Shown piece after piece: positions 1 through 64,000 of a stretch of DNA of 64,000 bases (positions are counted from its first letter, which is position 1; the number at the start of each line of letters is the position of its first letter). Location of the stretch: contig NZ_BMMP01000003.1 in NCBI RefSeq assembly GCF_014645895.1, forward strand, positions 103,949 through 167,948, read 5' to 3'. The notes under the pieces are model-generated. The model saw only the letters and a program-made list of their open reading frames with translations. It had not been told where the DNA came from and ran no database searches. Source of the stretch: Streptomyces daqingensis. GTDB taxonomy: Bacteria; Actinomycetota; Actinomycetes; Streptomycetales; Streptomycetaceae. Both the position numbers and the translations under genes were made by a program.

Positions 1-870
1 TGGCCCGTTGTTCGGTCCTGGGCTGGGGCCGTTGTCCGGGCCGGGCGCCGGTCCGGGGTCGTTGTTGGGTCCTGTGTCCGGGCTGTTGCCGGGTCCCGGG
101 GCGGGGCCGGGGCCGTGTGCTGTTCCCGTGTCCGGGGTGTTGTCCGGGCCGGGGGTGGGCGGGGCCGGTGCGGGGGGTGTTGGGGTGTCGGGGAGGCCGT
201 CGGCTGCGTGTCGTTCGGGTTCTTCGACGGGTGCCGGGGCGGGGTCTGGCCCGTTGTTCGGTCCTGGGCTGGGGCCGTTGTCCGGGCCGGGCGCCGGTCC
301 GGGGTCGTTGTTGGGTCCTGTGTCTGGGCCGTTGCCGGGTCCCGGGGCGGGGCCTGGCCCGTTGTTCGGTCCTGCGCCGGGGCCGTTGTCGGGGCCCATG
401 TCCGAACCGTTGTCGGGGCCTGGGCCGGGTGCCGGTCCGGGGCCGTCGCCGGGTCCTGGGGCGGGGCCGGGGCCGTTGTTCGGTCCTGCGCCGGGGCCGT
501 TGTCGGGGCCCATGTCCGAACCGTTGTCGGGGCCTGGGCCGGGTGCCGGTCCGGGGCCGTTGCTGAGTCCTGGGGCGGGGCCGGGGCCGTTGTTCGGTCC
601 TGCGCCGGGGCCGTTGTCGGGGCCGGGTGCTGGCCCGGGGCCGTTGTCGGGTCCCGCGCCCGGGCCGGGATCGTCGTCGGCCGGGCCCTGGTCCGGCGCG
701 CTCGTGCTGGAGTCGGGCCCGGAACCCGGCCCGGTGTCCGCGGCGGCCGATCCGGCGGCCGCGAGGCTCGCCGCGAAGGCACTCGCGATGATGAAGCCGC
801 CGCGCTTTCCGATGGATCTCGGCAAGGCACGATGGAATGCCGCTGACGGACGACGGTGACGTCCTGCCAT
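1..870 (-). CDS. Secreted Pro/Gly/Asn-repeat protein, N-terminal part (runs off window start)
   Basis: The minus-strand frame is open from an ATG at 870 to position 1, with a good ribosome site (AGGAAAGGAAG) just upstream. The product begins MAGRHRRPSAAFHRALPR, a basic n-region, followed by a hydrophobic Ala-rich stretch and an AAA-D type cleavage site near residue 45, so it is probably exported. After that it is almost only Pro, Gly, Ala, Asn and Asp in units such as GPDNGPGAGPNNGPGPAPG. The C-terminus lies outside the window, so any catalytic or wall-binding domain is unseen; actinobacterial secreted proteins with LysM or transglycosylase domains can carry similar linkers, but that is only a guess. 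The plus-strand frames here are long merely because the repeats lack stops; they have no comparable start site or signal peptide. Confidence 0.75.
   Translation of the reverse strand, partial: MAGRHRRPSAAFHRALPRSIGKRGGFIIASAFAASLAAAGSAAADTGPGSGPDSSTSAPDQGPADDDPGPGAGPDNGPGPAPGPDNGPGAGPNNGPGPAPGLSNGPGPAPGPGPDNGSDMGPDNGPGAGPNNGPGPAPGPGDGPGPAPGPGPDNGSDMGPDNGPGAGPNNGPGPAPGPGNGPDTGPNNDPGPAPGPDNGPSPGPNNGPDPAPAPVEEPERHAADGLPDTPTPPAPAPPTPGPDNTPDTGTAHGPGPAPGPGNSPDTGPNNDPGPAPGPDNGPSPGPNNGP
7..650. repeat. In-frame direct repeats (114-bp and 246-bp offsets) inside the secreted protein gene
   Basis: The block starting GTTGTTCGGTCC at 361 recurs at 475 and again (partly) at 589, an exact 114-bp period (38 codons). 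A second block starting at 7 recurs at 253, an offset of 246 bp (82 codons). Both offsets are multiples of three, so unit gain or loss keeps the minus-strand reading frame. The copies are nearly identical at DNA level, which suggests recent duplication and probable length variation between strains. Confidence 0.85.
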
Positions 871-1066
871 TCGTCTTCCTTTCCTCGGCCGGCGTCGGAG
901 CCGGTTCTGGGTGTGTTTCGTTACGGGTCTGATGTGCCGTGCTTCGCCGCAGACATCCGGCGGGGCCGGCCGCCTCGACTCCCCGCGGTGCCGCGGTCGT
1001 TCGGATGCTGCTCCCTTCTGGTTCGGGGCCGGTCGGGAACTCCGGTCGTGATGCGCTGACTCGCGC

Positions 1067-2113
1067 TCAGTGGACGAAGCGGCGCAGCCGCTCCGGCGAC
1101 AGCGACTCCTCGGTGCGTACGCACCAGACGTCGTGGTCGCCGGAGACAGCGGTCTTCGGGACCGGCTCCGCGCATTCGCCGGCTGCCAGGGGGCAGCGGG
1201 TGCGGAACACGCAGCCGGACGGCGGGTCGAGCGGGCTGGGAGGGTCGCCGCCGAGGAGGATCCGCTCGCGGTTCCTCTCCGTGGCCGGGTCCGTGTCGGG
1301 CACCGCGGACATGAGCGCCTGCGTGTAGGGGTGCGCGGGCCTGCTGTAGAGGTGGTCCGTCGTGCCCGTCTCCATGCGGCGGCCGAGGTACATCACGACG
1401 ACGTGGTGGCTCATGTGCTCGACAGCGGCGAGGTCGTGGGACACGAACAGGTAGGTCAGGCCGAGTTCGTCCTGCAGCTCCCGCAGCAGGTTCATGATCT
1501 GCGCCTGGACGGAGACGTCGAGGGACGCGGTCGACTCGTCCAGGATGATCAGGTCCGGATCCGCCGCGAGGGCGCGCGCGATGCTCACGCGCTGGCGCTG
1601 CCCGCCGGAGAGTTCGTGCGGGTACCGGGCGGCCGTCTCCGGCACCAGCCCTACGAGATCGAGCAGTTCGGCCGCTCTGCGCTTGCGTCCGGCGCGTCCG
1701 GAGAGCATGCGGTGCACGTCCAGGGGTTCGCGCACGGTCGCCCCGACGGTGCGTCTCGGATCGAGCGACGCGTACGGGTCCTGGAAGACCATGGCGATGC
1801 GCCGGCGGAGCTCGCGCGCCCGGGCTCCGCGGGCGGCCAGCACGTCCTGGCCGTCGAGGCGGACCGTGCCGGACGTGGGCTGGACGAGGCGGGTCAGCGC
1901 GTTGCCTATCGTCGACTTGCCGGACCCCGACTCGCCCACCAGGCCCAGCGTCCGGCCGCGTTCGATCGTGAAGGACACGTCCTCGACGGCGTGCACCCAG
2001 GAGCGGTGGCGGCCTTCCCGCGGGCCGGGGAACCGTACGCACAGGTTCCGCACGTCCAGCAGCGGTCCGGTCCGGTTGTCCAGGGCCTCGCCCGGACCTG
2101 CTGTGCTGCTCAC
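1067..2113 (-). CDS. Oligopeptide-type ABC transporter ATPase (OppF/DppF-like)
   Basis: This is the second ATPase of a peptide/nickel-type importer. It has the Walker A loop GESGSGKST, the signature LSGGQRQR, a Walker B ending LIILDEST, and the C-terminal Cys-containing extension typical of OppD/OppF (GCVFRTRCP). The start is taken as the GTG at 2113, whose GTGA overlaps the TGA of the upstream ATPase gene; longer in-frame starts run into that gene. It is the last gene of a five-gene operon. OppF hydrolyses ATP on the cytoplasmic face to drive uptake. The substrate cannot be told from the ATPase; 348 aa is normal for the family. Confidence 0.93.
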   Translation of the reverse strand: MSSTAGPGEALDNRTGPLLDVRNLCVRFPGPREGRHRSWVHAVEDVSFTIERGRTLGLVGESGSGKSTIGNALTRLVQPTSGTVRLDGQDVLAARGARARELRRRIAMVFQDPYASLDPRRTVGATVREPLDVHRMLSGRAGRKRRAAELLDLVGLVPETAARYPHELSGGQRQRVSIARALAADPDLIILDESTASLDVSVQAQIMNLLRELQDELGLTYLFVSHDLAAVEHMSHHVVVMYLGRRMETGTTDHLYSRPAHPYTQALMSAVPDTDPATERNRERILLGGDPPSPLDPPSGCVFRTRCPLAAGECAEPVPKTAVSGDHDVWCVRTEESLSPERLRRFVH

Positions 2114-3081
2114 TGGTCCTCCGGGCAGAACGTGCGGGTGTAGTGGCGCCGGCCGACCTCCAGCAGGTCCGGGACCTCGGTCTCGCACCGCGGGTCCCCC
2201 TTGACGGGGCAGCGGTCGAAGAAGACGCAGCCGGGCGGCAGCGCGCGGGGGTCGGGGGGCGTTCCCGGGATGGCGGTGAGGCGGTCGCGTCGCTTGCCGA
2301 GGACCGGACGCGCTCCCAGCAGGCCCCGTGTGTAGGGGTGTGCGGGCGCTCCGTGCAGCGTCTCGACGGGGGCCTGCTCGACGACCTGCCCGCCGTACAT
2401 CACCACGACGTCGTCGGCGAGTCCGCCCACGACGGCGAGGTCGTGGCTGATCCAGACGACCGCCATGCCCATGCGCTCCTGCCGCTCGCGCACGAGGTCC
2501 AGGATCTGCGCCTGCGTCGTGACGTCGAGCGCTGTCGTGGGCTCGTCCGCCACGAGGACGTCAGGCTCACACGAGAGCGCGATCGCGATCATCACCCGCT
2601 GCCGCATCCCGCCGGACAGCTGGTGAGGATAGGCGTCGAGTCGTCGGTCCGGGTCGGCGATGCCGACGGTCGCGAGGAGCTCGCGCGCACGGTCGCGCGC
2701 GGCCCGCCGTGTCGCGCCGAGGTGTTCCTCGATGCCCTCGGTGATCTGCCGTTCCACTGTGAGGAGCGGGTTGAGCGAGGTCATCGGGTCCTGGAAGACG
2801 AATCCGAGCCGCCGGCCGCGTATGCCTTCGAGTTCGCGCCGGGACAGCTTCAGCAGGTCCCGCCCGCCGAGCAGGGCGCTGCCCGTGACGGTCGCCGGCG
2901 GAGGAAGGAGTCCCGCCGAGGCGAGCACCGTCATCGACTTGCCCGATCCCGATTCCCCCACGACGCCGAGCGTCCGTCCCGCTTCGACGGACCACGACAC
3001 GCCGCGTACGACGCGGGCCGCGCGCCTGCCGCGGCCGAGGACGACCGTGAGGTCCTGTACGGCGAAACCCGGAGCGTTCAT
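2110..3081 (-). CDS. Oligopeptide-type ABC transporter ATPase (OppD/DppD-like)
   Basis: This is the first ATPase of the peptide-type importer (323 aa). Visible motifs are Walker A GESGSGKSM, signature LSGGMRQR, Walker B VLVADEPTTALD and the Cys-rich C-terminal OppD extension (GCVFFDRCPVKGDPRC). The start at 3081 is preceded by GGAGGGG and overlaps the stop of the permease gene by ATGA. A longer in-frame extension upstream is a shadow of the permease gene and has no family similarity. It pairs with the neighbouring ATPase as a heterodimer under the two permeases. Confidence 0.93.
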   Translation of the reverse strand: MNAPGFAVQDLTVVLGRGRRAARVVRGVSWSVEAGRTLGVVGESGSGKSMTVLASAGLLPPPATVTGSALLGGRDLLKLSRRELEGIRGRRLGFVFQDPMTSLNPLLTVERQITEGIEEHLGATRRAARDRARELLATVGIADPDRRLDAYPHQLSGGMRQRVMIAIALSCEPDVLVADEPTTALDVTTQAQILDLVRERQERMGMAVVWISHDLAVVGGLADDVVVMYGGQVVEQAPVETLHGAPAHPYTRGLLGARPVLGKRRDRLTAIPGTPPDPRALPPGCVFFDRCPVKGDPRCETEVPDLLEVGRRHYTRTFCPEDQ

Positions 3082-3941
3082 CGGCCCCTCCTGGACTCCA
3101 TGGCGGATCGCTGGCGGGGGTCGAGGACGTCGCGCAGCCCGTCTCCCACGAGGTTGAAGGCGAGCACCGTGACGAAGATGGCCAGCCCCGGGAAGACGCT
3201 CATCCACCAGGCGTCGGTGAAGCCCTTGCCGTCGAAGAGCATCCGCCCCCATGACGGCTGGGGCGGCTGTACGCCGAGGCCGAGGAAGGAGAGCGCCGCC
3301 TCCGAGAGGATCGCGAAGGCCAGGCTGAGCGAGGTCTGGACGATGACCGGCGCCGAGACGTTGGGCAGTATGTGGGTGCGGATGATGCGCAGCGGCCCGG
3401 CGCCGATGGCGGCGGCCGCCTTCACGTAAGGCTCCTCGCGCAGCGCCAGGGCGCTCGCGCGGGTGACGCGGGCGAAGACCGGTACGTACACCACGCCGAT
3501 GGCGACGGTCGCGGTCGTGACGCCGGGCCCGAGCACGGCGACGATGGCGATGGCCAGCAGCATGATGGGGAAGGCGAAGACCACGTCGACGACCCGCATG
3601 ATCACGGTGTCGGCCCATCCCCGGAAGTAGCCCGCGAGCAGGCCGAGGAGTACCCCCGCGACCAGTGCGATGCCCACGCTGACCAGGCTGACCTGGAGCG
3701 AGATGCGGGCGGCGAGGACGACGCGGCTCAGGATGTCGCGCCCCAAGTCGTCGGTGCCGAACCAGTGTTCGGTGCTCGGCGGGCGCAGGGCCCGGGTGAC
3801 GTCGACGGCGTTCGGACCGTAGGGGGCGAGGTGCGGGCCCAGGACGGCGAGGACGACGAGCAGGGCGACGACGCCGAGCCCGGCCGCCGAGACGGGGCGC
3901 CGCAGCAGGTGGTTCCACGCGGAGAAAGGACGTGCGCTCAT
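3078..3941 (-). CDS. Peptide-type ABC transporter permease (OppC/DppC-like)
   Basis: The protein has 287 aa with an N-terminal cytoplasmic segment, one membrane helix (residues about 20-40) and the BPD_transp_1 domain with the conserved coupling loop (EPYVKAAAAIGAGPLRII). The extracellular FGTDDLGRDILSR motif is diagnostic of DppC/OppC. The start at 3941 overlaps the TGA of the first permease gene (ATGA) and its own stop overlaps the ATPase start, so the operon is translationally coupled. It forms the membrane channel with the OppB-like subunit. Confidence 0.93.
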   Translation of the reverse strand: MSARPFSAWNHLLRRPVSAAGLGVVALLVVLAVLGPHLAPYGPNAVDVTRALRPPSTEHWFGTDDLGRDILSRVVLAARISLQVSLVSVGIALVAGVLLGLLAGYFRGWADTVIMRVVDVVFAFPIMLLAIAIVAVLGPGVTTATVAIGVVYVPVFARVTRASALALREEPYVKAAAAIGAGPLRIIRTHILPNVSAPVIVQTSLSLAFAILSEAALSFLGLGVQPPQPSWGRMLFDGKGFTDAWWMSVFPGLAIFVTVLAFNLVGDGLRDVLDPRQRSAMESRRGR

Positions 3942-4882
3942 CGGATCGATATCCTCGGGTCGATTCGCGCGTACAGCAGGTCGACGGCCATGCTGACGAG
4001 CAGGAACAGCGCCGCGACCAGCAGCACCGCCCCCTGCACCACGGGGTAGTCCCGTGCCGAGACGGCGTCGAACGTCAGCCGCCCCAACCCGGGCCAGGCG
4101 AAGACCACTTCGATGACGATGACCCCGCCCATGAGGATCGCCGCCTGCACGCCGATCACGGTGACGACGGGGACCATCGCGTTGCGGACCACGTGCCGGC
4201 TCCTCACGATGCGCTGCCGAAGGCCCTTGGCCCTGGCGGTGCGTGCGTGTTCGGAGCCGAGCGACTCGAGGACGGCGCTGCGGACGAACCGGGTGATGAT
4301 CGCTCCGGAGACCAGTCCCACCGCCGTCGCGGGCATGATCACCCTGGACAGCCAGCCGAGGGGGTCCTCCGTGAGCGGCACGTAGCCGGACGGCGGCAGC
4401 CACCCCAGCGTGCTGGAGAACAGCAGGATGAAGAGGATGCCCAGCCAGAAGTCGGGTACGGAGACCCCGAACTGGCTTACGACGCGCACGATCGTGTCGC
4501 TGATCCTGCCCTGGTGCGTCGCCGCGTAGACGCCGAGGGGGATGGCGAGACCGACGGCGATGACCATCGCCGCGAACGCCAGGGACAGCGTCGCGGGGAG
4601 GCGTTCGAGCAGCACGAGCGTGACCGGTTCCCCGGTGCGGAAGCTCACGCCCAGGTCACCGGTGAGCGCACTGCCCACGTAGTGGAAGTACTGGCTGATC
4701 AGCGGGCGGTCGAGTCCCGAGGCGGAACGCAGCGCCTGGTAGGACTCGGGCGTGTACTGCGTGCCCAGTGCGACCCGTACGGGGTCTCCCGGCACGAGGT
4801 GCATCAGGGCGAAGACGACGACCGTCACACCCAGCAGGACGGCGGCGGCGTGCCCGGCGCGGGCCAGAGTGAAGCGCAGCAT
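3938..4882 (-). CDS. Peptide-type ABC transporter permease (OppB/DppB-like)
   Basis: A 314-aa inner-membrane permease with the typical OppB N-terminus (one helix, then a loop containing HLVPGDPVRVALG), five further helices and the coupling loop SEHARTARAKGL. The ATG at 4882 shares its first base with the stop codon of the binding-protein gene (TGATG), so translation is probably coupled. The C-terminal LLYARIDPRI is typical of the family. Together with the next gene it forms the translocation pore. Confidence 0.93.
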   Translation of the reverse strand: MLRFTLARAGHAAAVLLGVTVVVFALMHLVPGDPVRVALGTQYTPESYQALRSASGLDRPLISQYFHYVGSALTGDLGVSFRTGEPVTLVLLERLPATLSLAFAAMVIAVGLAIPLGVYAATHQGRISDTIVRVVSQFGVSVPDFWLGILFILLFSSTLGWLPPSGYVPLTEDPLGWLSRVIMPATAVGLVSGAIITRFVRSAVLESLGSEHARTARAKGLRQRIVRSRHVVRNAMVPVVTVIGVQAAILMGGVIVIEVVFAWPGLGRLTFDAVSARDYPVVQGAVLLVAALFLLVSMAVDLLYARIDPRISIR

Positions 4883-6399
4883 CAGTCGGCCAGCCTCGCG
4901 TCCCGGAATCGGATGGCGCCGTCGCTGCGGACCTCGTATCCCCGCAGCTGCGGTGCCCACACCTGCACGACGTCGGGGTTGTAGAGGTAGATGTAGCTGG
5001 CGTCGTCGGCGATCTGCCGGGCGGCCCGCGCGTAGCGCTCCTTGCGGGCCTTCCGGCCGGACTCCTTCTGTCCCGCCTCCAGCAGCTCGTCGACCTTGCG
5101 GCTCGAGTACTTCTGGAAGTTGAAGTTCCCCTTGGAGTGGTGCTGGGCGTAGTAGAAGTCCTCGGCGTCGAGGTTGCCCAGCCAGCCGAGCATCAGCATG
5201 TCGTATTCGCCCTTGCCCTGCTTGTCCAGCCAGGTGGCGAAGTCGACTTCGCGCGGCTTGACCGTGATTCCGATCTTCTCCAGCTGGGACGCGATGACCT
5301 GGCCCGCGATGACCGTCTCCGGGTACTCCTTGGTCACCAGCATGTCGATCTTCAGGTTGCGGACGCCCGCCGACCTGAGCAGCCTGGCCGCGCGGCGCGG
5401 GTCGTGCGAGTAGGGCGAGTACGCGGTGTACCAGGGGTTGGTCTTCGGTATGGCCAGCTGGTTCACGCTCGCGTTGCCGTACTGCGTGGCCTGCACGATG
5501 GACTTGCGGTCGATGCCGTAGGCGATGGCCTTCCGCACCCGCGGGTCGCCGAACGGCTTGCGGTCCTGATTGGCCGCCAGGTACCAGTAGTCGTTGCCCA
5601 CTTCGGTGTCCAGCTCCAGGTCCTCGTTCTGCGAGACCCGCTCGACCTGCTGGGGCGGGATGTTGTCCGTCCAGTTGATCTCGCCGGCCTCCAGGTCGGC
5701 GAGGGCCGTCGTGGGCTCGGGTATGAACCGGAACGTCAGCGAGGGGATCTTCGGAGCGCCGCCCCACCAGCGGGAGTTGGCCTTCAGGCGGATCGACTCG
5801 CCGGGGTTGTAGTCGTCGAAGGAGAAGGGCCCGGTGCCGACCGGCCGCGTCTTGATCTTCCCGCTCTCGACGTTCCTCTTGTTGACGATCGCGAGCCCCT
5901 TGTGCCCGCCGATCCTGGAGAGCAGGTTGTACATGGGCTTCTCGAGCTCGAGGCGGACCGTCGAGTCGTCGGGGGCCGAGATGTCCTCGACGCCGTCGAA
6001 CCGCCAGGCGTTGCCCAGCTTCTCGTCGATGATGCGCCTGTACGAGTAGACGACGTCGTCCGCGCCGAACTCGGAGCCGTCGTGCCAGGTGACGCCCTTC
6101 CGGAGGGTGAACGTCCAGGTGAGCCGGTCCTTGCTGACCTTCCAGCGCTCGGCCAGCGCCGGTCTCATGTCGAGGTTCCGGTCCGGCTCGACCAGGGTGT
6201 CGAAGGTGTTCTCGAGCACCTGGAAGGAGAAGTACGCCGACGTACGGTGCGGATCGAGCTGATCGGGCTCGCCCGCGATCGCCGCCACGACGCCGGAGCC
6301 GTCCTTGCTGAGACCGCGGTCCACGCCCGTGCCGGGCGAACACGCGCCGAGCAGGGCAGATGCGAGTGCCACGCACGTCCAACGGCTCAGCCGTCCCAT
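4882..6399 (-). CDS. Extracellular solute-binding lipoprotein, family 5 (peptide-type ABC)
   Basis: A 505-aa binding protein that starts the operon. The N-terminus has a short signal peptide and a lipobox LLGAC with the modified Cys at residue 20. The mature part follows the family 5 pattern: AIAGEPDQLDPHRTSA, the loop around YSYRRIIDE, and RKAIAYGIDR near the middle. It captures the substrate outside the membrane and delivers it to the two permeases. The family handles di- and oligopeptides, nickel chelates and some sugars; the sequence alone does not fix the ligand. The divergent DUF1028 gene and XRE-cupin regulator hint at a small nitrogenous substrate, but this is inference. Confidence 0.93.
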   Translation of the reverse strand: MGRLSRWTCVALASALLGACSPGTGVDRGLSKDGSGVVAAIAGEPDQLDPHRTSAYFSFQVLENTFDTLVEPDRNLDMRPALAERWKVSKDRLTWTFTLRKGVTWHDGSEFGADDVVYSYRRIIDEKLGNAWRFDGVEDISAPDDSTVRLELEKPMYNLLSRIGGHKGLAIVNKRNVESGKIKTRPVGTGPFSFDDYNPGESIRLKANSRWWGGAPKIPSLTFRFIPEPTTALADLEAGEINWTDNIPPQQVERVSQNEDLELDTEVGNDYWYLAANQDRKPFGDPRVRKAIAYGIDRKSIVQATQYGNASVNQLAIPKTNPWYTAYSPYSHDPRRAARLLRSAGVRNLKIDMLVTKEYPETVIAGQVIASQLEKIGITVKPREVDFATWLDKQGKGEYDMLMLGWLGNLDAEDFYYAQHHSKGNFNFQKYSSRKVDELLEAGQKESGRKARKERYARAARQIADDASYIYLYNPDVVQVWAPQLRGYEVRSDGAIRFRDARLAD

Positions 6400-6442
6400 G
6401 CCTGCCTCCCCCGCTTCGATCGTCTGGTCATCGCCGCCCCTT

Positions 6443-6458
6443 CTTCATTATGATGAAG
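6443..6458. promoter_or_regulatory. Inverted repeat CTTCAT-TATG-ATGAAG in the opp/DUF1028 divergent region
   Basis: Perfect 6-bp arms are separated by 4 bp, in the only AT-rich stretch between the binding-protein gene (minus) and the DUF1028 gene (plus). Read on the minus strand it contains CATAAT, a plausible -10 box about 45 bp upstream of the binding-protein start. A related CATTAT recurs at 6465-6470. It is a candidate operator for the nearby XRE-cupin regulator or another repressor; no binding evidence is available. Confidence 0.45.
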
Positions 6459-6580
6459 GAGCGTCATTATCGCGAAGTACGGGCACGTTACGAACCCCGG
6501 CGGGTGAGGTCAAGACACGGTCCGTAACCGTTACCCGGAGTTGACTCGGGCAACCACCGGGCTGTCAGAGAGGAAGACCT

Positions 6581-7231
6581 GTGACCTATTCCCTGGTGGT
6601 ACGGGACGGCGACGGAAGCTTCGGCGTCGTCACCGCGTCGAAGTCCCTGGCCGTGGGCGCCACCGTGCCCGCCGTCGCCGCCGGCGCGGGCGCCCTCGTG
6701 ACGCAGGCTCACACCAACACGACGTTCGCCGAACGCGGCATCGCGGAGCTCCGCGGCGGACGTGGCGCGGCTCAGACGGTCGAGCGCCTGATCTCCTCCG
6801 ACCCGGGACGATCGCTGCGGCAGCTCGCGGTGCTCGGCGCGGCGGGCGAGGCCGCCGCGTGGACGGGCCCCGACTGCACAGGCGCCGCCGGCCACCTCCT
6901 CGGCCCCGGATGCGTGGCCACGGGGAACTGCCTGACCGGGACGCCGGTGCTCAACGCCATGCGGGACACCTTCCTGGCCTCGGCCGGCCCGCTGTCCCGG
7001 CGCCTGATCGCGGCGCTGGCCAGCGGCGAGGAGGCGGGCGGGGACAGCCGCGGCCGGCAGAGCGCCGCACTGCGCGTCGTCGCCCCCGACGACGACGGCA
7101 GCCTCCGCAACGCCACCCGTGTCGACCTGCGGGTGGACGACCACCCAGACCCGGTGGGCGAGTTGCGGCGGCTCCTGGCGCTGCACGAAGCCTTCACCGG
7201 CGCGGTCGATCCGTCCGGGCACGGCCGCTGA
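6581..7231 (+). CDS. DUF1028 family protein (Ntn-hydrolase-like)
   Basis: The 216-aa protein begins TYSLVVRDGDGSFGVVTASK, the characteristic DUF1028 N-terminus, and keeps the family's GPGCVATGNCLTG segment (residues about 108-120) and the ASGEEAGGDSRGRQSAAL motif. DUF1028 proteins have an Ntn-hydrolase-like fold and are often next to peptide transporters and peptidases; the exact reaction is unknown to me. The GTG start follows GAGAGGAAGACCT. The gene is divergent from the peptide-type ABC operon, which supports a role in processing the imported compound. Confidence 0.88.
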   Translation: MTYSLVVRDGDGSFGVVTASKSLAVGATVPAVAAGAGALVTQAHTNTTFAERGIAELRGGRGAAQTVERLISSDPGRSLRQLAVLGAAGEAAAWTGPDCTGAAGHLLGPGCVATGNCLTGTPVLNAMRDTFLASAGPLSRRLIAALASGEEAGGDSRGRQSAALRVVAPDDDGSLRNATRVDLRVDDHPDPVGELRRLLALHEAFTGAVDPSGHGR

Positions 7232-7338
7232 GGGCGGTTCCGCGGACGCCGGGCCGCTCGGCGTCAGCGCTCGAACACGCCCTACCGGGCGGGCGGTTCA
7301 GCGTAAGGGTGCCGAACGGACCGCCCGCGGGGCGTAGT

Positions 7339-7986
7339 TCAGAAGGCCAGAGGAGTGACCGCGCCCAGTACCACCGTGGTCTCCGTACCGGGGTTGGCCC
7401 ACCAGTGCGCGGCCGTGCAGTCGTAGGTGATCGTGTCGCCCTGCGACAGGTCCACGACCTCCTGGCCGATGCTCACCCTCAGCCGCCCGGACAGCACGAC
7501 GACGCACTCCTGGCCCAGGTGGCGGTAGGAGCGTCCCTCGTTGCTGAAGCCCGGCGGCACCTCGCTCCGGATCACCTGCAGGCGCCCGCCCGAAGGGGTC
7601 AGCAACTCGCGCAGCACCTGCGGTTCGCGCGTGTCGTCGCTCGGTGCGGGCAGCCGGGGCCCGTGACCGGCGCGGACGACGTGGTGCTCGGGCTCCGCCG
7701 CACCCTGCAGCAGCTGCACCAGCGGGAGGCTGAGCGCGGAGGCCAGCCGCTGCAGCGTCTGGAGGGAGGGATTGCCCTGACCGCGTTCGAGCTGACTCAG
7801 CGCTCCGGTGCTCACGCCCGCGCGGGACGCGAGCGCTTCGACGGTCATGCCCAGGAGGCGCCGCGTCGACCGCACCGTCGTCCCGATGGTGGCGAGTTCA
7901 CCGCCACCGCCAGCGGCGGAGACGCCCTCTGGATCCGCGAACTCCCCTGCTGAACCGTCGGGTTCCCTCTCGGGTTTCCTCGGCAT
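7339..7986 (-). CDS. XRE-family regulator with C-terminal cupin domain
   Basis: The 215-aa protein has a disordered N-terminus, a helix-turn-helix at residues about 35-90 (RRLLGMTVEALASRAGVSTG, then SQLERGQGNPSLQTL) and a cupin_2 barrel at about 140-210 (GQECVVVLSGRLRV, then DTITYDCTAAHWWANPG). This fold architecture is used by regulators of amino acid, polyamine and other small-molecule catabolism, with the cupin sensing the ligand. It sits convergent to the DUF1028 gene and close to the peptide-type ABC operon, so it may control both; this is inferred from position only. Confidence 0.9.
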   Translation of the reverse strand: MPRKPEREPDGSAGEFADPEGVSAAGGGGELATIGTTVRSTRRLLGMTVEALASRAGVSTGALSQLERGQGNPSLQTLQRLASALSLPLVQLLQGAAEPEHHVVRAGHGPRLPAPSDDTREPQVLRELLTPSGGRLQVIRSEVPPGFSNEGRSYRHLGQECVVVLSGRLRVSIGQEVVDLSQGDTITYDCTAAHWWANPGTETTVVLGAVTPLAF

Positions 7987-8174
7987 CCCTCACCCTTCGG
8001 TACACCGCTCCGGTCGGACACGCACATGGGCGCCTCAGGATTCTATGCGGCCGGGCGGCCGCGCCCGGAGCGCCATCCGCCGCGCACGCTGCACGGGTTC
8101 GCGGCCGGACCGCGGGCCGCGGACGACGGGCGATGGGCGACGGGAGCGGCAGGGTGGAGCTTCGGGGGAAGGCG

Positions 8175-8582
8175 TCAACCGCCGCTGCCGGACGGCCTGT
8201 CGAGAGCGGGACCGTGACCGGCTGCGGCTGTCAGCGCTTGAGTGAGCCCGTCGTATCGGAGGACGGCAGTGATGTGGTCGTCGCGGAGCCGGAAGAGGGT
8301 CGCCAGGCGGACGGGTGCGGCGTCCGGATCCGCGTGCGGAGCCGACGGCCACGTCGCGTCCTGCTCGACGATCACCGTCGATCCGTCAACCGCGTGCCAG
8401 GAGACGGCGCGAAGGTGGATGCCCGCGTGCTCGACCCATCCGGCGAGTGAGTCCACCCCGGACGTCTCGCCCCTCGGGCCGCTCATGACGATGTCCTCCG
8501 CCGCCACCGCCCGCGCGGCGGAGGCGTCCCGTTCGTTCACTGCCCGGTGCCACTCGCGCACTGGTGCCCAGTCGGCTGCCAC
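8175..8582 (-). CDS. SnoaL/NTF2-like protein
   Basis: A 135-aa protein of the nuclear transport factor 2-like superfamily: an N-terminal helix (WHRAVNERDASAARAVAAED), then the beta-sheet cone including VIVEQDATWPS and the C-terminal DDHITAVLRYDG. Such proteins act as small isomerases, hydrolases or ligand binders; no catalytic set is evident. The GTG start at 8582 has a strong AAAGGAGG site. It is transcribed away from the MarR gene, and a long palindrome lies between the two starts, so the MarR protein probably represses it. Confidence 0.8.
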   Translation of the reverse strand: MAADWAPVREWHRAVNERDASAARAVAAEDIVMSGPRGETSGVDSLAGWVEHAGIHLRAVSWHAVDGSTVIVEQDATWPSAPHADPDAAPVRLATLFRLRDDHITAVLRYDGLTQALTAAAGHGPALDRPSGSGG

Positions 8583-8601
8583 GGTGGCCTCCTTTCTATG
8601 T

Positions 8602-8628
8602 GATACGCATACACTCTATATGCGTATC
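8602..8628. promoter_or_regulatory. Probable MarR operator: 10-bp inverted repeat
   Basis: Perfect arms GATACGCATA (8602-8611) and TATGCGTATC (8619-8628) flank a 7-bp spacer. The site lies between the divergent NTF2-like (start 8582) and MarR (start 8661) genes, within about 20-35 bp of both starts, where it would block both promoters. This size, symmetry and position are typical of MarR-family autoregulatory sites. Confidence 0.75.
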
Positions 8629-8660
8629 GCATGCAAATCGGTGGGGACGAGGAGGTACCG

Positions 8661-9098
8661 GTGAGTGAGCGCGTGCAGCCCGGCAGGACGCTTTTCCAGT
8701 TCGTCAGGTTCTGGGCGCGACGATGGACCGGCGCCGGTTCGGGAATCGAGGCCGAGCGGGGGAGGGACGTCATGGTCACGGAGGCGGTCGCGGCCCTGGC
8801 GGACGGCGGAGGGGCATCCGTCAACGACGTGGCGCGCGAGTTGGGGATCGACCAGTCGGGAGCGAGCCGCATGGTCGCCCAGGCGGTCGCCCGCGGGTAC
8901 CTGGTGAAGAGCCGCGCAGCCGATGCCCGTCGCCGTGCCGTGCAGGTCACCGAGGCCGGCCGCGAGCTGATCGACGCGGCGCACGCCTGGCAGGAGCAGG
9001 TGTTCGCCGAACTGACGGCGGACTGGAGTCCGGAGGAAGTGGACCGGTTCACCGAGTCCATGAGGCGCCTCGTCGCGAACAGCAGGGCGGGCGGCTGA
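8661..9098 (+). CDS. MarR-family transcriptional regulator
   Basis: A 145-aa winged-helix regulator. The recognition region is SVNDVARELGIDQSGASRMV at about residues 56-75, followed by a wing with KSRAADARRRAVQVTEAG, the usual MarR DxRxxxVxLT pattern. The GTG at 8661 is chosen because GGAGG lies 5 bp upstream; an ATG 30 bp earlier falls beside the palindrome and has no ribosome site. It is divergent from the NTF2-like gene and most likely represses that gene and itself through the palindrome at 8602-8628. Confidence 0.9.
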   Translation: MSERVQPGRTLFQFVRFWARRWTGAGSGIEAERGRDVMVTEAVAALADGGGASVNDVARELGIDQSGASRMVAQAVARGYLVKSRAADARRRAVQVTEAGRELIDAAHAWQEQVFAELTADWSPEEVDRFTESMRRLVANSRAGG

Positions 9099-9139
9099 GC
9101 CGGCCCTGCCTGCGGGCGCAGCCCGGCACGGCTTAGAGC

Positions 9140-9187
9140 GTCTGCGGGCCGCCGACGACCTCCGGAGAGCGTCGGCGGCCCGCAGAC
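9140..9187. terminator. Bidirectional terminator hairpin
   Basis: A perfect 18-bp stem (9140-9157 pairing with 9170-9187) with a 12-nt loop lies between the convergent MarR and acyl-CoA dehydrogenase genes. There is no U-tract, as is common in Streptomyces. Confidence 0.85.
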
Positions 9188-9222
9188 CGGCTCGGTGCAG
9201 CCCGTTCAGCTCGCGTGGCGCA

Positions 9223-10449
9223 TCATTCCGCTGCGGCGGTGTACTGCTTCAACTCCCGGCGTGCCAGCGACCTTTGGTGGACCTCGTCGGGGCCGTCCGC
9301 AAGCTGGAGCGTGCGGGCCGCCGCCCACAGCTCGGCCAGGGGGAAGTCCTGGCTGACGCCGCCCGCACCGTGCAGCTGGACGGCACGGTCGAGGATGCCG
9401 ACGACGGCGCGCGGCGTGGCGATCTTGATGGCCTGGATCTCGGTGTGGGCGCCCTTGTTGCCGACGGTGTCCATGAGCCAGGCGGTCTTGAGGACCAGCA
9501 GCCGCAGCTGCTCCACCTGGACCCGCGCGTCGGCGATCCACTCCCGGACGACGCCCTGCTCGGCGAGCGGCCTGCCGAAGGCCGAACGCTCCACCGCCCT
9601 GCGGCACATCAGCTCGATCGCGCGCTCGGCCATGCCGATGAGCCGCATGCAGTGGTGGATGCGCCCGGGACCCAACCGGGCCTGGGCGATGGCGAATCCG
9701 CCGCCCTCCTCGCCGATGAGGTTCGACCTCGGAATGCGCACGCCGTCGAAGACGACCTCGGCGTGCCCGCCGTGGTAGTGGTCCTCGTACCCGTAGACCT
9801 GCATCGCCCGCCGGATCTCGAGACCGGGGGTGTCGCGCGGTACCAGCACCATCGACTGCTGGCGGCGGATGTCGGGGCCGTCCGGGTCGGTCTTGCCCAT
9901 CACGATGAAGATCCTGCAGTCGGGGTTCATCGCCCCGGAGATGTACCACTTGCGGCCCGAGACGACGTAGTCGTCGCCGTCCCGCCGGATGCGCGTCTCG
10001 ATGTTCGTCGCGTCGGACGAGGCCACGTCGGGCTCGGTCATCGCGAACGCGGAGCGGATCTCGCCGCTCAGCAGGGGCTCGAGCCACTGCCTGCGCTGCT
10101 CCGGATTGCCGAACTCCGTGAGCACCTCCATGTTCCCCGTGTCGGGGGCGTTGCAGTTGACCGCCGTGGGCGCCAGGCGGGGGCTGCGGCCGAGGATCTC
10201 GGCGAGAGGGGCGTACTGGAGGTTGGTCAGCCCGGCGCCGTAGGTGCGGTCGGGCAGGAAGAGGTTCCACAGGCCGTGCTTGCGTGCCTTGGCCTTCAGT
10301 TCCTCCACCACCGGCACCGTCTCCCAGGGGGAGTCCTGCTCCTCGCGCTGCGCGTCGGCGACCGCTTCGGCCGGGTAGACGTGCTCGTCCATGAACGAGG
10401 TCAGCCGCCGGCGCAGCTCTTCCGTGCGCCCGTCGAATGCGAAGTCCAT
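9223..10449 (-). CDS. Acyl-CoA dehydrogenase (ACAD10/11-like)
   Basis: A 408-aa flavoprotein of the acyl-CoA dehydrogenase family: N-terminal helical domain, middle domain with SAFAMTEPDVASSDATN (FAD and substrate contacts) and GRKWYISGAMNPDC, then a C-terminal helical domain with RSAFGRPLAEQGVVREWIAD and VQLHGAGGVSQDFPLA. The GAMNPDC and long C-terminal features match the ACAD10/11-like branch. The gene starts 6 bp after the APH-like kinase gene. In mammalian ACAD10/11 and in bacterial levulinate catabolism (lvaA/lvaC), such a kinase and dehydrogenase together convert 4-hydroxyacyl-CoA to 2-enoyl-CoA via a 4-phosphoryl intermediate, so the same role is likely here. Confidence 0.9.
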   Translation of the reverse strand: MDFAFDGRTEELRRRLTSFMDEHVYPAEAVADAQREEQDSPWETVPVVEELKAKARKHGLWNLFLPDRTYGAGLTNLQYAPLAEILGRSPRLAPTAVNCNAPDTGNMEVLTEFGNPEQRRQWLEPLLSGEIRSAFAMTEPDVASSDATNIETRIRRDGDDYVVSGRKWYISGAMNPDCRIFIVMGKTDPDGPDIRRQQSMVLVPRDTPGLEIRRAMQVYGYEDHYHGGHAEVVFDGVRIPRSNLIGEEGGGFAIAQARLGPGRIHHCMRLIGMAERAIELMCRRAVERSAFGRPLAEQGVVREWIADARVQVEQLRLLVLKTAWLMDTVGNKGAHTEIQAIKIATPRAVVGILDRAVQLHGAGGVSQDFPLAELWAAARTLQLADGPDEVHQRSLARRELKQYTAAAE

Positions 10450-10455
10450 CTGACC

Positions 10456-11478
10456 TCATCCCTTCCGCAGCGTGGTGAGTCCGTTGTCGATGAAGACCGG
10501 CACGAGGTCGCCGATCCGGTCGAAGCCCGGGCCGACCGTCTGCCCGAGCGTGTAGCGGTAGTGGATGCCCTCCAGGATCACGGCGAGCTTGAACCAGGCG
10601 AACGCCGTGTACCAGTTGATGCGCGAGACGTCCCGTCCGGAGGCCGCCGCGTAGCGCTCTACGAGCTCCTCGGCCGCGGGGTGGCCGGGGGCCTCGGCAG
10701 TCGTGCTGATCGGGGCGTCGGGGATGTCGAGGCGCTCGCTGTACATCACGAGGAGCCCGAGGTCCGTCAGCGGATCGCCGAGGGTGGACATCTCCCAGTC
10801 GAGTACGGCGGCGATCCGGTCGTCGGCGGTCGCCAGCACGTTGTCGAGCCGGAAGTCGCCGTGCACGACGGCCGGCTGGGGTGATTCGGGGAGCTGCCCG
10901 GCCAGTGAGTCGCGCAGATCGTCGATACCGCTGAGCTCCCGGCTGCGGGACGCCTCCAGCTGCTTGCCCCAGCGGCGCAACTGCCGCTCCAGGAAGCCCT
11001 CGGGGCGTCCGAAGTCACCGAGGCCGACGCTCTCCGGGGCGACGGCGTGCAGAGAAACGAGGGTGTCGGGCAGTGCGAGCGCGAGGGCTCGCGTGCGTTC
11101 CGGTCCGAGGGCGGCCAGCTCTCCGGCCGTACGGTACGGGGTGCCCTCGACGTGCTCCATCACGTAGAACGGCGCCCCGAGCACATCGGGGTCCTCGCAC
11201 AGCAGCACCGTGCCGGGCACCGGTACGTCCGTCTCCCGCAGCGCCGTGATCACGCGGTACTCGCGGGCCATGTCGTGGGCGGTGGCGAGCACGTGGCCGA
11301 GCGGGGGACGCCGTACGACCCAGCGGCTCTCCCCGTCGGTCACCCTGTACGTCAGGTTGGATCTGCCGCCCTGGACGACCTCGGCTCTCAGCGGCCCCCG
11401 CACAAGGCCGGGGCGTTCCCGGTCCAGATGTCCGGCGAGCCGCCCGAGATCGAGACCGGGTGGATTCTCCTTGGTCAT
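10456..11478 (-). CDS. APH-like phosphotransferase (ACAD10/11 kinase-domain type)
   Basis: A 340-aa aminoglycoside-phosphotransferase-fold kinase. It shows the N-lobe (GGRSNLTYRVTDGESRWVVRR), the catalytic loop VVHGDFRLDNVL (residues about 206-217) and the metal-binding AVLDWEMSTLGDP. This type is fused to acyl-CoA dehydrogenase in eukaryotic ACAD10/11; here it is a separate gene 6 bp upstream of the dehydrogenase. The likely substrate is a 4-hydroxyacyl-CoA rather than an antibiotic. The ATG at 11478 follows GAGGAG; further upstream in-frame starts lack similarity. Confidence 0.9.
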   Translation of the reverse strand: MTKENPPGLDLGRLAGHLDRERPGLVRGPLRAEVVQGGRSNLTYRVTDGESRWVVRRPPLGHVLATAHDMAREYRVITALRETDVPVPGTVLLCEDPDVLGAPFYVMEHVEGTPYRTAGELAALGPERTRALALALPDTLVSLHAVAPESVGLGDFGRPEGFLERQLRRWGKQLEASRSRELSGIDDLRDSLAGQLPESPQPAVVHGDFRLDNVLATADDRIAAVLDWEMSTLGDPLTDLGLLVMYSERLDIPDAPISTTAEAPGHPAAEELVERYAAASGRDVSRINWYTAFAWFKLAVILEGIHYRYTLGQTVGPGFDRIGDLVPVFIDNGLTTLRKG

Positions 11479-11636
11479 GCCTGCGCGCTCCTCTGCGTGA
11501 TGGGGGACGCCACTGCTCGGACGGGACGTTCGGGACGGGCTGGTGCGGGCGGCCGCGTCCCGGCCGGGACGCGATCCACACCGACAAGCTGCCCCTCCAC
11601 GGGCGGCGGGCAACGGGCAACCGCAGTCGCATCGAT

Positions 11637-11656
11637 CATGCCGACTAGTCGGTATG
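11637..11656. promoter_or_regulatory. 20-bp palindrome upstream of the kinase/ACAD operon (TetR-type operator)
   Basis: The sequence CATGCCGACTAGTCGGTATG is palindromic at 18 of 20 positions, with a perfect CCGACTAGTCGG core. It lies about 160 bp upstream of the kinase start. The size and symmetry fit a TetR-family operator. No TetR gene is present in the window, so the regulator would be encoded elsewhere. Confidence 0.6.
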
Positions 11657-11775
11657 GCGTCTAGGGGTGGACGGCCTCCGGGCGCCCCGGAGGCCCCGCA
11701 TGTGACGCGATCCACGTACACGCGGACGGTGCCACGCACGGGGGAGGGACGCCGTGCCTCCGCACGCGCTGCCGC

Positions 11776-12726
11776 TCAGGCGTGGCACGCGACCGGCCTG
11801 CCGCCGTTCATCTGCTCCATGTCGCCCCACACGGTGGGGACGTCGAGCGGCTCGCCCAGCGGACGTCCCGCGAACTCCGCGTAGGCGCGGTGCACGTTCG
11901 CCACCAGCCGCTCGCTCTCCGCCAGTTCGGCGAACTCGCCCAGGTCGGCCGCGCGTGCGGCCTCCAGCGGCGTGAGCCCCCGGTCGTACGCGTCGCGCGA
12001 CAGCTCTTCCACGAAGCGCAGATAGCGCTCCACGGTGTCGTAGACCTCCGGCCCCGCCGGCGGCCCATGCCCCGGGACCACCGTCCGCGCGCCCAGCGCA
12101 CGCAGCCGGTCCAGTGCGTGCAGCGACCCGCTGAGGGAGCCCATCGGGATGAACGGCGTCCCCTTGTGGAAGACGAGGTCGCCCGTGAACACGACGCTCT
12201 GCCCGGGCAGCCACACGACCGTGTCACCGGTGGTGTGCGCGACTCCCGGATGGAGGCAGCGCACCTCCACTTCGCCGACGTGCAGCGTCAGTTCGTCGCG
12301 GAATGTGAGCGACGGCGCCGTGACCTGGATGTCGCCGAACTCCACCTCCGGCCAGATCGCGTGCAGTTGGCGTCCTGCCCGCAGGGTCTCCTCCCGGCAC
12401 GACTCGTGCCCGATCACCGTCGCGCCGGGACTGAAGACGGCGTTGCCGTAGGTGTGGTCGCCGTGGTGGTGGGTGTTGACGACCGTGGACGGCGCCGGCG
12501 CCCCGCTCGCCAGCAGCGCCTCACGCAGCCGCAGCGCCCGCGGACGCGTCGCCGCGGTGTCCACGAGGAGGGTCGTGCCGTTGTCGCTGACCCAGCCGGC
12601 GTTGTTGAGGCACCAGCCGCCGTCCGGCTGGATGTAGGCGTGTACGCCGTCCGCCACTTCCTCGGTGTACGGCTCGCCGGCCGGCAGGCCGCTCACGCCG
12701 TCTTCCGCCACTGCCGTAGAAGCCAT
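11776..12726 (-). CDS. Metallo-beta-lactamase-fold hydrolase
   Basis: A 316-aa MBL-fold enzyme with the metal motif THHHGDH (residues about 85-91), a later His in PGVAHTTGD, Asp in FTGDLVFHKGTP and the C-terminal His in VVPGHGP. These give the full binuclear metal site, so the protein should be active. The N-terminus (EPYTEEVADGVHAYIQPDGG) resembles general MBL hydrolases acting on esters or thioesters rather than true beta-lactamases. The gene lies downstream of, and in the same direction as, gluconokinase but about 120 bp away; operon membership is uncertain. Confidence 0.88.
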   Translation of the reverse strand: MASTAVAEDGVSGLPAGEPYTEEVADGVHAYIQPDGGWCLNNAGWVSDNGTTLLVDTAATRPRALRLREALLASGAPAPSTVVNTHHHGDHTYGNAVFSPGATVIGHESCREETLRAGRQLHAIWPEVEFGDIQVTAPSLTFRDELTLHVGEVEVRCLHPGVAHTTGDTVVWLPGQSVVFTGDLVFHKGTPFIPMGSLSGSLHALDRLRALGARTVVPGHGPPAGPEVYDTVERYLRFVEELSRDAYDRGLTPLEAARAADLGEFAELAESERLVANVHRAYAEFAGRPLGEPLDVPTVWGDMEQMNGGRPVACHA

Positions 12727-12846
12727 CCGCCCGTTCTCCCCCTCGTTCGTCCCTGCCCGGTGAACTTCCCCCGGCCGTCCGGGTGGTGCGGCCGCGACGC
12801 CGTGCAGCCCGGTGCCGCACAGGTTGTCAGGCTCCGGGCGTCCCGG

Positions 12847-13377
12847 CTACGGCGTCAGTGCGGCGAGCGCTTCGTCGGTGACTTCCCCGGGAGGTCCTCC
12901 GACGGGCACCGCCGCCCCGCGCTCGTCCTCCTCCAGGGGTTCGAGCGTCTCGAACTGCGAACGCAGCAGTGCCGGAGGCATGAAGTGCCCCTTGCGGCCT
13001 GCCATCCGCGCGGAGACGAGCTCCTCGGAGCCGTCGAGATGGAGGAAGAAGAGACGCGCACCGCTCTGCTCGCGCAGCCGGTCGCGGTAGCGGCGGCGGA
13101 GCGCCGAGCAGCTCACGACGCCTCCCCGGTCCGAGTGTTCGGCCAGCCACACCCCGATGGCGTCCAGCCACGGGCGCCGGTCCTCGTCGTCCAGCGGCGT
13201 ACCGGCCGACATCTTCGCCACGTTGGCCGGCGGATGGAAGTCGTCCGCCTCCGCGTACCGCACGCCGAGACGTTCCGCGAGCAGCGAGCCCACCGTGGAC
13301 TTGCCGGACCCGGCCACGCCCATCACCACGACCAACGGCACCTGGGACTCCGTCTGTCGTCCCTGCTCCTCGTTCAC
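12847..13377 (-). CDS. gntK: Gluconokinase
   Basis: The 176-aa protein has the P-loop GVAGSGKST and the family hallmark ADDFHPPANVAKMSAGTPL, followed by DEDRRPWL, which together are specific for GntK-type gluconokinase (gluconate to 6-phosphogluconate with ATP). The GTG at 13377 overlaps the stop codon of the DUF202 gene (GTGA); another GTG lies one codon upstream. No gluconate transporter or GntR-type gluconate regulator lies beside it, so it is an isolated copy placed after two membrane proteins. Confidence 0.92.
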   Translation of the reverse strand: MNEEQGRQTESQVPLVVVMGVAGSGKSTVGSLLAERLGVRYAEADDFHPPANVAKMSAGTPLDDEDRRPWLDAIGVWLAEHSDRGGVVSCSALRRRYRDRLREQSGARLFFLHLDGSEELVSARMAGRKGHFMPPALLRSQFETLEPLEEDERGAAVPVGGPPGEVTDEALAALTP

Positions 13378-13703
13378 CACAGCAGCACCACTCCCACCAT
13401 CGCCATAGCCAGTGTGCACAGCGCCGCCGCCCGCACCACCCCCGGGTCCGGGGCGGACGGACGGCCGGCGGCCATCGCGGCGATCCGCCGGTGTGCGAGC
13501 ACGAGGAACCCCAGCCAGGACAGCACCCCCACCGCCGCGGCGGCTGCCTCCACCGGAGACGCACCGCCGCCGCCGTAGAGCACGTCGCGTATGGCCAAGG
13601 CGACGGCCACGGCGAACGTGAGCGTGGTGCGGCGCCAGGCGAAGCGGGTACGTTCCGGCTGCGCCGCCGGATCGCGGGTCCGTCCCCCGCTTCCGCCGCT
13701 CAG
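13374..13703 (-). CDS. DUF202 family membrane protein (second of a pair)
   Basis: A 109-aa protein with three predicted membrane segments and the DUF202 signature ERTRFAWRRTTLTF near residue 18. No ATG or GTG lies near the expected N-terminus; a CTG at 13703 overlaps the stop of the preceding DUF202 gene in a CTGA arrangement, mirroring the ATGA/GTGA coupling elsewhere in this window, so I propose CTG as the start. Function unknown; DUF202 proteins are small integral membrane proteins. Confidence 0.75.
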   Translation of the reverse strand: MSGGSGGRTRDPAAQPERTRFAWRRTTLTFAVAVALAIRDVLYGGGGASPVEAAAAAVGVLSWLGFLVLAHRRIAAMAAGRPSAPDPGVVRAAALCTLAMAMVGVVLLW

Positions 13704-14095
13704 CTGCCCGCTCCCAGCGCGACGGCGACGAGCACCAGCAGCGCCGCCACACCGGTCGCCGTCGCCAGCAGCACGGGGAACCGGGAGACGGGGAGGTCCT
13801 CGCCGCGGCGCATGGCGCGCTCGCAGCGCATCCAGTGGTTGACGGCACGGAACGCGCAGGCCGCCGCGCACGCCAGGACGGCTGCCGAGACGGACGTGCG
13901 GACGGCCCAGCGCAGCCCGGTCAGGAACTGGTCCACGGCGATGCCGCCCGCGACGAGCGCCAGCGCCGTACGGATCCACGCGAGAAACGTGCGCTCGTTC
14001 GCCAGTGAGAAGCGGTAGTCGGGGGTGGAACCCTCGGCCCGCAGTCGCTGCGGGGCGAACCACAGCCGGAGCGTCGCAAGGAGCCGGTCGATCAT
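13700..14095 (-). CDS. DUF202 family membrane protein (YidH-like)
   Basis: A 131-aa protein with three predicted helices (about residues 45-65, 70-90 and 107-128) and the DUF202 motif NERTFLAWIRTALAL. YidH/DUF202 proteins often occur as adjacent pairs in actinobacteria, and this gene overlaps the next DUF202 gene by 4 bp, so the two may form a heteromer. Biochemical role unknown. Confidence 0.85.
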   Translation of the reverse strand: MIDRLLATLRLWFAPQRLRAEGSTPDYRFSLANERTFLAWIRTALALVAGGIAVDQFLTGLRWAVRTSVSAAVLACAAACAFRAVNHWMRCERAMRRGEDLPVSRFPVLLATATGVAALLVLVAVALGAGS

Positions 14096-14278
14096 GGCAC
14101 CGAGCCTACGGCCCCCGCGGTGCCGGGCGTCTGTCCCCGCGGCTCCCTCCGGCTCGCGCTGCGCCCGCGCCGGTGCGGCCGCTCGCTCCGCGGCCGCTCA
14201 GCAGGGCAGGGCGGGCGGGACCGCGGAACGGGCCGGACCGCCCGGCGTGCCGCCGACCGGGTTCGCCGCGCGCGCCGT

Positions 14279-14839
14279 TCAGCCGGAGGCAGGGTCCGTC
14301 GGCTGCCTCGACGCCCTCCATGCCTGGAGCCGCCGGTGGGACTCCAGCCCGTCCGGAACGACGTCCCATCCGGGCAGCAGGCGTTCCAGTTCGTCCTCCG
14401 CGACGAAGTCCCACCAGTCGACCTCTTCGGGCTGCGGCCGCACGGGCAGCGAGCACTCCACCTCGTACACGCCCATGAACCACTGGTGCAGCGGTGACTC
14501 GTAGAGGAACGTGAAGCGGTGCTCCGGCTGCGGCAGCCCCGTCACGCCCAGTTCCTCCTCGGCCTCCCGCAGCGCGCCTTCGTCGTAGCTCTCTCCCGCG
14601 CCGACGACACCGCCGACCACCACGTCGTACATGGAGGGGAAGACGAGCTTGCCGGGAGTGCGCCGGTGGACGAAGATCCGCCCCTGCGGATCGCGTACCC
14701 GGATCGCCGTGCAGCGGTGCCGCAGCCGCCGGGCTGTCGCCTCGCCGCGCGGGGCCCGTCCCGTCACACGGTCGTCGGCGTCGACGATGTCGAGCAGCTC
14801 GTCCTCGGGCGCCGGCTGCCGGCCGATGGTGTCTGCCAT
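14279..14839 (-). CDS. Nudix hydrolase (isopentenyl-diphosphate isomerase-like subgroup)
   Basis: A 186-aa Nudix protein with LLDIVDADDRVTG at the N-terminus, LRHRCTAIRVRDPQGRIFVH, and the Nudix box ending REAEEELGV (about residues 90-98). This layout matches the YfcD/IDI-like Nudix group, whose substrates are mostly undetermined. I chose the ATG at 14839, which sits at the usual distance before the conserved core; an ATG 9 bp upstream is also possible. It is a single gene separated from its neighbours. Confidence 0.88.
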   Translation of the reverse strand: MADTIGRQPAPEDELLDIVDADDRVTGRAPRGEATARRLRHRCTAIRVRDPQGRIFVHRRTPGKLVFPSMYDVVVGGVVGAGESYDEGALREAEEELGVTGLPQPEHRFTFLYESPLHQWFMGVYEVECSLPVRPQPEEVDWWDFVAEDELERLLPGWDVVPDGLESHRRLQAWRASRQPTDPASG

Positions 14840-14961
14840 GGTGCACATTCCATCACCGGCGGTGGGGTGCCGCCCGCTTCCGCAGGGGGTTACTCTCCGG
14901 TCACGAGATCTTCCGGGTGAACGTCCGCGCGCACAGCCGGGTGTGGAACAGGTGGGACACA

Positions 14962-16617
14962 ATGGCGTACGACGCCGATGTCATCGTGATCGGGGCAGGC
15001 CTCGCCGGGCTCGCGGCGACGGCCGAACTGGCCGACGCCGGCCGCAAGGTGATCCTCCTCGACCAGGAACCCGAGCAGTCGCTGGGAGGCCAGGCCCACT
15101 GGTCCTTCGGAGGGCTCTTCCTCGTCGACTCGCCGGAGCAGCGCCGCCTGCGCATCCGCGACAGCCGCGAACTCGCCTGGCAGGACTGGCAGGGCACCGC
15201 GGGCTTCGACCGCGAGGAGGACCACTGGCCGCGCCGCTGGGCGGAGGCGTACGTCGACTTCGCGGCGGGGGAGAAGAGGGCGTGGCTGCGGCAGCAGGGC
15301 CTGAAGATCTTCCCCGTCGTCGGGTGGGCGGAGCGCGGCGGCTATGGCGCGAGCGGCCACGGCAACTCGGTGCCGCGCTTCCACATCACGTGGGGCACCG
15401 GACCCGGCATCGTCGAGCCCTTCGAGCGGCGCGTGCGCGCGGGTGCCGAGCGCGGGAACGTCGAACTGCGCTTCCGGCACCGCGTCACCGGGCTGGGGCG
15501 CAACGCCGGGACCGTCGACACGGTCAGCGGCGAGATTCTCGAACCCAGCGGAGTGGAGCGGGGAGAGGCGAGCAGCCGCGACGTCGCCGGCCACTTCGAG
15601 CTGCGGGCCCAGGCCGTCGTCGTCACCTCCGGGGGCATCGGCGGCAACCACGACCTCGTACGCGCCAACTGGCCGCAGCGGCTGGGCACTCCGCCCGCGC
15701 GCATGCTCTCCGGGGTGCCCGCCCACGTCGACGGGCTGATGCTCGGCGTCACGGAGAAGGCCGGCGGGCGCATCGTCAACCGCGACCGGATGTGGCACTA
15801 CACGGAGGGCATCGAGAACTGGGACCCGATCTGGAACCTGCACGGCATCCGCATCCTGCCCGGCCCGTCCTCGCTCTGGATCGACGCGACGGGCAAGCGG
15901 CTGCCCGTGCCGCTCTACCCGGGGTTCGACACCCTCGGCACCCTCGACCACATCATGCACACCGGGCACGACTACACCTGGTTCGTCCTCAGCCAGAAGA
16001 TCATCGAGAAGGAGTTCACACTCTCCGGCTCCGAACAGAACCCCGACCTGACGGGCAAGGACGTGCGGGGCGTGCTGAACCGGGCCGGCGGTGGCGCGCC
16101 GGGGCCGGTGCAGGCGTTCATGGACAAGGGTGCGGACTTCGTCATCGAGCGTGAACTGGGCCCGCTCGTACGGCGGATGAACGAGCTGACCGGCGAAGGC
16201 CTCATCGACGAGACCGCCCTGCGCCGCGAGATCGAGGCCCGGGACCGGGAGATCCTCAACCCGTTCACGAAGGACCTTCAGGTGACCGCCCTCCGCGGCG
16301 CGCGGAAGTACATCGGCGACAAGCTGATCCGGGTCGCCTCGCCCCATCGTCTCCTCGACCCGAAGGCGGGGCCCCTCATCGCCGTTCGGCTCAACATCCT
16401 CACCCGCAAGTCGCTCGGCGGACTCGAGACCGACCTCGACGCGCGGGTCCTCGCCGAGGGCGGCGAGCCGCTGCCGGGCGTGTACGCGGCAGGGGAGGCC
16501 GCGGGCTTCGGAGGAGGCGGCGTACACGGATACCGGTCCCTGGAGGGGACCTTCCTCGGCGGGTGCCTCTTCTCGGGACGTACGGCAGGGCGGGCCGCGG
16601 CGAAGGCGGTCGGCTGA
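14962..16617 (+). CDS. FAD-binding dehydrogenase (KstD/fumarate-reductase-like)
   Basis: A 551-aa flavoprotein of the FAD_binding_2 family. The N-terminus has the Rossmann motif VIGAGLAGLAATAELADAG, and the C-terminus has GVYAAGEAAGFGGGGVHG and LEGTFLGGCLFSGR, the second FAD-binding strand. The central capping domain resembles ketosteroid dehydrogenase/fumarate reductase relatives but the substrate is not evident. The ATG at 14962 places the Rossmann strand 7 residues in; a longer in-frame start lacks a ribosome site. Confidence 0.88.
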   Translation: MAYDADVIVIGAGLAGLAATAELADAGRKVILLDQEPEQSLGGQAHWSFGGLFLVDSPEQRRLRIRDSRELAWQDWQGTAGFDREEDHWPRRWAEAYVDFAAGEKRAWLRQQGLKIFPVVGWAERGGYGASGHGNSVPRFHITWGTGPGIVEPFERRVRAGAERGNVELRFRHRVTGLGRNAGTVDTVSGEILEPSGVERGEASSRDVAGHFELRAQAVVVTSGGIGGNHDLVRANWPQRLGTPPARMLSGVPAHVDGLMLGVTEKAGGRIVNRDRMWHYTEGIENWDPIWNLHGIRILPGPSSLWIDATGKRLPVPLYPGFDTLGTLDHIMHTGHDYTWFVLSQKIIEKEFTLSGSEQNPDLTGKDVRGVLNRAGGGAPGPVQAFMDKGADFVIERELGPLVRRMNELTGEGLIDETALRREIEARDREILNPFTKDLQVTALRGARKYIGDKLIRVASPHRLLDPKAGPLIAVRLNILTRKSLGGLETDLDARVLAEGGEPLPGVYAAGEAAGFGGGGVHGYRSLEGTFLGGCLFSGRTAGRAAAKAVG

Positions 16618-16797
16618 CCCCTGGGCGGCGGTCTCTGCCGGGGCCGGTGCGGTGCGTGCCTGCACTGCGCGTAGTCCGCTGCGGGGCTCGGCCGTGTGCC
16701 GGAGCGCGTCTCCGTCCGCCGGTGCGCCGCCGTCCTCCGGCGAACTCGGGCTGCTCGCGGAGGCGGTCCGCCCGCTGGCCGCCCGCCGTCCGTCCGG

Positions 16798-17619
16798 CTA
16801 GGCGTCCCGCTGCGCGGACTTACCGGCGGCCAATTCGGCGAGCAGATCGCGGCTCGCCGCCGCCACGCGCGGCTGGACGCCCAGCTCGCCGAGCATGTCC
16901 GCGGCCGCCGACATCTCGGCTGTGCGGCGCACGGCGTGGCGGTGCGTGCCCTGCACGAGCCGGTCGACTGTGCCGGCGTCCGCCTGGCTCAACTCGCTGA
17001 CGATGTTCTCCCTGACCCACTCCTCGCAGCCCGCCGCGCGCCCCGCTTCGAGGGCCTCCACCACGGCGGCCGCCAGACCCTTGAAGAAGACGCTGCGCAG
17101 CAGCTTCCGTTCGGCTGCGCGGCCGGGCGGCCCCTCGATCAGTGCGACGTACGCGCCCAGATCCGACAGCAGCCGCGCGGCCGCGGCGGCACCGGGCCCG
17201 CTGGCGAGCATGGGCACGCGCAGGCCGCGCCGGGGGACCGGGGCCATGATGGCGAAGTCGGCGAAGTCCACTCCGTGTTCGGCGGCAGTATGGGCCAACT
17301 CGCGTTTCGCGCCCGGTGACGCGGTGTTGAGGTCCGCCCACACCGCGCCGGGGCCCACCGAGCCGACGCCCGCGAGAAGCACCCCCTGGGCTGCCGAGGC
17401 GCTGTTGACGCTGAGCACGACGTGCGCGCCCGCCGCCGCCTCGGCCTCGCTGCCCGTGCGGGTGACGCCTTCCGGCACCGGTACGGCGGCCGGGTCGTAA
17501 CCGCGTACCGCGGCGCCGGCGCTCGCCAGGTCCCCGGCGAGGGAACCGCCTGCTTCGCCGAGACCGAGGACTGCCACCACGGTCCGGGCGTCTTCTTCCG
17601 ATGAGGTGTCCGAGGGCAT
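16798..17619 (-). CDS. NAD(P)-dependent dehydrogenase with DUF1932 C-terminus (HIBADH-like)
   Basis: A 273-aa beta-hydroxyacid-dehydrogenase-type protein. Residues 14-45 are a Rossmann fold with GLGEAGGSLAGDLASAG, the middle has VWADLNTASPGAK in place of the usual substrate loop, and the C-terminal half is the helical DUF1932 domain with the catalytic-Lys region ERKLLRSVFFKGLAAA. It is divergent from the GntR gene and shares its 78-bp promoter region, which contains the GntR-type box, so it probably belongs to the same regulon and oxidises or reduces an intermediate of that pathway. Confidence 0.85.
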   Translation of the reverse strand: MPSDTSSEEDARTVVAVLGLGEAGGSLAGDLASAGAAVRGYDPAAVPVPEGVTRTGSEAEAAAGAHVVLSVNSASAAQGVLLAGVGSVGPGAVWADLNTASPGAKRELAHTAAEHGVDFADFAIMAPVPRRGLRVPMLASGPGAAAAARLLSDLGAYVALIEGPPGRAAERKLLRSVFFKGLAAAVVEALEAGRAAGCEEWVRENIVSELSQADAGTVDRLVQGTHRHAVRRTAEMSAAADMLGELGVQPRVAAASRDLLAELAAGKSAQRDA

Positions 17620-17643
17620 GCCGCTACACTAAGCTCGGACAAA

Positions 17644-17655
17644 ATTGTTGACAAT
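17644..17655. promoter_or_regulatory. GntR-type operator ATTGT-TG-ACAAT (gntR promoter)
   Basis: Arms of 5 bp with a 2-bp spacer lie in the AT-rich gap between the divergent dehydrogenase and GntR genes. The same 12-bp core occurs again at 18655-18666 before the catabolic operon and I saw it nowhere else by eye, so it is the likely binding site of the GntR protein. The form TTGTnnACAA is typical of FadR-type GntR regulators. Confidence 0.72.
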
Positions 17656-17696
17656 ATCGGTGCGTATTTGTGCGGCGGAGAGGAACCGGGGAGATC

Positions 17697-18365
17697 GTGG
17701 CTGAGGACGGGGCACGCAACGGGGCCGGGGCGCCACTGGTGGAGGCCATCCGCGAGGCGATCATCAGAGGCGAGTTCGTGCCCAACCAGCGGCTCGTGGA
17801 AGCCGATCTCTCCTCGCAGTTCGGCGCCAGCCGCGCCAGCGTCCGCTCCGCGCTGCTGGAGCTGACGAACGAGGGGCTGGTCGAGCGCATACAGAACCGC
17901 GGTGCCCGGGTGCGCGCGGTCCCGCTCGACGAGGCCATCGAGATCTCCGAGGTCCGGATGGTGCTCGAAGGGCTCTGCGCCGCCAAGGCCGCCGAGGCGG
18001 TCACGGGCGAAGAGGTCCGCGAACTCCAGGGCATCGGCAAGTCCATGCGCGAAGCCGTGGCCGGCGGGGACCTGCTCGGATATTCCGCCCTGAACCAGGA
18101 ACTGCACCGCCGCGTGCGCGAGATCGGCGGTCAGCGGACCGCCTCGCGGGTGCTGGAGCGGCTGCGCGGCCAGAACGTCCGGCACCAGTTCCGGCTCGCG
18201 ATGCACCCCGGGCGGCCCTCGGTCTCGCTGCCCGAGCATCTGGCGATCATCGACGGCATCTGCACGCACGACCCGGAGGCCGCCGAGCGTGCGGCCCGTG
18301 CCCATCTGCGCAGCGTCATCGAGGCACTTCGCGAGGTCGACGCCCAGCCCGGGCACAGACCCTGA
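17697..18365 (+). CDS. GntR-family regulator, FadR/FCD type
   Basis: A 222-aa regulator. The N-terminal winged helix covers residues about 10-75, with LVEAIREAIIRGEFVPNQRL and ASRASVRSALLELTNEGLVE; the C-terminal FCD ligand domain contains ISEVRMVLEGLCAAKAAEAV and the metal-site histidines in NQELHRRVREIGG and AEHL-type positions (SLPEHLAIIDGI, ARAHLRSVIEAL). The GTG at 17697 follows GGGGAG. It probably represses itself, the divergent dehydrogenase and the operon starting at 18709 through the matching ATTGTTGACAAT sites. Confidence 0.92.
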   Translation: MAEDGARNGAGAPLVEAIREAIIRGEFVPNQRLVEADLSSQFGASRASVRSALLELTNEGLVERIQNRGARVRAVPLDEAIEISEVRMVLEGLCAAKAAEAVTGEEVRELQGIGKSMREAVAGGDLLGYSALNQELHRRVREIGGQRTASRVLERLRGQNVRHQFRLAMHPGRPSVSLPEHLAIIDGICTHDPEAAERAARAHLRSVIEALREVDAQPGHRP

Positions 18366-18636
18366 CGCGAACTCGCACCGCCGGCCCCCCGCCCGGGTGC
18401 CGGACTTCCGCCCGTCCCGTACGGACCGCGCCGGGCCCTGGTTTATCCGCTCCCAGTGATCGGATGCGCCGGGGTCCGGCGCTTCCGTCTGCGGGCCGGG
18501 AGGTGCGTGCCCGGAGGCCCGGCGCACCGGCGGCCCCTCGGCTCCGAGGCCCTTCACCCTTCGCCGGTCCCGGTGACTCCGGCGGGCGCGGCAGCTCCAC
18601 GCCCCTGCTCCCTTCCGTCCGGTTTCGACCGACCCC

Positions 18637-18668
18637 TTGACTGCTGTAGCCAAGATTGTTGACAATCT
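18637..18668 (+). promoter_or_regulatory. Promoter with GntR operator for the catabolic operon
   Basis: A -35-like TTGACT (18637-18642) and -10-like GACAAT (18661-18666) are 18 bp apart. The perfect inverted repeat AGATTGT-TG-ACAATCT (18653-18668, 7-bp arms) overlaps the -10 box, an arrangement expected for repression. The operator core matches the one at 17644-17655. The rest of the 343-bp gap from 18366 holds nothing I recognise. Confidence 0.65.
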
Positions 18669-18708
18669 GCACGGAGATTATGGCTGCAAAGGATCGCTAA
18701 GGAGAGAC

Positions 18709-19674
18709 ATGGCCGATCACCCCCAGCCGTCGAACCACGCGAGGGAGCTCGTCAAAGGCGCGTACGACGTGCACATCCACGTGGCACCGGACGTGATGCG
18801 CCGTCGCATCGACGACGTCACGCTCGCCGAGCGGTTCGCGGCAGTCGGTCTGGCCGGCTTCGTCCTCAAGTCGCACTACGCCCCGACCGCGGAGCGCGCG
18901 GAAGTCGTGCGCAGAGCCGCGCCGGGCGCCTCCGCGCTGGGAGCCATCACGCTCAACGCCTCGGTCGGAGGGCTCAACCCCGTCGCCGTCGAGATCGCCG
19001 GGCGCGGCGGAGCGAAGTTCGTCTGGCTCCCCACGGTCGACAGCGCCAACCAGCGCCAGTGCCGGGCCTCCGAGCCCGAGGGGGCGACGCCTCCCATGTG
19101 GGCGAAGCTCCAGGACGATCTGCGCGCGGACGGCATGGCCGCCGAGCCCGTGGAGGTCGTGGCGCCGGACGGCACTGTCGTAGACGCCGCCCGGCAGGTC
19201 TTCCGTCTGATCGCCCGGCACGACATGGTCCTGGCCACAGGCCATCTGCACGCGGACGAGATCGCCGCGGTCGTCGACGCCGCCGCGGACGAAGGCGTCG
19301 AGCGGATCGTCGTCACACATCCGGAGTTCACCTCGCAGCGCGTCGCCGTCGAGCGCCAGCAGCAGCTCGCCGCGCGCGGCGCACTGCTGGAGCGGTGCTT
19401 CACCACGCCCTACACCGGCAAGGTCGAGTGGGACGTGTGGTTCCGGGCCGTCCGGGAGGCCGGCCCCGAGAACTCCGTGATCTCCAGCGACCTCGGTCAG
19501 CCCTTCAATCCGCCGGTCGAGGACGGTCTCGCCCTGTGCGCGGACCGCCTGCTCGCCGAAGGCTTCGACGACGGCGAAGTGCGCATTATGACCGTGCACA
19601 ACAGCCGCTGGCTCGTCGGCGCCGAGGCGCTGCCCGACGCTCCCGCCGCACACCGGAAGGCCGACACCGAATGA
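18709..19674 (+). CDS. DUF6282 amidohydrolase-like protein
   Basis: A 321-aa TIM-barrel hydrolase-like protein. It starts with the metal-binding DVHIHVAPDV (HxH near residue 22), has SHYAP (Lys-His strand), VLATGHLHADEI and IVVTHPEFTSQ in the middle and ISSDLGQPFNPPVEDG near the end, giving a full set of candidate metal ligands. The family has no assigned reaction that I know of. It is the first gene of an operon with GalB-like hydratase, GalC-like aldolase and an importer, so a lactonase or hydrolase step feeding that pathway (comparable to LigI) is plausible but unproven. AAGGAG precedes the ATG. Confidence 0.8.
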   Translation: MADHPQPSNHARELVKGAYDVHIHVAPDVMRRRIDDVTLAERFAAVGLAGFVLKSHYAPTAERAEVVRRAAPGASALGAITLNASVGGLNPVAVEIAGRGGAKFVWLPTVDSANQRQCRASEPEGATPPMWAKLQDDLRADGMAAEPVEVVAPDGTVVDAARQVFRLIARHDMVLATGHLHADEIAAVVDAAADEGVERIVVTHPEFTSQRVAVERQQQLAARGALLERCFTTPYTGKVEWDVWFRAVREAGPENSVISSDLGQPFNPPVEDGLALCADRLLAEGFDDGEVRIMTVHNSRWLVGAEALPDAPAAHRKADTE

Positions 19675-20387
19675 CTGAGCGACGCATGCTTGTCGTCGGC
19701 GCGCACAGCGCCGACTTCGTCTGGCGGGCCGCGGGTGCCGTCGCCGCCCACACTGCGGCGGGCGGCGAGGCCCTGGTCGTCGCCCTGTCCTACGGGGAGC
19801 GCGGCGAGTCCGGGGTGCTCTGGAAGCAGGAGGGCCAGACCGAGGAGAACGTCAAGCGCATCCGGCACGAGGAGGCGTCCAAGGCCGCCGCCGCCGTCGG
19901 GGCCGGTTTCCGGGCGTTCGATCTCGGCGACTACCCGCTGAACGTGACCCCGCAGGACGTCGAGCGGCTGGCGGAGCTCATGCGCGACTTCGCCCCGCAC
20001 GTCGTGCTCACCCACCCGGAGAAGGACCCCTTCAACCCCGACCACCCGGTGGCGCACCAGGCCGTCGCCCGGGCCCGGCTGCTGACCTCGGGGGCGGGGG
20101 TCGCCAGCGGCTTCCGTACGGCGCCGCCCTCGGAGTTCCTGGTCTTCGAGCCGCACCAGCCCGAGCTGTGCGGTTTCACACCCACCGTCTACGTGGATAT
20201 AACGCCCGTATTCAAACGTAAGGTCGACGCCATGAGCTGCATGGCTGCTCAGCAGTACCTCCAGGAGTACTACGCGCAACGGGCCGACCAGCGCGGCAAT
20301 CACGCGCGCAAGGTCACCGGCAATCAGGAGATCCGCCAGGCGGAAGCCTTCCAGCGGCTGCTGCCCCACGTGGTCGGTGGGCTGTGA
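19671..20387 (+). CDS. PIG-L/LmbE family protein, 4-oxalomesaconate hydratase (GalB)-like
   Basis: A 238-aa PIG-L fold protein. The N-terminus MLVVGAHSADFVWRAAGAVA, then LSYGERGES and FDLGDYPLNV, is like GalB of gallate catabolism (AHxADFVWR and FGERGES) rather than like sugar deacetylases, which carry a PHPDDE motif. HPEKDPFNPDHPVAHQ provides the second metal/substrate segment. GalB hydrates 4-oxalomesaconate to 4-carboxy-4-hydroxy-2-oxoadipate. The gene overlaps its neighbours by 4 bp on both sides, and the next gene encodes an aldolase of exactly the following step, which supports the call. Confidence 0.8.
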   Translation: MTERRMLVVGAHSADFVWRAAGAVAAHTAAGGEALVVALSYGERGESGVLWKQEGQTEENVKRIRHEEASKAAAAVGAGFRAFDLGDYPLNVTPQDVERLAELMRDFAPHVVLTHPEKDPFNPDHPVAHQAVARARLLTSGAGVASGFRTAPPSEFLVFEPHQPELCGFTPTVYVDITPVFKRKVDAMSCMAAQQYLQEYYAQRADQRGNHARKVTGNQEIRQAEAFQRLLPHVVGGL

Positions 20388-21043
20388 GCGCCCCGGGCAC
20401 GGGGACGCCGTGCTCCGAGGCCGCGCTCGCCGAACTCGCCGACGCCGGAGTGGCGACGGTCTACGAGGCGTACGGGCGCCGCGGCCTGCTCGACGCCGAC
20501 TGGACGCCTCTCACCCCGGGATGGCGCACGGCCGGACCCGCCCGCATCGCCTACTGCGGGCAGGGCGACAACCGCGCGGTCCACGAGCTGATGCCGCACG
20601 TACGGCCCGGCGAGGTGCTGGTGCTGACGATGCCCGAGCCGGAACCGGTGGCCCTCTTCGGCGACCTTCTCGCCACCCAGGCCGCCGCCTGTGGAGCCGC
20701 TGCCGTGCTGGTGAACGCGGCGGTCCGGGACAGCGCCGACCTGGCGCGGCTCGGCTACGGGACGTGGACGCGCTGGCGCCGGGCCCGTGGCGCCACGAAG
20801 AGCGAGCGGGGCAGCGTGAACGTGCCGGTGGAGATAGGCGGCACGACCGTCGCGCCGGGGGACGTCGTGGTGCTCGACGACGACGGCGTCACCGCGGTGG
20901 CGTCCTCCGACGTGGAGGAGACCGTGCTGGCAGTGCGGCAGCGCATCGCCAAGGAGGACGGTCTGCGCGAGCGCTGGGCGGCCGGCGAGTTCAGCTACGA
21001 CGCCTACGGGCTGCGGGCGGCCGACGAGGGAGGGCCCTCATGA
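20384..21043 (+). CDS. RraA-like 4-carboxy-4-hydroxy-2-oxoadipate/HMG aldolase (LigK/GalC-like)
   Basis: A 219-aa member of the RraA-like class II pyruvate aldolases. It has GDLLATQAAACGAAAVLVN, the catalytic AAVRDSADLARLGY (Arg and Asp of the RxxD motif) and a PGDVVVLDDDGVTAV beta-turn. Family members with this motif cleave HMG or 4-carboxy-4-hydroxy-2-oxoadipate to pyruvate and pyruvate or oxaloacetate using a divalent metal. Its position directly after the GalB-like gene (GTGA overlap) favours the aromatic lower-pathway aldolase over an RNase E inhibitor. Confidence 0.85.
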   Translation: MSAPGTGTPCSEAALAELADAGVATVYEAYGRRGLLDADWTPLTPGWRTAGPARIAYCGQGDNRAVHELMPHVRPGEVLVLTMPEPEPVALFGDLLATQAAACGAAAVLVNAAVRDSADLARLGYGTWTRWRRARGATKSERGSVNVPVEIGGTTVAPGDVVVLDDDGVTAVASSDVEETVLAVRQRIAKEDGLRERWAAGEFSYDAYGLRAADEGGPS

Positions 21044-21804
21044 CAGGTGTGCTCGCGGCGGAGCGGCTCACGAAGCAGTTCGCCAAGGACGACCAGGCGA
21101 TCGTCGCCCTGCGGGAGTTCTCCCTGACCGTCGAGGAGGGCAGCTTCGTCACCGTCCTCGGACGCAGCGGCTGCGGCAAGTCGACGATGCTCAACCTTCT
21201 CGCCGGGCTCACCGAGCCGTCCGACGGCGCGGTGACGTACCGCGGCAGGAAGCTCAGCGGCCCGGACATCGACATCGGCTACCTCACGCAGTCCGACACG
21301 CTCATGCCGTGGCGGGACGTGCAGCGCAACGTCGAGATGCCGCTGGAGATCCGCGGCGTGCGCGCGGAGGAGCGCCGCGGCACGGCCGCCGAACTGCTGG
21401 AACGCGTCGGCCTCAAGGGATTCGAGAAGCACTATCCGCGTGAACTCTCCGGCGGTATGCGGCGCCGCGCCAGCCTGGCCCGCATGCTCGCCGGCACGCC
21501 GCGGACGCTGCTGATGGACGAACCGTTCGGCGCGCTCGACGCGCAGCTGCGCACCGAACTGCAGGAGGAACTGCTGCGGCTGTGGCAGGGCAGCGGCCAG
21601 ACGGTGGTGTTCGTGACGCACGACATCGAGGAAGCCCTGCTGCTGGGCGACCGCATCGTGGTGCTCGGGCAGCTCGGCCGCGTCGTCGCCGACCGCGAGG
21701 TCGGCCTGGAGCGGCCCCGCACCCTGGACACCCTGCGCGTCGACCCCGCCTTCGTCGAACTGCACACGGCGATGGCCGCCGCGCTCAAGGAGGGCTCGTC
21801 ATGA
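21040..21804 (+). CDS. ABC transporter ATPase (nitrate/sulfonate/taurine type)
   Basis: A 254-aa ATPase with Walker A GRSGCGKST, the Q-loop YLTQSDTLMPWRDVQRNVEM, signature LSGGMRRRASLARML and Walker B LLMDEPFGALDAQLR. The LMPWR and EPFGALD sequences mark the SsuB/TauB/NrtD family. The ATG overlaps the aldolase stop (ATGA), so the importer is part of the catabolic operon. It powers uptake through the next two proteins. Confidence 0.93.
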   Translation: MTGVLAAERLTKQFAKDDQAIVALREFSLTVEEGSFVTVLGRSGCGKSTMLNLLAGLTEPSDGAVTYRGRKLSGPDIDIGYLTQSDTLMPWRDVQRNVEMPLEIRGVRAEERRGTAAELLERVGLKGFEKHYPRELSGGMRRRASLARMLAGTPRTLLMDEPFGALDAQLRTELQEELLRLWQGSGQTVVFVTHDIEEALLLGDRIVVLGQLGRVVADREVGLERPRTLDTLRVDPAFVELHTAMAAALKEGSS

Positions 21805-22655
21805 CGGAACAGCTCGTGAGCCCGGGGCGGCAGACCTCCGCGGGCGGCCCCGTCCGCATCCCCGTCGAGCGGACCTGGTGGCAGCGGCACGGACGCACGA
21901 CGACCGTGTGGGCGCTGCGTCTGCTGCTCGTCACGGTGCTGCTGGCCGGCTGGCAGATGACGGCGGGCAGCCTCTTCGACATCACCTTCACCAGCAAACC
22001 CAGCGCCATCGCCGGACGTCTCGGGGAGTGGTCCGCGGACGGCACTCTGTGGACGCACAGCCTGGTGACCATCCAGGAGATCGTCTACGGCTTCCTGCTG
22101 GGAGCGGTGGCGGGCGCCGTCGTGGGCTTCGTCCTGGCGTCCCTGCAACTGGCGTACCGGGTCATCGACCCGTTCATGATGGCGCTGTACTCGATTCCGA
22201 AGGTGGCTCTGGCCCCGCTGTTCATCGTGTGGTTCGGAATCGGCATGCACATGAAGGTGCTGCTCGCCGCCGCGACCGTCTTCTTCCTCGTCTTCCTCAA
22301 CACCGCCGCCGGGGTGCGGGAGGTGGACCGGGGGCTCGTCGACGCGGTGCGGCTGATGGGCGGGAGCCGCAAGGACATCGCGCTCAAGGTCGTGCTCCCC
22401 TCCTCGATGACGGGAGTCCTCACGGGCCTGAAGGTGGCGATCCCCTACGCGCTGATCGGTGCGGTGATCGGGGAACTGGTCGCCTCCAACCAGGGCCTGG
22501 GCTACCTCATCAACGACGCCGCCGCGCAGTTCGACACCGCCGGGGTCTTCGCGACGCTGGTCGTGCTGAGCGTCATCGCCGCCGTCCTGAACGTCCTCGT
22601 CGGCCTCATCGGCCGCCGGGTCAACCGGTGGAAGCCGGTCGAAGCACGAGGCTGA
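21801..22655 (+). CDS. ABC transporter permease (nitrate/sulfonate/taurine type)
   Basis: A 284-aa permease with a 35-residue cytoplasmic N-terminus, one helix, and the BPD_transp_1 core. The family pattern IDPFMMALYSIPKVALAPLF and WFGIGMHMKVLLA is clear, as is the coupling loop (DAVRLMGGSRKDIALKVVLP). It overlaps the ATPase gene by 4 bp. Transporters of this family import sulfonates, nitrate, thiamine precursors or aromatic acids such as phthalate; the enzymes upstream favour an aromatic-derived acid. Confidence 0.92.
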   Translation: MTEQLVSPGRQTSAGGPVRIPVERTWWQRHGRTTTVWALRLLLVTVLLAGWQMTAGSLFDITFTSKPSAIAGRLGEWSADGTLWTHSLVTIQEIVYGFLLGAVAGAVVGFVLASLQLAYRVIDPFMMALYSIPKVALAPLFIVWFGIGMHMKVLLAAATVFFLVFLNTAAGVREVDRGLVDAVRLMGGSRKDIALKVVLPSSMTGVLTGLKVAIPYALIGAVIGELVASNQGLGYLINDAAAQFDTAGVFATLVVLSVIAAVLNVLVGLIGRRVNRWKPVEARG

Positions 22656-22721
22656 CCGCCGCCCCGGCTGTCGGCCCCCGATCCTTGATCCGCTGCGAAC
22701 CCAGCGACTGGAGCTGCAGAC

Positions 22722-23747
22722 ATGAACTCTCACATCGAGCGCAGGGCGCTGCTGAAGTCGTTCGCGGCGGCCCCCCTCCTCCTCTCGCCACTGGCCGCCG
22801 GCTGTGCCGAGCACGGCTCCACCACGAAGGCCGGCACGCTCAACATCGGCCAGATCAGCAACTCCGTGGCGTTCTTCCCGCTGTTCATCGCGGAGGAGAA
22901 GGGCTACTTCAAGGACGAGGGCATCAAGCTCGGCGACAGGCCGCGGCTGGGCACCGGGGCGAAGGTGGCCGCCGCCCTCAAGTCCGGCTCCATCGACCTG
23001 GGGGCGGGGGTGCTCACCGACGCGTTCAACCTCGCCCAGAACGATCCGAGCGCCCGGGTGCTCTCCAGCCTCGTCACCGAGTACTACGTGGACATCGTCG
23101 TGGGGAAGTCGTTCGACGGGCCGGACGCCGGCGCCCCGCTGGAGGAGCGCACCAAGGCGCTCGTCGGCAAGAAGATCGGCATCACGGGTCCGGGCAGCGG
23201 CACGGAGGCCCTGATCGGGCATCTCTTCGACGGCATAGGCAAGAAGGCGAAGACCGACGCCACGCTCGTCAACCTCGGCAGCGCTGCGACTTCGGCTCTC
23301 GGAGCGCTCAAGTCGGGCCGCGTGGACGCGCTTTCGTTCTTCCAGCCGATCGGGCAGCAGGCCGAGGCCGACGGTGCCGGCCGCATCCTGATATCCCCGG
23401 CCGCGGGCCATGTGCCGGACATGAAGGGCGCGTTGCACGGCGTCGTCTTCTCCACGCAGAAGCTGCTGAAGAAGAAGGCCAAGGAGGCCGAGGGCTTCCA
23501 GAGCGCGATGAAGCGCGCCCAGGCCGACGTGCAGGGCGACCCGGACAAGGTGCGGGAGCTGCTGGAGAAGTACCTCAAGGACACCGACGCGAAGGCGCTG
23601 GACGCGCTGGTGCCGATCCTCCGGAAGGAGATGCCGGAGTCGCCGTCGGTCGAGCGCGGACCGTACGAGACGGCGCGGCGCTTCCATCAGGCAAGCGGAC
23701 TCGTTGAGGACGCCCCGGAATTCGCGAAGATCAAGGCGGACGGCTGA
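22722..23747 (+). CDS. ABC transporter substrate-binding lipoprotein (NMT1/SsuA-like)
   Basis: A 341-aa binding protein. The N-terminus ERRALLKSF is Tat-like and is followed by the lipobox LAAGC (Cys 28), so it is an exported lipoprotein. The mature part has the NMT1/THI5-like fold: NIGQISNSVAFFPLFIAEEK, then GDRPRLGTGAKVAAAL, GSIDLGAGVLTDAF and KKIGITGPGSGTEAL. The ligand pocket is unassigned; context suggests a carboxylated aromatic or ring-cleavage product. It closes the operon and is followed directly by a strong terminator. Confidence 0.9.
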   Translation: MNSHIERRALLKSFAAAPLLLSPLAAGCAEHGSTTKAGTLNIGQISNSVAFFPLFIAEEKGYFKDEGIKLGDRPRLGTGAKVAAALKSGSIDLGAGVLTDAFNLAQNDPSARVLSSLVTEYYVDIVVGKSFDGPDAGAPLEERTKALVGKKIGITGPGSGTEALIGHLFDGIGKKAKTDATLVNLGSAATSALGALKSGRVDALSFFQPIGQQAEADGAGRILISPAAGHVPDMKGALHGVVFSTQKLLKKKAKEAEGFQSAMKRAQADVQGDPDKVRELLEKYLKDTDAKALDALVPILRKEMPESPSVERGPYETARRFHQASGLVEDAPEFAKIKADG

Positions 23748-23758
23748 GCCGATCCCCG

Positions 23759-23794
23759 GCGGGGGCGGTACGGGGCGACCCGTACCGCCCCCGC
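23759..23794. terminator. Terminator hairpin after the importer operon
   Basis: A perfect 16-bp stem (23759-23774 with 23779-23794) and a GCGA tetraloop lie 12 bp after the binding-protein stop and just before the stop of the convergent GNAT gene. It can work in both directions. Confidence 0.9.
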
Positions 23795-23802
23795 ACGGGT
23801 GC

Positions 23803-24366
23803 CTACCGGCGTTCGCGCCGGGCCGCCCGCCACTCGGGGGCGAGCACCGACCAGACCTCGATGTCGTGCCGCTCACCCCGGCGCAGGTAACTCTCCCGCA
23901 GCACGCCCTCCTTCGTCATTCCGAGCCGGCGCGCCACCGCGATGCTGGCCTCGTTCCCGGCGGACACCACCCACTCCACGCGGTGGATGCCCCGCTCCTC
24001 GACGGCCCAGTCGACGATGACGCCGACCGCCTCGGTCACCAGGCCCCGCCCCACCGCCGCGGGCTCCAGCCAGCAGCCCGCCTCGGCTGTGCCCTGCCCG
24101 ACGTCCATCGTCCGGAAGAGGACGCCGCCGACGAGCCCTTCGTCCGTCCAGATGCCGTAGATCCGGCCGGTGTCGGCCGCCGCCTTCTCGGCATACGACT
24201 TCAGGAAGACACGGGCGGACTCCAAGTCCTCGACGACGTCGGGGAGTCCGACGTACCGCCCGATGAACTCGCGCCCACGGTCGATGTGCGCCAGGAACTC
24301 GGCGGCGTGACGGGGCTCCAGCGGCCTCAGCCGCGCGCCGCCGTCACGCAGGGGTACTGAGAACAA
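23803..24366 (-). CDS. GNAT-family N-acetyltransferase (RimJ/RimL-like)
   Basis: A 187-aa acetyltransferase: LRPLEPRHAAEFLAHIDRGR at the N-terminus, GRIYGIWTDEGLVGGVLFR, then the acetyl-CoA-binding AGCWLEPAAVGRGLVTEAV and the C-terminal NEASIAVARRLGMTKEG. This resembles RimJ/RimL-type enzymes that acetylate protein N-termini or small amines. No ATG or GTG fits; a TTG at 24366 has GGAGG 5 bp upstream and gives the expected N-terminus, so it is the proposed start. Confidence 0.88.
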   Translation of the reverse strand: MFSVPLRDGGARLRPLEPRHAAEFLAHIDRGREFIGRYVGLPDVVEDLESARVFLKSYAEKAAADTGRIYGIWTDEGLVGGVLFRTMDVGQGTAEAGCWLEPAAVGRGLVTEAVGVIVDWAVEERGIHRVEWVVSAGNEASIAVARRLGMTKEGVLRESYLRRGERHDIEVWSVLAPEWRAARRERR

Positions 24367-24590
24367 CGTGACCTCCGAGGTCGGGCCGGTACGCGGGCCG
24401 GTACGCGTCAACTGGCGGCGGTGTGCGCGGAGAAGGCGGGCGGCCGGCCGAAGCGTCCTGAGATGTCGGGCCCCGCGCGGATGATCCCATACCGCCCGTC
24501 CGCAGCGTGCACCAGTCCCGCTCGGGGGACGCGGGAGGCCCCTCGCCCCTGCCGGCGGCCGGGCACCGGACCGGCGCGACGGAGGGGCAG

Positions 24591-25763
24591 TTGACGGCCG
24601 GGGGCAGGAACCGTCCGCCCCGGACGGTCGTCCCGGCCCTTGTGAAGAGAAACCGGGGGAGCAGGGCCAGCCGTGCGCTGGCGGTGGTCGTGATGCTGCT
24701 GGCGGCGCAACTCGTCGCGCTGGCATGGCCCGCGTACGCGTGCGGATGCGGCGGGATGATCGCGCGGGACCCCTCGCGCATCGCGGTCGACCACGAGGCC
24801 TCGGCAGTGAGCTGGGACGGGCGTACCGAGCGGATCCTGATGAGCCTCGACGTCAGCGGCGACGCCGAAGAGGCGGCGTGGATCATGCCGGTGCCCAACA
24901 GGGCGGACGTCCGGCTCGGCAGCTCGCGGCTGTTCCTGGAGCTGGCGCGGCTGGCAGCGCCCGAGCACCGTGACCGGCACTACTTCTGGCCGCGTTCCGG
25001 GGACTGGCCGTACGACGACGTGGACGGTGCCTACGCACCGGGCGGGGGCGCGCGGGGCGGAGGCGTGGACGTCGTCGGCAGGGAAAGGCTCGGCCCGTTC
25101 GACGTCGCCAGTCTCAAGGCCACCGACCCGGACGCGCTGAAGGACTGGCTGGACGACAATGGGTTCGCTCTGCCGAAGCGTCTGCACCGCGAGCTGAAAC
25201 CGTACGTCGACCTCCGATGGGAGTACGTGGCGGTCCGCCTGGCCCCGGGCGACGACGAGCGGAGGAGGGTGCTCGGCGGCACGTTGCAGCCGCTGCACCT
25301 CACGTTCGAGTCCGAGCGGTTCGTCTACCCGATGCGGCTCTCCCGCGCGGCGAAGCAGCCGCAGAACCTCCGGCTGTACGTGCTGGCTCCGCACCGGATG
25401 CGCCCGAGCAGCGCGATCGGCGGCGAGGCACCGCAAGTGCGGTTCGCCGGGCGGGTCGAGAAGCCGGCGGACGAGGTCCGCGCGTTCGCCCGGCCGGGAG
25501 GCGGGGACACCGCGGACGGCGACCCCTTCCTGACCGTGTACGAGCAGGACTTCCCGGTGCCGGGCCGGATCAGCGGGGACCACGAACTGCGTCGCGCCCA
25601 CTCGGACGCCGAGTACCGGACTGTCGTGTACCACTCCCGCATCCTGACCTGGGGAGACGTGCCTGTCTGGATCGTGACGACGGGGGCGGCGGCCCTGGCG
25701 CTCGGCACGCTCGTCGTGTGGAGGGTCAGGGCCCGTCGTCGGCCGTCTGCCGAAGGCGGCTGA
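24591..25763 (+). CDS. DUF2330 family exported, membrane-anchored protein
   Basis: A 390-aa protein with a long basic n-region, a hydrophobic signal segment (LAVVVMLLAAQLVALAWP) and then ACGCGGMIARDP, the DUF2330 N-terminal hallmark. The core contains the family WIMPVPNRADVRLG motif, and the C-terminus has one membrane helix (VWIVTTGAAALALGTLVVW) followed by a basic tail, so the domain faces outside. Function unknown. I chose a TTG at 24591 because GGAGGGG lies 3 bp upstream; a GTG at 24642 would also keep the signal peptide. Confidence 0.82.
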   Translation: MTAGGRNRPPRTVVPALVKRNRGSRASRALAVVVMLLAAQLVALAWPAYACGCGGMIARDPSRIAVDHEASAVSWDGRTERILMSLDVSGDAEEAAWIMPVPNRADVRLGSSRLFLELARLAAPEHRDRHYFWPRSGDWPYDDVDGAYAPGGGARGGGVDVVGRERLGPFDVASLKATDPDALKDWLDDNGFALPKRLHRELKPYVDLRWEYVAVRLAPGDDERRRVLGGTLQPLHLTFESERFVYPMRLSRAAKQPQNLRLYVLAPHRMRPSSAIGGEAPQVRFAGRVEKPADEVRAFARPGGGDTADGDPFLTVYEQDFPVPGRISGDHELRRAHSDAEYRTVVYHSRILTWGDVPVWIVTTGAAALALGTLVVWRVRARRRPSAEGG

Positions 25764-25909
25764 ACTCCCGGTCGGCGCACGGGTCTTCGCCTTCGGAGAC
25801 CGGCTGGGATCGTTCCGGCGACGGCTCGTCACGGTGTCCGTGCCGCCCGTTCACGCGCCCTACGGGCAACGTCCCACCGGCTTCGGGGTGTTCACGGGTA
25901 TCCGGCGGT

Positions 25910-27349
25910 TCAGTCGACCGTGCGCCCGGATGACGCGGCCGAGCCGCCGTCGTCCGAGCCCGGCGGAGCGTCGCCGGAGGGTCCGCCGGGCAGACGTGAA
26001 GGCCCGGGCGCACCGTGTCCCGGCGGGCCGGCGGCCATGGTGGGTTGCGCCTCGCCGGGTGAAGTGGATTGCTGCGGCACGGACTTGGCGCGCAACCGCT
26101 CCATCTGCCGCCATTCGGGGCGCAGTCCGGCGAGGCTGGTGGTCAGGAAGTACGCGGCACCCGCGGTCAGCAGGGCGGGGAGGAGCCCGAAAGCTGCCAC
26201 CGCCGCTCCGGCCGCCATCCCGCCGAGCGGTATGCCGCTCCAGGCGACCGAGTCACCCAGCGCGTTGACGCGGCCGAGCAGCGGCCGCGGCACCCGCTCG
26301 AAGGTGAGCGCCGCGAGTATGGGGTTGAGGAAGCCGGCGCCGAACCCCGCCACGGCGAACACCGTCAGCACCGTCCACATCGGCACGTCCGCCGCGAGGA
26401 CGAGGAACCTCGGCGCACCCGCGAGCAGGAAACCGGCGAAGAAGACCGGACGGCGCCGAAGGCGGTGGGCGACAGCCGCCGCGATCAGGCTTCCGCCGAC
26501 CGCTCCGATACCCATGACGCTGCTGCTGAGCCCGATCGCGCTCGGCCCCTGCCCCGACTCCTTCGCCCAGACCGGCATCAGCACGGTCGCGAACGCCGCG
26601 TCCAGCAGGTTGGTGATGCCGACCATGACGATGACGGTGAGCAGCAGGGGTTCGCCGCGCAGGAAGCGGAAACCCTGCCCGAAGCGCGTCCAGTAGCCGG
26701 GCTCCCGGCCGTCGTCGCGCGCTCCGGACGCCACCCCCATGCCGCGGGGGAGCGCCAGCGCGATGACGGCCGACCCCGTCGCGAAGCACGCCCCGATGAG
26801 GACGAGCCCCGCCATGGGGCCCAGCAGCGCCACGAGGGAGCCCCCGGCCGCCGGGCCGACCGTCGAGGCCAGCCGTTCGGTGACGCCGGAGAGCCCCGTC
26901 GCCCGCTCCAGCGGCACGTGTGCGCGCTCGGCCGCCTCCGGGATCAGGATCTCCTTCGCGAGATCGCCGGGGCCCCTGGCGGCTCCGATCAGGGCGACGA
27001 GGGGCAGCAGCAGCCAGAAGCCGAGCCTGTCGAGGCTGTGGAGGAGCGGGATCGCGACGGCGGCCGCGGCGCTGACCACGTCCGTGGTCCAGGAGATGAC
27101 GCGGGGGCCCGTCCGGTCCACCAGCGGTCCGGCGAAGGCTTTGACGGCGACGTACGGGGCCATCTCGCAGAAGGCCACCAGGCCCGTCTGCGTGGCGCTT
27201 CCGGTCGTGACGAGCACGAACCACGGCAGGGCGATGACCGATATCCGCGTGCCGGTCAGCGCCACGCCCATCGCGGCGAGCACAGCGGCGAGCGGTCTGT
27301 AGCGGCCCGCGCCTCGCTGCCGGCCGGAGGCCGGGTCGTGTGCTTTCAC
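25910..27349 (-). CDS. MFS transporter (EntS-like exporter family)
   Basis: A 479-aa protein with 12 predicted membrane helices. ISVIALPWFVLVTTGSATQT and AFAGPLVDRTGPRVIS (the MFS motif A-like loop) are typical of the MFS_3/enterobactin-exporter group, which exports siderophores, macrolides or other hydrophobic compounds. The last 70 residues form a Pro/Gly/Ser-rich cytoplasmic tail. The GTG at 27349 follows GGAGCAGA. It stands alone, so the substrate is unknown. Confidence 0.85.
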   Translation of the reverse strand: MKAHDPASGRQRGAGRYRPLAAVLAAMGVALTGTRISVIALPWFVLVTTGSATQTGLVAFCEMAPYVAVKAFAGPLVDRTGPRVISWTTDVVSAAAAVAIPLLHSLDRLGFWLLLPLVALIGAARGPGDLAKEILIPEAAERAHVPLERATGLSGVTERLASTVGPAAGGSLVALLGPMAGLVLIGACFATGSAVIALALPRGMGVASGARDDGREPGYWTRFGQGFRFLRGEPLLLTVIVMVGITNLLDAAFATVLMPVWAKESGQGPSAIGLSSSVMGIGAVGGSLIAAAVAHRLRRRPVFFAGFLLAGAPRFLVLAADVPMWTVLTVFAVAGFGAGFLNPILAALTFERVPRPLLGRVNALGDSVAWSGIPLGGMAAGAAVAAFGLLPALLTAGAAYFLTTSLAGLRPEWRQMERLRAKSVPQQSTSPGEAQPTMAAGPPGHGAPGPSRLPGGPSGDAPPGSDDGGSAASSGRTVD

Positions 27350-27738
27350 TCTGCTCCTGCCGGACCCGGGCGGCCGCCTCGAACCCCCCGGTACGAACTG
27401 GTGCTGATACGCGGCGCTCTGCACGCCCCGTTCGCGAAGCGGTGACCTGCTGTGCGGTGACCGGCAACGTGGTGACCTGCGGCGCGGGCGGCCGGTACGC
27501 CGCGGCCCGGCCCGCCTTCAGCAGCTTACGCGTCGGTCCCGGCGCCGCTCCACGCCCCCGGAGTCACGAGGCATGCGGTGACGCCGCGCGGGTGGAGGGG
27601 CACATCCGCCCAGAGTCCGGCGCGGTCTCCGGCGGGGTTCCGGCTGGACCCGCGGGTGGGGCCCCTAGCCGTACAGGCCCGTCACCGGTCAGCCCGTCCG
27701 CTGGGGGCCAGTCCCTCCCCGGGGCCGGCCCCTCGGGC
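27350..27738. other. 389-bp gap without a recognised gene
   Basis: The region holds the upstream side of the MFS gene. A 10-bp direct repeat GGTGACCTGC occurs twice around 27441-27480. Nothing else is recognisable, and no frame has both a ribosome site and family similarity. Confidence 0.4.
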
Positions 27739-28050
27739 TCAGCTCTCTTCCCCGGCCTCCGAATCGTCCCGGCGGCCGGGGCGTCGTCCGGCTCCGCTGC
27801 CGCCGCCGGCCTCTGCCTCCCGTGCCCGGTCCTCGGCCTCCTTCTCGCCGTCGCCCTCCGCCCGGACGCCCTGCAGCGGGTCGCCCGCGCCGGTGCCGCC
27901 GGTGGAGTAACCCTCGGAGCCGCTGGCGACGCCGGGAACCACGTGCGGCCGGGCCTGCTCCTCGCGCCCGGAGTGGGCGCCCGGCCCGCGGTCCGCGGGG
28001 TCCGCGGCGTTCCCGCTGTCGTTCTTCCCGGACTGGTCCTTCTCAGCCAT
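27739..28050 (-). CDS. Small hydrophilic protein, unknown
   Basis: A 103-aa protein that is almost entirely charged or Gly/Ser residues (MAEKDQSGKNDSGNAADPAD at the start, AEGDGEKEAEDRAREAEAGG later) and is probably disordered. The ATG at 28050 has GAGGAG at the correct distance, which together with third-position GC bias supports a real gene. I recognise no domain. Proteins of this composition are frequent in Streptomyces, some as stress-related hydrophilins, but no function can be assigned. Confidence 0.65.
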   Translation of the reverse strand: MAEKDQSGKNDSGNAADPADRGPGAHSGREEQARPHVVPGVASGSEGYSTGGTGAGDPLQGVRAEGDGEKEAEDRAREAEAGGGSGAGRRPGRRDDSEAGEES

Positions 28051-28408
28051 GGAGCTCCTCCTCAGCCGGCGGTGGGCCGTCCCGCGGCCCGTACGAGTGA
28101 CGGACCCGGGCACAGTGCGAATGCACGGCGCAGGTACCCGGGGGCGGTGCGCGGAAACTGAGGGTTCCGCCGGTCGCGCGCGGCGGCCCGTGCCGGGAGC
28201 GCGGACGATGCGAGATCTGCGGACCCGTCGAGCGGGTCCCGGGCCGGGGCGGAGACGGGGGAATGGACGCGGTGCCGGGCACCCCCGTGCACTCCTGGCA
28301 GCGGGAGCGGTCTCCGACGGCCGGGGTGCGGTCCCCGTCGCCTACCGCCCTTCGATGACGCCAGGTCGCGTGCCGGCCCCCGTGAACGTGCCCGCCGCAG
28401 CGCGGAGT
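28051..28408. other. 358-bp gap without a recognised gene
   Basis: This is the upstream region of the small hydrophilic protein and the downstream region of the sulfotransferase, both minus strand. I see no conserved frame, hairpin or operator in it. Confidence 0.4.
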
Positions 28409-29482
28409 TCAGGGTGCCGTCCGGGGCAGGACGCCCAACGCCTCCTCTCCCGGCGCACAGTTCTCGCGCAGCTCGGCCAGTTCGCCTGCGGGCAGCCGCA
28501 GCGCGGAACCCCGCCTGCCGGCGCCGTCGAAGAGCTCCTCGCCCTCCTGGAGCCATTCCGCGAACGGCTGCACGCCGATGAAGTCCGCCAGCCTCGCCAG
28601 CTCCTGGCGAGGCGCGTCCAGCAGCCTCTCGTAGCTGAGGGTCGTGCGCTGTTCCTGCGGGACGGCGGCGAGCTGCCCGAGTCCTTCGCGGATCAGCTCC
28701 GACCAGAGCGTGCCGAACTCCGGTACGGGCATCGTGCGGTCGAGTACGAGCGCGGGGTCGAATTCCGACTTGAGCAACTGCCGCAAGTCTTCGGGCAGTT
28801 GCTTGAGCTGCTCCTCCGTCGGCTTGCCGAGCGGCTCGTCCCGGCCTGCGCCGGTACGGCGGTGGATCTCCCGCAGCAGCGCGATCATGCGGTAGCCGTT
28901 GTGGCGGCTCATGGACAGAGCGCAGTCGGGACCGTCCCGGAAGAGGTGCACGAAGCGGGCGTGGGGGAAGAGGCTGTGCAGCAGCTCCACGCGGTGCAGC
29001 GAGTAGCCGGAGCGTTCGACCGCCGCCTCCCGCCCTCCGGCCCGGGAGGCGAGCGCCCCGAAGAACGCCTCCCACTGCTGGGGCGCGGGACGTTCGGGCC
29101 AGGCCGTCACCTCGGGTTCCAGCGCGTCGAGGAGCGCGTCGGGGTCGTCGGTGAGGTGCGGCAGCGCCATCATGCTGACGGCCGGGATGCCCGTCGTCTC
29201 CGGGGAGTAGCGCCACTCCGGGTGGCGGTTGTAGAGGAACTCCGGCAGCGGCGTACCGCTGCGGATCATGCGGTCGAAGACCTCCATCGGCTCGGTGAGG
29301 CACCGCCAGAAGTCCCGTCCCGTCAACGGCTCGTGGCTCAGCGCCGGAGGGCCGTCGACGCACGCGTACAGCTCGTTGAGGCTGAGGACGTCCGGATGGA
29401 GCCGGAGCACCCGTGACAGCGCCGTCGAGCCGCTGCGCCCCGTGCCGACGACGAAGGTCAGGGTCTTGATGCCCGTACGCAC
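28409..29482 (-). CDS. Sulfotransferase family protein
   Basis: A 357-aa sulfotransferase-fold protein. The 5-prime-phosphosulfate loop is VVGTGRSGSTALSRVL near the N-terminus and the 3-prime-phosphate loop is RFVHLFRDGPDCALSMSRHN around residue 180, so PAPS binding is expected. The C-terminal ERLLDAPRQELARLADFIGV is also typical. The GTG at 29482 has GGAGGAAG upstream. No biosynthetic cluster is attached, so the acceptor molecule is unknown. Confidence 0.88.
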   Translation of the reverse strand: MRTGIKTLTFVVGTGRSGSTALSRVLRLHPDVLSLNELYACVDGPPALSHEPLTGRDFWRCLTEPMEVFDRMIRSGTPLPEFLYNRHPEWRYSPETTGIPAVSMMALPHLTDDPDALLDALEPEVTAWPERPAPQQWEAFFGALASRAGGREAAVERSGYSLHRVELLHSLFPHARFVHLFRDGPDCALSMSRHNGYRMIALLREIHRRTGAGRDEPLGKPTEEQLKQLPEDLRQLLKSEFDPALVLDRTMPVPEFGTLWSELIREGLGQLAAVPQEQRTTLSYERLLDAPRQELARLADFIGVQPFAEWLQEGEELFDGAGRRGSALRLPAGELAELRENCAPGEEALGVLPRTAP

Positions 29483-29634
29483 AGTTCTTCCTCCCCCGCG
29501 GCCCTCCCCGGCCACTCGCTTCCCGGTCGCATCCCCTCACTACCCTCGCGGGCCGTGATCGATCCGGGACGGCGGACGATCACGCGAAGGAGTGGCGGGG
29601 CGCTCGCGACGGACGGGAGATGCCGTGGCGGGAC

Positions 29635-30396
29635 TCAGGCCGTCAGGGAGGCGATCTCCTCGGCGCAGGCCAGCAACGCCGGTACGCAGGCGTGCAGTTC
29701 CTCTCGCGAGGTGAGGACGACGGCGGCGCCGAGCGAGACGGCCAGCCGCGGTCTGCGGGAGCCGTCGGCGTACGGCACGGCGGCGGCGACGGAGCGGACG
29801 CCGATCTCGTTCTCCTCGTCCACCTCGGCCCAGCCGCGCGTCTGTACGCGCGCCACCTCCTCGCGCAGCGCCCCGGGGTCGGTCAGGGTGCGCGAGGTGG
29901 TGGCGGGCAGGTCTCCGGCGAGGAGCGCCTCGAACTCCGGGGCCGGCAGCGTCGATACGAGCGCCCGGCCCATCGACGTGGCATGCCACGGGTTGCGGGT
30001 GCCCTCGGCGCTGCGGAGCTGCAGATGCTGGCTGCCCTGCACGCTCAGCACCAGCAGCACCTCGTCGCCGTCGAGGATGCCCGCGATCGCCGGCAGCCCG
30101 GTACGCGCGGCGAGCCGGCGCAGCGGGTCGGCGGCGGCCGAGTACCCGGCGGGGGAGCGCTGGAAGCCGCGGGAGAACTCCAGTACCCGTACGCCGAGCG
30201 CGTACCGCCGGGTGTCCTCGTCGTAGGCGACGAACCGTTCGGCGGCGAGGCGCCCGAGGAGTCGGTGCGCACTGCTGACCGGCAGCCCGGCGATGCGCGC
30301 GGCGGCGCTGACGCCGAGCCCCGGCGGGTTGTCGGCCAGTACGGTCAGCAGGCGCAGACCCCGGCTCAGCATGTCGTCGCCGGGCGGTGCGGTCAC
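29635..30396 (-). CDS. IclR-family transcriptional regulator
   Basis: A 253-aa IclR protein: N-terminal winged helix (SRGLRLLTVLADNPPGLGVS and AGLPVSSAHRLLGRLAAERF) and the effector domain with HATSMGRALVSTLPAPEFEA and VDEENEIGVRSVAAAVPY. The GTG at 30396 has GGAG 8 bp upstream and is preferred to an upstream TTG. It lies 35 bp after the MFS gene in the same direction and probably controls that transporter and the divergent 2-hydroxyacid dehydrogenase through the box at 31900-31914. Confidence 0.9.
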   Translation of the reverse strand: MTAPPGDDMLSRGLRLLTVLADNPPGLGVSAAARIAGLPVSSAHRLLGRLAAERFVAYDEDTRRYALGVRVLEFSRGFQRSPAGYSAAADPLRRLAARTGLPAIAGILDGDEVLLVLSVQGSQHLQLRSAEGTRNPWHATSMGRALVSTLPAPEFEALLAGDLPATTSRTLTDPGALREEVARVQTRGWAEVDEENEIGVRSVAAAVPYADGSRRPRLAVSLGAAVVLTSREELHACVPALLACAEEIASLTA

Positions 30397-30431
30397 CGTC
30401 GGTGCTCCTTCGATGGTCGTGCGCGGCAAGG

Positions 30432-31874
30432 TCAGTCGCGCTTACCGCCGGTGGCGGTCGCGGTCCGGTCGACGCTCACCGTACCGGCGGCGACGGCGGG
30501 CCGCGGCTCCCTCACGCCGAACATCAGCGCCGCGGAGAGCAGCGTGCAGCCCGCCATGAACCCGAAGGCCCCGGCGTCGCCGAGCTCCGTGCCCCGCACC
30601 CATCCCACGAGGTAGGTGCCCGCGAACGAGCCCAGCGCGCCGAAGGAGTTGACCGCAGCGACTGCGGCGCCGGCCACTCCGGCGGGGGCGAGTTCGGAGA
30701 CGAGCGCGAAGTACGGGCCGTAGGGCGCGTACATGCACAGTCCGGCGACCACGAGGAGCGTCATGGCCAGCGGGAAGTTCGAACCGGACAGGTACGAGGC
30801 GTACAGCGCCACGGCGCCCGCGCCCAGCCACGGCCACACGGCGACGCGGCGGCGCATGCTGCGGTCGGAGACACGGGAGTTGAGCATCATCGCGACGACG
30901 GCGAAGGCGTACGGGATCGCCGAGAGCAGCCCGGTCGTACCGATGCCCTCGCCGGAGCCCTGCTTGACGATCGAGGGCAGCCAGAAGACGAAGCCGTACA
31001 TGCCGAACGACCAGAAGAAGTACTGCGTGGCGAGGACGACGACGGGCCGGGAGCGCAGCACCCTCGCGTAGTCGCTCTTGGTCGCGCGCGGGGCGTCGGC
31101 GGTGGTCGCGCCGGCCTGCGTGCCGCTCGCGGCGGCGGGCTCGCCCGTCCGGCCGACGTCGGCCGCCGTGAGGGCCGAACCGGGGGCGGCCACGGCGGCG
31201 CGCTGCTCGGCGGCGAGGTCGGCCTTGAGCTTGTCGTGCTCGGCCTGGGGCAGCCAACGGGCCTCTCCGGGGCGGTCCTTGATGACCCGGAGGCAGACGA
31301 GCCCCCACACGATCGAGGGGACACCCTCGACGATGAACATCATCCGCCAGTCCGACACCTCGATCAGCCATCCGGAGAGCACCGACAGCCACATCACGGT
31401 GATCGGATTGCCCAGGATCAGCAGGGAGTTGGCGCGGCCGCGCTCGCCCTTGGTGAACCAGCGGCTCAGCAGCACCACCAGCGAGGGAAGCACCGCTCCC
31501 TCGACCACGCCGAGCGCGAAGCGCACGGGGATGAGCTGCTCCGGGCTGCTGAGCATGCCCTGCGCCGTGGCGAGGACGCCCCAGGCGATCGTCGATCCGG
31601 CGACCAGACGCCGGATGCTGCGCTGCTCGGCGTAGATCGTGCCCGGGATCTGGAAGAAGAAGTAGCCGAGGAAGAAGGACGCGGCGATGAGCGAGTCCGT
31701 GCCCGCCGAGAGATTCAGCTCCTCGGCCATGCCGCCTGCCGACGCGATCGCGTAGTTCGACCTGTCGAGGTAGGCGAGCGAGTAGGTGACGAACGCGATC
31801 GGCATCAGGTACCGGGCTCGGGTCGAGGACCAGAAGCCCCCGCCGCCGAGGCGGGATGAAGGCGACCCTGTCAT
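30432..31874 (-). CDS. MFS transporter, anion:cation symporter type
   Basis: A 480-aa protein with 12 predicted helices and a long cytoplasmic loop (residues about 215-275) rich in Ala/Thr. SLAYLDRSNYAIASAGGM, then FFLGYFFFQIPGTIYAEQ and RSIRRLVAGSTIAWG, are typical of the ACS family that imports galactonate, hexuronates, phthalate or tartrate with a proton. With the IclR gene downstream and a 2-hydroxyacid dehydrogenase divergent, a hydroxy- or sugar-acid substrate is likely. Confidence 0.88.
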   Translation of the reverse strand: MTGSPSSRLGGGGFWSSTRARYLMPIAFVTYSLAYLDRSNYAIASAGGMAEELNLSAGTDSLIAASFFLGYFFFQIPGTIYAEQRSIRRLVAGSTIAWGVLATAQGMLSSPEQLIPVRFALGVVEGAVLPSLVVLLSRWFTKGERGRANSLLILGNPITVMWLSVLSGWLIEVSDWRMMFIVEGVPSIVWGLVCLRVIKDRPGEARWLPQAEHDKLKADLAAEQRAAVAAPGSALTAADVGRTGEPAAASGTQAGATTADAPRATKSDYARVLRSRPVVVLATQYFFWSFGMYGFVFWLPSIVKQGSGEGIGTTGLLSAIPYAFAVVAMMLNSRVSDRSMRRRVAVWPWLGAGAVALYASYLSGSNFPLAMTLLVVAGLCMYAPYGPYFALVSELAPAGVAGAAVAAVNSFGALGSFAGTYLVGWVRGTELGDAGAFGFMAGCTLLSAALMFGVREPRPAVAAGTVSVDRTATATGGKRD

Positions 31875-31899
31875 TCCCGACCCCCTTTTTTCCGTGAGA

Positions 31900-31914
31900 T
31901 GGAAAGTGTTTCAC
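31900..31914. promoter_or_regulatory. IclR-type box TGGAAA-GTG-TTTCAC
   Basis: The sequence matches the first half and the start of the second half of the known E. coli IclR consensus TGGAAATnATTTCCA and sits 26-40 bp upstream of the MFS start, in the divergent region with the dehydrogenase. The adjacent IclR-family gene is the obvious candidate regulator. Confidence 0.55.
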
Positions 31915-32065
31915 TGGGCGGGAAGGACGTTACGAGTGTCCTCCCTCGCCGGTCAACAGCCGAGGGCGTGGTCACCGCCACATGCGCTCGCGCCGTCCGC
32001 CAGCCCGACCGTGGACCCCGCGGCTCCCGCCCGCGAGCCGCCGACGACCGAGAGGCCGTGCACCG

Positions 32066-33028
32066 ATGCCCGAGACCCCCGCGAACACCGATTCCGCCTC
32101 CGCTCTCGACGTGCTCCTGCCCTGGGACGGACTCGAGGACAGGCACGGGCCCTGGCCGTCGAACGTGCGCGTCCACGTCTGGGACGGGACGACGCCGGAG
32201 GACGAACTGCCGCCGCACGTACTGCAGTCGACCGGCCTGTGGGTGATGCCCTACGCGGTCCCTGGGGTCGAGCGCCTGCTGCCGCGCATGCCCGCGCTGC
32301 GTGCCGTGCAGTCCCTGAGTGCGGGCGTGGAGAAGCTCCTGCCGGTGCTGCCCGAGGGGGCGGCGCTGCACAACGGGCGCGGACTCCACGACGCGAGCAC
32401 GGCCGAGCACGCACTCGGCCTGATCCTCGCCGCCCAGCGCGACCTTCCGCGGTGGGCCGCGAACCAGCGGGAAGACCTCTGGGAACCGCACTTCACCCGG
32501 TCGCTCGCCGACTGCCGCGTCGCCGTCATCGGCTACGGCTCCATCGGAGCGGCGCTCGAGCGGCGGCTGCTGGCGTGCGAGGCGCAGGTGGTGCGCGTCG
32601 CACGCAGGGCCAGGCCCGAGGAGGACGTGCATGCCGTCTCCGACCTGCTCGAGCTGCTGCCCGACGTGGACGTCGCGGTGCTCGTGCTGCCCGAAAACCC
32701 CTCGACGGAAGGGCTGTTGGGGGAGGCCGAGCTGGCTGCCCTGCCTGACGGAGCGCTCGTGGTCAACGTGGGCCGGGGACGTACGCTCGACACGCGGGCG
32801 CTGCTGCCGGAGCTGCGGGCGGGCAGACTGCGTGCCGCGCTCGACGTCACCGACCCCGAACCGCTCCCCGCCGGGCACCCGCTGTGGCAGTGCCCCGGAG
32901 CGCTGATCACGCCGCATGTGGCGGGCGGCTCTGCCGCGTTCCGCCCCCGTGCGGAGCGTCTGATCGTCGAGCAGGTCCGCCGCTACGCCGCCGGTGAGCC
33001 GCTGCTCAACGCGTTCCCGCGGCCGTGA
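32066..33028 (+). CDS. D-isomer-specific 2-hydroxyacid dehydrogenase
   Basis: A 320-aa NAD(P)-dependent enzyme. The Rossmann motif is VAVIGYGSIGAALERRL (about residues 152-168), the catalytic Arg lies in LQSLSAGVEKLLP-type context and later in VVNVGRGRTLDTRAL, Glu in DPEPLPAGHPLW and His in ITPHVAGGSAAF. These make up the usual Arg-Glu-His triad. It reduces 2-keto acids to D-2-hydroxyacids or the reverse. It is divergent from the ACS-type transporter and IclR gene, which suggests it processes the imported acid. Confidence 0.9.
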   Translation: MPETPANTDSASALDVLLPWDGLEDRHGPWPSNVRVHVWDGTTPEDELPPHVLQSTGLWVMPYAVPGVERLLPRMPALRAVQSLSAGVEKLLPVLPEGAALHNGRGLHDASTAEHALGLILAAQRDLPRWAANQREDLWEPHFTRSLADCRVAVIGYGSIGAALERRLLACEAQVVRVARRARPEEDVHAVSDLLELLPDVDVAVLVLPENPSTEGLLGEAELAALPDGALVVNVGRGRTLDTRALLPELRAGRLRAALDVTDPEPLPAGHPLWQCPGALITPHVAGGSAAFRPRAERLIVEQVRRYAAGEPLLNAFPRP

Positions 33029-33099
33029 CCGGACGGGTCCGCTGACGGAGGCCGCGTGCGGGGGCCCGCCCCCGCACGCGGCGCTCGCGCGTGAGCTGC

Positions 33100-33501
33100 T
33101 CAGCGTTCCGTGTGGCGTTTCCGTGTCGCGACGAGCACGCCTGCCCCGGCGGCCAGCACGAGGCCGCCCCCGGTCGCCAGGTACGGCGTGGCGCTGGTGC
33201 CGCCCGTCTCGGCGAGCGCGCCCCCGTCATCGCTGCCGCCGCCGGCCTTGCCGTCCCCGCTCCGGCCCTTCGCGGGGACGAAGCCCGCCGGGGGCCGGTC
33301 GCAGCCGATGCCGTCGCCGTCGCGGTCCAGGTGCGTCCCGTAGTGCTCGTCCCCCTCGGCGATCTCGGAGTAGCCGGCGGCGTAAGCGGCCGGACAGTTC
33401 TCGAACGGGTGGCTGCCGCTGTGGGCCACGGCGGCGGAGGGGGCGAGGGCCATCCCCAGGGCGGCGGCCGTGGCCGCGGCGGCGGAAGTACGGAGCTTCA
33501 T
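33100..33501 (-). CDS. Excalibur-domain surface protein with LAETG sortase signal
   Basis: A 133-aa exported protein. Residues 1-29 are a signal peptide; residues about 33-66 form an Excalibur calcium-binding domain ending in HLDRDGDGIGCDRP; the C-terminus has LAETG, a hydrophobic helix (YLATGGGLVLAAGAGVLVAT) and the basic tail RKRHTER. LAxTG is the motif of class E sortases in Streptomyces, so the protein should be linked to the cell wall. The ATG at 33501 follows GGAGAGACGA. No sortase gene is in the window. Confidence 0.9.
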   Translation of the reverse strand: MKLRTSAAAATAAALGMALAPSAAVAHSGSHPFENCPAAYAAGYSEIAEGDEHYGTHLDRDGDGIGCDRPPAGFVPAKGRSGDGKAGGGSDDGGALAETGGTSATPYLATGGGLVLAAGAGVLVATRKRHTER

Positions 33502-33798
33502 TCGTCTCTCCGGTGCGTGTCGACGACGGAACGGGGGATGGCGGTGATGTGACCGACGGCATCTGTCATCGGTTGTGCTGCTCGGGGGTGTTGTTCCTTC
33601 ATGTCGCAAACTGGTGCTTTTCCGTGCTGCCTTGACGTGCCGTCAGCTCCGTCGATGCCGAGGCGGGGCTACGCGTTCGGATTCCGTCAACGGAGAGCAG
33701 CCGCACCGCAGTCCGGATGCCTTGGACGCGCTGAGCGCGTGTGACCGGAACGCGCTTGTCCCGGCGGCGTCAGGCGGACGCGTGGGAGGGTCGGAGCC

Positions 33799-34473
33799 AT
33801 GCCCTTCGACCACAACGACCACTACCACCGGCTGCTGCTGTCACAGGTCCCGCACGGCGCCCGCACGGCCTTGGACGTAGGTTGCGGCACGGGACGGTTC
33901 GCGCGGCGGCTCGCCGGACGCGGACTGGAGGTCGACGCGATCGACCCGTCCGGGGAGACCGTCGACTGCGCGCGCGCCCTCTCGGCCCGCGACCCGGAAG
34001 CCCCCGCTCCCCGCTACCGCCAGGCCGATGTCACGGAGCTCGAACTGCCCCCGTGGCACTACGACTTCATCTCGTGCCTGGCCAGCATCCACCACATGTC
34101 CTTCTCGACGGCGGGAGCCCTTCGTGACGCCCTCGCGCCGGGCGGCGTCCTGGTGATCCTGGGCTGCTATCCGGCGAAAACCTGGTGGGACTGGGCGTGG
34201 TTCGTGGCCGCCGTACCCGTCAACGCCGTCGCGCGGCTCGCGGTGGCGGTACGGGAGCGGTTCCGGTCGCCCGGGAAGGCAACCGCCTCGGACGGGAAGG
34301 CGGCCTCCCCGGACGCGGGACGCGTCTCGGCGCCCACCAGGGAGCCGGAAGTGACGCTGCCGCAGATCCAGCGTGAGGCCGCCGGTCTGCTGCCCGGGTG
34401 CCGCATCCGCAGGCTGCTCTTCTGGCGCTACCTGCTCGTCTACCGCAACCACCCCTGCACGAAAGGGGGTTGA
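33799..34473 (+). CDS. Class I SAM-dependent methyltransferase
   Basis: A 224-aa protein with motif I ALDVGCGTGRFARRLAGRG, motif II VDAIDPSGETVDCAR and ADVTELELPPWHYDFISC, followed by the post-I LAPGGVLVILGCYP. Residues about 130-195 form an insertion with one hydrophobic stretch (WFVAAVPVNAVARLAVAV), and FWRYLLVYR ends the core. The acceptor is unknown. GGGAGGGTCGGAG precedes the ATG. The 297 bp upstream hold no recognised element. Confidence 0.88.
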   Translation: MPFDHNDHYHRLLLSQVPHGARTALDVGCGTGRFARRLAGRGLEVDAIDPSGETVDCARALSARDPEAPAPRYRQADVTELELPPWHYDFISCLASIHHMSFSTAGALRDALAPGGVLVILGCYPAKTWWDWAWFVAAVPVNAVARLAVAVRERFRSPGKATASDGKAASPDAGRVSAPTREPEVTLPQIQREAAGLLPGCRIRRLLFWRYLLVYRNHPCTKGG

Positions 34474-34570
34474 GCTAGGCCCCCGCGAGCCCGGCGGGGC
34501 ACGCGGGGATCACGTACGCACTGTCCACGGGCCCGGCGCCCGCGCGGAAGCGGCGGGCGGGCCGGCATGG

Positions 34571-35953
34571 TCACCCGGCCGGAAAGCCGTCCGCGTCGAG
34601 GATGCGCTCCGCGACCCGTACGGAGTCCACCAGCGGGTGCAGGGCGAGCGCACGCACCGCAGCGCGGCGCGAACCGTCCGCCGCCGCCTCGATGGCCGAC
34701 CGCTCCACGGCCTTGAGGCAGAGCATCAGCCCGAGCTGGTCATCTGCGACGGGCCCCACCGACAGCGGCCGGGCGCCGCCCGCGTCGACCAGGCACGGCA
34801 CCTCCACCACGGCGTCCTCGCCGAGCCCCGGAACCGCCCCCCGGTTGGGCACGTTGAGGATCAGCTTGGTGCGCTCGTTGCGCGAGATCGCCCGCATCAG
34901 GGCGAGCGCGACGCGGTCGTAGCCGCCCCCCTCCAGGTCGCAGGTGTCGCGCTCCCAGCCGCCGGTGGCCTCCCGGCTCTCGGCCATGTACGTCTCCTCG
35001 CGCTCCCGCCGCGTGCGCTCCCAGGCCGTGTAGGCCTCTGCCGGTGACGACGAGCGCGACGCCTCGTAGAAGCGGGCCTGCTGCTGCCGCAGGAACTCCC
35101 CGCGGGTGGCCTCCGCGTCCTGCACCGCGGCCAGGGCCTCCCGGTTGAAGTAGTAGTAGTGCAGGTACTCGTTGGGCACCGCGCCCAGCGTGCGCAGCCA
35201 CTCGGCGCCGAAGAGCCTGCCCTCCTCGAAGGACGTCAGCCGGGCCTCGTCGGCGAGGAGTCCGGGAAGCCTGTCGCTCCCGTCCTCGACGACGCGGCGC
35301 AGCCATCCGAGATGGTTCAGCCCCACGTAGTCGTAGTCGGCCCGGTCCGGGTCCGCCCCCGCCGCGCGGGCGGTGCGGCGGCACAGCCCGACGGGGGAGT
35401 CGCAGATGCCGATCACCCTCTCGCCCAGGCCCCGTTCGCGGAAGGTCCTGTTCATGGCCTCGGTGACCATCCCGGCCGGGTTGGTGAAGTTGACGATCCA
35501 GGCGCTTGGGGCGAGTTCGGCGACGCGCTCCGCGATGCGCACCGCGACCGGCAGGGTGCGAAGGCCGTAGAGGACGCCGCCCGCACCCACGGTCTCCTGG
35601 CCCAGCACGCCTTCGGCGAGCGGGAGGCGCTCGTCGCGCGTCCTGCCGTCCAGACCGCCGACCCTGATGGCGGAGAAGACGAAGTCGGCGCCGCGCAGGG
35701 CCTCGTCGAGGTCGGTCGTCGTGCGTACCGACGGCGGAGGCGAGGCAGGCGGCCGGCCCGAGCCCTCACCTCGTGCGGCGTGCCGCTCCGCCTGGTGCGC
35801 GAGAACGGCGCGGACGGCGTCCAGCCGCGCCCGCTCGGTGTCGTGGAGGACGAGTTCGGTGATGCGGCCCGCCGGGTCCCCGGCGTCCTCCAGCAGGGCC
35901 CGGTGGACCAGCGGTACGCGGAAACCCCCGCCGCCCAGCACGGTCAGCCTCAT
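34571..35953 (-). CDS. Family 4 glycoside hydrolase (6-phospho-beta-glucosidase-like)
   Basis: A 460-aa GH4 enzyme. It has the N-terminal Rossmann start MRLTVLGGGGFRVPLVHRAL, then NFTNPAGM (155-162), the metal Cys motif CDSP (184-187), NHLGW (213-217) and the C-terminal NVPNRGAVPGL. GH4 enzymes use NAD and Mn(II) in an oxidation-elimination mechanism. The family motif after Cys separates specificities (CNVP-like in 6-phospho-beta-, CDMP in 6-phospho-alpha-glucosidases); CDSP fits neither exactly, so substrate is open. The DeoR gene overlaps it by 4 bp and the PfkB kinase plus sugar ABC genes are divergent. Confidence 0.9.
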   Translation of the reverse strand: MRLTVLGGGGFRVPLVHRALLEDAGDPAGRITELVLHDTERARLDAVRAVLAHQAERHAARGEGSGRPPASPPPSVRTTTDLDEALRGADFVFSAIRVGGLDGRTRDERLPLAEGVLGQETVGAGGVLYGLRTLPVAVRIAERVAELAPSAWIVNFTNPAGMVTEAMNRTFRERGLGERVIGICDSPVGLCRRTARAAGADPDRADYDYVGLNHLGWLRRVVEDGSDRLPGLLADEARLTSFEEGRLFGAEWLRTLGAVPNEYLHYYYFNREALAAVQDAEATRGEFLRQQQARFYEASRSSSPAEAYTAWERTRREREETYMAESREATGGWERDTCDLEGGGYDRVALALMRAISRNERTKLILNVPNRGAVPGLGEDAVVEVPCLVDAGGARPLSVGPVADDQLGLMLCLKAVERSAIEAAADGSRRAAVRALALHPLVDSVRVAERILDADGFPAG

Positions 35954-36714
35954 GCTCGCGCCACCTCCACAGCTACCTCCACTCCGGCCTCGCGGAAGAC
36001 CGCGAGCGTGCCGGGGTCGGACGCCTGACCCGTGATCAGTACGTCGATGTCCTGCGGCCCGCAGATGCGGGCCGTCCCCGTGCCGGGGAACTTCCGTGCG
36101 GTGGCGAGCAGCACCACCTGCCGGGCGGAGCCCAGCATCGCCTTCTTCACGGGCACTTCGACGTCGGTGGTGTCGAGGACGCGGCCGTCCGGCAGTACGC
36201 CGCTGGTGCCGAGGAAGAGGCGGTCGGCGTAGAGGCCCTCCAGGCTCGCCTCGGTCAAGTGGCCGACGAGAGAGCGGTAGTTGCGGCGCACCTGCCCGCC
36301 GAGCAGCACGAGGGAGACGTCGGGGTCGTCCCGCAGCTCCTCGTACACGGCCAGGTTGCTGGTCGCCACGGTGATCTTCCGGCCGTGGAGCTGGCGGGCC
36401 AGCTGAAGCGTCGTGGTGCCGATGTCGAGCAGCACAACCTCGCCGTCCTCGACGGTGGCGGCGGCCCGCCGCGCGACGGCGTCCTTGTCCGCGAGGTCGT
36501 CGACGGCCTCCTCCTCGAACGGCCGCTCGGCGGCCTGCCGGGCCACCGCACCGCCGTAGACCCGGGTCAGCCTTCCCGCCCTGCCGAGGTCGTTGAGATC
36601 GCGGCGCGCCGTGGCCTCGCTGATGTCCAGCCGTTCGGCGATCTGGCCGACGGGCAGCACGCCCTCCTCGCGGAGGAGCCGGAGCAGCTGTTCGTGGCGG
36701 TGCTCGCGCAACAT
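35950..36714 (-). CDS. DeoR-family transcriptional regulator
   Basis: A 254-aa sugar regulator. The HTH_DeoR region is HEQLLRLLREEGVLPVGQIA and LDISEATARRDLNDLGRAGR; the sensor domain has the phosphosugar motif VLLDIGTTTLQLARQL, TSNLAVYEEL and GVLPDGRVLDTTDVEV. These regulators respond to phosphorylated sugars. The ATG at 36714 places the HTH 4 residues in. It is the first gene of the minus-strand pair with the GH4 gene and divergent from the PfkB kinase. Confidence 0.9.
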   Translation of the reverse strand: MLREHRHEQLLRLLREEGVLPVGQIAERLDISEATARRDLNDLGRAGRLTRVYGGAVARQAAERPFEEEAVDDLADKDAVARRAAATVEDGEVVLLDIGTTTLQLARQLHGRKITVATSNLAVYEELRDDPDVSLVLLGGQVRRNYRSLVGHLTEASLEGLYADRLFLGTSGVLPDGRVLDTTDVEVPVKKAMLGSARQVVLLATARKFPGTGTARICGPQDIDVLITGQASDPGTLAVFREAGVEVAVEVARA

Positions 36715-36737
36715 GCCCGGCAATCTAGCCTGAGTGA

Positions 36738-36792
36738 GCGAGTTTGCGCGAGTGTGACCGGCCTCTTGCACTTTCAGGGTCTGACGTGCAAG
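36738..36792. promoter_or_regulatory. Candidate DeoR operator region between deoR and pfkB-like genes
   Basis: Two features lie in the divergent region. GCGAGT occurs twice with a 10-bp period (36738-36743 and 36748-36753). A perfect inverted repeat CTTGCA (36765-36770) and TGCAAG (36787-36792) has a 16-bp spacer. Either could be the operator of the DeoR protein; the second could control the PfkB gene. Confidence 0.45.
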
Positions 36793-36890
36793 GTACCGCT
36801 CAACGCATGACGCCTGGGGAGGCGAAGGCCCCCCCGGCCGTTATGGCGGGGCGTTGCGGCAGGCAGGCGGCACGAGGGGCGGGAAGAGCA

Positions 36891-38000
36891 GTGAGTACGA
36901 CCGGGAGCGCACAGCCCGCGCCGACGTCGGCGGCACTGGACCCGCTGGCCGCGCTGCGCGACGACGGCGGCCCCGAGCAGGACGTCTTCCTCACCGGCAC
37001 CGTCTTCCTGGACATCGTCTTCACCGGGCTCGACCACGCCCCGGTGCGCGGCACGGAGTCCTGGGCGCGCGGCATGGGCTCCAGCCCCGGAGGCGTCGCG
37101 AACATGGCCACCGCGCTGCGCCGCCTCGGCCTGCGCACCTCCCTGGCGGCGGCGTTCGGCGACGACGTGTACGGCGACTACTGCTGGGAGTCCCTGGCCG
37201 ACAGCGAGGGCATAGACCTCGCGCCCTCGCACCGGGCCCCCGGCTGGCACTCGCCGGTCACCGTCTCGATGGCCTACGAGGGCGAGCGGACGATGGTCTC
37301 GCACGGCCACGAGGCACCGGCGCCCTGCGTGAGCGCCGCCCAGCGCCCGCGCTCCCGTGCCTGCTTCACCGCGCTGTCGCCCGGGCGGCTGGAGGGCTGG
37401 GCACGTGACGCCCATGACGAGGGCAGCAAGATCTTCGCCGACGTCGGCTGGGACGACACCGGCGCCTGGGACCCCGACACCCTCGCCGACCTCTCGTACT
37501 GCCACGCGTTCCTTCCCAACGCCGTGGAGGCCCAGCACTACACCCGCACCGGCTCACCCGAGGAGGCCGTCCGGGCACTTGCCGAACTCGTCCCCATCGC
37601 CGTGGTCACCAAGGGCTCCGAAGGCGCCGTCGCCGTCGACTCGCTCACCGGGGAGAGCGCCGACGTGCCCGCGCTGCCCGTGCAGGCCCTCGACCCGACC
37701 GGCGCGGGCGACGTGTTCGTCGCCGGGTTCATCAGCGGGACGCTCGCGGGCTGGCCGCTCGCCGACCGGCTCGCCTTCGCCAACCTCACGGCGGCTCTGT
37801 CCGTACAGCACTTCGGGGGCTCGCTGTCCGCGCCCGGGTGGCCCGAGGTCGCCGCGTGGTGGCAGTACGCCACGCGCTGCGGGGGGCAGAGCGAGGACGT
37901 GATGCGCCGCTACGCCTTCCTGTCGGACCTGCTGCCCGGCGCCGGCAGGGGGTCGTCGCTGCGCAGGGCAACCCCCACGATCGGCTTCCGCCCGTCCTGA
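36891..38000 (+). CDS. PfkB/ribokinase-family carbohydrate kinase
   Basis: A 369-aa kinase. The N-terminal PfkB signature region is GMGSSPGGVANMATALRRLG and the C-terminal one is LDPTGAGDVFVAGF, with the catalytic Asp in DPTGAGD and the ATP-binding VVTKGSEGAV. It phosphorylates a sugar or nucleoside hydroxyl. Its position between a DeoR/GH4 pair and a sugar ABC importer suggests it makes the 6-phosphate substrate for the GH4 enzyme. The GTG at 36891 follows GGAAGAG; an ATG at 36807 would add 28 unrelated residues. Confidence 0.88.
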   Translation: MSTTGSAQPAPTSAALDPLAALRDDGGPEQDVFLTGTVFLDIVFTGLDHAPVRGTESWARGMGSSPGGVANMATALRRLGLRTSLAAAFGDDVYGDYCWESLADSEGIDLAPSHRAPGWHSPVTVSMAYEGERTMVSHGHEAPAPCVSAAQRPRSRACFTALSPGRLEGWARDAHDEGSKIFADVGWDDTGAWDPDTLADLSYCHAFLPNAVEAQHYTRTGSPEEAVRALAELVPIAVVTKGSEGAVAVDSLTGESADVPALPVQALDPTGAGDVFVAGFISGTLAGWPLADRLAFANLTAALSVQHFGGSLSAPGWPEVAAWWQYATRCGGQSEDVMRRYAFLSDLLPGAGRGSSLRRATPTIGFRPS

Positions 38001-38027
38001 CCGCGCCCCGGCGCCCCTCCCGAACGC

Positions 38028-38060
38028 CCTGACACACCGTCCGTGCCTGACACACCGTCC
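38028..38060 (+). repeat. 15-bp direct repeat upstream of the sugar ABC genes
   Basis: CCTGACACACCGTCC occurs at 38028-38042 and 38046-38060, an 18-bp period, inside the 201-bp gap between the kinase and the binding-protein gene. It may be a regulatory element or a short duplication; no promoter is obvious. Confidence 0.5.
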
Positions 38061-38201
38061 TGAACGTTCCCGAAGCCCAGTCCCGAACGCCCCGACCAGC
38101 GTCCGACCACCGTCACCGGCACTCCCCGCGCGCTCCGTCCGGCCGCCGGCGGCGAGGAGCGGGACGCGGCCCGAACGTCCGGGACGCCGAGAGGAGACCC
38201 C

Positions 38202-39683
38202 ATGCGCTCTGTGAGCCCGCCGGCCGGCGGGAGTGTCCCCGGACGTGGAGCCGCGGCTCCGCACCGCCCCGCACCGCGGGCCGTCCGGCGCGGCGCCGCC
38301 CGGCGTGCCGCCGCGCTCACGGCCGCCCTCACCGCCGCGCTCCTCGCGGCGGCCTGCGTTCCCGGCACGGACGGCTCCGCCGCACCCGGTGCGGGCGGCT
38401 CGGGCGCGGCCGCGAGCGAGGTGCCCGACCCCGCCAAGGCGGGCAAGGCCACGCTGACGGTCTGGGACCAGGAGATCCGCGGCGGTCAGAACGCCGAACT
38501 GGAGCGCCTCAACAGGGAGTTCGAGGAGAAGTACCCGAACGTGCGCATCAAGCGCGTCGCCCGCAGCTTCTCCGATCTGAAGACGACCCTGAAGCTGGCG
38601 ATATCCGGCAACAAGCCGCCGGACGTCATCCAGGCCAACCAGGGCTATCCCGACATGGTCGCATTCGTGAAGGCCGGCCTGCTGCGCCCGCTCGACGACT
38701 ACGCGGGCATCTACGCCTGGAACACCCGCTACCCGGCCACCCTGCTCAACCTCAACCGGGTCTCCGCCGACGCCCGCAACTTCGGCACCGGGCGGCTGTA
38801 CGGCATCTCCCAGACGGGCGAGTACATCGGCGTCTACTACAACAAGGACGTCCTCGACGACGCAGGCGTCGAACCCCCCGAGACCTGGAAGGATCTGACG
38901 GACGCCCTGCCCGAGCTCAAGGAAGAGGGCGAACTGCCCGTCCAGTTCGGCAACTTGGACAAGTACCCGGCGATCCACACGTTCGGCGTGCTGCAGAACC
39001 AGGCAGGCGGAGCCGAGGAGGCACGCGAGAGCGTCTTCGGCCGCGGCGAGGGCTTCGACGACGACCCGACGCGCGAGGCCGCCCGGACGCTCGCCGACTG
39101 GAAGAAGCGCGGCTACGTCCCCGAAGGCGCCAACGGCACCGGATACGACGACGCCGCGAAGAAGTTCGCCGACGGCGAGGGCGCCTTCCTCATCACCGGC
39201 ACCTGGCAGCTCGCGGATCTGAAGAAGTCCATGGGCGGCAAGCTCGGCTTCATGCCGCCACCGCCGGCCGAGTCGGGAGCGCCACCGGTCACCACCGGCG
39301 GGCAGGGGCTCGCCTGGTCGGTCACCTCGCGCGCACGGCACCCCCAAGTGGCCGCCGCCTACCTCGACTTCATCACCAGCGCACACGCCGCCGACGTGAT
39401 GACCGAGGAGGGAGTGCTGCCCGCCCTGCCGGGGAAGGCCGCCCGCCGGCTCCCCGAAGGCAGCGCCGACGCGCAAATGGTCGACGGATGGCGGAAGTTG
39501 AACGACAGCGACGGCCTCGTCCCGTATCTCGACTACACCACGCCCACGTTCTACGACTCCCTCTCCGCCGACCTCCAGGGCGTCATCGACGGAAAGCTCT
39601 CACCCGGGGAGCTCTCCACGCGCATGCACCGCTCGTACACGTCCTTCCAGGACAAGCAGGCCGGCCGGAAGCCGAAGCCGTGA
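38202..39683 (+). CDS. Extracellular solute-binding lipoprotein, family 1 (sugar ABC)
   Basis: A 493-aa binding protein. A long Arg-rich N-terminus leads to a hydrophobic segment and Cys 52 in LLAAACV, a slightly atypical lipobox. The mature part has the family 1 features: TLTVWDQEIRGGQNAELERL, FEEKYPNVRI, PPDVIQANQGYPDM, YGISQTGEYIGVYYNKDVL and FADGEGAFLITGTWQL. It is the first of three ABC genes and probably binds an oligosaccharide or glycoside. GAGAGGAG precedes the ATG. Confidence 0.92.
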   Translation: MRSVSPPAGGSVPGRGAAAPHRPAPRAVRRGAARRAAALTAALTAALLAAACVPGTDGSAAPGAGGSGAAASEVPDPAKAGKATLTVWDQEIRGGQNAELERLNREFEEKYPNVRIKRVARSFSDLKTTLKLAISGNKPPDVIQANQGYPDMVAFVKAGLLRPLDDYAGIYAWNTRYPATLLNLNRVSADARNFGTGRLYGISQTGEYIGVYYNKDVLDDAGVEPPETWKDLTDALPELKEEGELPVQFGNLDKYPAIHTFGVLQNQAGGAEEARESVFGRGEGFDDDPTREAARTLADWKKRGYVPEGANGTGYDDAAKKFADGEGAFLITGTWQLADLKKSMGGKLGFMPPPPAESGAPPVTTGGQGLAWSVTSRARHPQVAAAYLDFITSAHAADVMTEEGVLPALPGKAARRLPEGSADAQMVDGWRKLNDSDGLVPYLDYTTPTFYDSLSADLQGVIDGKLSPGELSTRMHRSYTSFQDKQAGRKPKP

Positions 39684-40642
39684 GCGCCGTGTCCACCGGG
39701 GACCGCCCCGGCACGCGAGCGTCCCGGCGCGTCCGGCTCCCGTCCCGCGCGGCCGGGGGCCACAGCAGCCGGGCGCCGGGCCGGCCGCGTGCCGTCGGGT
39801 ACCTGTACGTGCTGCCCGCGCTCGTCCTGTACGCCCTCTTCCTGCTCGTCCCCCTCGGCCAGACGGCCTGGCTGTCGCTGCTGCACTGGGACGGGCTGAC
39901 GGCGGCCACCTGGGCCGGAGCCGACAACTACACCGCCCTGCTGACGGATCCGTCGCTGCGCGGGCCGTTCCTGCACGCGATCGTCCTGCTGCTCTTCTAC
40001 TCCGCGCTGCCCGTCGCACTCGGCCTGCTGCTGGCCTCGGCGCTCTCCCGGTTCCGCGTCAGGGGAGCCGCCTTCTTCCGCACGGTGCTCTTCCTGCCGC
40101 AGGTGCTGGCGATGGTCGTCGTCGGCGTGGCCTGGCGCTCGATCCTCGCGCCGGACGGGCTGCTCAACGACGCCCTGCGCGCCGTCGGGCTGGACTCCCT
40201 GACGCGGTCCTGGCTCGGCGACTACACGTGGGCGCTTCCGTCCGTCGGCGCGGTGGGCACCTGGGTGGAGACGGGACTGTGCGTGGTGCTCTTCCTGGCG
40301 GGCGCCCAGCGCATCCCCCGCGAGCTGTACGAGGCGGCGCGCGTGGACGGGGCGGGCCCGCTGCGGGAGTTCTTCGCCGTCACGCTGCCCGGGCTGCGCG
40401 CCGAGATCGCCGTCGCGCTCACGCTGACCATCGTCGCCGGACTGCGCAACTTCGACCTGATCTACATCACCACGAGCGGCGGGCCGGGCAACGCCACGTC
40501 GGTGCCCGCGTACGAGGTCTACCACCGGGCGTTCGAGACCAACGAGGTCGGAGCGGCCGCCGCCATGGGGATGGGGCTCACCGTGCTGATCTTCGTGCTG
40601 ACCGTCACCGTGTCCCGCCTCGTGGAAGGACGGAACCGATGA
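39680..40642 (+). CDS. Sugar ABC transporter permease (MalF/UgpA type)
   Basis: A 320-aa permease with a basic N-terminus, six predicted helices and the coupling loop LYEAARVDGAGPLREFFAVT, which contains the EAAxxDGA motif of sugar permeases. YVLPALVLYALFLLVPLG is the typical first helix. The GTG at 39680 overlaps the stop of the binding-protein gene. No ATPase gene is in the operon; such importers often share a common MsiK-type ATPase encoded elsewhere. Confidence 0.92.
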   Translation: MSAVSTGDRPGTRASRRVRLPSRAAGGHSSRAPGRPRAVGYLYVLPALVLYALFLLVPLGQTAWLSLLHWDGLTAATWAGADNYTALLTDPSLRGPFLHAIVLLLFYSALPVALGLLLASALSRFRVRGAAFFRTVLFLPQVLAMVVVGVAWRSILAPDGLLNDALRAVGLDSLTRSWLGDYTWALPSVGAVGTWVETGLCVVLFLAGAQRIPRELYEAARVDGAGPLREFFAVTLPGLRAEIAVALTLTIVAGLRNFDLIYITTSGGPGNATSVPAYEVYHRAFETNEVGAAAAMGMGLTVLIFVLTVTVSRLVEGRNR

Positions 40643-41460
40643 CCGGACGCCTCGAACGCACCGTCACCTACGGCATCCTGCTGCTCTTCGCCGCACTGAG
40701 CCTCACGCCCGTCGCCGGGATCCTCTCCACCGCCTTCGGCAGGCAGTCGTCGCTGGACACCGGCTTCTCGCTGCCGGACGGCCTCAACTGGGCCAACTTC
40801 GCGGACGCCTGGACCCGCGGGCACTTCGGCAGCTACCTCTCCAACTCGGTGCTGGTGGCCGTCGCGGTCGTCCTCGTCACGTCCCTCCTGGCGCTGCCGG
40901 CCGCCTACGCCTTCGGCGTGATGCGCTTCCCGGGTTCCGGCCTGCTCTTCTACACCTTCGTGCTGGGGCTCACGCTCCCGCAGGAAGCCCTCGTCGTACC
41001 GCTCTACTTCGACCTGCGGTACTGGCAACTGACCGACACCTACTGGGCGTTGATACTGCCGCAGACCGCGCAGTCCCTCGCCTTCGGCGTCTTCTGGATG
41101 CGCAGCTACTTCCGCAGCGTGCCCGCCTCCGTCATCGAGGCGGCCAGGCTCGACGGCGCGTCCAGCTGGGGCACGCTGTGGCGCGTCCTCGTCCCGATGG
41201 GCCGCCCGGCCATCTCCACCCTGGTCGTCATCGTCTTCATGTGGACGTGGAACGAGTTCCTGATGGCGCTGGTGATGGTCAGCGACGAGGCGCACCGCAC
41301 CGTCTCGCTCGGGCTCGCCTTCTTCCAGGGGCAGCACACCTCGGAGACGGCGCTGCTCGCCGCGGCGTCCGTGCTGATCGCCCTGCCCGTCGTGATCGTC
41401 TACGTGGTGCTGCAGCGGCGGTTCATCGAAGGCATGCTCACCGGCGCGGTCAAGGAGTGA
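40639..41460 (+). CDS. Sugar ABC transporter permease (MalG/UgpE type)
   Basis: A 273-aa permease with six predicted helices, the conserved LGLTLPQEALVVPLYF and the coupling loop VIEAARLDGASSWGTLWRVL, followed by WTWNEFLMALVM, which marks the MalG group. The ATG overlaps the first permease stop (ATGA). It forms the pore with that protein. A terminator follows 90 bp downstream. Confidence 0.92.
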   Translation: MTGRLERTVTYGILLLFAALSLTPVAGILSTAFGRQSSLDTGFSLPDGLNWANFADAWTRGHFGSYLSNSVLVAVAVVLVTSLLALPAAYAFGVMRFPGSGLLFYTFVLGLTLPQEALVVPLYFDLRYWQLTDTYWALILPQTAQSLAFGVFWMRSYFRSVPASVIEAARLDGASSWGTLWRVLVPMGRPAISTLVVIVFMWTWNEFLMALVMVSDEAHRTVSLGLAFFQGQHTSETALLAAASVLIALPVVIVYVVLQRRFIEGMLTGAVKE

Positions 41461-41550
41461 CGCCGACGGCCGGGCCGCAGCGCCGTGCGGTCCGGCCGCG
41501 AGCCCGCCGGTCCCCACCGGTACCCGCGGGCCGCCCCGGGCGCCGCCGCC

Positions 41551-41582
41551 CCGGTCTCCGCGGTCCGCGCCGCGGAGACCGG
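41551..41582. terminator. Bidirectional terminator hairpin
   Basis: A perfect 13-bp stem (41551-41563 with 41570-41582) and a 6-nt loop sit between the convergent sugar permease and sugar-porter MFS genes. Confidence 0.85.
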
Positions 41583-41592
41583 AACGGCACCC

Positions 41593-43005
41593 TCAGGCGT
41601 TCACCGGCTCTTCGGCCCTGGCCGAGGGCTTGCGCAGCGCCTTCTCGATCTCCTCGAGCGTCCGGCCCCGCGTCTCGGGCACCCGCCGCAGCACGAAGAT
41701 CCAGCAGGCGGCGTTCATCAGCGCGTAGACCATGAAGGTCGCCGTGCGCCCGAAGGTGTCCACGGCGGTCAGCGCGGTCAGCGCGATGACCAGGTCGAAA
41801 CCCCACACGGCGGTCGTGGCCAGGCTCATGGCCGGACCCCGCACCGCCAGCGGAAGCACCTCCGGGCCGATCAGCCACACGACGGCCTGCATGCTCGCCC
41901 CGTTCAGGAAGATGTAGGCGAACAGCGAGAGGATCACGGTCCACTTCTGCCCCGCCGTGCCGTCGCCGCCGAGGAAGGCCAGCGCGAGCACGGCCATGGC
42001 GAGGCCCGACCCCGGCAGCAGCCACAGCAGCAGCCGGCGCCGCCCCGTCCGGTCCACGAGGAGGGTCCCGGCGATACCGGCGAGGACGAGCATCACGCCG
42101 ATCCCGACACCCGTGAGCAGCGCGGTGCTGTCTCCGAAGCCCGCGTCGGTGAGCAGCTTCGGCGCGTAGTACACCATCGCGTTGATGCCCGTCAGCTGCG
42201 AGAACGCGGCGATGCCGAGCGCCACGACCAGCGCCGGACGCACCCAGTTTCCGCGCAGGGCGCGCCAGCCCGCGCCGCGCTCCTTGGTCCGCACGTCCAC
42301 GATCTCGGCGATCTCGCCGTCGATGTCCGAGCCGGGGACGCGCAGCCTGCGGAGGACGGCGGCGGCCTCGTCCGTCCGCCCCTTGCCGACCAGCCAGCGG
42401 GGGCTCTCGGGCAGCGGCAGCATGCCCACGGCGAGCACCACGGCCGGGATCGCGGCCAGTGCGAACATCCAGCGCCAGCCGCCCGGCCCGGCCAGGGCGT
42501 ACCCGACGAGGAAGGAGATGAGCTGGCCGATGGCGACCATGAGCTGGAAGAGCACCATGAGCCGTCCGCGGATCGCGGCGGGCGCCGTCTCCGCTATGTA
42601 GACGGGGACGGTGTTCGAGGCCGCCCCGACGGCCAGTCCGAGTACGAACCGGGCGGCGATGAGCGTGCCCGTCCCGGGCGCGACGGCCGCGGCGACGGCG
42701 CCGACGGCGAAGAAGACGGCGACGCCGGTCACCACGGGCTTGCGGCCGTAGCGGGCGACGAGCGTCCCGGAGACCGGCGCTCCCACCATGGCGCCCACGA
42801 GGATGGCGCTGACCACGATCTCCTGTGCCCGTGAGGAGAGATGCAGGTCACGCCCGAGGTCCACGAGGGCGCTGGCGATGATGCCGGTGTCGTAGCCGAA
42901 GAGCAGACCTCCGAGCGCGGAGATCGCGGCGACGGCGTAGAGCAGCGGAGGCTGCCGTACCGCAGCGGCGGAGCCTGCCGTCTGCGGGGGTGCGGGCGTG
43001 GTCAC
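41593..43005 (-). CDS. Sugar-porter MFS transporter
   Basis: A 470-aa protein with 12 predicted helices and the sugar-porter signatures: GGLLFGYDTGIIASAL in helix 1, YGRKPVV loops, PVYIAETAPAAIRGRL, LPESPRWLVGKGR between the halves, QLTGINAMVYYAP in helix 7 and VPETRGRTLEEIE at the end. This is the XylE/GalP/inositol permease family, proton-coupled. The GTG at 43005 has GAAGGG upstream. It follows the PhyH-type gene by 45 bp, so the two are probably co-transcribed under the LacI regulator. Confidence 0.92.
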   Translation of the reverse strand: MTTPAPPQTAGSAAAVRQPPLLYAVAAISALGGLLFGYDTGIIASALVDLGRDLHLSSRAQEIVVSAILVGAMVGAPVSGTLVARYGRKPVVTGVAVFFAVGAVAAAVAPGTGTLIAARFVLGLAVGAASNTVPVYIAETAPAAIRGRLMVLFQLMVAIGQLISFLVGYALAGPGGWRWMFALAAIPAVVLAVGMLPLPESPRWLVGKGRTDEAAAVLRRLRVPGSDIDGEIAEIVDVRTKERGAGWRALRGNWVRPALVVALGIAAFSQLTGINAMVYYAPKLLTDAGFGDSTALLTGVGIGVMLVLAGIAGTLLVDRTGRRRLLLWLLPGSGLAMAVLALAFLGGDGTAGQKWTVILSLFAYIFLNGASMQAVVWLIGPEVLPLAVRGPAMSLATTAVWGFDLVIALTALTAVDTFGRTATFMVYALMNAACWIFVLRRVPETRGRTLEEIEKALRKPSARAEEPVNA

Positions 43006-43050
43006 GTGCGGCCCTTCTTTCGTGTTGCGGTCGTACACGGCGTCACGCCG

Positions 43051-44025
43051 TCAGCTGTCGTCGCCCTCGGGCTCTTCGGGGGCCGGTCCGGCCATGCCGC
43101 CGCCCATGCCGGCGTCGGGGGAGTCGGGCTCGGCGTCGCCCATGACGAGGCCCTCGATGGTGTGCTTCTGCGTGATCGGAGTGAGTTCGTCGACGACCGG
43201 GCAGTGCAGGTGCGCCCGCACGCGCTCCGGAAGCGTCCGCCAGTACTCGTGGGTGACGGCCATGTCGTGGTGGCCGTCGTTGCCGGCGCCGGGGGCGTCG
43301 ACGCCGAGCACCAGCACCGGGCGCGAGAGCTGGGAGTGGTTCGCGGTTCCCCGGTGGATGGTCAGTGCCGATCGTACGGAGACGTCACCGCGCTGCGGGA
43401 ACTTCCGCACGCCCAGCTCCCGGTACCGGGGGTAGTCCTCCCGGGGCGGGAACATGGCGTGCTCGAAGCCGTCGTCCAGGTCCCACTGCGTGCCGGGGGC
43501 GATCTCGAAGGGCCCCATGTCCTCCGTGGTGTCGACGCCGGTGAGGTTGAAGGCGAGCGAGTTCAGACGGCGCCGCTCGCGCGTGACGTCCGGCATGGGG
43601 AAGTCGCGGTGCCAGGGCTGGTTGACCGCCCCGGCGAAGGGGATGTCGAAGCCGAGCTCGACGATCGAGTAGTCGCGGCCGAGGACCGCCTCGCACACCG
43701 CCCGCACCCACGGGTGGTCGACGAGGTCGACGAAGTCGCGCAGCTGCTCGGGGTGTATCTCCACGTAGTAGCGGTGCGGGCCACGTCCCACGGCGCCGCC
43801 GGGGCGGTGCCGCGCCTCCTCGAAGGCCTCCTCGATGTCCTCGCGCATGCGGTCCGCCCACTCCGCGGAGAAGGCTCCCTTACGGGCGCTGACGCCGTCG
43901 GTGTAGAGGTCCCGTACGACGTCGCCGACTGTGGCGAAGTCGACGTCCGGGGCGTCGCTCTGCGCGGTCGACGGGGTCTGCGCGGCGCTGGTCCCACCGG
44001 CCGGGCCGGTGCTCACGGTCGTCAT
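43051..44025 (-). CDS. Phytanoyl-CoA dioxygenase-family oxygenase
   Basis: A 324-aa Fe(II)/2-oxoglutarate-dependent oxygenase of the PhyH family. The first His-Asp iron ligands are in NQPWHRDFPMPD and the distal His in LTIHRGTANHS, with the 2-oxoglutarate Arg expected in SRPVLVLGV. The last 40 residues are acidic and Gly/Met-rich. Substrates of bacterial PhyH relatives vary widely (ectoine, phosphonates, amino acids), and the linked sugar porter and LacI regulator suggest a sugar, cyclitol or related polyol derivative. RBS GAGAGGAG precedes the ATG. Confidence 0.85.
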   Translation of the reverse strand: MTTVSTGPAGGTSAAQTPSTAQSDAPDVDFATVGDVVRDLYTDGVSARKGAFSAEWADRMREDIEEAFEEARHRPGGAVGRGPHRYYVEIHPEQLRDFVDLVDHPWVRAVCEAVLGRDYSIVELGFDIPFAGAVNQPWHRDFPMPDVTRERRRLNSLAFNLTGVDTTEDMGPFEIAPGTQWDLDDGFEHAMFPPREDYPRYRELGVRKFPQRGDVSVRSALTIHRGTANHSQLSRPVLVLGVDAPGAGNDGHHDMAVTHEYWRTLPERVRAHLHCPVVDELTPITQKHTIEGLVMGDAEPDSPDAGMGGGMAGPAPEEPEGDDS

Positions 44026-44081
44026 GGCGCTCTCCTCTCTCGGTGCGGCTCTCGGGTGGCCGTCTACGTGACCAGCCACTT

Positions 44082-44093
44082 TGCAACGTTGCA
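44082..44093. promoter_or_regulatory. LacI-type operator TGCAACGTTGCA
   Basis: A perfect 12-bp palindrome with the central CG typical of LacI-family sites lies between the divergent PhyH-type (start 44025) and LacI (start 44209) genes. It is 57 bp upstream of the oxygenase start, where it can repress that promoter. Confidence 0.75.
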
Positions 44094-44208
44094 TGCAGCG
44101 TGGCAATAGGATGGAACAAACTTTCTGCAAGCCGGACGTGCCGTGGGATGATCGGTGCCGCCCCGCGCGGACAACGCGGGACGGGCAGGGCGGAAGGAAA
44201 GGTTCCAG

Positions 44209-45216
44209 GTGGCGGCGAAGCTCAAGGACGTGGCGGCCCGCGCCGGGGTGTCCGTGCGCACCGTCTCCAACGTGGTCAACAACGCGCCGGCTGTGGCGCC
44301 CGCCACACGGGAGCGCGTGCTGCTCGCCATAGAGGAGCTGCAGTACCGCCCCAACCTCGCTGCCCGGAACCTGCGTCAGGGCCGCACGGGCCTGATCGGC
44401 CTCGCCGTCCCCGAGGTCAGCTCCCCCTACTTCGGCGAGATCGCGGAGCTGCTCATCGACGCGGCCCAGCACCGCGGCTGGACGGTGCTCATCGACCGTA
44501 CGGACGGCACGGCCGAGCGCGAACGCCGCCTGCTGGAGGGCTCGGAGCGGCACACGGTGGACGGCATGATCATGAGCCCGTGGTCGCTGACGCCCGAGGA
44601 ACTGGGGCGCCACAGCGCCTCGATGCCCCTGGTCGTCCTCGGCGAGCAGGAGACGGGCGGCACCGCCGACCACGTCGCCATCGACAACGTCGCGGCCGCC
44701 CGCGAGGCGACCGCCCACCTGGCCGGGCTCGGCCGCAGGCGCATCGCGGCGATCGGCCTGCAGCCGCAGCTGACCAACGGCACGGCCGAGCAGCGCGCGC
44801 AGGGTTACCGGGAGGCGCTGGCCGCCGCGGCGCTGCCCGCCGAGCCGTCGCTGGTGAAGACGGTGGCCTCGCTGCACCGCGCGGAGGGCGTCCGCGCGAT
44901 GCGTGAACTGCTGGAGGCCGGGCCCCGCCCCGACGCCGTCTTCTGCTTCAGCGACGAACTCGCGCTCGGCGCCGTGCGCGCCTGCCACGACCACGGTCTG
45001 CGCGTCCCGTCGGACGTCGCGCTGATCGGTTTCGACGACATCGAGGACGGACGGTACTGCGTGCCGTCCCTGGCCACCGTCGCGCCGGACAAGCCGCAGA
45101 TCGCCGAGCGCGCCCTGCAGTGCCTCGCCGACCGCGTCTACGGGCGGCTCGGCAGTCACCCGGCCCGGCAGGTGACCGTCCCGCACCGCCTGGTCGTCCG
45201 CGAGAGCGCCGTCTGA
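44209..45216 (+). CDS. LacI-family transcriptional regulator
   Basis: A 335-aa LacI protein: HTH KLKDVAARAGVSVRTVSNVV, hinge YRPNLAARNLRQGRTGLIGL, then the periplasmic-binding-like sensor domain with SSPYFGEIAELLIDAAQHRG, VVLGEQETGG, and the C-terminal ALIGFDDIEDGRYCVPSLAT. GGAAAGG precedes the GTG at 44209. It is divergent from the oxygenase/transporter pair, and the palindrome at 44082-44093 is the probable operator. Confidence 0.92.
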   Translation: MAAKLKDVAARAGVSVRTVSNVVNNAPAVAPATRERVLLAIEELQYRPNLAARNLRQGRTGLIGLAVPEVSSPYFGEIAELLIDAAQHRGWTVLIDRTDGTAERERRLLEGSERHTVDGMIMSPWSLTPEELGRHSASMPLVVLGEQETGGTADHVAIDNVAAAREATAHLAGLGRRRIAAIGLQPQLTNGTAEQRAQGYREALAAAALPAEPSLVKTVASLHRAEGVRAMRELLEAGPRPDAVFCFSDELALGAVRACHDHGLRVPSDVALIGFDDIEDGRYCVPSLATVAPDKPQIAERALQCLADRVYGRLGSHPARQVTVPHRLVVRESAV

Positions 45217-45485
45217 CCCGAGACCCGTTCCCGCGGGACACCTGTCGCGACGGGTTCCGGAATGCGGGTCGCCCGTCTCCGCGAGCTTCCAACGCGCCTT
45301 TCACCTGCGGGTGTTGAGCCTCCCTGTCCGTCTACGGAAACGAGACGGAACCCGTACGTCGCGATCCGCCGCGAAGCTTTGCGCATAGGTCTGCGCACCC
45401 GGGGCACCCAACCAGACCTCTCGCCTTTCAAGGTGAGATCCGGAACACACGTGTACAACTCGGTCGATCGGAAAGGGGTGAAACC

Positions 45486-45836
45486 ATGGCGACAACTGGT
45501 GAGAAAACCAACGAAGACGGTCGTAATCGTAAGGAAGAGAAGCGGGCCGAGAGCAGCAGCGGTGCGCAGAACGGCCGTGTCCCGATCGCCAAGGCCATGC
45601 GGCTCGCCGCAGGCCAGCTCGCTGAACTCCTTCAGTGTGAACCGGGTTCGGTCTCGTCCGTCAAAGCCACCTCCGAGGGCTGGACGGCCGATGTCGAGGT
45701 GGTCGAGGTCGAGCGGATTCCGGAGACGACCAGCGTCATGGGCTCCTACCGCGTGCAGTTGGACGGCCAGGGCAACCTGCTCGGCTACGAGCGGACCCGC
45801 CGTTACGCACGCGGTCAGATCGATCAGCGGAAATGA
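45486..45836 (+). CDS. gvpO: Gas vesicle protein GvpO
   Basis: A 116-aa protein: a charged, disordered first 30 residues, then the GvpO domain with AKAMRLAAGQLAELL, GWTADVEVVEVERIPETTSV and GSYRVQLDGQGNLLGYERT, ending in RYARGQ. GvpO is a conserved accessory protein required for gas vesicle formation. AAAGGGG lies before the ATG. It is the first gene of the complete Streptomyces-type order O-A-F-G-Y-Z-J-L-S-K. The 269 bp upstream must hold the promoter, but I cannot identify it. Confidence 0.93.
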   Translation: MATTGEKTNEDGRNRKEEKRAESSSGAQNGRVPIAKAMRLAAGQLAELLQCEPGSVSSVKATSEGWTADVEVVEVERIPETTSVMGSYRVQLDGQGNLLGYERTRRYARGQIDQRK

Positions 45837-45915
45837 CTCTCGCCGGTGATCCGGCCACTGTTCCGCGATCACCGGGCGTCTCCGCTGTGCGCACAATCCC
45901 GAAAGGAGAAAGAGC

Positions 45916-46359
45916 GTGACTGTAGTCCCGCAGACGAATTCCCCCCAGTCGACCGGTGGTGCCGGCGGCGGCAACCTGTACGACATTCTCGAACTGATCC
46001 TGGACCGCGGTCTGGTGATCGACGCGTTCGTCCGCGTCTCCCTCGTCGGCATCGAACTTCTCAAGATCGACGTCCGCGTCGTCGTCGCGAGCGTCGACAC
46101 GTACCTGCGCTTCGCCGAGGCGTGCAACCGGCTGGACCTCGAGGCGGGCCGCAAGAAGCCGACGCAGCTCACCGACATCGTCGGCGAGTCGATGGAGAGC
46201 GGTGCCAAAGGAAAGTCGAAAGGCGCACTGACCGGCGCGGTCGAGGCCTTCAGCGAGTCCCTGCAGAAGGGCCGCGACGATGAAGAGGAAGAGCGCGAGC
46301 CGCGCAAGGCCTCCTCCAGCTCGTCCAGCCGCCGTACCGCCCGCCGCAAGGAGGACTGA
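45916..46359 (+). CDS. gvpA: Gas vesicle major structural protein GvpA
   Basis: A 147-aa protein. Residues about 20-75 are the GvpA core: [20 protein letters not shown], then [20 protein letters not shown] and [13 protein letters not shown], which forms the ribbed wall. The C-terminal 70 residues are a Lys/Glu/Ser-rich tail, longer than in cyanobacterial or haloarchaeal GvpA but usual in Streptomyces. The GTG follows GAAAGGAG. The gas vesicle is a hollow protein shell in the cytoplasm. Confidence 0.93.
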
Positions 46360-46361
46360 AC

Positions 46362-47075
46362 GTGGCCACCTACATCTACGCCATCACCGCGGCGGACCAC
46401 CCGCAGAAGCTCGACGGGCTGACCGGAGTGGGCGACCCCGGCGGGGAGCTGCGTTCTGTGAAGACGAAGGCCCTGAGCGCCGTCGTGAGCGACGCGCCCG
46501 AGGACCTGCGCGCCAAGCGCCGTGACCTCGCCGCGCACCAGGCAGTCCTGGAGACGCTGATGGCCGACGGGGCGACCCTGCCGATGCGCTTCGGCCTGGT
46601 CGGACCCGACGACGACTCCGTCGTCTCGGTGCTGGAGGAGAGCCAGAGCGGTTACACCGAGCGGCTGTCGGAGCTCGACGGCTGCCTGGAGTACAACCTC
46701 AAGGCCGCGCGCGAGGAGGAGAGCCTGCTGCGGGAGATCATCGGCCAGTCCGAGGAGATCCGCCGCCTCCGCGAGTTCACCAGGGAGCACCCCGAGGCTC
46801 AGGACGAGAAGATGCGCCTGGGCGAACTGGTCTCCAACGAGGTCCAGGCCCGGAACGAGGCAGAGGGCAAGGAACTGGTGGAGCGGCTGGCCGGCGGCGC
46901 CCAGCAGTACAGCATGGGCGAGCCGACGCAGCAGCACTTCCTGAACGTCTCGTTCCTGGTCCGCCGTGAGAAGGCCGCGGCCTTCTCTCAGGCGGTGGAC
47001 GAGGAGTCGCAGCGGCGCGGCGAGGAGTACAAGCTCACCCTCTACGGTCCGCTCCCCCCGTACAGCTTCGTCTGA
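46362..47075 (+). CDS. gvpF: Gas vesicle protein GvpF
   Basis: A 237-aa protein of the GvpF/GvpL family: YIYAITAADHPQ at the start, AAHQAVLETLMADGATLPMR (the conserved hydrophilic helix), RFGLVGPDDDSV and the C-terminal YKLTLYGPLPPYSFV. GvpF is thought to bind GvpA and help its assembly. GAGGACTGAAC before the GTG overlaps the gvpA stop region (2-bp gap), so the two are coupled. Confidence 0.93.
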   Translation: MATYIYAITAADHPQKLDGLTGVGDPGGELRSVKTKALSAVVSDAPEDLRAKRRDLAAHQAVLETLMADGATLPMRFGLVGPDDDSVVSVLEESQSGYTERLSELDGCLEYNLKAAREEESLLREIIGQSEEIRRLREFTREHPEAQDEKMRLGELVSNEVQARNEAEGKELVERLAGGAQQYSMGEPTQQHFLNVSFLVRREKAAAFSQAVDEESQRRGEEYKLTLYGPLPPYSFV

Positions 47076-47099
47076 GAGATGTGATCGGAGAGCCTGGCA

Positions 47100-47357
47100 A
47101 TGGGCCTCATCACCCAGCTCCTGACCCTGCCGCTCGCCCCTGTGAGGGGAGCGGTCTGGGTCATGGACCAGGTCGTTCTCACTGCCGAGCAGCAGTACTA
47201 CGACCCCGCGCCCGTACGCCGTCAACTCGCCGAGCTGGAACAGGAGTTGCTCGACGGACTGATCACGGAAGAGGAGTTCGACCGGCGCGAGGACGAGTTG
47301 CTGGACGAACTCGAGTGGCGACAGGCGTACCAGCGCCAGATGGGAGTGCGCTCATGA
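47100..47357 (+). CDS. gvpG: Gas vesicle protein GvpG
   Basis: An 85-aa helical protein: LITQLLTLPLAPVRGAVWVM at the N-terminus and EQQYYDPAPVRRQLAELEQE, then LLDGLITEEEFDRREDELLD, which is the diagnostic GvpG motif. It is an accessory protein in gas vesicle assembly. It lies 24 bp after gvpF. Confidence 0.92.
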   Translation: MGLITQLLTLPLAPVRGAVWVMDQVVLTAEQQYYDPAPVRRQLAELEQELLDGLITEEEFDRREDELLDELEWRQAYQRQMGVRS

Positions 47358-47411
47358 GCCGCCGCAGACCGATCCCGTCGACGCGCACGGGGAGACCGAG
47401 GTGACCGCAAG

Positions 47412-48044
47412 ATGAACGACAACGGCAAGATAGGCATGGCCCTGGTGGGCGGATACCTGCTCGGGCGCACGAAGAAGGCCAAACTGGCCATCGGCCTGGG
47501 AATGGTCCTGGCCGGCAAGAAGCTCGACCTCAGCCCGCAGCAGTTGCTGAAGATGGCGGCGAACTCGCCCGTCCTCGGCGGTCTGAGCGACCAGGTCCGC
47601 AAGGACCTGATGGACGGCACGAAGTCCGCGCTGACCTCGGCGGTGACCAAGCGCGCCAACGGACTCGCCGACTCCCTGCACGAGCGCACGCGGGGCCTCA
47701 GCGACCCCGCCGGACGGCGCGGCCGGGACGAGGACGACTTCGACGAGCCCGACGAGGATCTTCCCGAGGACGAGCACGCGGCGGACGCCGAGGACGAGGC
47801 GGACGCCGACGAGCCGGAGGAGCGTCCCCGCCCGCGGCGGAAGGCGCCGGCCGCCGGCCGGAAGCCCGCCGGGACGGCGAAGTCCGCGAAGCCCGCCGCC
47901 AAGTCAGCGGCTACAGGCCGGAGTTCGAAGAGCACGGCGAAGCGGGCCGCGAAGCCGGCAGGCGGCGGCCGCTCGGGCGGGACCGCGCGCAAGGCGGCCT
48001 CGGGAACGCGCAAGGCAGCGGACCGGGGAGGACGCGATGGCTGA
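47412..48044 (+). CDS. gvpY: Gas vesicle cluster protein GvpY
   Basis: A 210-aa protein in the position of gvpY. Residues 1-105 are amphipathic and helical (KIGMALVGGYLLGRTKKAKL); residues about 108-138 are strongly acidic; residues about 140-210 are a Lys/Ala/Pro/Gly tail like histone H1 (KSAKPAAKSAATGRSSKSTA). Automatic annotation sometimes names such proteins after DNA-binding proteins because of this tail. It is specific to actinobacterial gvp clusters; its role is unknown. Its stop overlaps gvpZ by 8 bp. Confidence 0.85.
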   Translation: MNDNGKIGMALVGGYLLGRTKKAKLAIGLGMVLAGKKLDLSPQQLLKMAANSPVLGGLSDQVRKDLMDGTKSALTSAVTKRANGLADSLHERTRGLSDPAGRRGRDEDDFDEPDEDLPEDEHAADAEDEADADEPEERPRPRRKAPAAGRKPAGTAKSAKPAAKSAATGRSSKSTAKRAAKPAGGGRSGGTARKAASGTRKAADRGGRDG

Positions 48045-49251
48045 CTCCACCCTGGACAGACTCAGGGACGAGGTGGCGAGGAACCCCGCGACCGACCGTC
48101 TGAAGGAGGAGCTGCAGGCGTACCTCCAGGCGCGCGCGCACAAGGCTGTCACCGACCTCGGCTCGAAGCTCGGGGAGGGCGTCGGCAAGCTCGCCGACCC
48201 GCGCCAGGGGCTCCCCGGCGCGGGACTCGCGGGGAGCCTGGCGAAGGGCGGCCAGGCCCTCAGCGAGGGGAAGTCCCCCGCACAGGCGGCGATGGCCGTC
48301 GGTTCGTCGCACGTCAAGGACATGCTCAAGAACAAGGTCAAGGGATTGTTCGGCAAGGGACGCAAGAGCGGCGGAGGCAAGTCCAAGAGCGTGACCATCG
48401 TCGAGGACATCGACGTCGGCGTGCCCGTTCGCGAGGCGTACGACCAGTGGACCCAGTTCCAGGAGTTCAGCACCTTCGCCAAGGGCGTCGTCAGCGTCGA
48501 GAAGGCGGACGACGTCAGCAGCAACTGGAAGGTGAAGGTCGCCAAGTCGACGCGGAGCTGGAAGGCCAACGTCACGGAGCAGGTCCCTGACGAGCGCATC
48601 GCCTGGACCACCGAGGGTGCCAAGGGCACCGTCAAGGGCGTCGTGACCTTCCACCGCATCACCGACGACCTCACCCGGGTGCTGCTGGTCCTCGAGTACT
48701 TCCCCAAGGGGTTGTTCGAGAAGACGGGCAACATCTGGCGGGCGCAGGGCCGCCGGGCCCGGCTGGATCTGAAGCTGTACCGCAAGTTCATCATGATGCG
48801 CGGCGAGGCGACGGACGGCTGGCGCGGCGAGATCCGTGACGGCGAGGTCGTCCTCGACCACGACGAGGCCGTCGAGGCGGAAGAGGCCGAGGAAGCCGAA
48901 GGGTCCGGAGAGGCCGCCCTGGAGGAGTCCTCCGAGGAAGACGGCGAGGACGAGGCCGAGGAAGCCACCGGGGACCCGCGGTCCGAGGAGGACGAGGACC
49001 CGGACGAGGCCGACGCCGAGTACGAGGACGGCGACGAGCCCGAGGACCTCGAAGGCGACGCCGAGTACGAGGACGGAGCCGACGCCGAGTCCGAGATGGA
49101 GGACGAGGACGCCGAGTACGAGTACGAGGACGACGACGAGGTAGAAGCGGAGGAGGACCCCGAAGCCGGGTACGACGACTTCGAGGCCGATGACGAGGAC
49201 AGCGACATGGACGACAATGAAGAGAGCCGTGCCGCTGCCGCCCGGCGCTGA
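48037..49251 (+). CDS. gvpZ: Gas vesicle cluster protein GvpZ (SRPBCC domain plus acidic tail)
   Basis: A 404-aa protein in three parts. Residues 1-120 are helical and Gly/Lys-containing; residues about 120-260 form an SRPBCC (START-like) domain with VTIVEDIDVGVPVREAYDQW, FQEFSTFAKGVVSVEKADDV and TEQVPDERIAWTTEGAKG; residues about 270-400 are almost all Glu, Asp, Ala and Tyr. The SRPBCC fold binds hydrophobic ligands or helps assembly; the acidic tail is a counterpart to the basic tail of GvpY. Known only from actinobacterial gvp clusters. Confidence 0.87.
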   Translation: MADSTLDRLRDEVARNPATDRLKEELQAYLQARAHKAVTDLGSKLGEGVGKLADPRQGLPGAGLAGSLAKGGQALSEGKSPAQAAMAVGSSHVKDMLKNKVKGLFGKGRKSGGGKSKSVTIVEDIDVGVPVREAYDQWTQFQEFSTFAKGVVSVEKADDVSSNWKVKVAKSTRSWKANVTEQVPDERIAWTTEGAKGTVKGVVTFHRITDDLTRVLLVLEYFPKGLFEKTGNIWRAQGRRARLDLKLYRKFIMMRGEATDGWRGEIRDGEVVLDHDEAVEAEEAEEAEGSGEAALEESSEEDGEDEAEEATGDPRSEEDEDPDEADAEYEDGDEPEDLEGDAEYEDGADAESEMEDEDAEYEYEDDDEVEAEEDPEAGYDDFEADDEDSDMDDNEESRAAAARR

Positions 49252-49321
49252 CCCCCTGAGGGCCTGTCCGGGCGCGGCGGTCCGGAGACCACCGATACCC
49301 AGCAGGCAAGGCTGATACCAC

Positions 49322-49798
49322 GTGTCCGATTCACTGGCCGGCCGTATGGGACCGTCCTCCAGCAGGGCGGTCCCATACGGCCAGCAGCAAGGCACTTCCG
49401 CCAATCTGGCGGACATTCTTGAGCGTGTACTCGACAAGGGTGTCGTCATCGCGGGCGACATCCAGATCAATCTGCTCGACATCGAGTTGCTCACCATCAA
49501 GCTGCGCCTCCTGGTCGTCTCCGTGGACAAGGCGAAGGAGATGGGGATCGACTGGTGGGAGAACGACCCGTCGCTCTCGTCGGGCGCGCGGCAGCCTCGC
49601 CGCGAGGCCCCCACGGCCGTGCAGGCCGAGCCGGACGGGCAGGGCGAGCTGGCGGCGGAGAACGAGCGTCTTCGCAAGGAGATCGAGCGGCTGCGCACGC
49701 AGGCCGAGCTGCCCGCCGCGGACGAGGCGGGCGCGGAGACCGCCGGTGCTGAGACCGCCGGCGCTGAGGACGACGGCAAGCGCGGAGGACGAGCTTGA
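49322..49798 (+). CDS. gvpJ: Gas vesicle structural protein GvpJ (GvpA-like)
   Basis: A 158-aa GvpA-family protein. Residues about 25-75 match the core: NLADILERVLDKGVVIAGDI, then QINLLDIELLTIKLRLLVVS and VDKAKEMGIDWWENDPSL. The rest is an acidic, helical tail with a possible coiled coil (ENERLRKEIERLRTQAEL). The WWENDP ending of the core marks GvpJ rather than GvpA. It is a minor shell protein. The stop overlaps the gvpL start by one base (TGATG). Confidence 0.92.
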   Translation: MSDSLAGRMGPSSSRAVPYGQQQGTSANLADILERVLDKGVVIAGDIQINLLDIELLTIKLRLLVVSVDKAKEMGIDWWENDPSLSSGARQPRREAPTAVQAEPDGQGELAAENERLRKEIERLRTQAELPAADEAGAETAGAETAGAEDDGKRGGRA

Positions 49799-50682
49799 TG
49801 GCGGACCGTGCCCCCGGTGTGGAGGAGCAGGACACCGCGCAGGTCTGTTACGTCTTCGCGGTCGGCCGTGGGGACGCACCGCTCCAGACGGCTGCCGAGG
49901 GCCTGGAAGGGCCCACCGGCGCCGGGGTGCGGGCGGTGTACGCGGCCGGGCTCGGCGCGCTGGTCAGCAGCGTCCCGGCCGGGCTGTACGACGAGGAAGG
50001 GCTCAAGGCCCAACTCGAGGACATGGAGCGGCTAGAGGCCCTCGCCCGCTCCCACCACGCGGTGGTCGCGTCCGCGTACGAGCACACGACGGTGCTGCCG
50101 ATGCGGCTGGCGACCGTCTACCTCGACGACGGCCGCGTCGAGGCGATGCTCACCGAGCGCAAGGACGAGTTCGCCGCCCTGCTGAGCCGCCTGGAGGGCC
50201 AGGTCGAGTGGGGCGTGAAGGTGTACGCCGACCCCCGGGGCGCCTCGGCGGCGAACCTCTCGGAGGCGCCCGCCGCCCCCGGCGGCTCCGGCACGTCCGG
50301 CGGCGGGAGCAGCCCCGGGCGGGCCTACCTGCAGCAGCGCAGGAAGCAGCGGAACACCCACCGTGACACCTACCGCACCGCAGGAGCGGTCGCCGAACGG
50401 GCCGCCGCACTCGCGGACGCCATCGCCACCGCGAAGGTCTCCCACCGGCCGCAGCAGGGCGAGCTCGCCTCGGGGCCGGGGGAGAACATCGTCAACGACG
50501 CCTATCTGGTTCCGGCCGCGCGCAGCGACGACTTCCGCGCGGCGGTCGGCGGCCTCGCGGAGGACGTCCCGGGCGTGCGGGTGGAGCTGACGGGCCCGTG
50601 GGCGCCGTACTCCTTCGCCACGCCGCCCTCCACTCCGCGGCAGCCGGGCGGTCCTGGGGAGCCGGACGCCGATGGAGAGTGA
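49798..50682 (+). CDS. gvpL: Gas vesicle protein GvpL
   Basis: A 294-aa GvpF/GvpL-family protein: CYVFAVGRGDAPLQ, then LARSHHAVVASAYEHTTVLP and MRLATVYLDDGRVEAML, GQVEWGVKVYADP, and the C-terminal VELTGPWAPYSFATPP. A Gly/Ser-rich linker interrupts the middle (residues about 150-180). GvpL interacts with other accessory Gvp proteins. I chose the ATG at 49798 over a TTG one codon earlier. It overlaps gvpS by 11 bp. Confidence 0.92.
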   Translation: MADRAPGVEEQDTAQVCYVFAVGRGDAPLQTAAEGLEGPTGAGVRAVYAAGLGALVSSVPAGLYDEEGLKAQLEDMERLEALARSHHAVVASAYEHTTVLPMRLATVYLDDGRVEAMLTERKDEFAALLSRLEGQVEWGVKVYADPRGASAANLSEAPAAPGGSGTSGGGSSPGRAYLQQRRKQRNTHRDTYRTAGAVAERAAALADAIATAKVSHRPQQGELASGPGENIVNDAYLVPAARSDDFRAAVGGLAEDVPGVRVELTGPWAPYSFATPPSTPRQPGGPGEPDADGE

Positions 50683-50929
50683 CCTGACCGGCAGGAGCTT
50701 CGCCGACGCCGTCGAGGAAGGCGCGCGGTCTGCCTCGAACGGCTTCGGCGAGGAGGACTCGCTCGCGGGACGTCAGGTCGCCCTCATCGACCTGCTCGAC
50801 CGGCTGCTGACCGGCGGGGCCGTCCTGACGGGCGACCTCGTGCTGTCGATCGCCGACGTCGACCTCGTACGCGTCAACCTGCGCGCGGTCATCCACTCGG
50901 TCACACCGGACGACCCGGCACCGTGGTGA
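50672..50929 (+). CDS. gvpS: Gas vesicle protein GvpS (GvpA-like)
   Basis: An 85-aa GvpA-family protein with QVALIDLLDRLLTGGAVLTG, then DLVLSIADVDLVRVNLRAVI, the short core without a tail. In Streptomyces clusters this position is gvpS, a minor GvpA-like protein. It starts inside the end of gvpL, which implies coupled translation. Confidence 0.9.
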   Translation: MESDLTGRSFADAVEEGARSASNGFGEEDSLAGRQVALIDLLDRLLTGGAVLTGDLVLSIADVDLVRVNLRAVIHSVTPDDPAPW

Positions 50930-50996
50930 CGTCCGACGCGCCGTCCCCCCGCGCCGGCGGAAGCTCTCCGCGGTGCGGTGGAGAGGAGAAGCAGCC

Positions 50997-51440
50997 ATGA
51001 CCGACGAGCAGCCCGAGGAGGCCTCACGGCCCCCGCAGGAGCTTCCCGAGGCGCTCTCCCCGGGCAGCAGGCTGGACGACGTCGCGCGCTCGGCGGCGCG
51101 CGCGTTCGACCTGCTCCCGGCGGGCCCGGAGGAGGCGGCGGCGCGGGGCGAGGGCAAGCTGGCCCAGCGGCTGAGGACCGACCCCGACACGGTCGAGCGG
51201 GACCTGATGAAGCTCGTCCTGACGATCGTCGAGTTGCTGCGCCAGCTCATGGAACGCACCGCGCTGAACCGTGTGGACCAGGGAGACCTGACCGAGGACC
51301 AGGAGGAACGCATCGGCATGACGCTGATGATCCTCCAGGAGCGCATGACCGAGCTGTGCGAGCGCTACGGCCTGACCATGGCGGACCTCAACCTCGATCT
51401 GGGGCCGCTGGGTTCGCTCCTGCCGCGTGACGAGGGCTGA
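50997..51440 (+). CDS. gvpK: Gas vesicle protein GvpK
   Basis: A 147-aa protein of the GvpK family: QRLRTDPDTVERDLMKLVLT, IVELLRQLMERTALNRVDQG and EEERIGMTLMILQERMTELC-like C-terminal helices (the window reads EERIGMTLMILQERMTELCE), ending DLNLDLGPLGSLL. GvpK is an essential accessory protein. GAGAGGAG precedes the ATG at 50997. It is the last gvp gene of the standard order. Confidence 0.93.
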   Translation: MTDEQPEEASRPPQELPEALSPGSRLDDVARSAARAFDLLPAGPEEAAARGEGKLAQRLRTDPDTVERDLMKLVLTIVELLRQLMERTALNRVDQGDLTEDQEERIGMTLMILQERMTELCERYGLTMADLNLDLGPLGSLLPRDEG

Positions 51441-51533
51441 CGCGCGGCGCTGTCCGCGCTCCTCCGGGGCCGGGCAGCGAGCCGCCGGAGTACGGGACGT
51501 TTCAACGGCGCCACTCTCGGCAACCCGTTGGCC

Positions 51534-51959
51534 ATGACTGACAACGGCAAGAGCACACGAACCGCAGGAAAGGCCGCGAACGCCACCAAGAAGCCCTCGG
51601 AGGCCGGGGCCAAGGCGGGTAGCGGGATCAGCAAGGCCGCCGGCAAGACCGGTGAGGCCACCCACTCTGTGGGCGAGGCCGTCGAGGGCGGCGGCCGCAG
51701 CGTCGGCGCCGCGACCAAGCGCGTCGGCAGCGTCGCCAGCCAGGGCGCCGAACTGGGCCGCCAGAAGCTGGCGTCGGTCTCCAGCACCGCAGCCACGGCG
51801 GCGTCCGCGACGTGGACTCTCGTGAAGAACCGCCGCGGCATCGTCGCCGGCATCGGGACCGGAGCCGTCACCGCGGTCGCCGCGTCCTTCGCCGCCGGAC
51901 GCTACTCGGCGAAGCGGGCGGCGGGGCCCTTCACCCGGATGACCGGCGGGCGCCTGTAG
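51534..51959 (+). CDS. Small Ala/Lys-rich protein following gvpK, unknown
   Basis: A 141-aa protein. Residues 1-50 are Lys/Ala/Gly-rich (TAGKAANATKKPSEAGAKAG), residues 50-95 resemble a helical repeat rich in Gly and Ala, and residues about 100-120 contain one hydrophobic segment (GIVAGIGTGAVTAVAASFAA) before a basic end. It may be a membrane- or nucleoid-associated protein. It lies 93 bp after gvpK in the same direction and has no clear ribosome site, so operon membership is uncertain. I do not recognise the family. Confidence 0.6.
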   Translation: MTDNGKSTRTAGKAANATKKPSEAGAKAGSGISKAAGKTGEATHSVGEAVEGGGRSVGAATKRVGSVASQGAELGRQKLASVSSTAATAASATWTLVKNRRGIVAGIGTGAVTAVAASFAAGRYSAKRAAGPFTRMTGGRL

Positions 51960-52072
51960 GCGACGGCACACCGGCTCGCCATGTCCACCGGCTCTCCGTC
52001 CCGCGCGGGACGGGACGCCGTGGCCGGTCCGCCGGTGTCGGTCACAGGAGTTCAGAAGGATGCCGGGGGCGG

Positions 52073-52858
52073 TCAGTGACGCGGCCGGGACGCCGTCAGG
52101 CGGCGGGTCAGATCCCGGGCCGGCTGGGGAATCTCACCGAAGTCCTCGTCGTCGTCCGTCACCGGAAGACGGTGGAGGACGCTCTCCAGCGCATGCGGCA
52201 GCCGCGGACGGCCGCCCCCATGGCATTCACTGAGCAGCCCGTGCAGCACCCCGTCGGGAAGCAGCGACCGCGTGCCGCCCCGCGGATGCGGAAGCCCCTC
52301 CGTACGGGGCCGCCGCGGCAGCCGCTCCGAGTGGGCGCGCCAGTGATCCGCGTCGCGGAACTCACCGTGCCGGCGGTGGTGGAGGTACAGGCAGAACGCG
52401 GCGGTACGGGAACCGCCGCCGGCAGCGAACTGCCACCAGAACTGGGCCGCTTCGCGGTACCGGGCGAGGTGCAGCAGACCAGCGAAGACCAGAGCGCCCT
52501 GCGGGGCGGCGCACTCCTCGTCCTCGACGAATCGGGAGAGGCTCGCCGCCGCCTCGGGTGCGTTGAGCACCAGCGAGACCGCCAAGTCCAGGTCGTGGGC
52601 GGCCTGTTCGCATTCGGTGGAGTAGTACCGGGGCGTCCGTACCGCCGGGGGGCGGGCCGCGTCTCCGCCGGTGGGGCCGTCAGCGGGGGAGGCGGAGCCT
52701 TCTGTGCCGCCCGGCTCCGAAGTGGCGGGAGAGAGCGTCGGGTTGGCCAGCACCCGTTCCCTCATGGCCGCCACGTCGCGTTCGCCGTAGTCGTCCGCGA
52801 GGACTTCCGCCTCGTTCAACAGCGCGTCGATGGTGCGGCGTTCGTGCCGGCCCCGCAT
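52073..52858 (-). CDS. Unknown protein coupled to a sigma factor gene
   Basis: A 261-aa protein whose ATG overlaps the stop of the sigma factor gene (ATGA). Residues about 25-75 are acidic and variable (PTLSPATSEPGG), and residues about 85-190 look helical and repeat-like (YYSTECEQAAHDLDLAVSLV, then GALVFAGLLHLARYREAAQF and AFCLYLHHRRHGEFRDADHW), resembling a TPR-type array. It has no membrane segment and no ZAS anti-sigma His/Cys motif. Position suggests it modulates the sigma factor; this is inference. Confidence 0.75.
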   Translation of the reverse strand: MRGRHERRTIDALLNEAEVLADDYGERDVAAMRERVLANPTLSPATSEPGGTEGSASPADGPTGGDAARPPAVRTPRYYSTECEQAAHDLDLAVSLVLNAPEAAASLSRFVEDEECAAPQGALVFAGLLHLARYREAAQFWWQFAAGGGSRTAAFCLYLHHRRHGEFRDADHWRAHSERLPRRPRTEGLPHPRGGTRSLLPDGVLHGLLSECHGGGRPRLPHALESVLHRLPVTDDDEDFGEIPQPARDLTRRLTASRPRH

Positions 52859-53457
52859 CAAGCGTTCCCCGTCCCGGGCCCGGGCGGGGTGCGCAGCTCC
52901 CGGGCGAGCTTCCGTTTCGCATAGCTTATGTGCGAGCGCACCGTCGCCGTCTCGAATCCGAGGTAGTCGGCGACCTCTTCCTCGGTGCACCCCAGCAGAT
53001 ACCGCAGCACGACGGCGTCGTACTGCCGCTCCGGGAGCCGGGCGATGGCGGCGTAGAGCCCCATCTCACCCTCCAGCACGGCGAATTCGTCGCGCAGTTC
53101 GGAGAGCAGCGGCTTGCGGGCCGCGGCGTGGAAGGCGGCTGTCTCCGCCAGCAGGGGCCGCTGACGGCGCTCGGCCAGCCATTTTGCGACATGTTCCTTC
53201 AGCACCGTCCAGGCGTATGCCGGCAGCGACTCCTGCCGCAGGGCGTGCTCCCAGTGCTCCAGGAGGTGCCGGCAGGCGTCCTCGACGACGCGGTGCGCGG
53301 CCTCGCGGCTGCCCACCTGCGTGTGGGCGTAGCGCAGCCAGAGGCGGTGGTGTGCGGTGTCGAAGGCGTCGAAGGAGAGCAGTAACCGGCGGCGGTCGTC
53401 GCAGGACTGGGCATCGGTTTCGGTCAGACCTCGCGGCCGGTCGTCCTCGGCGCCCAT
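52858..53457 (-). CDS. ECF-like sigma-70 family factor
   Basis: A 199-aa protein. Region 2 is visible as LWLRYAHTQVGSREAAHRVV and LPAYAWTVLKEHVAKWLAER; region 4 as LPERQYDAVVLRYLLGCTEE, EVADYLGFETATVRSHISYA and KRKLAREL. Regions 2 and 4 without regions 1 and 3 make it ECF-like. The ATG at 53457 follows GAGAGGG. It directs RNA polymerase to a promoter class that cannot be deduced here. It is convergent to the gvp operon and coupled to the unknown gene downstream. Confidence 0.85.
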   Translation of the reverse strand: MGAEDDRPRGLTETDAQSCDDRRRLLLSFDAFDTAHHRLWLRYAHTQVGSREAAHRVVEDACRHLLEHWEHALRQESLPAYAWTVLKEHVAKWLAERRQRPLLAETAAFHAAARKPLLSELRDEFAVLEGEMGLYAAIARLPERQYDAVVLRYLLGCTEEEVADYLGFETATVRSHISYAKRKLARELRTPPGPGTGNA

Positions 53458-53715
53458 GCAGGAGCCCTCTCGCGGAGAAGTGGCGGATCGGACTGGAAGC
53501 TCCGCTGACGCTCCCTCAGCGGGCGGTGGGAGTCCGGGAAAATACTACACAGGGTGAATGTGTGGCTACCCCGCGGTCCCCGCGCTCTCGCTGCTTCACC
53601 ATGCCCCGGAGTGGCCGGACTTCTCCCTTGTCAGGGGCCCCGCCTGGGCAATCCGGCCTGTATGACGCACCATGACGGCCCCATCCGTTCGGTGAGGTGA
53701 GAGAGGCGGAACCCC

Positions 53716-54528
53716 GTGGCCGTGGACGAAGGCGCTGTGGATCTGGAGCTGGACCGGGCCCATCCGGCGCGGATGTACGACTACTTCCTCGGCGGTACCA
53801 CCAACTTCCCCGCGGACCGCGAGCAGGCGGGCCGCGCCATGTCCGTCTTCCCTGCCGTCCTCGTCGCCGCGCGGGCGAACCGCCAGTTCATGCACCGCTC
53901 CGTGCGCCACCTCGCCGAACTCGGCATGCGCCAGTTCCTGGACGTGGGCACGGGCATACCCACGTCGCCGAACCTGCACGAGGTCGCCCAGCGCACGGCG
54001 CCGGAGGCGCGGGTCGTCTACACCGACAACGACCCCATCGTCCTCACCCACGCCCAGGCCCTGCTCCGCAGCAGCCCCGAGGGGCGCACGGCCTACTCGC
54101 AGGGCGACGCCAGGGACCCCGAGGCGCTGCTGAAGTCCCCGGAGCTGATGGACACCCTCGACCTGGGCCGTCCCGTCGCCCTCAGCCTCATCGCCCTCCT
54201 CCACTTCATCCCCGGGGAGCGCACCGCGCACGAGGTCGTCGAGTACTTCAAGGACGTCCTGCCGTCGGGCAGCACGCTCACCGTCAGCCACGTCACGTCC
54301 GAGTTCGACCCGGAAGCCATCGCCCGCACGGTCAGCACCTACAAGGCCGCCGGTTCTCCCGTGCAGGCCCGCGACCGCGAGGAGTTCACCCGCTTCTTCG
54401 ACGGCTGGGAGCTGCTGGAGCCGGGTGTGACCGTCACGCACCGCTGGCGCCCCGACGCCGAGCAGGACATGTACCAGGTCACCGACGCGGAGGCCGCCTG
54501 CTACGCAGCCGTCGCGCGCAAGCCGTAG
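53716..54528 (+). CDS. DUF574 S-adenosylmethionine-dependent methyltransferase
   Basis: A 270-aa protein of the DUF574 methyltransferase family that is abundant in Streptomyces: HPARMYDYFLGGTTNFPADR at the N-terminus is its hallmark, followed by QFLDVGTGIPTSPNLHEVAQ (the SAM loop), VVYTDNDPIVLTHAQALL and ALSLIALLHFIPGE. Members are regulators or small-molecule methyltransferases of unknown substrate. GTG start; single gene. Confidence 0.9.
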   Translation: MAVDEGAVDLELDRAHPARMYDYFLGGTTNFPADREQAGRAMSVFPAVLVAARANRQFMHRSVRHLAELGMRQFLDVGTGIPTSPNLHEVAQRTAPEARVVYTDNDPIVLTHAQALLRSSPEGRTAYSQGDARDPEALLKSPELMDTLDLGRPVALSLIALLHFIPGERTAHEVVEYFKDVLPSGSTLTVSHVTSEFDPEAIARTVSTYKAAGSPVQARDREEFTRFFDGWELLEPGVTVTHRWRPDAEQDMYQVTDAEAACYAAVARKP

Positions 54529-54667
54529 GGCCCGGCGGCGAACTCGTCGCGCGTTCAACCTCTCCGCCGGCCGATTGCGGTCGTGTGTGCCGTTTCGCAC
54601 GCTGTTGTTAGCAAACGGACTGGAGGGGTAATCGGGGGGCTGATTCCGAAACGGAAGAGGAGGAGTC

Positions 54668-55000
54668 ATGCCCGCAGGATCGAACCGGAAGCGCGAGAGG
54701 CAGTACGAGCACGTCAAGGAGGGCGCGAAGAAGCGCGGCGCCTCCACCGGCCGTGCCAAGGAGATAGCCGCGCGGACCGTCAACAAGGAGCGGGCGCGCA
54801 CCGGCGAGGCCGACCGGAAGAGCCGGACGTCCCTAAGGGGCAAGTCCGCCTCGGAGCGCGGAGGCAAGCGCTCCGGGAACCGGATGCCCCCGAAGAGCGG
54901 CCCGACGCGCGAGCAGCTCTACAACGAGGCGAAGCAGCGCGGGATCCAGGGACGCTCCTCGATGAACAAGAAGCAGCTCGAGAAGGCGCTCAACCGCTGA
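54668..55000 (+). CDS. Small basic protein with SAP/Rho-N-like C-terminus
   Basis: A 110-aa, very basic protein. The first 75 residues are Arg/Lys/Gly-rich (KRERQYEHVKEGAKKRGAST). The last 35 residues (TREQLYNEAKQRGIQGRSSM, then NKKQLEKALNR) look like the SAP/Rho N-terminal helix-extended-helix motif that binds nucleic acids. Similar Streptomyces proteins are often named plasmid stabilisation protein, but no partition or toxin gene is next to it. The ATG follows GGAGGAG. Confidence 0.78.
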   Translation: MPAGSNRKRERQYEHVKEGAKKRGASTGRAKEIAARTVNKERARTGEADRKSRTSLRGKSASERGGKRSGNRMPPKSGPTREQLYNEAKQRGIQGRSSMNKKQLEKALNR

Positions 55001-55032
55001 TCGGCTACGCGAACGAAGCGAGGAGGGCGGGA

Positions 55033-55818
55033 GTGCACTCCGGAGTCGCGCCCGTGGACGGAGCGCCGTGCTGGGTGAGCCTCGCCACGGCCGATCTGGA
55101 GTCTGCCCAGCGCTTCTACGCCGACGTGCTCGGCTGGACGTTCCGGCGGGGAAGCCTCGGCGAGGACTTCAGCGTCGCCTATTCGGGCGACGTTCCCGTC
55201 GCCGGCATGGGCGCCATCGTCCGCACCATGGGTGTGGCCGTCCAGTGGACGCCCTTCTTCTCCGTACCCGACGCGGACACCGCGTCCGCCCGGGTGCGTG
55301 AGCGGAGCGCGACCGTGGCGGTCGGCCCCATCCGCATGGGCGAGGGCCGCACCGCTCTGGCAGCCGACCTCGCCGGTGCCACGTTCGGCTTCTGGGAGGG
55401 CCTGGTACTGCCCGCCTGGGACGTCTCCCGCGTCGCTCCGCCCGCGCGGCTGGAGCTGCGTACACGTGACGCCTTCGCCGCGGCCATCTTCTACGCCGAG
55501 GTCTTCGACTGGGCTTCGGAGAGCGGACGCTGCGAGGTCGACTACCAGCACGAGGCGGTGGTCGTGCGCGTCGACGGGCGGGCCGTGGCCACGATCCGTG
55601 GCGGTGCCGTCGAGTCGGCGCCGGACCCGCACATCCGCCCGCGATGGCACGTGTCCTTCTTCGTCGACGACGTGGACGACGCGGCCAAGGCGGCCGTATC
55701 GGCCGGCGGCGCCATCGCGAGCAGTCCTGCCGACAACCCCTTCGGACGGACGGCCCGCCTCTTCGACCCGGAGGGCGGCCTGTTCACCGTGCACTCCCAC
55801 GCGCCCGGAGGCGCCTGA
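55033..55818 (+). CDS. VOC-family protein with two glyoxalase-like modules
   Basis: A 261-aa protein with two tandem vicinal-oxygen-chelate modules: APCWVSLATADLESAQRFYA and the first half, then APPARLELRTRDAFAAAIFY and FGRTARLFDPEGGLFTVHSH in the second. The linker runs around residues 120-135. This two-module layout is frequent in Streptomyces hydroxylase-like and antibiotic-resistance VOC proteins; metal ligands and substrate are not clear. GTG start after GGAGGGCGGGA. Confidence 0.85.
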   Translation: MHSGVAPVDGAPCWVSLATADLESAQRFYADVLGWTFRRGSLGEDFSVAYSGDVPVAGMGAIVRTMGVAVQWTPFFSVPDADTASARVRERSATVAVGPIRMGEGRTALAADLAGATFGFWEGLVLPAWDVSRVAPPARLELRTRDAFAAAIFYAEVFDWASESGRCEVDYQHEAVVVRVDGRAVATIRGGAVESAPDPHIRPRWHVSFFVDDVDDAAKAAVSAGGAIASSPADNPFGRTARLFDPEGGLFTVHSHAPGGA

Positions 55819-55838
55819 GGCGCGACTGACCACACACT

Positions 55839-55898
55839 CCAGGCGCAGCACGGCGGTGCCCGAGGAGATCTCCTCGGGCACCGCCGTGCTGCGCCTGG
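55839..55898. terminator. 60-bp perfect palindrome, probable bidirectional terminator
   Basis: Bases 55839-55898 are an exact inverted repeat with 30-bp arms and no spacer, centred on AGATCT. It lies between the VOC gene (plus) and the last gene of the hydrogenase operon (minus), where a terminator is expected. Arms this long without any loop are unusual. Confidence 0.8.
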
Positions 55899-55923
55899 AT
55901 GCTCCCGCTCTACGGGGACGGCG

Positions 55924-56055
55924 CTACATGGTCTTCATCTTGAAGTAGCGCACCGCGTCGGGTGCGCTGGCCGCGGCCATGGCGACGAACGCCACCGCCA
56001 CCGTCCCCACAGCGATGCGTACCGCCAGCGCCGGAACGAAGATCCCTCTCCTCAT
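55924..56055 (-). CDS. 43-aa DUF6893-like small membrane protein
   Basis: A short frame reading MRRGIFVPALAVRIAVGTVA, then VAFVAMAAASAPDAVRYFKM and KTM. It has one membrane helix followed by the PDAVRYFKMKTM ending, which resembles the C-terminus of DUF6893-type small actinobacterial proteins. GAGGAGTTGAGGGC precedes the ATG, and it begins 4 bp after the stop of the maturation protease gene, so it is probably the last gene of the hydrogenase operon. The frame is too short to prove by itself. Confidence 0.72.
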   Translation of the reverse strand: MRRGIFVPALAVRIAVGTVAVAFVAMAAASAPDAVRYFKMKTM

Positions 56056-56059
56056 GCCC

Positions 56060-56923
56060 TCAACTCCTCACTGTCCGCCTGCTCAGGTCACGGCCCGGAC
56101 GGCCGTCCAGGCCGCCGCTCAGGTCGCCGCCCGGATCGCGCAGCAGCTCGCCGGTGAGCTCCTCCAGCAGCACGACGGCCTCGCCGACCGCCTCTTGCAC
56201 CGGCTCGCTCAGCCCGACGAGGACGTCGGGCTCGTCGCCGCGCATCCGCACGGCGGGCTCACATCCGAGGACGACGACGCGCGGCAGCCTCTCTCCGCCG
56301 AGCTGCCTCGCCAGCGCCAGGACCTGCACGGGGTCCATGCCGTGTGCTTCCGGCAGGCCGCCGGCACCCGTTCCGTCCGCCGTCTCCGCCCGCGTGTCCG
56401 CCTCGGTACCGGCCTCGATGACGTACAGCGTCCCGGGCGTGCCGCCGCGGGGCGCCGCGTCGACGAGGACGGCCACGTCGTAGCCGTCCTGCAGCCGGTA
56501 GGCGAGGTCCATGCCGCGGATGCCGAAGTCGGCCACGTGCACCCCGGCCGGCACCTCCCGGCCGCGCATCGCCGCGACGACCTCGGGCCCGAACGCGTCG
56601 TCGGCGAGGAAGACGTTCCCGATCCCCGCGATGAGGATCCGCGGCCCCGCGCGGCCGCCGGCGAGCGGCTCGACCTCGTCCGGCGAGAAGAAGAAGCGGT
56701 GGCCGAGGCCGGTGCGGAAGTCGCGCCCGTCGTCGTCCTCCAGGGTGACCACGAGGTGGACCCGGCCCTCCATGTCCTCCTCCACCGCCTCGACCTCGGC
56801 GGTGCGGCCGCTCAGTTCGAGGTCGAAGATCTCCGACGTGTGACGCGGCCGCAGCCGCACCCGGCTGCCGCGTCCCACTTCCGCGCCCCCGGTCAGCACC
56901 GTGCGGCCGCGCACCTCGTTCAT
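56060..56923 (-). CDS. Hydrogenase maturation protease (HycI/HybD-like) with N-terminal extension
   Basis: A 287-aa protein. Residues about 95-260 are the HycI/HybD peptidase: ILIAGIGNVFLADDAFGPEV, VHVADFGIRGMDLAYRLQDG and YDVAVLVDAAPRGGTPGTLY. The metal-binding Glu and Asp residues of the family are in EV and VADFG. The first 90 residues are a separate beta-rich domain (TSEIFDLELSGRTAEVEAVE) that is not in classical HycI. The enzyme removes the C-terminal peptide of the large subunit after the DPCLPCGVH motif. It overlaps the upstream gene by 4 bp. Confidence 0.88.
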   Translation of the reverse strand: MNEVRGRTVLTGGAEVGRGSRVRLRPRHTSEIFDLELSGRTAEVEAVEEDMEGRVHLVVTLEDDDGRDFRTGLGHRFFFSPDEVEPLAGGRAGPRILIAGIGNVFLADDAFGPEVVAAMRGREVPAGVHVADFGIRGMDLAYRLQDGYDVAVLVDAAPRGGTPGTLYVIEAGTEADTRAETADGTGAGGLPEAHGMDPVQVLALARQLGGERLPRVVVLGCEPAVRMRGDEPDVLVGLSEPVQEAVGEAVVLLEELTGELLRDPGGDLSGGLDGRPGRDLSRRTVRS

Positions 56924-57963
56924 CGTTCCTCCAGGACGGGCCGGAATCCGCGGATGGTGCCGTGCAGCGCGGACAGCTCGCCCGGACCGAGCGCCGCGCA
57001 GCGGTCGAGGATCTCCCGGGCGCGGGGATCGGTGGCACGGGCCTCTTCCTGCTCCTCGGGCGTCAGGCTGAGGATTCCGAGGATCAGGAGCTGATCGATC
57101 TCCCCACCGTCGAACATGTCCCCCGGGCTCTCCGGGGCCACCGCCGGATAGTCGTACAGCGTGATCGGCGAGGAGAGCACGTCCCGGGCCCGGTGCGGGC
57201 TGACGGCCGCCGCGTCTGGGTCGTCGGAGACGAGCACCGGCCAGACGCCGGTGTTGCGGCACGCGGCGGCGGCCTCCCGCAGTTCGCCCGGAGGGTCGGT
57301 GAGGGAGACGAAGGCGCCGGTGTCGGTGTGCAGCACCGCGTGCGTGGAGGCGAACGCGTACGGGGCGGCCGCGTCTCTGGCCCGGCGCGCGCCGGGGACG
57401 GGCAGCGGGCAGGGAGTGGTGTTCTCGACCTCCACGGTCACCCGCTGCACCGTGTCCGTCACCGCCTCCGTCTCCAGCCGCACCGTGCCGGTGAGCCGTT
57501 TCCATCCCCGCACCAGCGTGCCCGCGACGCTGCCCGACTCCGCGCGCAGCGCCTCCCGGTCCGTGCCCGCCGCGATGTCCACGGTGGAGGAGCGCGGGCC
57601 GCGCCGGGGCGACCAAGGAGGGCAGACCCAGCGCCGTTCGGTCGCCTCCTGCCAGGTCAGGTGCCGCTCTCCCGCGACGCGCAGCTCGTCGACGGGGACG
57701 GGCCCGGAGGGTCCGTGCCGGAACACCTGGCGGTCGACGACCTGCAGGAACCGCAGGTGCACGGTCAGCTTCGCGGCGGGTCCCGCCTCCAGCAGGACCT
57801 GGGTGCGCATCCGCGAGGGCTCGCCGAGGCCGTCGGCGCAGCTTCGGGGGTAGACCCCGCCGAACGTCCACCGCTGCGCGTTCTTCAGCGCGGTCCGCCG
57901 GTACGGCCAGAGCAGGTAGCCCTCGTAGAGGCAGGTGCGGGCGATCTTCTCTACGGCGTCCAC
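56920..57963 (-). CDS. Conserved hydrogenase-operon protein, unknown
   Basis: A 347-aa protein beginning MDAVEKIARTCLYEGYLLWP and YRRTALKNAQRWTFGGVYPR. The body is beta-strand-rich (TGTVRLETEAVTDTVQRVTV and VENTTPC) and has no recognised catalytic motif. It ends in a helical segment around LGILSLTPEEQEEARATDP. It overlaps both neighbours, so it is part of the tightly coupled hydrogenase operon. I know no tested function; the N-terminal pattern of cysteine and tryptophan residues may point to a cofactor- or partner-binding role. Confidence 0.82.
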   Translation of the reverse strand: MDAVEKIARTCLYEGYLLWPYRRTALKNAQRWTFGGVYPRSCADGLGEPSRMRTQVLLEAGPAAKLTVHLRFLQVVDRQVFRHGPSGPVPVDELRVAGERHLTWQEATERRWVCPPWSPRRGPRSSTVDIAAGTDREALRAESGSVAGTLVRGWKRLTGTVRLETEAVTDTVQRVTVEVENTTPCPLPVPGARRARDAAAPYAFASTHAVLHTDTGAFVSLTDPPGELREAAAACRNTGVWPVLVSDDPDAAAVSPHRARDVLSSPITLYDYPAVAPESPGDMFDGGEIDQLLILGILSLTPEEQEEARATDPRAREILDRCAALGPGELSALHGTIRGFRPVLEER

Positions 57964-58691
57964 GTGGCTCCCCGTACCGCTCGCTGTCCGGCCCCGCCGG
58001 GCGTCTCCGCACGGTCGAGCAGGTCTCTGACCGTCTCCTCCCAGCCCGGGAGCGCGTGCCGGTCGCGGTGTGCGACGAGCGCGTCATGGGCGTCGGAGGA
58101 GAGCGGCACCCAGCTGGTGCCCTGCCCGTAGCGGCCCAGGGTCTCGTGCCACATGCCGGCGGGCAGCCGGTGGGAGGCCTCCTTGGACCAGGCGATCTGG
58201 GCGGTGCGCAGCCTGCCCCCTGGGCCTTCGTAGAAGACCGTCCCGTTGAACAGGAAGTCCAGCGGCACCTCGCCGTCGCGTACGCAGTGGAAGTAGGAGG
58301 TCACCGCCAGCTCCGCGTCCCGGGTGCAGGGGACCGGCAGATCGGTCTCTGTCCGTGTGTCGAACGGCGGCACCACGGTCGTGACCCTGGCCCACGTCAG
58401 CGGCTGCATGCTGGTCGCCCACTGCTCGGGCTGCCCGAAGAGCCGCGCCATCGTCAGCAGGTCCGCGTGCTCGTAGCGGCGCCGCGCCACCGCGATGCGC
58501 ACCGTCGTCGTGAGGCTGAGGGAGCGAACCGGCCCGCCGCCGCTGCGGGAGACGGCGATCCGGAAGGCCAGCGCCGGTACGGCCTGGCCGGGCATGGGAC
58601 GAACGGACGTCACGGCGAAGTCCAGCTCGGGGCCCTCGTCGTCCGTCCGGCCCGCGCCGCTGTGGACGGGCCCGGCAGCGGTGGCGCTCAC
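57951..58691 (-). CDS. DUF6084-like hydrogenase-operon protein
   Basis: A 246-aa protein: ELDFAVTSVRPMPGQAVPAL, then IAVARRRYEHADLLTMARLF and TSYFHCVRDGEVPLDFLFNG and FYEGPGGRLRTAQIAWSKEA. The structure is mainly beta with no transmembrane segment. It resembles DUF6084 proteins in actinobacterial hydrogenase operons. Start GTG at 58691 overlaps the stop of the small gene; its own stop lies inside the next gene. Confidence 0.8.
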   Translation of the reverse strand: MSATAAGPVHSGAGRTDDEGPELDFAVTSVRPMPGQAVPALAFRIAVSRSGGGPVRSLSLTTTVRIAVARRRYEHADLLTMARLFGQPEQWATSMQPLTWARVTTVVPPFDTRTETDLPVPCTRDAELAVTSYFHCVRDGEVPLDFLFNGTVFYEGPGGRLRTAQIAWSKEASHRLPAGMWHETLGRYGQGTSWVPLSSDAHDALVAHRDRHALPGWEETVRDLLDRAETPGGAGQRAVRGATWTP

Positions 58692-58897
58692 GCCGGGGAG
58701 AGGTTGGGCATGCCGGGCATGATCGGGTCCATGTGCTTCGCGCGGATGCCCGTGGACCGGCGTGCCGTGGAGGTGTCGTCGGGGAGGTGCCCGGGCTGGT
58801 GCTTGTAGCCGCCCTCGTGGTTGCCCTGCCGTACGCCCGGTGTGTGCGCGCTCTTGTCGAGCCGTACGTCCGGTTTGCCGATCTTGATGTCGCCCAT
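58688..58897 (-). CDS. 69-aa hydrogenase-operon protein, unknown
   Basis: A 69-aa hydrophilic protein: MGDIKIGKPDVRLDKSAHTP, then GVRQGNHEGGYKHQPGHLPD and the C-terminal KHMDPIMPGMPNLSPA. It has several His residues but no fixed motif. GAGGAG precedes the ATG. It lies 23 bp after the DUF5947 gene and overlaps the DUF6084 gene by 4 bp, so it belongs to the operon. I do not recognise its family. Confidence 0.75.
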   Translation of the reverse strand: MGDIKIGKPDVRLDKSAHTPGVRQGNHEGGYKHQPGHLPDDTSTARRSTGIRAKHMDPIMPGMPNLSPA

Positions 58898-58920
58898 GCC
58901 AACTCCTCGGTTGTGCGTTT

Positions 58921-59601
58921 TCAGTCCTTCTCGGGCAGCCCGGCGAAGAAGGCTCCGATGTGCTCCCACACCTCGGAGCCGCCGGACAGTCCCCGCCAGT
59001 GGGAGCGGACCAGCGCGACGAGCCGGTAGCAGTCGTCCAGCGGCACGATCCAGTGCTCCTGGACGGTGCCGGAGCGGTGCACCAGCAGCGCCTCCACGTC
59101 GTCCGTCAGATCCACCAGGCCCGGGTACCCCCGCACGACCTCCTCCCAGACCTGCGGGTCCACCGCGGCCCGCGTCGCGCCGAGCGGACTCGGATACCCG
59201 ACGCTCACCTCGCCGGACGCGCCGTCGCGTACGAAGAACGCGAGCCCGACGGGCACGCCCAGGGCCGCCCACAGCGCGTCGTCGAAGCGCAGGCCGCTCA
59301 GTGCGGTCCGCCGCCCGGGCAGGAGCCGGTAGTGCCTCCCGCCGGCGGCGCTCTGGTCGAACAGCAGCGCACAGGCCCGGCACGCGCACAGCACGGCGTC
59401 CTGCGTCACGTCCAGCATGTGGCGGTGGCCCTCGGGCAGCGGCTCGGAGCACAGGTCGCACCGCTCGGGCACCGCGCGCGAACCGGCTCGCGGTCTGCGC
59501 AGCAGCTCCCGCAGGCCGCGCGGGCTCGCGGCATCCCCAGCGACGGGCGCGGTCTCCCGCCCCGCCTCGTCCGCCCGGCTGACCTGGTCCACCCGGCTCA
59601 C
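58921..59601 (-). CDS. DUF5947 family protein
   Basis: A 226-aa protein with a Cys-rich region near residues 48-75: ERCDLCSEPLPEGHRHMLDV and LCACRACALLFDQ, arranged as CxxC ... CxCxxC, which suggests a zinc or iron site. The C-terminal half contains QEHWIVPLDDCYRLVALVRS and HWRGLSGGSEVWEHI, a helical domain. It matches DUF5947, found in actinobacterial hydrogenase operons; function unknown. GTG start overlaps the upstream stop. Confidence 0.85.
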   Translation of the reverse strand: MSRVDQVSRADEAGRETAPVAGDAASPRGLRELLRRPRAGSRAVPERCDLCSEPLPEGHRHMLDVTQDAVLCACRACALLFDQSAAGGRHYRLLPGRRTALSGLRFDDALWAALGVPVGLAFFVRDGASGEVSVGYPSPLGATRAAVDPQVWEEVVRGYPGLVDLTDDVEALLVHRSGTVQEHWIVPLDDCYRLVALVRSHWRGLSGGSEVWEHIGAFFAGLPEKD

Positions 59602-60116
59602 CGGTTCCCGGCCGGCTGCACCGGCCCGCGGAAGAGGGAGTCCACCGGGATCAGGGTCTCGGCGTCCCCGCCGGCCTTCTCCGTCTCCACCCGCTCGAAC
59701 TCGGGCGCCGCCCAGGCCACCGCCTCCCGCACGGCATCCGCGAGCTGCTCACCGGAGGGGGCGCCGCAGCCCTGGGGGCGCAGGGCGACGCGGACCGCCG
59801 GCTCCTCCACCGCCAGTACGGTCACCCCCGGCATGCCGTCGAGGGCGCGGCGTACGCGCTCCCCGGCAGGTTCGGGGTGCAGGTCGTGCACGAGGAGCAG
59901 ATGGCTCACCAGCTCGTCCGCCGCGACGGCATCGGTGGTCTTCTCGTCCGCGCAGCGCATCACCCTGGCCAGGCACTCGCCGTACAGCTCCGCCAGTGCG
60001 TGCAGCGCGTCGAGTGCCTGCTCGCGGGCGCCGGCGTCGGCGATCCCGCCGAGGGCGGACAGCAACTTCTCGGTACGGGCGACGTGTTCGCGTGCTTCGC
60101 GCTCTTCCCAGACCAT
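59598..60116 (-). CDS. NifU C-terminal-domain-like protein
   Basis: A 172-aa protein. Residues 1-70 are helical and acidic (REAREHVARTEKLLSALGGI); residues about 80-145 resemble the NifU C-terminal domain: GERVRRALDGMPGVTVLAVE and VRVALRPQGCGAPSGEQLAD. Only one Cys (in QGCGAP) is present where classical NifU has CxxC, so it may not hold a cluster by itself. It lies just before the large-subunit gene in opposite reading order of assembly and probably helps iron-sulfur cluster delivery. Confidence 0.75.
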   Translation of the reverse strand: MVWEEREAREHVARTEKLLSALGGIADAGAREQALDALHALAELYGECLARVMRCADEKTTDAVAADELVSHLLLVHDLHPEPAGERVRRALDGMPGVTVLAVEEPAVRVALRPQGCGAPSGEQLADAVREAVAWAAPEFERVETEKAGGDAETLIPVDSLFRGPVQPAGNR

Positions 60117-60125
60117 CGCGGCGCC

Positions 60126-61925
60126 CTACGCCAGCGCGCCGAAAGTGGGGGAGTGGTGCTCGCGCACCGTCCTGCCGCCGCCGAGGTACATGTGCACGCC
60201 GCACGGCAGGCAAGGGTCGAAGCTGCGCACCGTGCGCATGATGTCGATGCCCTTGAAGTTCTCGGGGCTGTTCTCCTCGAAGATCGGCATGCCCTGCACG
60301 GCGTCCTCGTACGGTCCGGGCGTGCCGTAGTGGTCGCGCGGGCTGGCGTTCCACGGGGTCGGCGGGTACGGGTGGTAGTTGGCGATCTTGCGGTCGCGGA
60401 TGACGAGATGGTGGGAGAGCACGCCGCGCACAGCCTCGTGGAAGCCGACGCCGATGGCCTCCTCGGGCACCTTGAAGTCCTCGAAGACCTTGGTGTGCCC
60501 CGACCGCACCTCCGCCAGCGCCCGCTCCACGAAGTACATGGCCATGCCGGCCGCGTAGGCGACGAAGTACATGCGGGCCCGGTTGCGCTCCAGGGTGTTG
60601 GGGAACGGCGGCGGCGTCCACTCCAGGTGCGTCTCGGGCGTCGACGGGGTCTTCGGCAGGTCGATCTGCACGCTGCGTCCGGTCGACCGCACGTACGGGG
60701 TGCTGACCTTGCCGGCCAGTGCCGTCGCCCACAGCCGTGCGATGGGGCCGCCGCCCGTGTCGAGGGCCAGGTGGTCGCCCGTGCGCTTGTCGTACCAGCG
60801 GGGGCTGACGACCCAGCTGTAGTTGCCGCCGTCCAGGTCGCGCTTCTGGGGGGCGGGCAGCGTGGTCTGGTTCCACGGGTGGCGCTTGTCGACGGGGTTG
60901 CCCAGCGGGTCCTTCTCGACGTACGTCTCCTCGCCCGTCCAGTCCTCGTAGTAGCTGCTGCCCAGCAGGATGCGCATGCCGAGGTTGATGTCGACGAGGT
61001 CGGTGGTGACCAGCTCGTTGTCGACGACGATGCCGGGGGTCACGAACATGGAGTTCCCCCACGTGTTCATCGTCCGGTAGTCGTAGTCGACGACGTCGGG
61101 GTCCTGGAAGCAGCCCCAGCACCCGAGCATGGTGCGGCGGCGGCCCACCTCCTCGTAGCCGGGCAGCGCCTCGTAGAAGAAGTCGAAGACGTCGTCGTTC
61201 ATGGCGACCGCGCGCTTGACGAAGTCCATGCAGCGCATCAGGCGTACGAGGTAATCGGTGAAGAGCTGCGGAGTGGCGACCGTCCCCACGCCGCCCGGGT
61301 AGAGCGTCGACGGATGGACGTGGCGGCCCTCCATCAGGCAGCACATCTCGCGGGTCAGCCGGCTCATCACCAGCGCCTGCTTGTACGTCTCGCCCTCGAA
61401 CGGGTTGAAGGACCGCATGATGTCGGCGATCGTGCGGTGCCCGTGCTGCTCGCCGCGGGGTGCCGGAGTGCGCTCCGCTCGCTCCAGCACCTCGGGGTTG
61501 GTCTCCCTGACCATGCGTTCGCAGTAGTCGACGAAGACCATGTTGTCCTGGAAGATCGTGTGGTCGAACATGAACTCGGCCGCCTCGCCGAGGTTGATGA
61601 TCCAGTCGGCCAGCGGCGGCGGCTTCACCCCGTACGCCATGTTCTGGGCGTACACGGAGCAGGTGGCGTGGTTGTCGCCGCAGATCCCGCAGATCCGGCT
61701 GGTGATGAAGTGCGAGTCCCGAGGGTCCTTGCCCTTCATGAAGACGCTGTATCCGCGGAAGATCGACGACGTGCTGCGGCACTCCACGACTTCACGGCCG
61801 GGAAAGTTGATCTTCGTGTAGATACCGAGGTTGCCGATGATCCGCGTGATCGGGTCGAAGGCCACTTCGGTCAGCTCGCGCTGGTCCGGGCCGGACGCCT
61901 TGGCAGTGTCCTGAGCGGTCGCCAC
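60126..61925 (-). CDS. [NiFe] hydrogenase large subunit (group 1h/5, actinobacterial)
   Basis: A 599-aa catalytic subunit. The L1 motif RICGICGDNHATC holds Cys 79 and Cys 82; the L2 motif DPCLPCGVH holds Cys 572 and Cys 575. These four cysteines bind the NiFe site. The last 21 residues after His 578 form the peptide removed by the maturation protease. GNLGIYTKINFPGREVVECR and SSIFRGYSVFMKGKDPRDS match the actinobacterial high-affinity group. The enzyme oxidises trace H2 and is usually active in spores or stationary phase. It is 28 bp downstream of the small subunit gene. Confidence 0.93.
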   Translation of the reverse strand: MATAQDTAKASGPDQRELTEVAFDPITRIIGNLGIYTKINFPGREVVECRSTSSIFRGYSVFMKGKDPRDSHFITSRICGICGDNHATCSVYAQNMAYGVKPPPLADWIINLGEAAEFMFDHTIFQDNMVFVDYCERMVRETNPEVLERAERTPAPRGEQHGHRTIADIMRSFNPFEGETYKQALVMSRLTREMCCLMEGRHVHPSTLYPGGVGTVATPQLFTDYLVRLMRCMDFVKRAVAMNDDVFDFFYEALPGYEEVGRRRTMLGCWGCFQDPDVVDYDYRTMNTWGNSMFVTPGIVVDNELVTTDLVDINLGMRILLGSSYYEDWTGEETYVEKDPLGNPVDKRHPWNQTTLPAPQKRDLDGGNYSWVVSPRWYDKRTGDHLALDTGGGPIARLWATALAGKVSTPYVRSTGRSVQIDLPKTPSTPETHLEWTPPPFPNTLERNRARMYFVAYAAGMAMYFVERALAEVRSGHTKVFEDFKVPEEAIGVGFHEAVRGVLSHHLVIRDRKIANYHPYPPTPWNASPRDHYGTPGPYEDAVQGMPIFEENSPENFKGIDIMRTVRSFDPCLPCGVHMYLGGGRTVREHHSPTFGALA

Positions 61926-61953
61926 TGGTCGTTCCTCTCGCAGTTCGCTTGTG

Positions 61954-63003
61954 TCAGTTGCGGCCGGTCCAGCGGCGCTGGTAGCCGGAGGTGAGGGCGG
62001 GTTCGTTGTGCCGCCACTTCGGTTCCCGGTTGGCGGACCGGTTGGTGATGGAGCGCATGCTGCGGATGAACGGCCCGTAGAGGCTCATCAGGGACGACGA
62101 GAGCGTGCCGCCGGGCGGCTCGTCCATGAACGGCATGAACTTGTCGGGGAAGCCGGGCATCGTGCAGCCGATGCAGATGCCGCCCACGTTGGGGCATCCC
62201 CCGATGCCGTCCATCCAGCCGCGCTTGGTGACGTTGCAGTTGACGACCGGGCCCCAGCAGCCGACCTTCACGAGGCACTTGGGGGAGTTGTAGTCCTTGG
62301 CGAAGTCGCCCTGCTCGTAGTACGAGCCGCGGTCGCACCCCTCGTGCACCGTCTTGCCGAACAGCCATGTCGGCCGGAGCTGTTCGTCGAGCGGGATGGT
62401 CGGAGCGAGCCCGGCGGCCTGGTGGAGCACCCAGAGCAGCGTCTCGGTGAAGTTGTCGGGCTGGACGGGGCAGCCCGGCACGTTGACGATCGGCATGCCC
62501 CCGGCCGAGCGGTAGTCCCAGCCGAGGTAGTCCGCGAGGCCCATGCACCCGGTCGGGTTGCCGGCCATGGCGTGGATGCCGCCGTAGGTGGCGCAGGTGC
62601 CGATGGCGACGACCGCCCAGGCGTGCGGGGCGAGGCGGTCGATCCAGGTGTTGAGGGTGATCGGTTCGCCGGTGTCCGGGTCGTTGCCCATGGACGTCCA
62701 GTAGCCGTCGCCGTTGATGTTCTCGTTGGGGATGGACCCCTCGACGACCAGGATGAAGGGGCCGAGCTCACCCCGGGCCCCCTTGCGGAAGGCCTCGACG
62801 AAGTCCTCGCCGGTCTCGTACGCGAGGACCTTGTTGTGCAGATGCACCTTGGGAAGGCCCGGCACGGACCCCAGCAGTACGTCCTCGAGGCTCGGCAGGG
62901 ACGCGGCCGTCACAGAGACCGTGTCGCCGTCGCAGCTCATGCCTTCCGAGGTCCACAGGATATGGATCTCGTCGAATCCCTTTGCTGACGCCTCGTCGTC
63001 CAT
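61954..63003 (-). CDS. [NiFe] hydrogenase small subunit (group 1h/5, actinobacterial)
   Basis: A 349-aa iron-sulfur subunit. Cluster ligands are in SCDGDTVS (Cys 24, Asp 27), GTCATYGG, GCPVQPDN, and the later CLVKVGCWGPVVNC and CPNVGGICIGCTMPGF. An Asp takes the place of a Cys for the proximal cluster, as known in the actinobacterial type. There is no Tat signal peptide, so the enzyme stays cytoplasmic. The ATG at 63003 follows GGAAGGGACC. This is the first gene of the minus-strand hydrogenase operon. Confidence 0.92.
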   Translation of the reverse strand: MDDEASAKGFDEIHILWTSEGMSCDGDTVSVTAASLPSLEDVLLGSVPGLPKVHLHNKVLAYETGEDFVEAFRKGARGELGPFILVVEGSIPNENINGDGYWTSMGNDPDTGEPITLNTWIDRLAPHAWAVVAIGTCATYGGIHAMAGNPTGCMGLADYLGWDYRSAGGMPIVNVPGCPVQPDNFTETLLWVLHQAAGLAPTIPLDEQLRPTWLFGKTVHEGCDRGSYYEQGDFAKDYNSPKCLVKVGCWGPVVNCNVTKRGWMDGIGGCPNVGGICIGCTMPGFPDKFMPFMDEPPGGTLSSSLMSLYGPFIRSMRSITNRSANREPKWRHNEPALTSGYQRRWTGRN

Positions 63004-63061
63004 GCGAACGGTCCCTTCCACGGCCGGTCGCCGACCGGCGGAGACAGCTGTCAGAGCATTG

Positions 63062-63082
63062 CCGATAAATCTGACATATCGG
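63062..63082. promoter_or_regulatory. Inverted repeat in the hydrogenase/hypA divergent promoter
   Basis: CCGATA (63062-63067) and TATCGG (63077-63082) are perfect arms with a 9-bp spacer, in the only AT-rich part of the region between the small-subunit gene (start 63003) and hypA (start 63213). It is about 60-80 bp upstream of the small-subunit start and may be an operator or lie over the promoter. Confidence 0.45.
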
Positions 63083-63212
63083 ATCACAAGCCACAACGGC
63101 ACCGCGCCGGGGGCGGTGAGCCGAACGGATCACCTTGCCCCGGGGGGCGGCGTGTCAGGGAAGCGCCCGCAGGGGCCCGCTCTGTAATGAACCGCGAGCG
63201 GAGGGACCCCGG

Positions 63213-63614
63213 ATGCATGAGATGTCCATCGCCGTGGCGATGGTGGAGCAGGTCACGGAAGCAACCGGCGACGTCGGCTCCGGCACCGTCTCCGCCGTGC
63301 GGTTGCAGCTGGGCGAGCTGTCCGGCGTGGTACCCGATTCGCTGCACTTCTGCTTCTCGCTCGCCTGCACGGGGACCGCCCTGGAGGGCTCCGAACTGCT
63401 CGTCGACCACGTACCCGGCCGCGCCCGGTGCCTGCCCTGCGGCGCGCAGTGGGCGACGGGGATGCCGCCGCAGCTGTGCTGTCCGCGGTGCGAGGGCGGC
63501 CGGGCCGAGCTGGTCTCGGGGCGCGAGCTGCAGATCGTCGGCGTCCGGTGGTCCGGGGACGAGCCCCGCGCCGACGCCCGTCCCGAATCCGTACCGGCAA
63601 ACGAGGAGAGCTGA
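63213..63614 (+). CDS. hypA: Hydrogenase nickel incorporation protein HypA
   Basis: A 133-aa protein. It begins MHEMSIAV, with His 2 as the nickel ligand, followed by LGELSGVVPDSLHFCFS and the zinc site CLPC ... CPRC (in ARCLPCGAQW and LCCPRCEGGR). HypA delivers nickel to the large subunit with HypB. GGAGGGACCCCGG precedes the ATG, and it is divergent from the hydrogenase operon and 5 bp before hypB. Confidence 0.93.
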   Translation: MHEMSIAVAMVEQVTEATGDVGSGTVSAVRLQLGELSGVVPDSLHFCFSLACTGTALEGSELLVDHVPGRARCLPCGAQWATGMPPQLCCPRCEGGRAELVSGRELQIVGVRWSGDEPRADARPESVPANEES

Positions 63615-63619
63615 AGAAC

Positions 63620-64000
63620 ATGTGCCGTGTCGTCGATCTGCAGCAGGCGGTGCTCGCCAAGAACGACGAGCGCGCCCGGGCGCTACGTGAAGAGCTGACC
63701 GCACGGGGGACCGTGGTGGTCAACCTTCTCTCCAGCCCCGGCAGCGGCAAGACGGCACTGCTGGAAGCGGAGTTGACGCTGGCGGCGGCCCGCGGAGTGC
63801 CCGTCGCCGCGCTGACGGCCGACCTCGCCACGGAGCACGACGCGCAGCGCCTGTCCCGGGCGGGCGTACCCGTCAAGCAGGTCCTCACCGACGGGCTGTG
63901 CCATCTCGAGGCGGACATGCTCCGCGGGCACCTGGAGGGCTGGCTGCCGGACGGCGTGCGGCTGCTGTTCGTGGAGAACGTGGGGAACCTCGTCTGCCCG
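63620..64000 (+). CDS. hypB: Hydrogenase nickel incorporation GTPase HypB, N-terminal part (cut by window end)
   Basis: The first 127 residues of HypB are present and no stop occurs before the end of the window. They contain the P-loop LLSSPGSGKTALLEAEL, ALTADLATEHDAQRL (switch region), VKQVLTDGLCHLEADML and FVENVGNLVCP. The Cys and His residues in LCHLE and VCP are metal ligands. There is no His-rich N-terminal tail. HypB is a GTPase that inserts nickel. GAGGAGAGCTGAAGAAC lies before the ATG. Confidence 0.93.
   Translation, partial: MCRVVDLQQAVLAKNDERARALREELTARGTVVVNLLSSPGSGKTALLEAELTLAAARGVPVAALTADLATEHDAQRLSRAGVPVKQVLTDGLCHLEADMLRGHLEGWLPDGVRLLFVENVGNLVCP

Follow-up and report, generated by a model that had tools for sequence, protein, structure and literature searches.

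A putative GntR-controlled operon of Streptomyces daqingensis appears to import a ring-opened acid for a GalB/GalC-like lower pathway

Gene content and putative operators

The window, a stretch of 64,000 nucleotides from Streptomyces daqingensis, carries an operon with a divergent dehydrogenase gene and the following features, given with the evidence that places them.

16798-17619, minus strand: DUF1932/6-phosphogluconate-dehydrogenase-like NAD(P) oxidoreductase, divergent (Pfam)
17644-17655, no strand: putative operator 1, ATTGTTGACAAT, between DUF1932 and gntR (2 copies in the window, 0.00 expected)
17670-18365, plus strand: GntR-family (FCD) regulator (Pfam FCD 84.7 bits, GntR 59 bits)
18655-18666, no strand: putative operator 2, ATTGTTGACAAT, 5' of DUF6282, overlapping a promoter-like site
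18709-19674, plus strand: DUF6282 amidohydrolase-fold protein, proposed 2-pyrone-4,6-dicarboxylate (PDC) lactonase (Pfam PF19799, fold, conserved residues)
19671-20387, plus strand: GalB-like 4-oxalomesaconate (OMA) hydratase (best PDB relative 5cgz; AHSADF and GERGE)
20384-21043, plus strand: GalC-like 4-carboxy-4-hydroxy-2-oxoadipate (CHA) aldolase (best PDB relative 3noj; seven residues)
21040-21804, plus strand: ABC importer ATPase (Pfam ABC_tran, 105.8 bits)
21801-22655, plus strand: ABC importer permease (Pfam BPD_transp_1, 103.4 bits)
22722-23747, plus strand: NMT1/THI5-type substrate-binding lipoprotein (Pfam NMT1, 56.1 bits; cut-off 20.5)

Every gene named by the initial annotation at 16798-23747 is present with the family it was given, as judged by Pfam and by PDB relatives; that gene list had omitted the FCD-type GntR regulator, which lies under the same operator. 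Their coordinates confirm a 4-base overlap between each gene and the next, starting with DUF6282 and ending with the permease, and the ATG of DUF6282 is preceded by AAGGAG. The start codon of gntR is uncertain, with an in-frame GTG at 17697 as the alternative judging from the sequence around the start.

The wider operator pattern, WTTGTNNACAAW, was found by exact search at only 2 places in the 6.5-Mb genome, both at the operon, and a promoter-like match at 18637-18666 overlaps operator 2 (1 found, 0.1 expected). The core TTGTNNACAA lies 5' of DUF6282 in 16 of 23 importer-type regions, the window included. The operator pattern also occurs somewhere in 22 of the 40 dioxygenase-type loci discussed below, counts that we set aside because many of these loci belong to Bacteroidota and chance matches are likely there. 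Since the operator is common to DUF1932 and the operon, DUF1932 was treated as part of the unit. An FAD-dependent dehydrogenase at 14917-16617 was excluded from it, being near the operon in 4 of 80 loci listed (L008, L009, L010 and L012, all Streptomyces) and having no operator upstream. The operon is real, and GntR probably controls it as a repressor.

GalB-like hydratase and GalC-like aldolase

The GalB-like protein matches PIG-L (Pfam, 71.8 bits; cut-off 28.2), and its best solved relative is 5cgz, an OMA hydratase (E 3e-58); the next PDB chains are MshB-type deacetylases, at E ~6e-5. We reject a deacetylase function for it, given that deacetylase models score far below their cut-offs (BshB1, 61.3 bits against 182.5) and that 5cgz is its sole close solved relative. 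The motif AHSADF is found both in the window protein and in 5cgz, and we take it to replace the deacetylase motif AHPDDE in PIG-L proteins of the OMA-hydratase type. Among 82 GalB rows the motif reads AHSADF in 69, AHSGDF in 9, AHAADF in 3 and AHSADY in 1, and GERGE is kept in all 82.

The GalC-like protein matches RraA-like (Pfam, 114.2 bits; cut-off 24.5), with the CHA aldolase 3noj as its best solved relative (E 3.6e-42). Seven residues, R115, D116, E191, H67, K139, R187 and R32, correspond to R123, D124, E199, H75, K147, R195 and R40 of 3noj; passages of PMC5065237 describe a catalytic Arg, metal-binding Asp and Glu, and active-site His and Lys in CHA aldolase. We use the name GalC-like because the protein scores under the NCBIfam equivalog cut-offs (NF006731, 173.2 against 179; TIGR02798, 153.8 against 304.5). 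The earlier proposal of a GalB/GalC-like lower pathway is thus borne out by both solved relatives and by the seven residues kept.

Hydrolase, dehydrogenase and importer

DUF6282 (PF19799) is the sole Pfam match in the operon's hydrolase (221 bits; gathering cut-off 26.8), with no match to Amidohydro_2, the family (COG3618) to which LigI-type PDC hydrolases belong. Its AF2 model (pLDDT 93) is an amidohydrolase superfamily barrel (Z 19-20), with VIA Z scores of 20.5 to a phosphotriesterase-homology protein (rmsd 3.3, 244 aligned), 20.0 to dihydroorotase and 19.3 to the lactonase Lmo2620, and the best Foldseek match is an amidohydrolase (E 4.2e-7). LigI is absent among the fold matches listed, which excludes nothing. 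The conserved residues H22, H24, K54, H56, H179, H204 and D261 include an HxH, H, H, D pattern. At the level of fold and context, the initial view of DUF6282 as a hydrolase stands: elsewhere its gene accompanies those of GalB and an extradiol dioxygenase, a setting that would call for a lactonase, for instance one acting on PDC. We suggest that DUF6282 replaces LigI as PDC lactonase; a full-text search found no paper on DUF6282.

In the divergent protein, Pfam gives DUF1932 (46.7 bits; cut-off 25) and NAD_binding_2 (39.5) only, with no Gfo/Idh/MocA-type match. LigC-type dehydrogenases of 4-carboxy-2-hydroxymuconate-6-semialdehyde (CHMS) have a Gfo/Idh/MocA-type domain, and DUF1932 may perhaps replace LigC. 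Two papers that mention DUF1932 are, judged by their titles, unrelated.

The AF2 model of the binding protein (pLDDT 89) is closest in fold to 3qsl (Z 28.2), PqqT (27.6) and SsuA (26.5). The importer had been described as of nitrate/sulfonate type, which holds for the transporter superfamily and fails for the SsuA family (SsuA_fam, 54.2 bits; cut-off 163.5); no taurine- or nitrate-binding-protein model was among the 3 families listed. Sulfonate or nitrate is an unlikely substrate, given that SsuA_fam score, far below cut-off, and the carbon-catabolic gene context. The direction of transport is probably inward. A plasmid search with the operon returned 12 records matching 1-2% of the query, and in the best 10 of the 12 all matches fall inside the ATPase gene.

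Ring-cleaving enzymes in the genome

As the initial annotation had noted, the locus lacks a ring-cleaving enzyme: Pfam found no ring-cleaving dioxygenase family among the ten proteins in or beside the operon. At E 0.001, the genome of the window (G000; 6.5 Mb, 99.98% complete) has no type I extradiol dioxygenase like those of the related loci; the model used gave matches in the four control genomes supplying its proteins, plus two others at ~500 bits. Likewise, G000 contains no LigU/GalD-family protein and no LigM over cut-off. The two meta-cleavage kinds sought genome-wide yielded a single LigB-family protein (G000:C3:69982), ~50 kb from the operon, which matches a single NCBIfam model, that of 4,5-DOPA dioxygenase, and does so below threshold (175.7 bits; cut-off 233). 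Two adjacent intradiol dioxygenase genes in G000 resemble pcaHG. The DOPA-dioxygenase-like protein is unlikely to be the ring-cleaver of the pathway, since S. abyssalis (L008, G061), a close relative, has the same operon without LigB-family or type I matches at the thresholds used.

Related loci and genomes

The initial annotation had also called for a search for the cluster in other genomes, and the importer type was recovered in 22 of 80 loci listed with a related GalB. The type I extradiol dioxygenase was found in 40 and both together in none. Fisher p-values of 8.4e-9 (importer against dioxygenase) and 2.4e-8 (DUF6282 against LigU) are not probabilities of function, because the loci share kinship. 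DUF6282 is present in 22/22 importer loci and 16/40 dioxygenase loci, and DUF6282 or LigU in 33 of these 40. DUF1932 accompanies the importer in 21/22 loci and is missing within the stretch read from 11 of the 16 loci with dioxygenase and DUF6282. Fifteen loci (13 from Bacteroidota) have DUF1932, LigU and the dioxygenase without DUF6282, and a CHMS-to-PDC role for DUF1932 leaves these unexplained.

The importer label changes 7 times on the GalB tree (2 forced by well-supported branches), compared to a shuffled mean of 20.3. A LigB pair, L022 and L028, nests among the importer GalBs with moderate support (84/81); in Pseudarthrobacter L022, a GalB 79% identical to the window's lies beside LigA, LigB and an alpha/beta hydrolase. 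The dioxygenase locus L031 encodes a LigM O-demethylase (797.7 bits; cut-off 580) with DUF6282, GalB, GalC and the dioxygenase, and L081 has a LigM-like protein (48% to that of L031), dioxygenase, DUF1932, DUF6282, GalB and GalC. In five Micromonosporaceae loci, DUF6282 and GalB lie beside a permease and another NMT1-like binding protein (the Pfam check of the latter covers L027 only); GalC was found in 4 of the 5 and an ATPase in 3, and neither dioxygenase nor DUF1932 was found. GalC was not found in two DUF6282-GalB loci, L018 and L027.

Among 296 genomes of the phylum, all 8 with DUF6282 above 400 bits have GalB within ~50 bases, and 5 of the 13 with a GalB match are without DUF6282 at E 1e-20. 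DUF6282-type matches were found in 7 of 61 genomes (G000 and 60 related ones, 36 of the same genus), the six outside G000 being at most 37% identical, and the operon is therefore rare in the genus. A search of titles and abstract starts, which was not exhaustive, found no described operon of this kind.

Proposed pathway and alternatives

The cluster appears to import a ring-opened acid of lignin or plant type, most likely PDC, for conversion to pyruvate and oxaloacetate. The ABC importer would take up a preformed pseudo-aromatic or ring-opened acid, DUF6282 would open the lactone of PDC by hydrolysis to give OMA, and the GalB- and GalC-like enzymes would carry out the OMA hydratase and CHA aldolase steps. 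When CHMS, the hemiacetal precursor, is present, DUF1932 could oxidise it to the lactone. The importer would thereby occupy the place held by the type I extradiol dioxygenase in many relatives with the same enzymes. PDC is the best-fitting candidate substrate, and the initial interpretation is partly supported. That the operon is a self-contained lower protocatechuate-4,5/gallate pathway supplied by import, with PDC as its entry point and GntR controlling the whole unit, strikes us as evenly poised between right and wrong. DUF1932 would be superfluous if PDC itself were imported, yet nearly all importer loci retain it, which counts against PDC import.

An intact aromatic acid, such as gallate or protocatechuate, might instead be imported and its ring opened by a dioxygenase that is encoded away from the operon and has escaped recognition, such as the LigB protein of G000, before the operon completes the pathway. 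DUF1932 would then have a task following ring cleavage, and of 20 importer genomes, 3 have LigM with a strong LigB elsewhere and 2 a strong type I dioxygenase elsewhere, so that in these genomes ring cleavage may take place intracellularly. However, the LigB protein of G000 resembles DOPA dioxygenase, 8 of the 20 have no LigB-family match, three of these 8 (G061, G072 and G080) also lack a type I dioxygenase match at the search thresholds, and an exact search of G000 gave no further copy of the operator pattern; we consider this explanation unlikely, albeit one to be taken seriously. The retention of DUF1932 under the shared operator would also be accounted for if the imported compound were a single oxidation short of the lactone or open acid, such as a hemiacetal or hydroxy-acid relative that DUF1932 oxidises ahead of DUF6282, GalB and GalC. 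This we regard as doubtful and rather improbable: DUF1932 was not found in the five Micromonosporaceae loci, which have another importer, nor, within the stretch read, in most loci with dioxygenase and DUF6282, and we know of no such compound that is stable in the environment. Finally, the pathway could be non-aromatic, with import of a plant acid resembling 4-hydroxy-4-methyl-2-oxoglutarate (HMG) or methylene-glutarate and its cleavage by GalC into two pyruvates, and HMG is also cleaved by CHA aldolase according to passages of PMC5065237. In relatives, nevertheless, the same genes accompany extradiol dioxygenase genes and, at a few loci, genes for LigM-like demethylases, making this explanation very improbable.

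Returning to PDC, passages of PMC9415522 report it from the leaves of strawberry and other Rosoideae, at 0.1-2% in Rosoideae genera. The uptake and transporter parts of PMC10510227 mention no PDC importer, and five terms sought in PMC12481942 had 0 occurrences. A broader and more tentative proposal, which we hold slightly more apt to fail than to stand, is that the operon scavenges pyrone dicarboxylate made by plants and microbes, with DUF6282 as a second, unrelated family of PDC lactonases and DUF1932 as a second family of CHMS dehydrogenases. Relatives in Actinomycetota, Deinococcota, Chloroflexota and Bacteroidota would feed the same GalB/GalC pathway via the type I extradiol dioxygenase; protocatechuate/gallate meta-cleavage would thus have been put together out of a second stock of components, with the aromatic step lost altogether in the importer form. 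If true, DUF6282 and DUF1932 would gain testable functions and PDC, a bioplastic building block, a predicted importer; bacteria would live off the ring-cleavage products of others instead of the aromatic itself; and in several phyla type I extradiol dioxygenases would stand at the start of a lower pathway of OMA type.

Comparison with known systems

The operon importer has its transporter superfamily and NMT1-type binding-protein fold in common with SsuABC, TauABC and NrtABC and differs from them in its SsuA-family score (54.2 against 163.5) and carbon-catabolic neighbours. Protocatechuate 4,5-cleavage (LigAB, LigC, LigI, LigU, LigJ, LigK; PmdABCDEF; pcaABCDE of Pseudarthrobacter Sphe3) has related enzymes for the final two reactions, OMA hydratase and CHA aldolase, and the intermediates PDC and OMA are probably common to both. 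In contrast to that pathway, the operon has no ring-cleaving dioxygenase that we found, its hydrolase is without Amidohydro_2 and its dehydrogenase without a Gfo/Idh match, and it adds an ABC importer and a GntR regulator.

The gene roles of the gallate pathway of Pseudomonas putida are GalA, GalD, GalB, GalC and GalT. The operon has relatives of GalB and GalC, whereas its genome has no GalD/LigU-family protein and, in the LigB family, only the DOPA-dioxygenase-like one; DUF6282 and DUF1932 are present instead, and an ABC importer in place of an MFS carrier. The degradation of riboflavin and lumichrome (LumE, LumW, LumY, LumX) differs in its substrate, in its products, acetoacetate and pyruvate, and in a hydratase annotated as a cupin, according to passages of PMC12746152. 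As described there, a metal-dependent hydrolase opens a pyrone, followed by hydration and aldolase cleavage, and in this order of reactions its logic resembles that proposed for the operon.

Operon layout and enzyme identities

The S. daqingensis genome comprises 6.5 Mb in 50 contigs (99.98% complete), and the window lies within contig C3. The gene positions assigned to 16798-23747 in the initial annotation agreed with coordinates and Pfam matches, the family assignments of the operon proteins all exceeding Pfam cut-offs:

16798-17619, minus strand, DUF1932 dehydrogenase
17670-18365, plus strand, gntR, regulator gene
18709-19674, plus strand, DUF6282, ATG preceded by AAGGAG
19671-20387, plus strand, galB-like, PIG-L-type protein
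20384-21043, plus strand, galC-like, aldolase
21040-21804, plus strand, ABC ATPase
21801-22655, plus strand, ABC permease
22722-23747, plus strand, NMT1-type binding lipoprotein

Each neighboring gene pair from DUF6282 through the permease overlaps by 4 bases. The PIG-L-type protein strongly matched the solved 4-oxalomesaconate (OMA) hydratase 5cgz (E 3e-58), and barely matched solved deacetylases (E about 6e-5). GERGE was present in all 82 rows of the GalB tree and AHSADF in 69, with near variants in the remaining 13; AHSADF stands, we presume, where deacetylases have AHPDDE. The aldolase matched 3noj (E 3.6e-42) and retained the seven 3noj residues compared (R123, D124, E199, H75, K147, R195 and R40), which PMC5065237 names. 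Since its NCBIfam score was slightly below the cut-off (173.2 vs 179), we refer to it as GalC-like. Taken together, these matches uphold the GalB/GalC-like identities originally proposed.

Judged by this operon, the nearest relatives are mostly Streptomyces. A close DUF6282 was absent from 60 related genomes (best identity 37%), indicating that few members of the genus carry the operon.

Importer and dioxygenase forms of the cluster

The initial annotation had suggested searching for the same cluster in other genomes. We kept the best 80 of at least 579 GalB relatives (L008-L087) and determined gene content using a simple ORF caller and BLAST; several loci stop at contig ends, where gene absences are weak. 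GalC was present in 78 loci, DUF6282 and DUF1932 in 49 each, a two-domain vicinal-oxygen-chelate protein (dioxygenase) in 40, LigU/PrpF in 23, the window-type binding protein in 22, a LigM-like protein in 5 (the L022 copy only 31% identical) and LigB in 3. The importer form was thus recovered in 22 of the 80, and the binding protein and the dioxygenase co-occurred in none (22 loci with the former alone, 40 with the dioxygenase). DUF6282, permease and ATPase accompanied the binding protein in all 22 importer loci, and DUF1932 in every one except L013. Sixteen dioxygenase loci contained DUF6282, 5 of them together with DUF1932; DUF6282 and LigU were found together in 3 loci (L019, L025 and L029). 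The Thermus example of the 40 dioxygenases scored 333.6 bits against a cut-off of 320.2 with a curated catechol 2,3-dioxygenase model, and H161, H224 and E275, invariant in 12 of 12 aligned sequences, fit what we take to be the type I iron triad. The 22 importer loci all fell, together with the window, in a single actinobacterial GalB clade of 40 rows (support 100/98), with the LigB pair L022/L028 placed among the importer rows at moderate support (84/81).

An FAD-binding dehydrogenase (14917-16617; NF009472, 985.7 bits) adjoins DUF1932 in the window; one lies close to the operon in 4 other Streptomyces (L008, L009, L010 and L012), and none was found in the remaining loci of the 80.

Several layouts were instructive. 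In L031 (Micrococcus), a LigM vanillate/3-O-methylgallate O-demethylase (797.7 bits vs a cut-off of 580) adjoins DUF6282-GalB-GalC-dioxygenase. L081 (Rubrobacteraceae) combines a LigM-like protein (48% identical to that of L031) with dioxygenase, DUF1932, DUF6282, GalB and GalC, so that every step leading from vanillate to pyruvate and oxaloacetate would have one candidate enzyme, provided that 2-pyrone-4,6-dicarboxylate (PDC) is made by DUF1932 and opened by DUF6282. L022 (Pseudarthrobacter) carries LigA, LigB and an alpha/beta hydrolase beside a GalB 79% identical to that of the window; a protocatechuate 4,5-cleavage cluster has been studied in this genus (PMC8431788). Five Micromonosporaceae loci (L026, L027, L032, L039 and L042) pair DUF6282 and GalB with a different binding protein and permease; GalC was present in 4, with none found in L027, the ATPase only in L027, L032 and L042, and neither dioxygenase nor DUF1932 was found in any of the five. 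The L027 binding protein, the one checked, belongs to the NMT1 family by Pfam. These five loci fit best with direct import of the DUF6282 substrate. Fifteen loci, 13 of them Bacteroidota, contained DUF1932, LigU and dioxygenase without DUF6282.

Other arrangements were also observed. L018 and L027 have DUF6282 and GalB, but no relative of GalC turned up in the sequence covered (by ORF search only for L018), and their aldolase may lie elsewhere in the genome. Thirteen Bacteroidota loci (L063, L065, L068, L072, L073, L075, L076, L078, L079, L080, L083, L086 and L087) encode a type I extradiol dioxygenase, GalB, GalC, DUF1932 and LigU. An AraC regulator is divergent in most of them, and the set looks like an atypical gallate/protocatechuate pathway; Pfam, applied to L063 alone, additionally identified an MFS carrier and a BD-FAE-type esterase there. 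In Actinobacteria, L025, L029 and L034 (L036 and L045 in part) have two adjacent importers near a shared DUF1932 and GalB, one a window-type operon with DUF6282 and the other an unlike ABC system, followed in L025 and L029 by a LigU-like isomerase; such pairs may bring two compounds into a single lower pathway. The L052/L053 operon (Thermus/Meiothermus) joins type I dioxygenase, GntR, DUF6282, GalB, GalC and DUF1932 in a compact set that would offer the enzymes in thermostable form.

Ring-cleaving enzymes

No ring-cleaving enzyme was found in the operon. Genome-wide, S. daqingensis had no type I dioxygenase match, even at E 0.001, and its only LigB-family protein was nearest to 4,5-DOPA dioxygenase. 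The same genome yielded no PrpF/LigU and no LigM over the cut-off (best 61.6 bits); two adjacent intradiol dioxygenase genes look like pcaHG. As controls, the type I model exceeded 500 bits in 4 genomes, which contain proteins used to build it, and reached about 500 bits in 2 genomes with none of its own proteins.

Among 20 genomes searched from the 22 importer loci (L020 and L030 left out), 2 had a strong type I dioxygenase elsewhere (>490 bits), 7 had weaker matches only (124-162 bits), and 11 had none at E 1e-20. A LigB-family match was absent from 8, and strong LigB with LigM over the cut-off occurred on the same contig in 3. Given this patchy distribution, ring cleavage may take place in the cell of some importer carriers, and is not a constant companion of the importer.

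A shared operator

ATTGTTGACAAT was common to two intergenic stretches, between DUF1932 and gntR (17644-17655) and upstream of DUF6282 (18655-18666), and occurred twice in the window vs 0.00 expected. The latter copy overlaps the sole promoter-like match within 16600-24400 (1 found vs 0.1 expected). By exact matching, which degenerate sites would escape, the wider pattern WTTGTNNACAAW had 2 sites in the whole genome, both at the operon, and the reversed control had 0. The shared operator therefore links DUF1932 with the operon, and there is no hint that the regulon extends to another gene in the genome, for example one for a dioxygenase. We infer that GntR is a repressor. Of 49 regions, which include non-independent near relatives and exclude L070 (start motif absent), 20 had the core TTGTNNACAA in the 350 bases preceding DUF6282, against 0.065 expected from dinucleotide shuffles: 16 of 23 importer regions (including the window), 2 of 15 dioxygenase regions and 2 of 11 others.

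DUF6282 and the binding protein

The AlphaFold2 model of DUF6282 (pLDDT 93) was an amidohydrolase-type barrel; its best fold match reached Z 20.5 (rmsd 3.3, 244 residues), with dihydroorotase and a lactonase close behind. H22, H24, K54, H56, H179, H204 and D261 were retained in at least 49 of 50 GalB-linked members. R99, R229, K238 and W241 showed the same conservation there and were altered in the DUF6282 relatives L002 and L003, near which no GalB was found in the 3.8 kb covered, making these four residues candidates for substrate binding. A full-text literature search found no paper naming DUF6282.

In an independent sample of 296 genomes of the phylum, GalB was found at E 1e-40 or better in 13. 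DUF6282 exceeded 400 bits in 8, six of them from one family, and a GalB match lay within about 50 bases in all 8. Ten more genomes had DUF6282 matches of at most 230 bits and no GalB at E 1e-40, and 5 had GalB matches of 45-48% identity without DUF6282 at E 1e-20. DUF6282 proteins apart from GalB exist (L002, L003 and the weak phylum matches), and probably act on other substrates.

For the binding protein (model pLDDT 89), the closest folds were 3qsl (Z 28.2), the PQQ-binding protein PqqT (27.6) and SsuA (26.5), matches that do not identify its ligand. The earlier description of the importer as nitrate/sulfonate-type applies at the level of the transporter superfamily alone; by score, the binding protein falls outside the sulfonate family.

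Proposed pathway and known systems

The most likely scheme is import followed by conversion by the operon enzymes. The ABC importer would take up PDC or a close relative, DUF6282 would open it to OMA, GalB would hydrate OMA to 4-carboxy-4-hydroxy-2-oxoadipate, and GalC would cleave the latter to pyruvate and oxaloacetate. PDC suits this role because it is stable, is the intermediate for a lactonase upstream of GalB, and, as PMC9415522 reports, makes up 0.1-2% in genera of the Rosoideae. The scheme has weak points: DUF1932 is without a task when PDC itself enters, and the 15 mainly Bacteroidota loci retain DUF1932 with no DUF6282.

In its working, the operon resembles the later steps of protocatechuate-4,5 and gallate breakdown. 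It differs from the complete pathways in that no ring-cleaving enzyme was found in its locus and no type I dioxygenase in its genome, and in that Pfam matched no LigI-type domain (Amidohydro_2) in its hydrolase (DUF6282) and no LigC-type domain (Gfo/Idh/MocA) in its dehydrogenase (DUF1932). The same logic of pyrone hydrolase, hydratase and aldolase is seen in the lumichrome pathway (PMC12746152).
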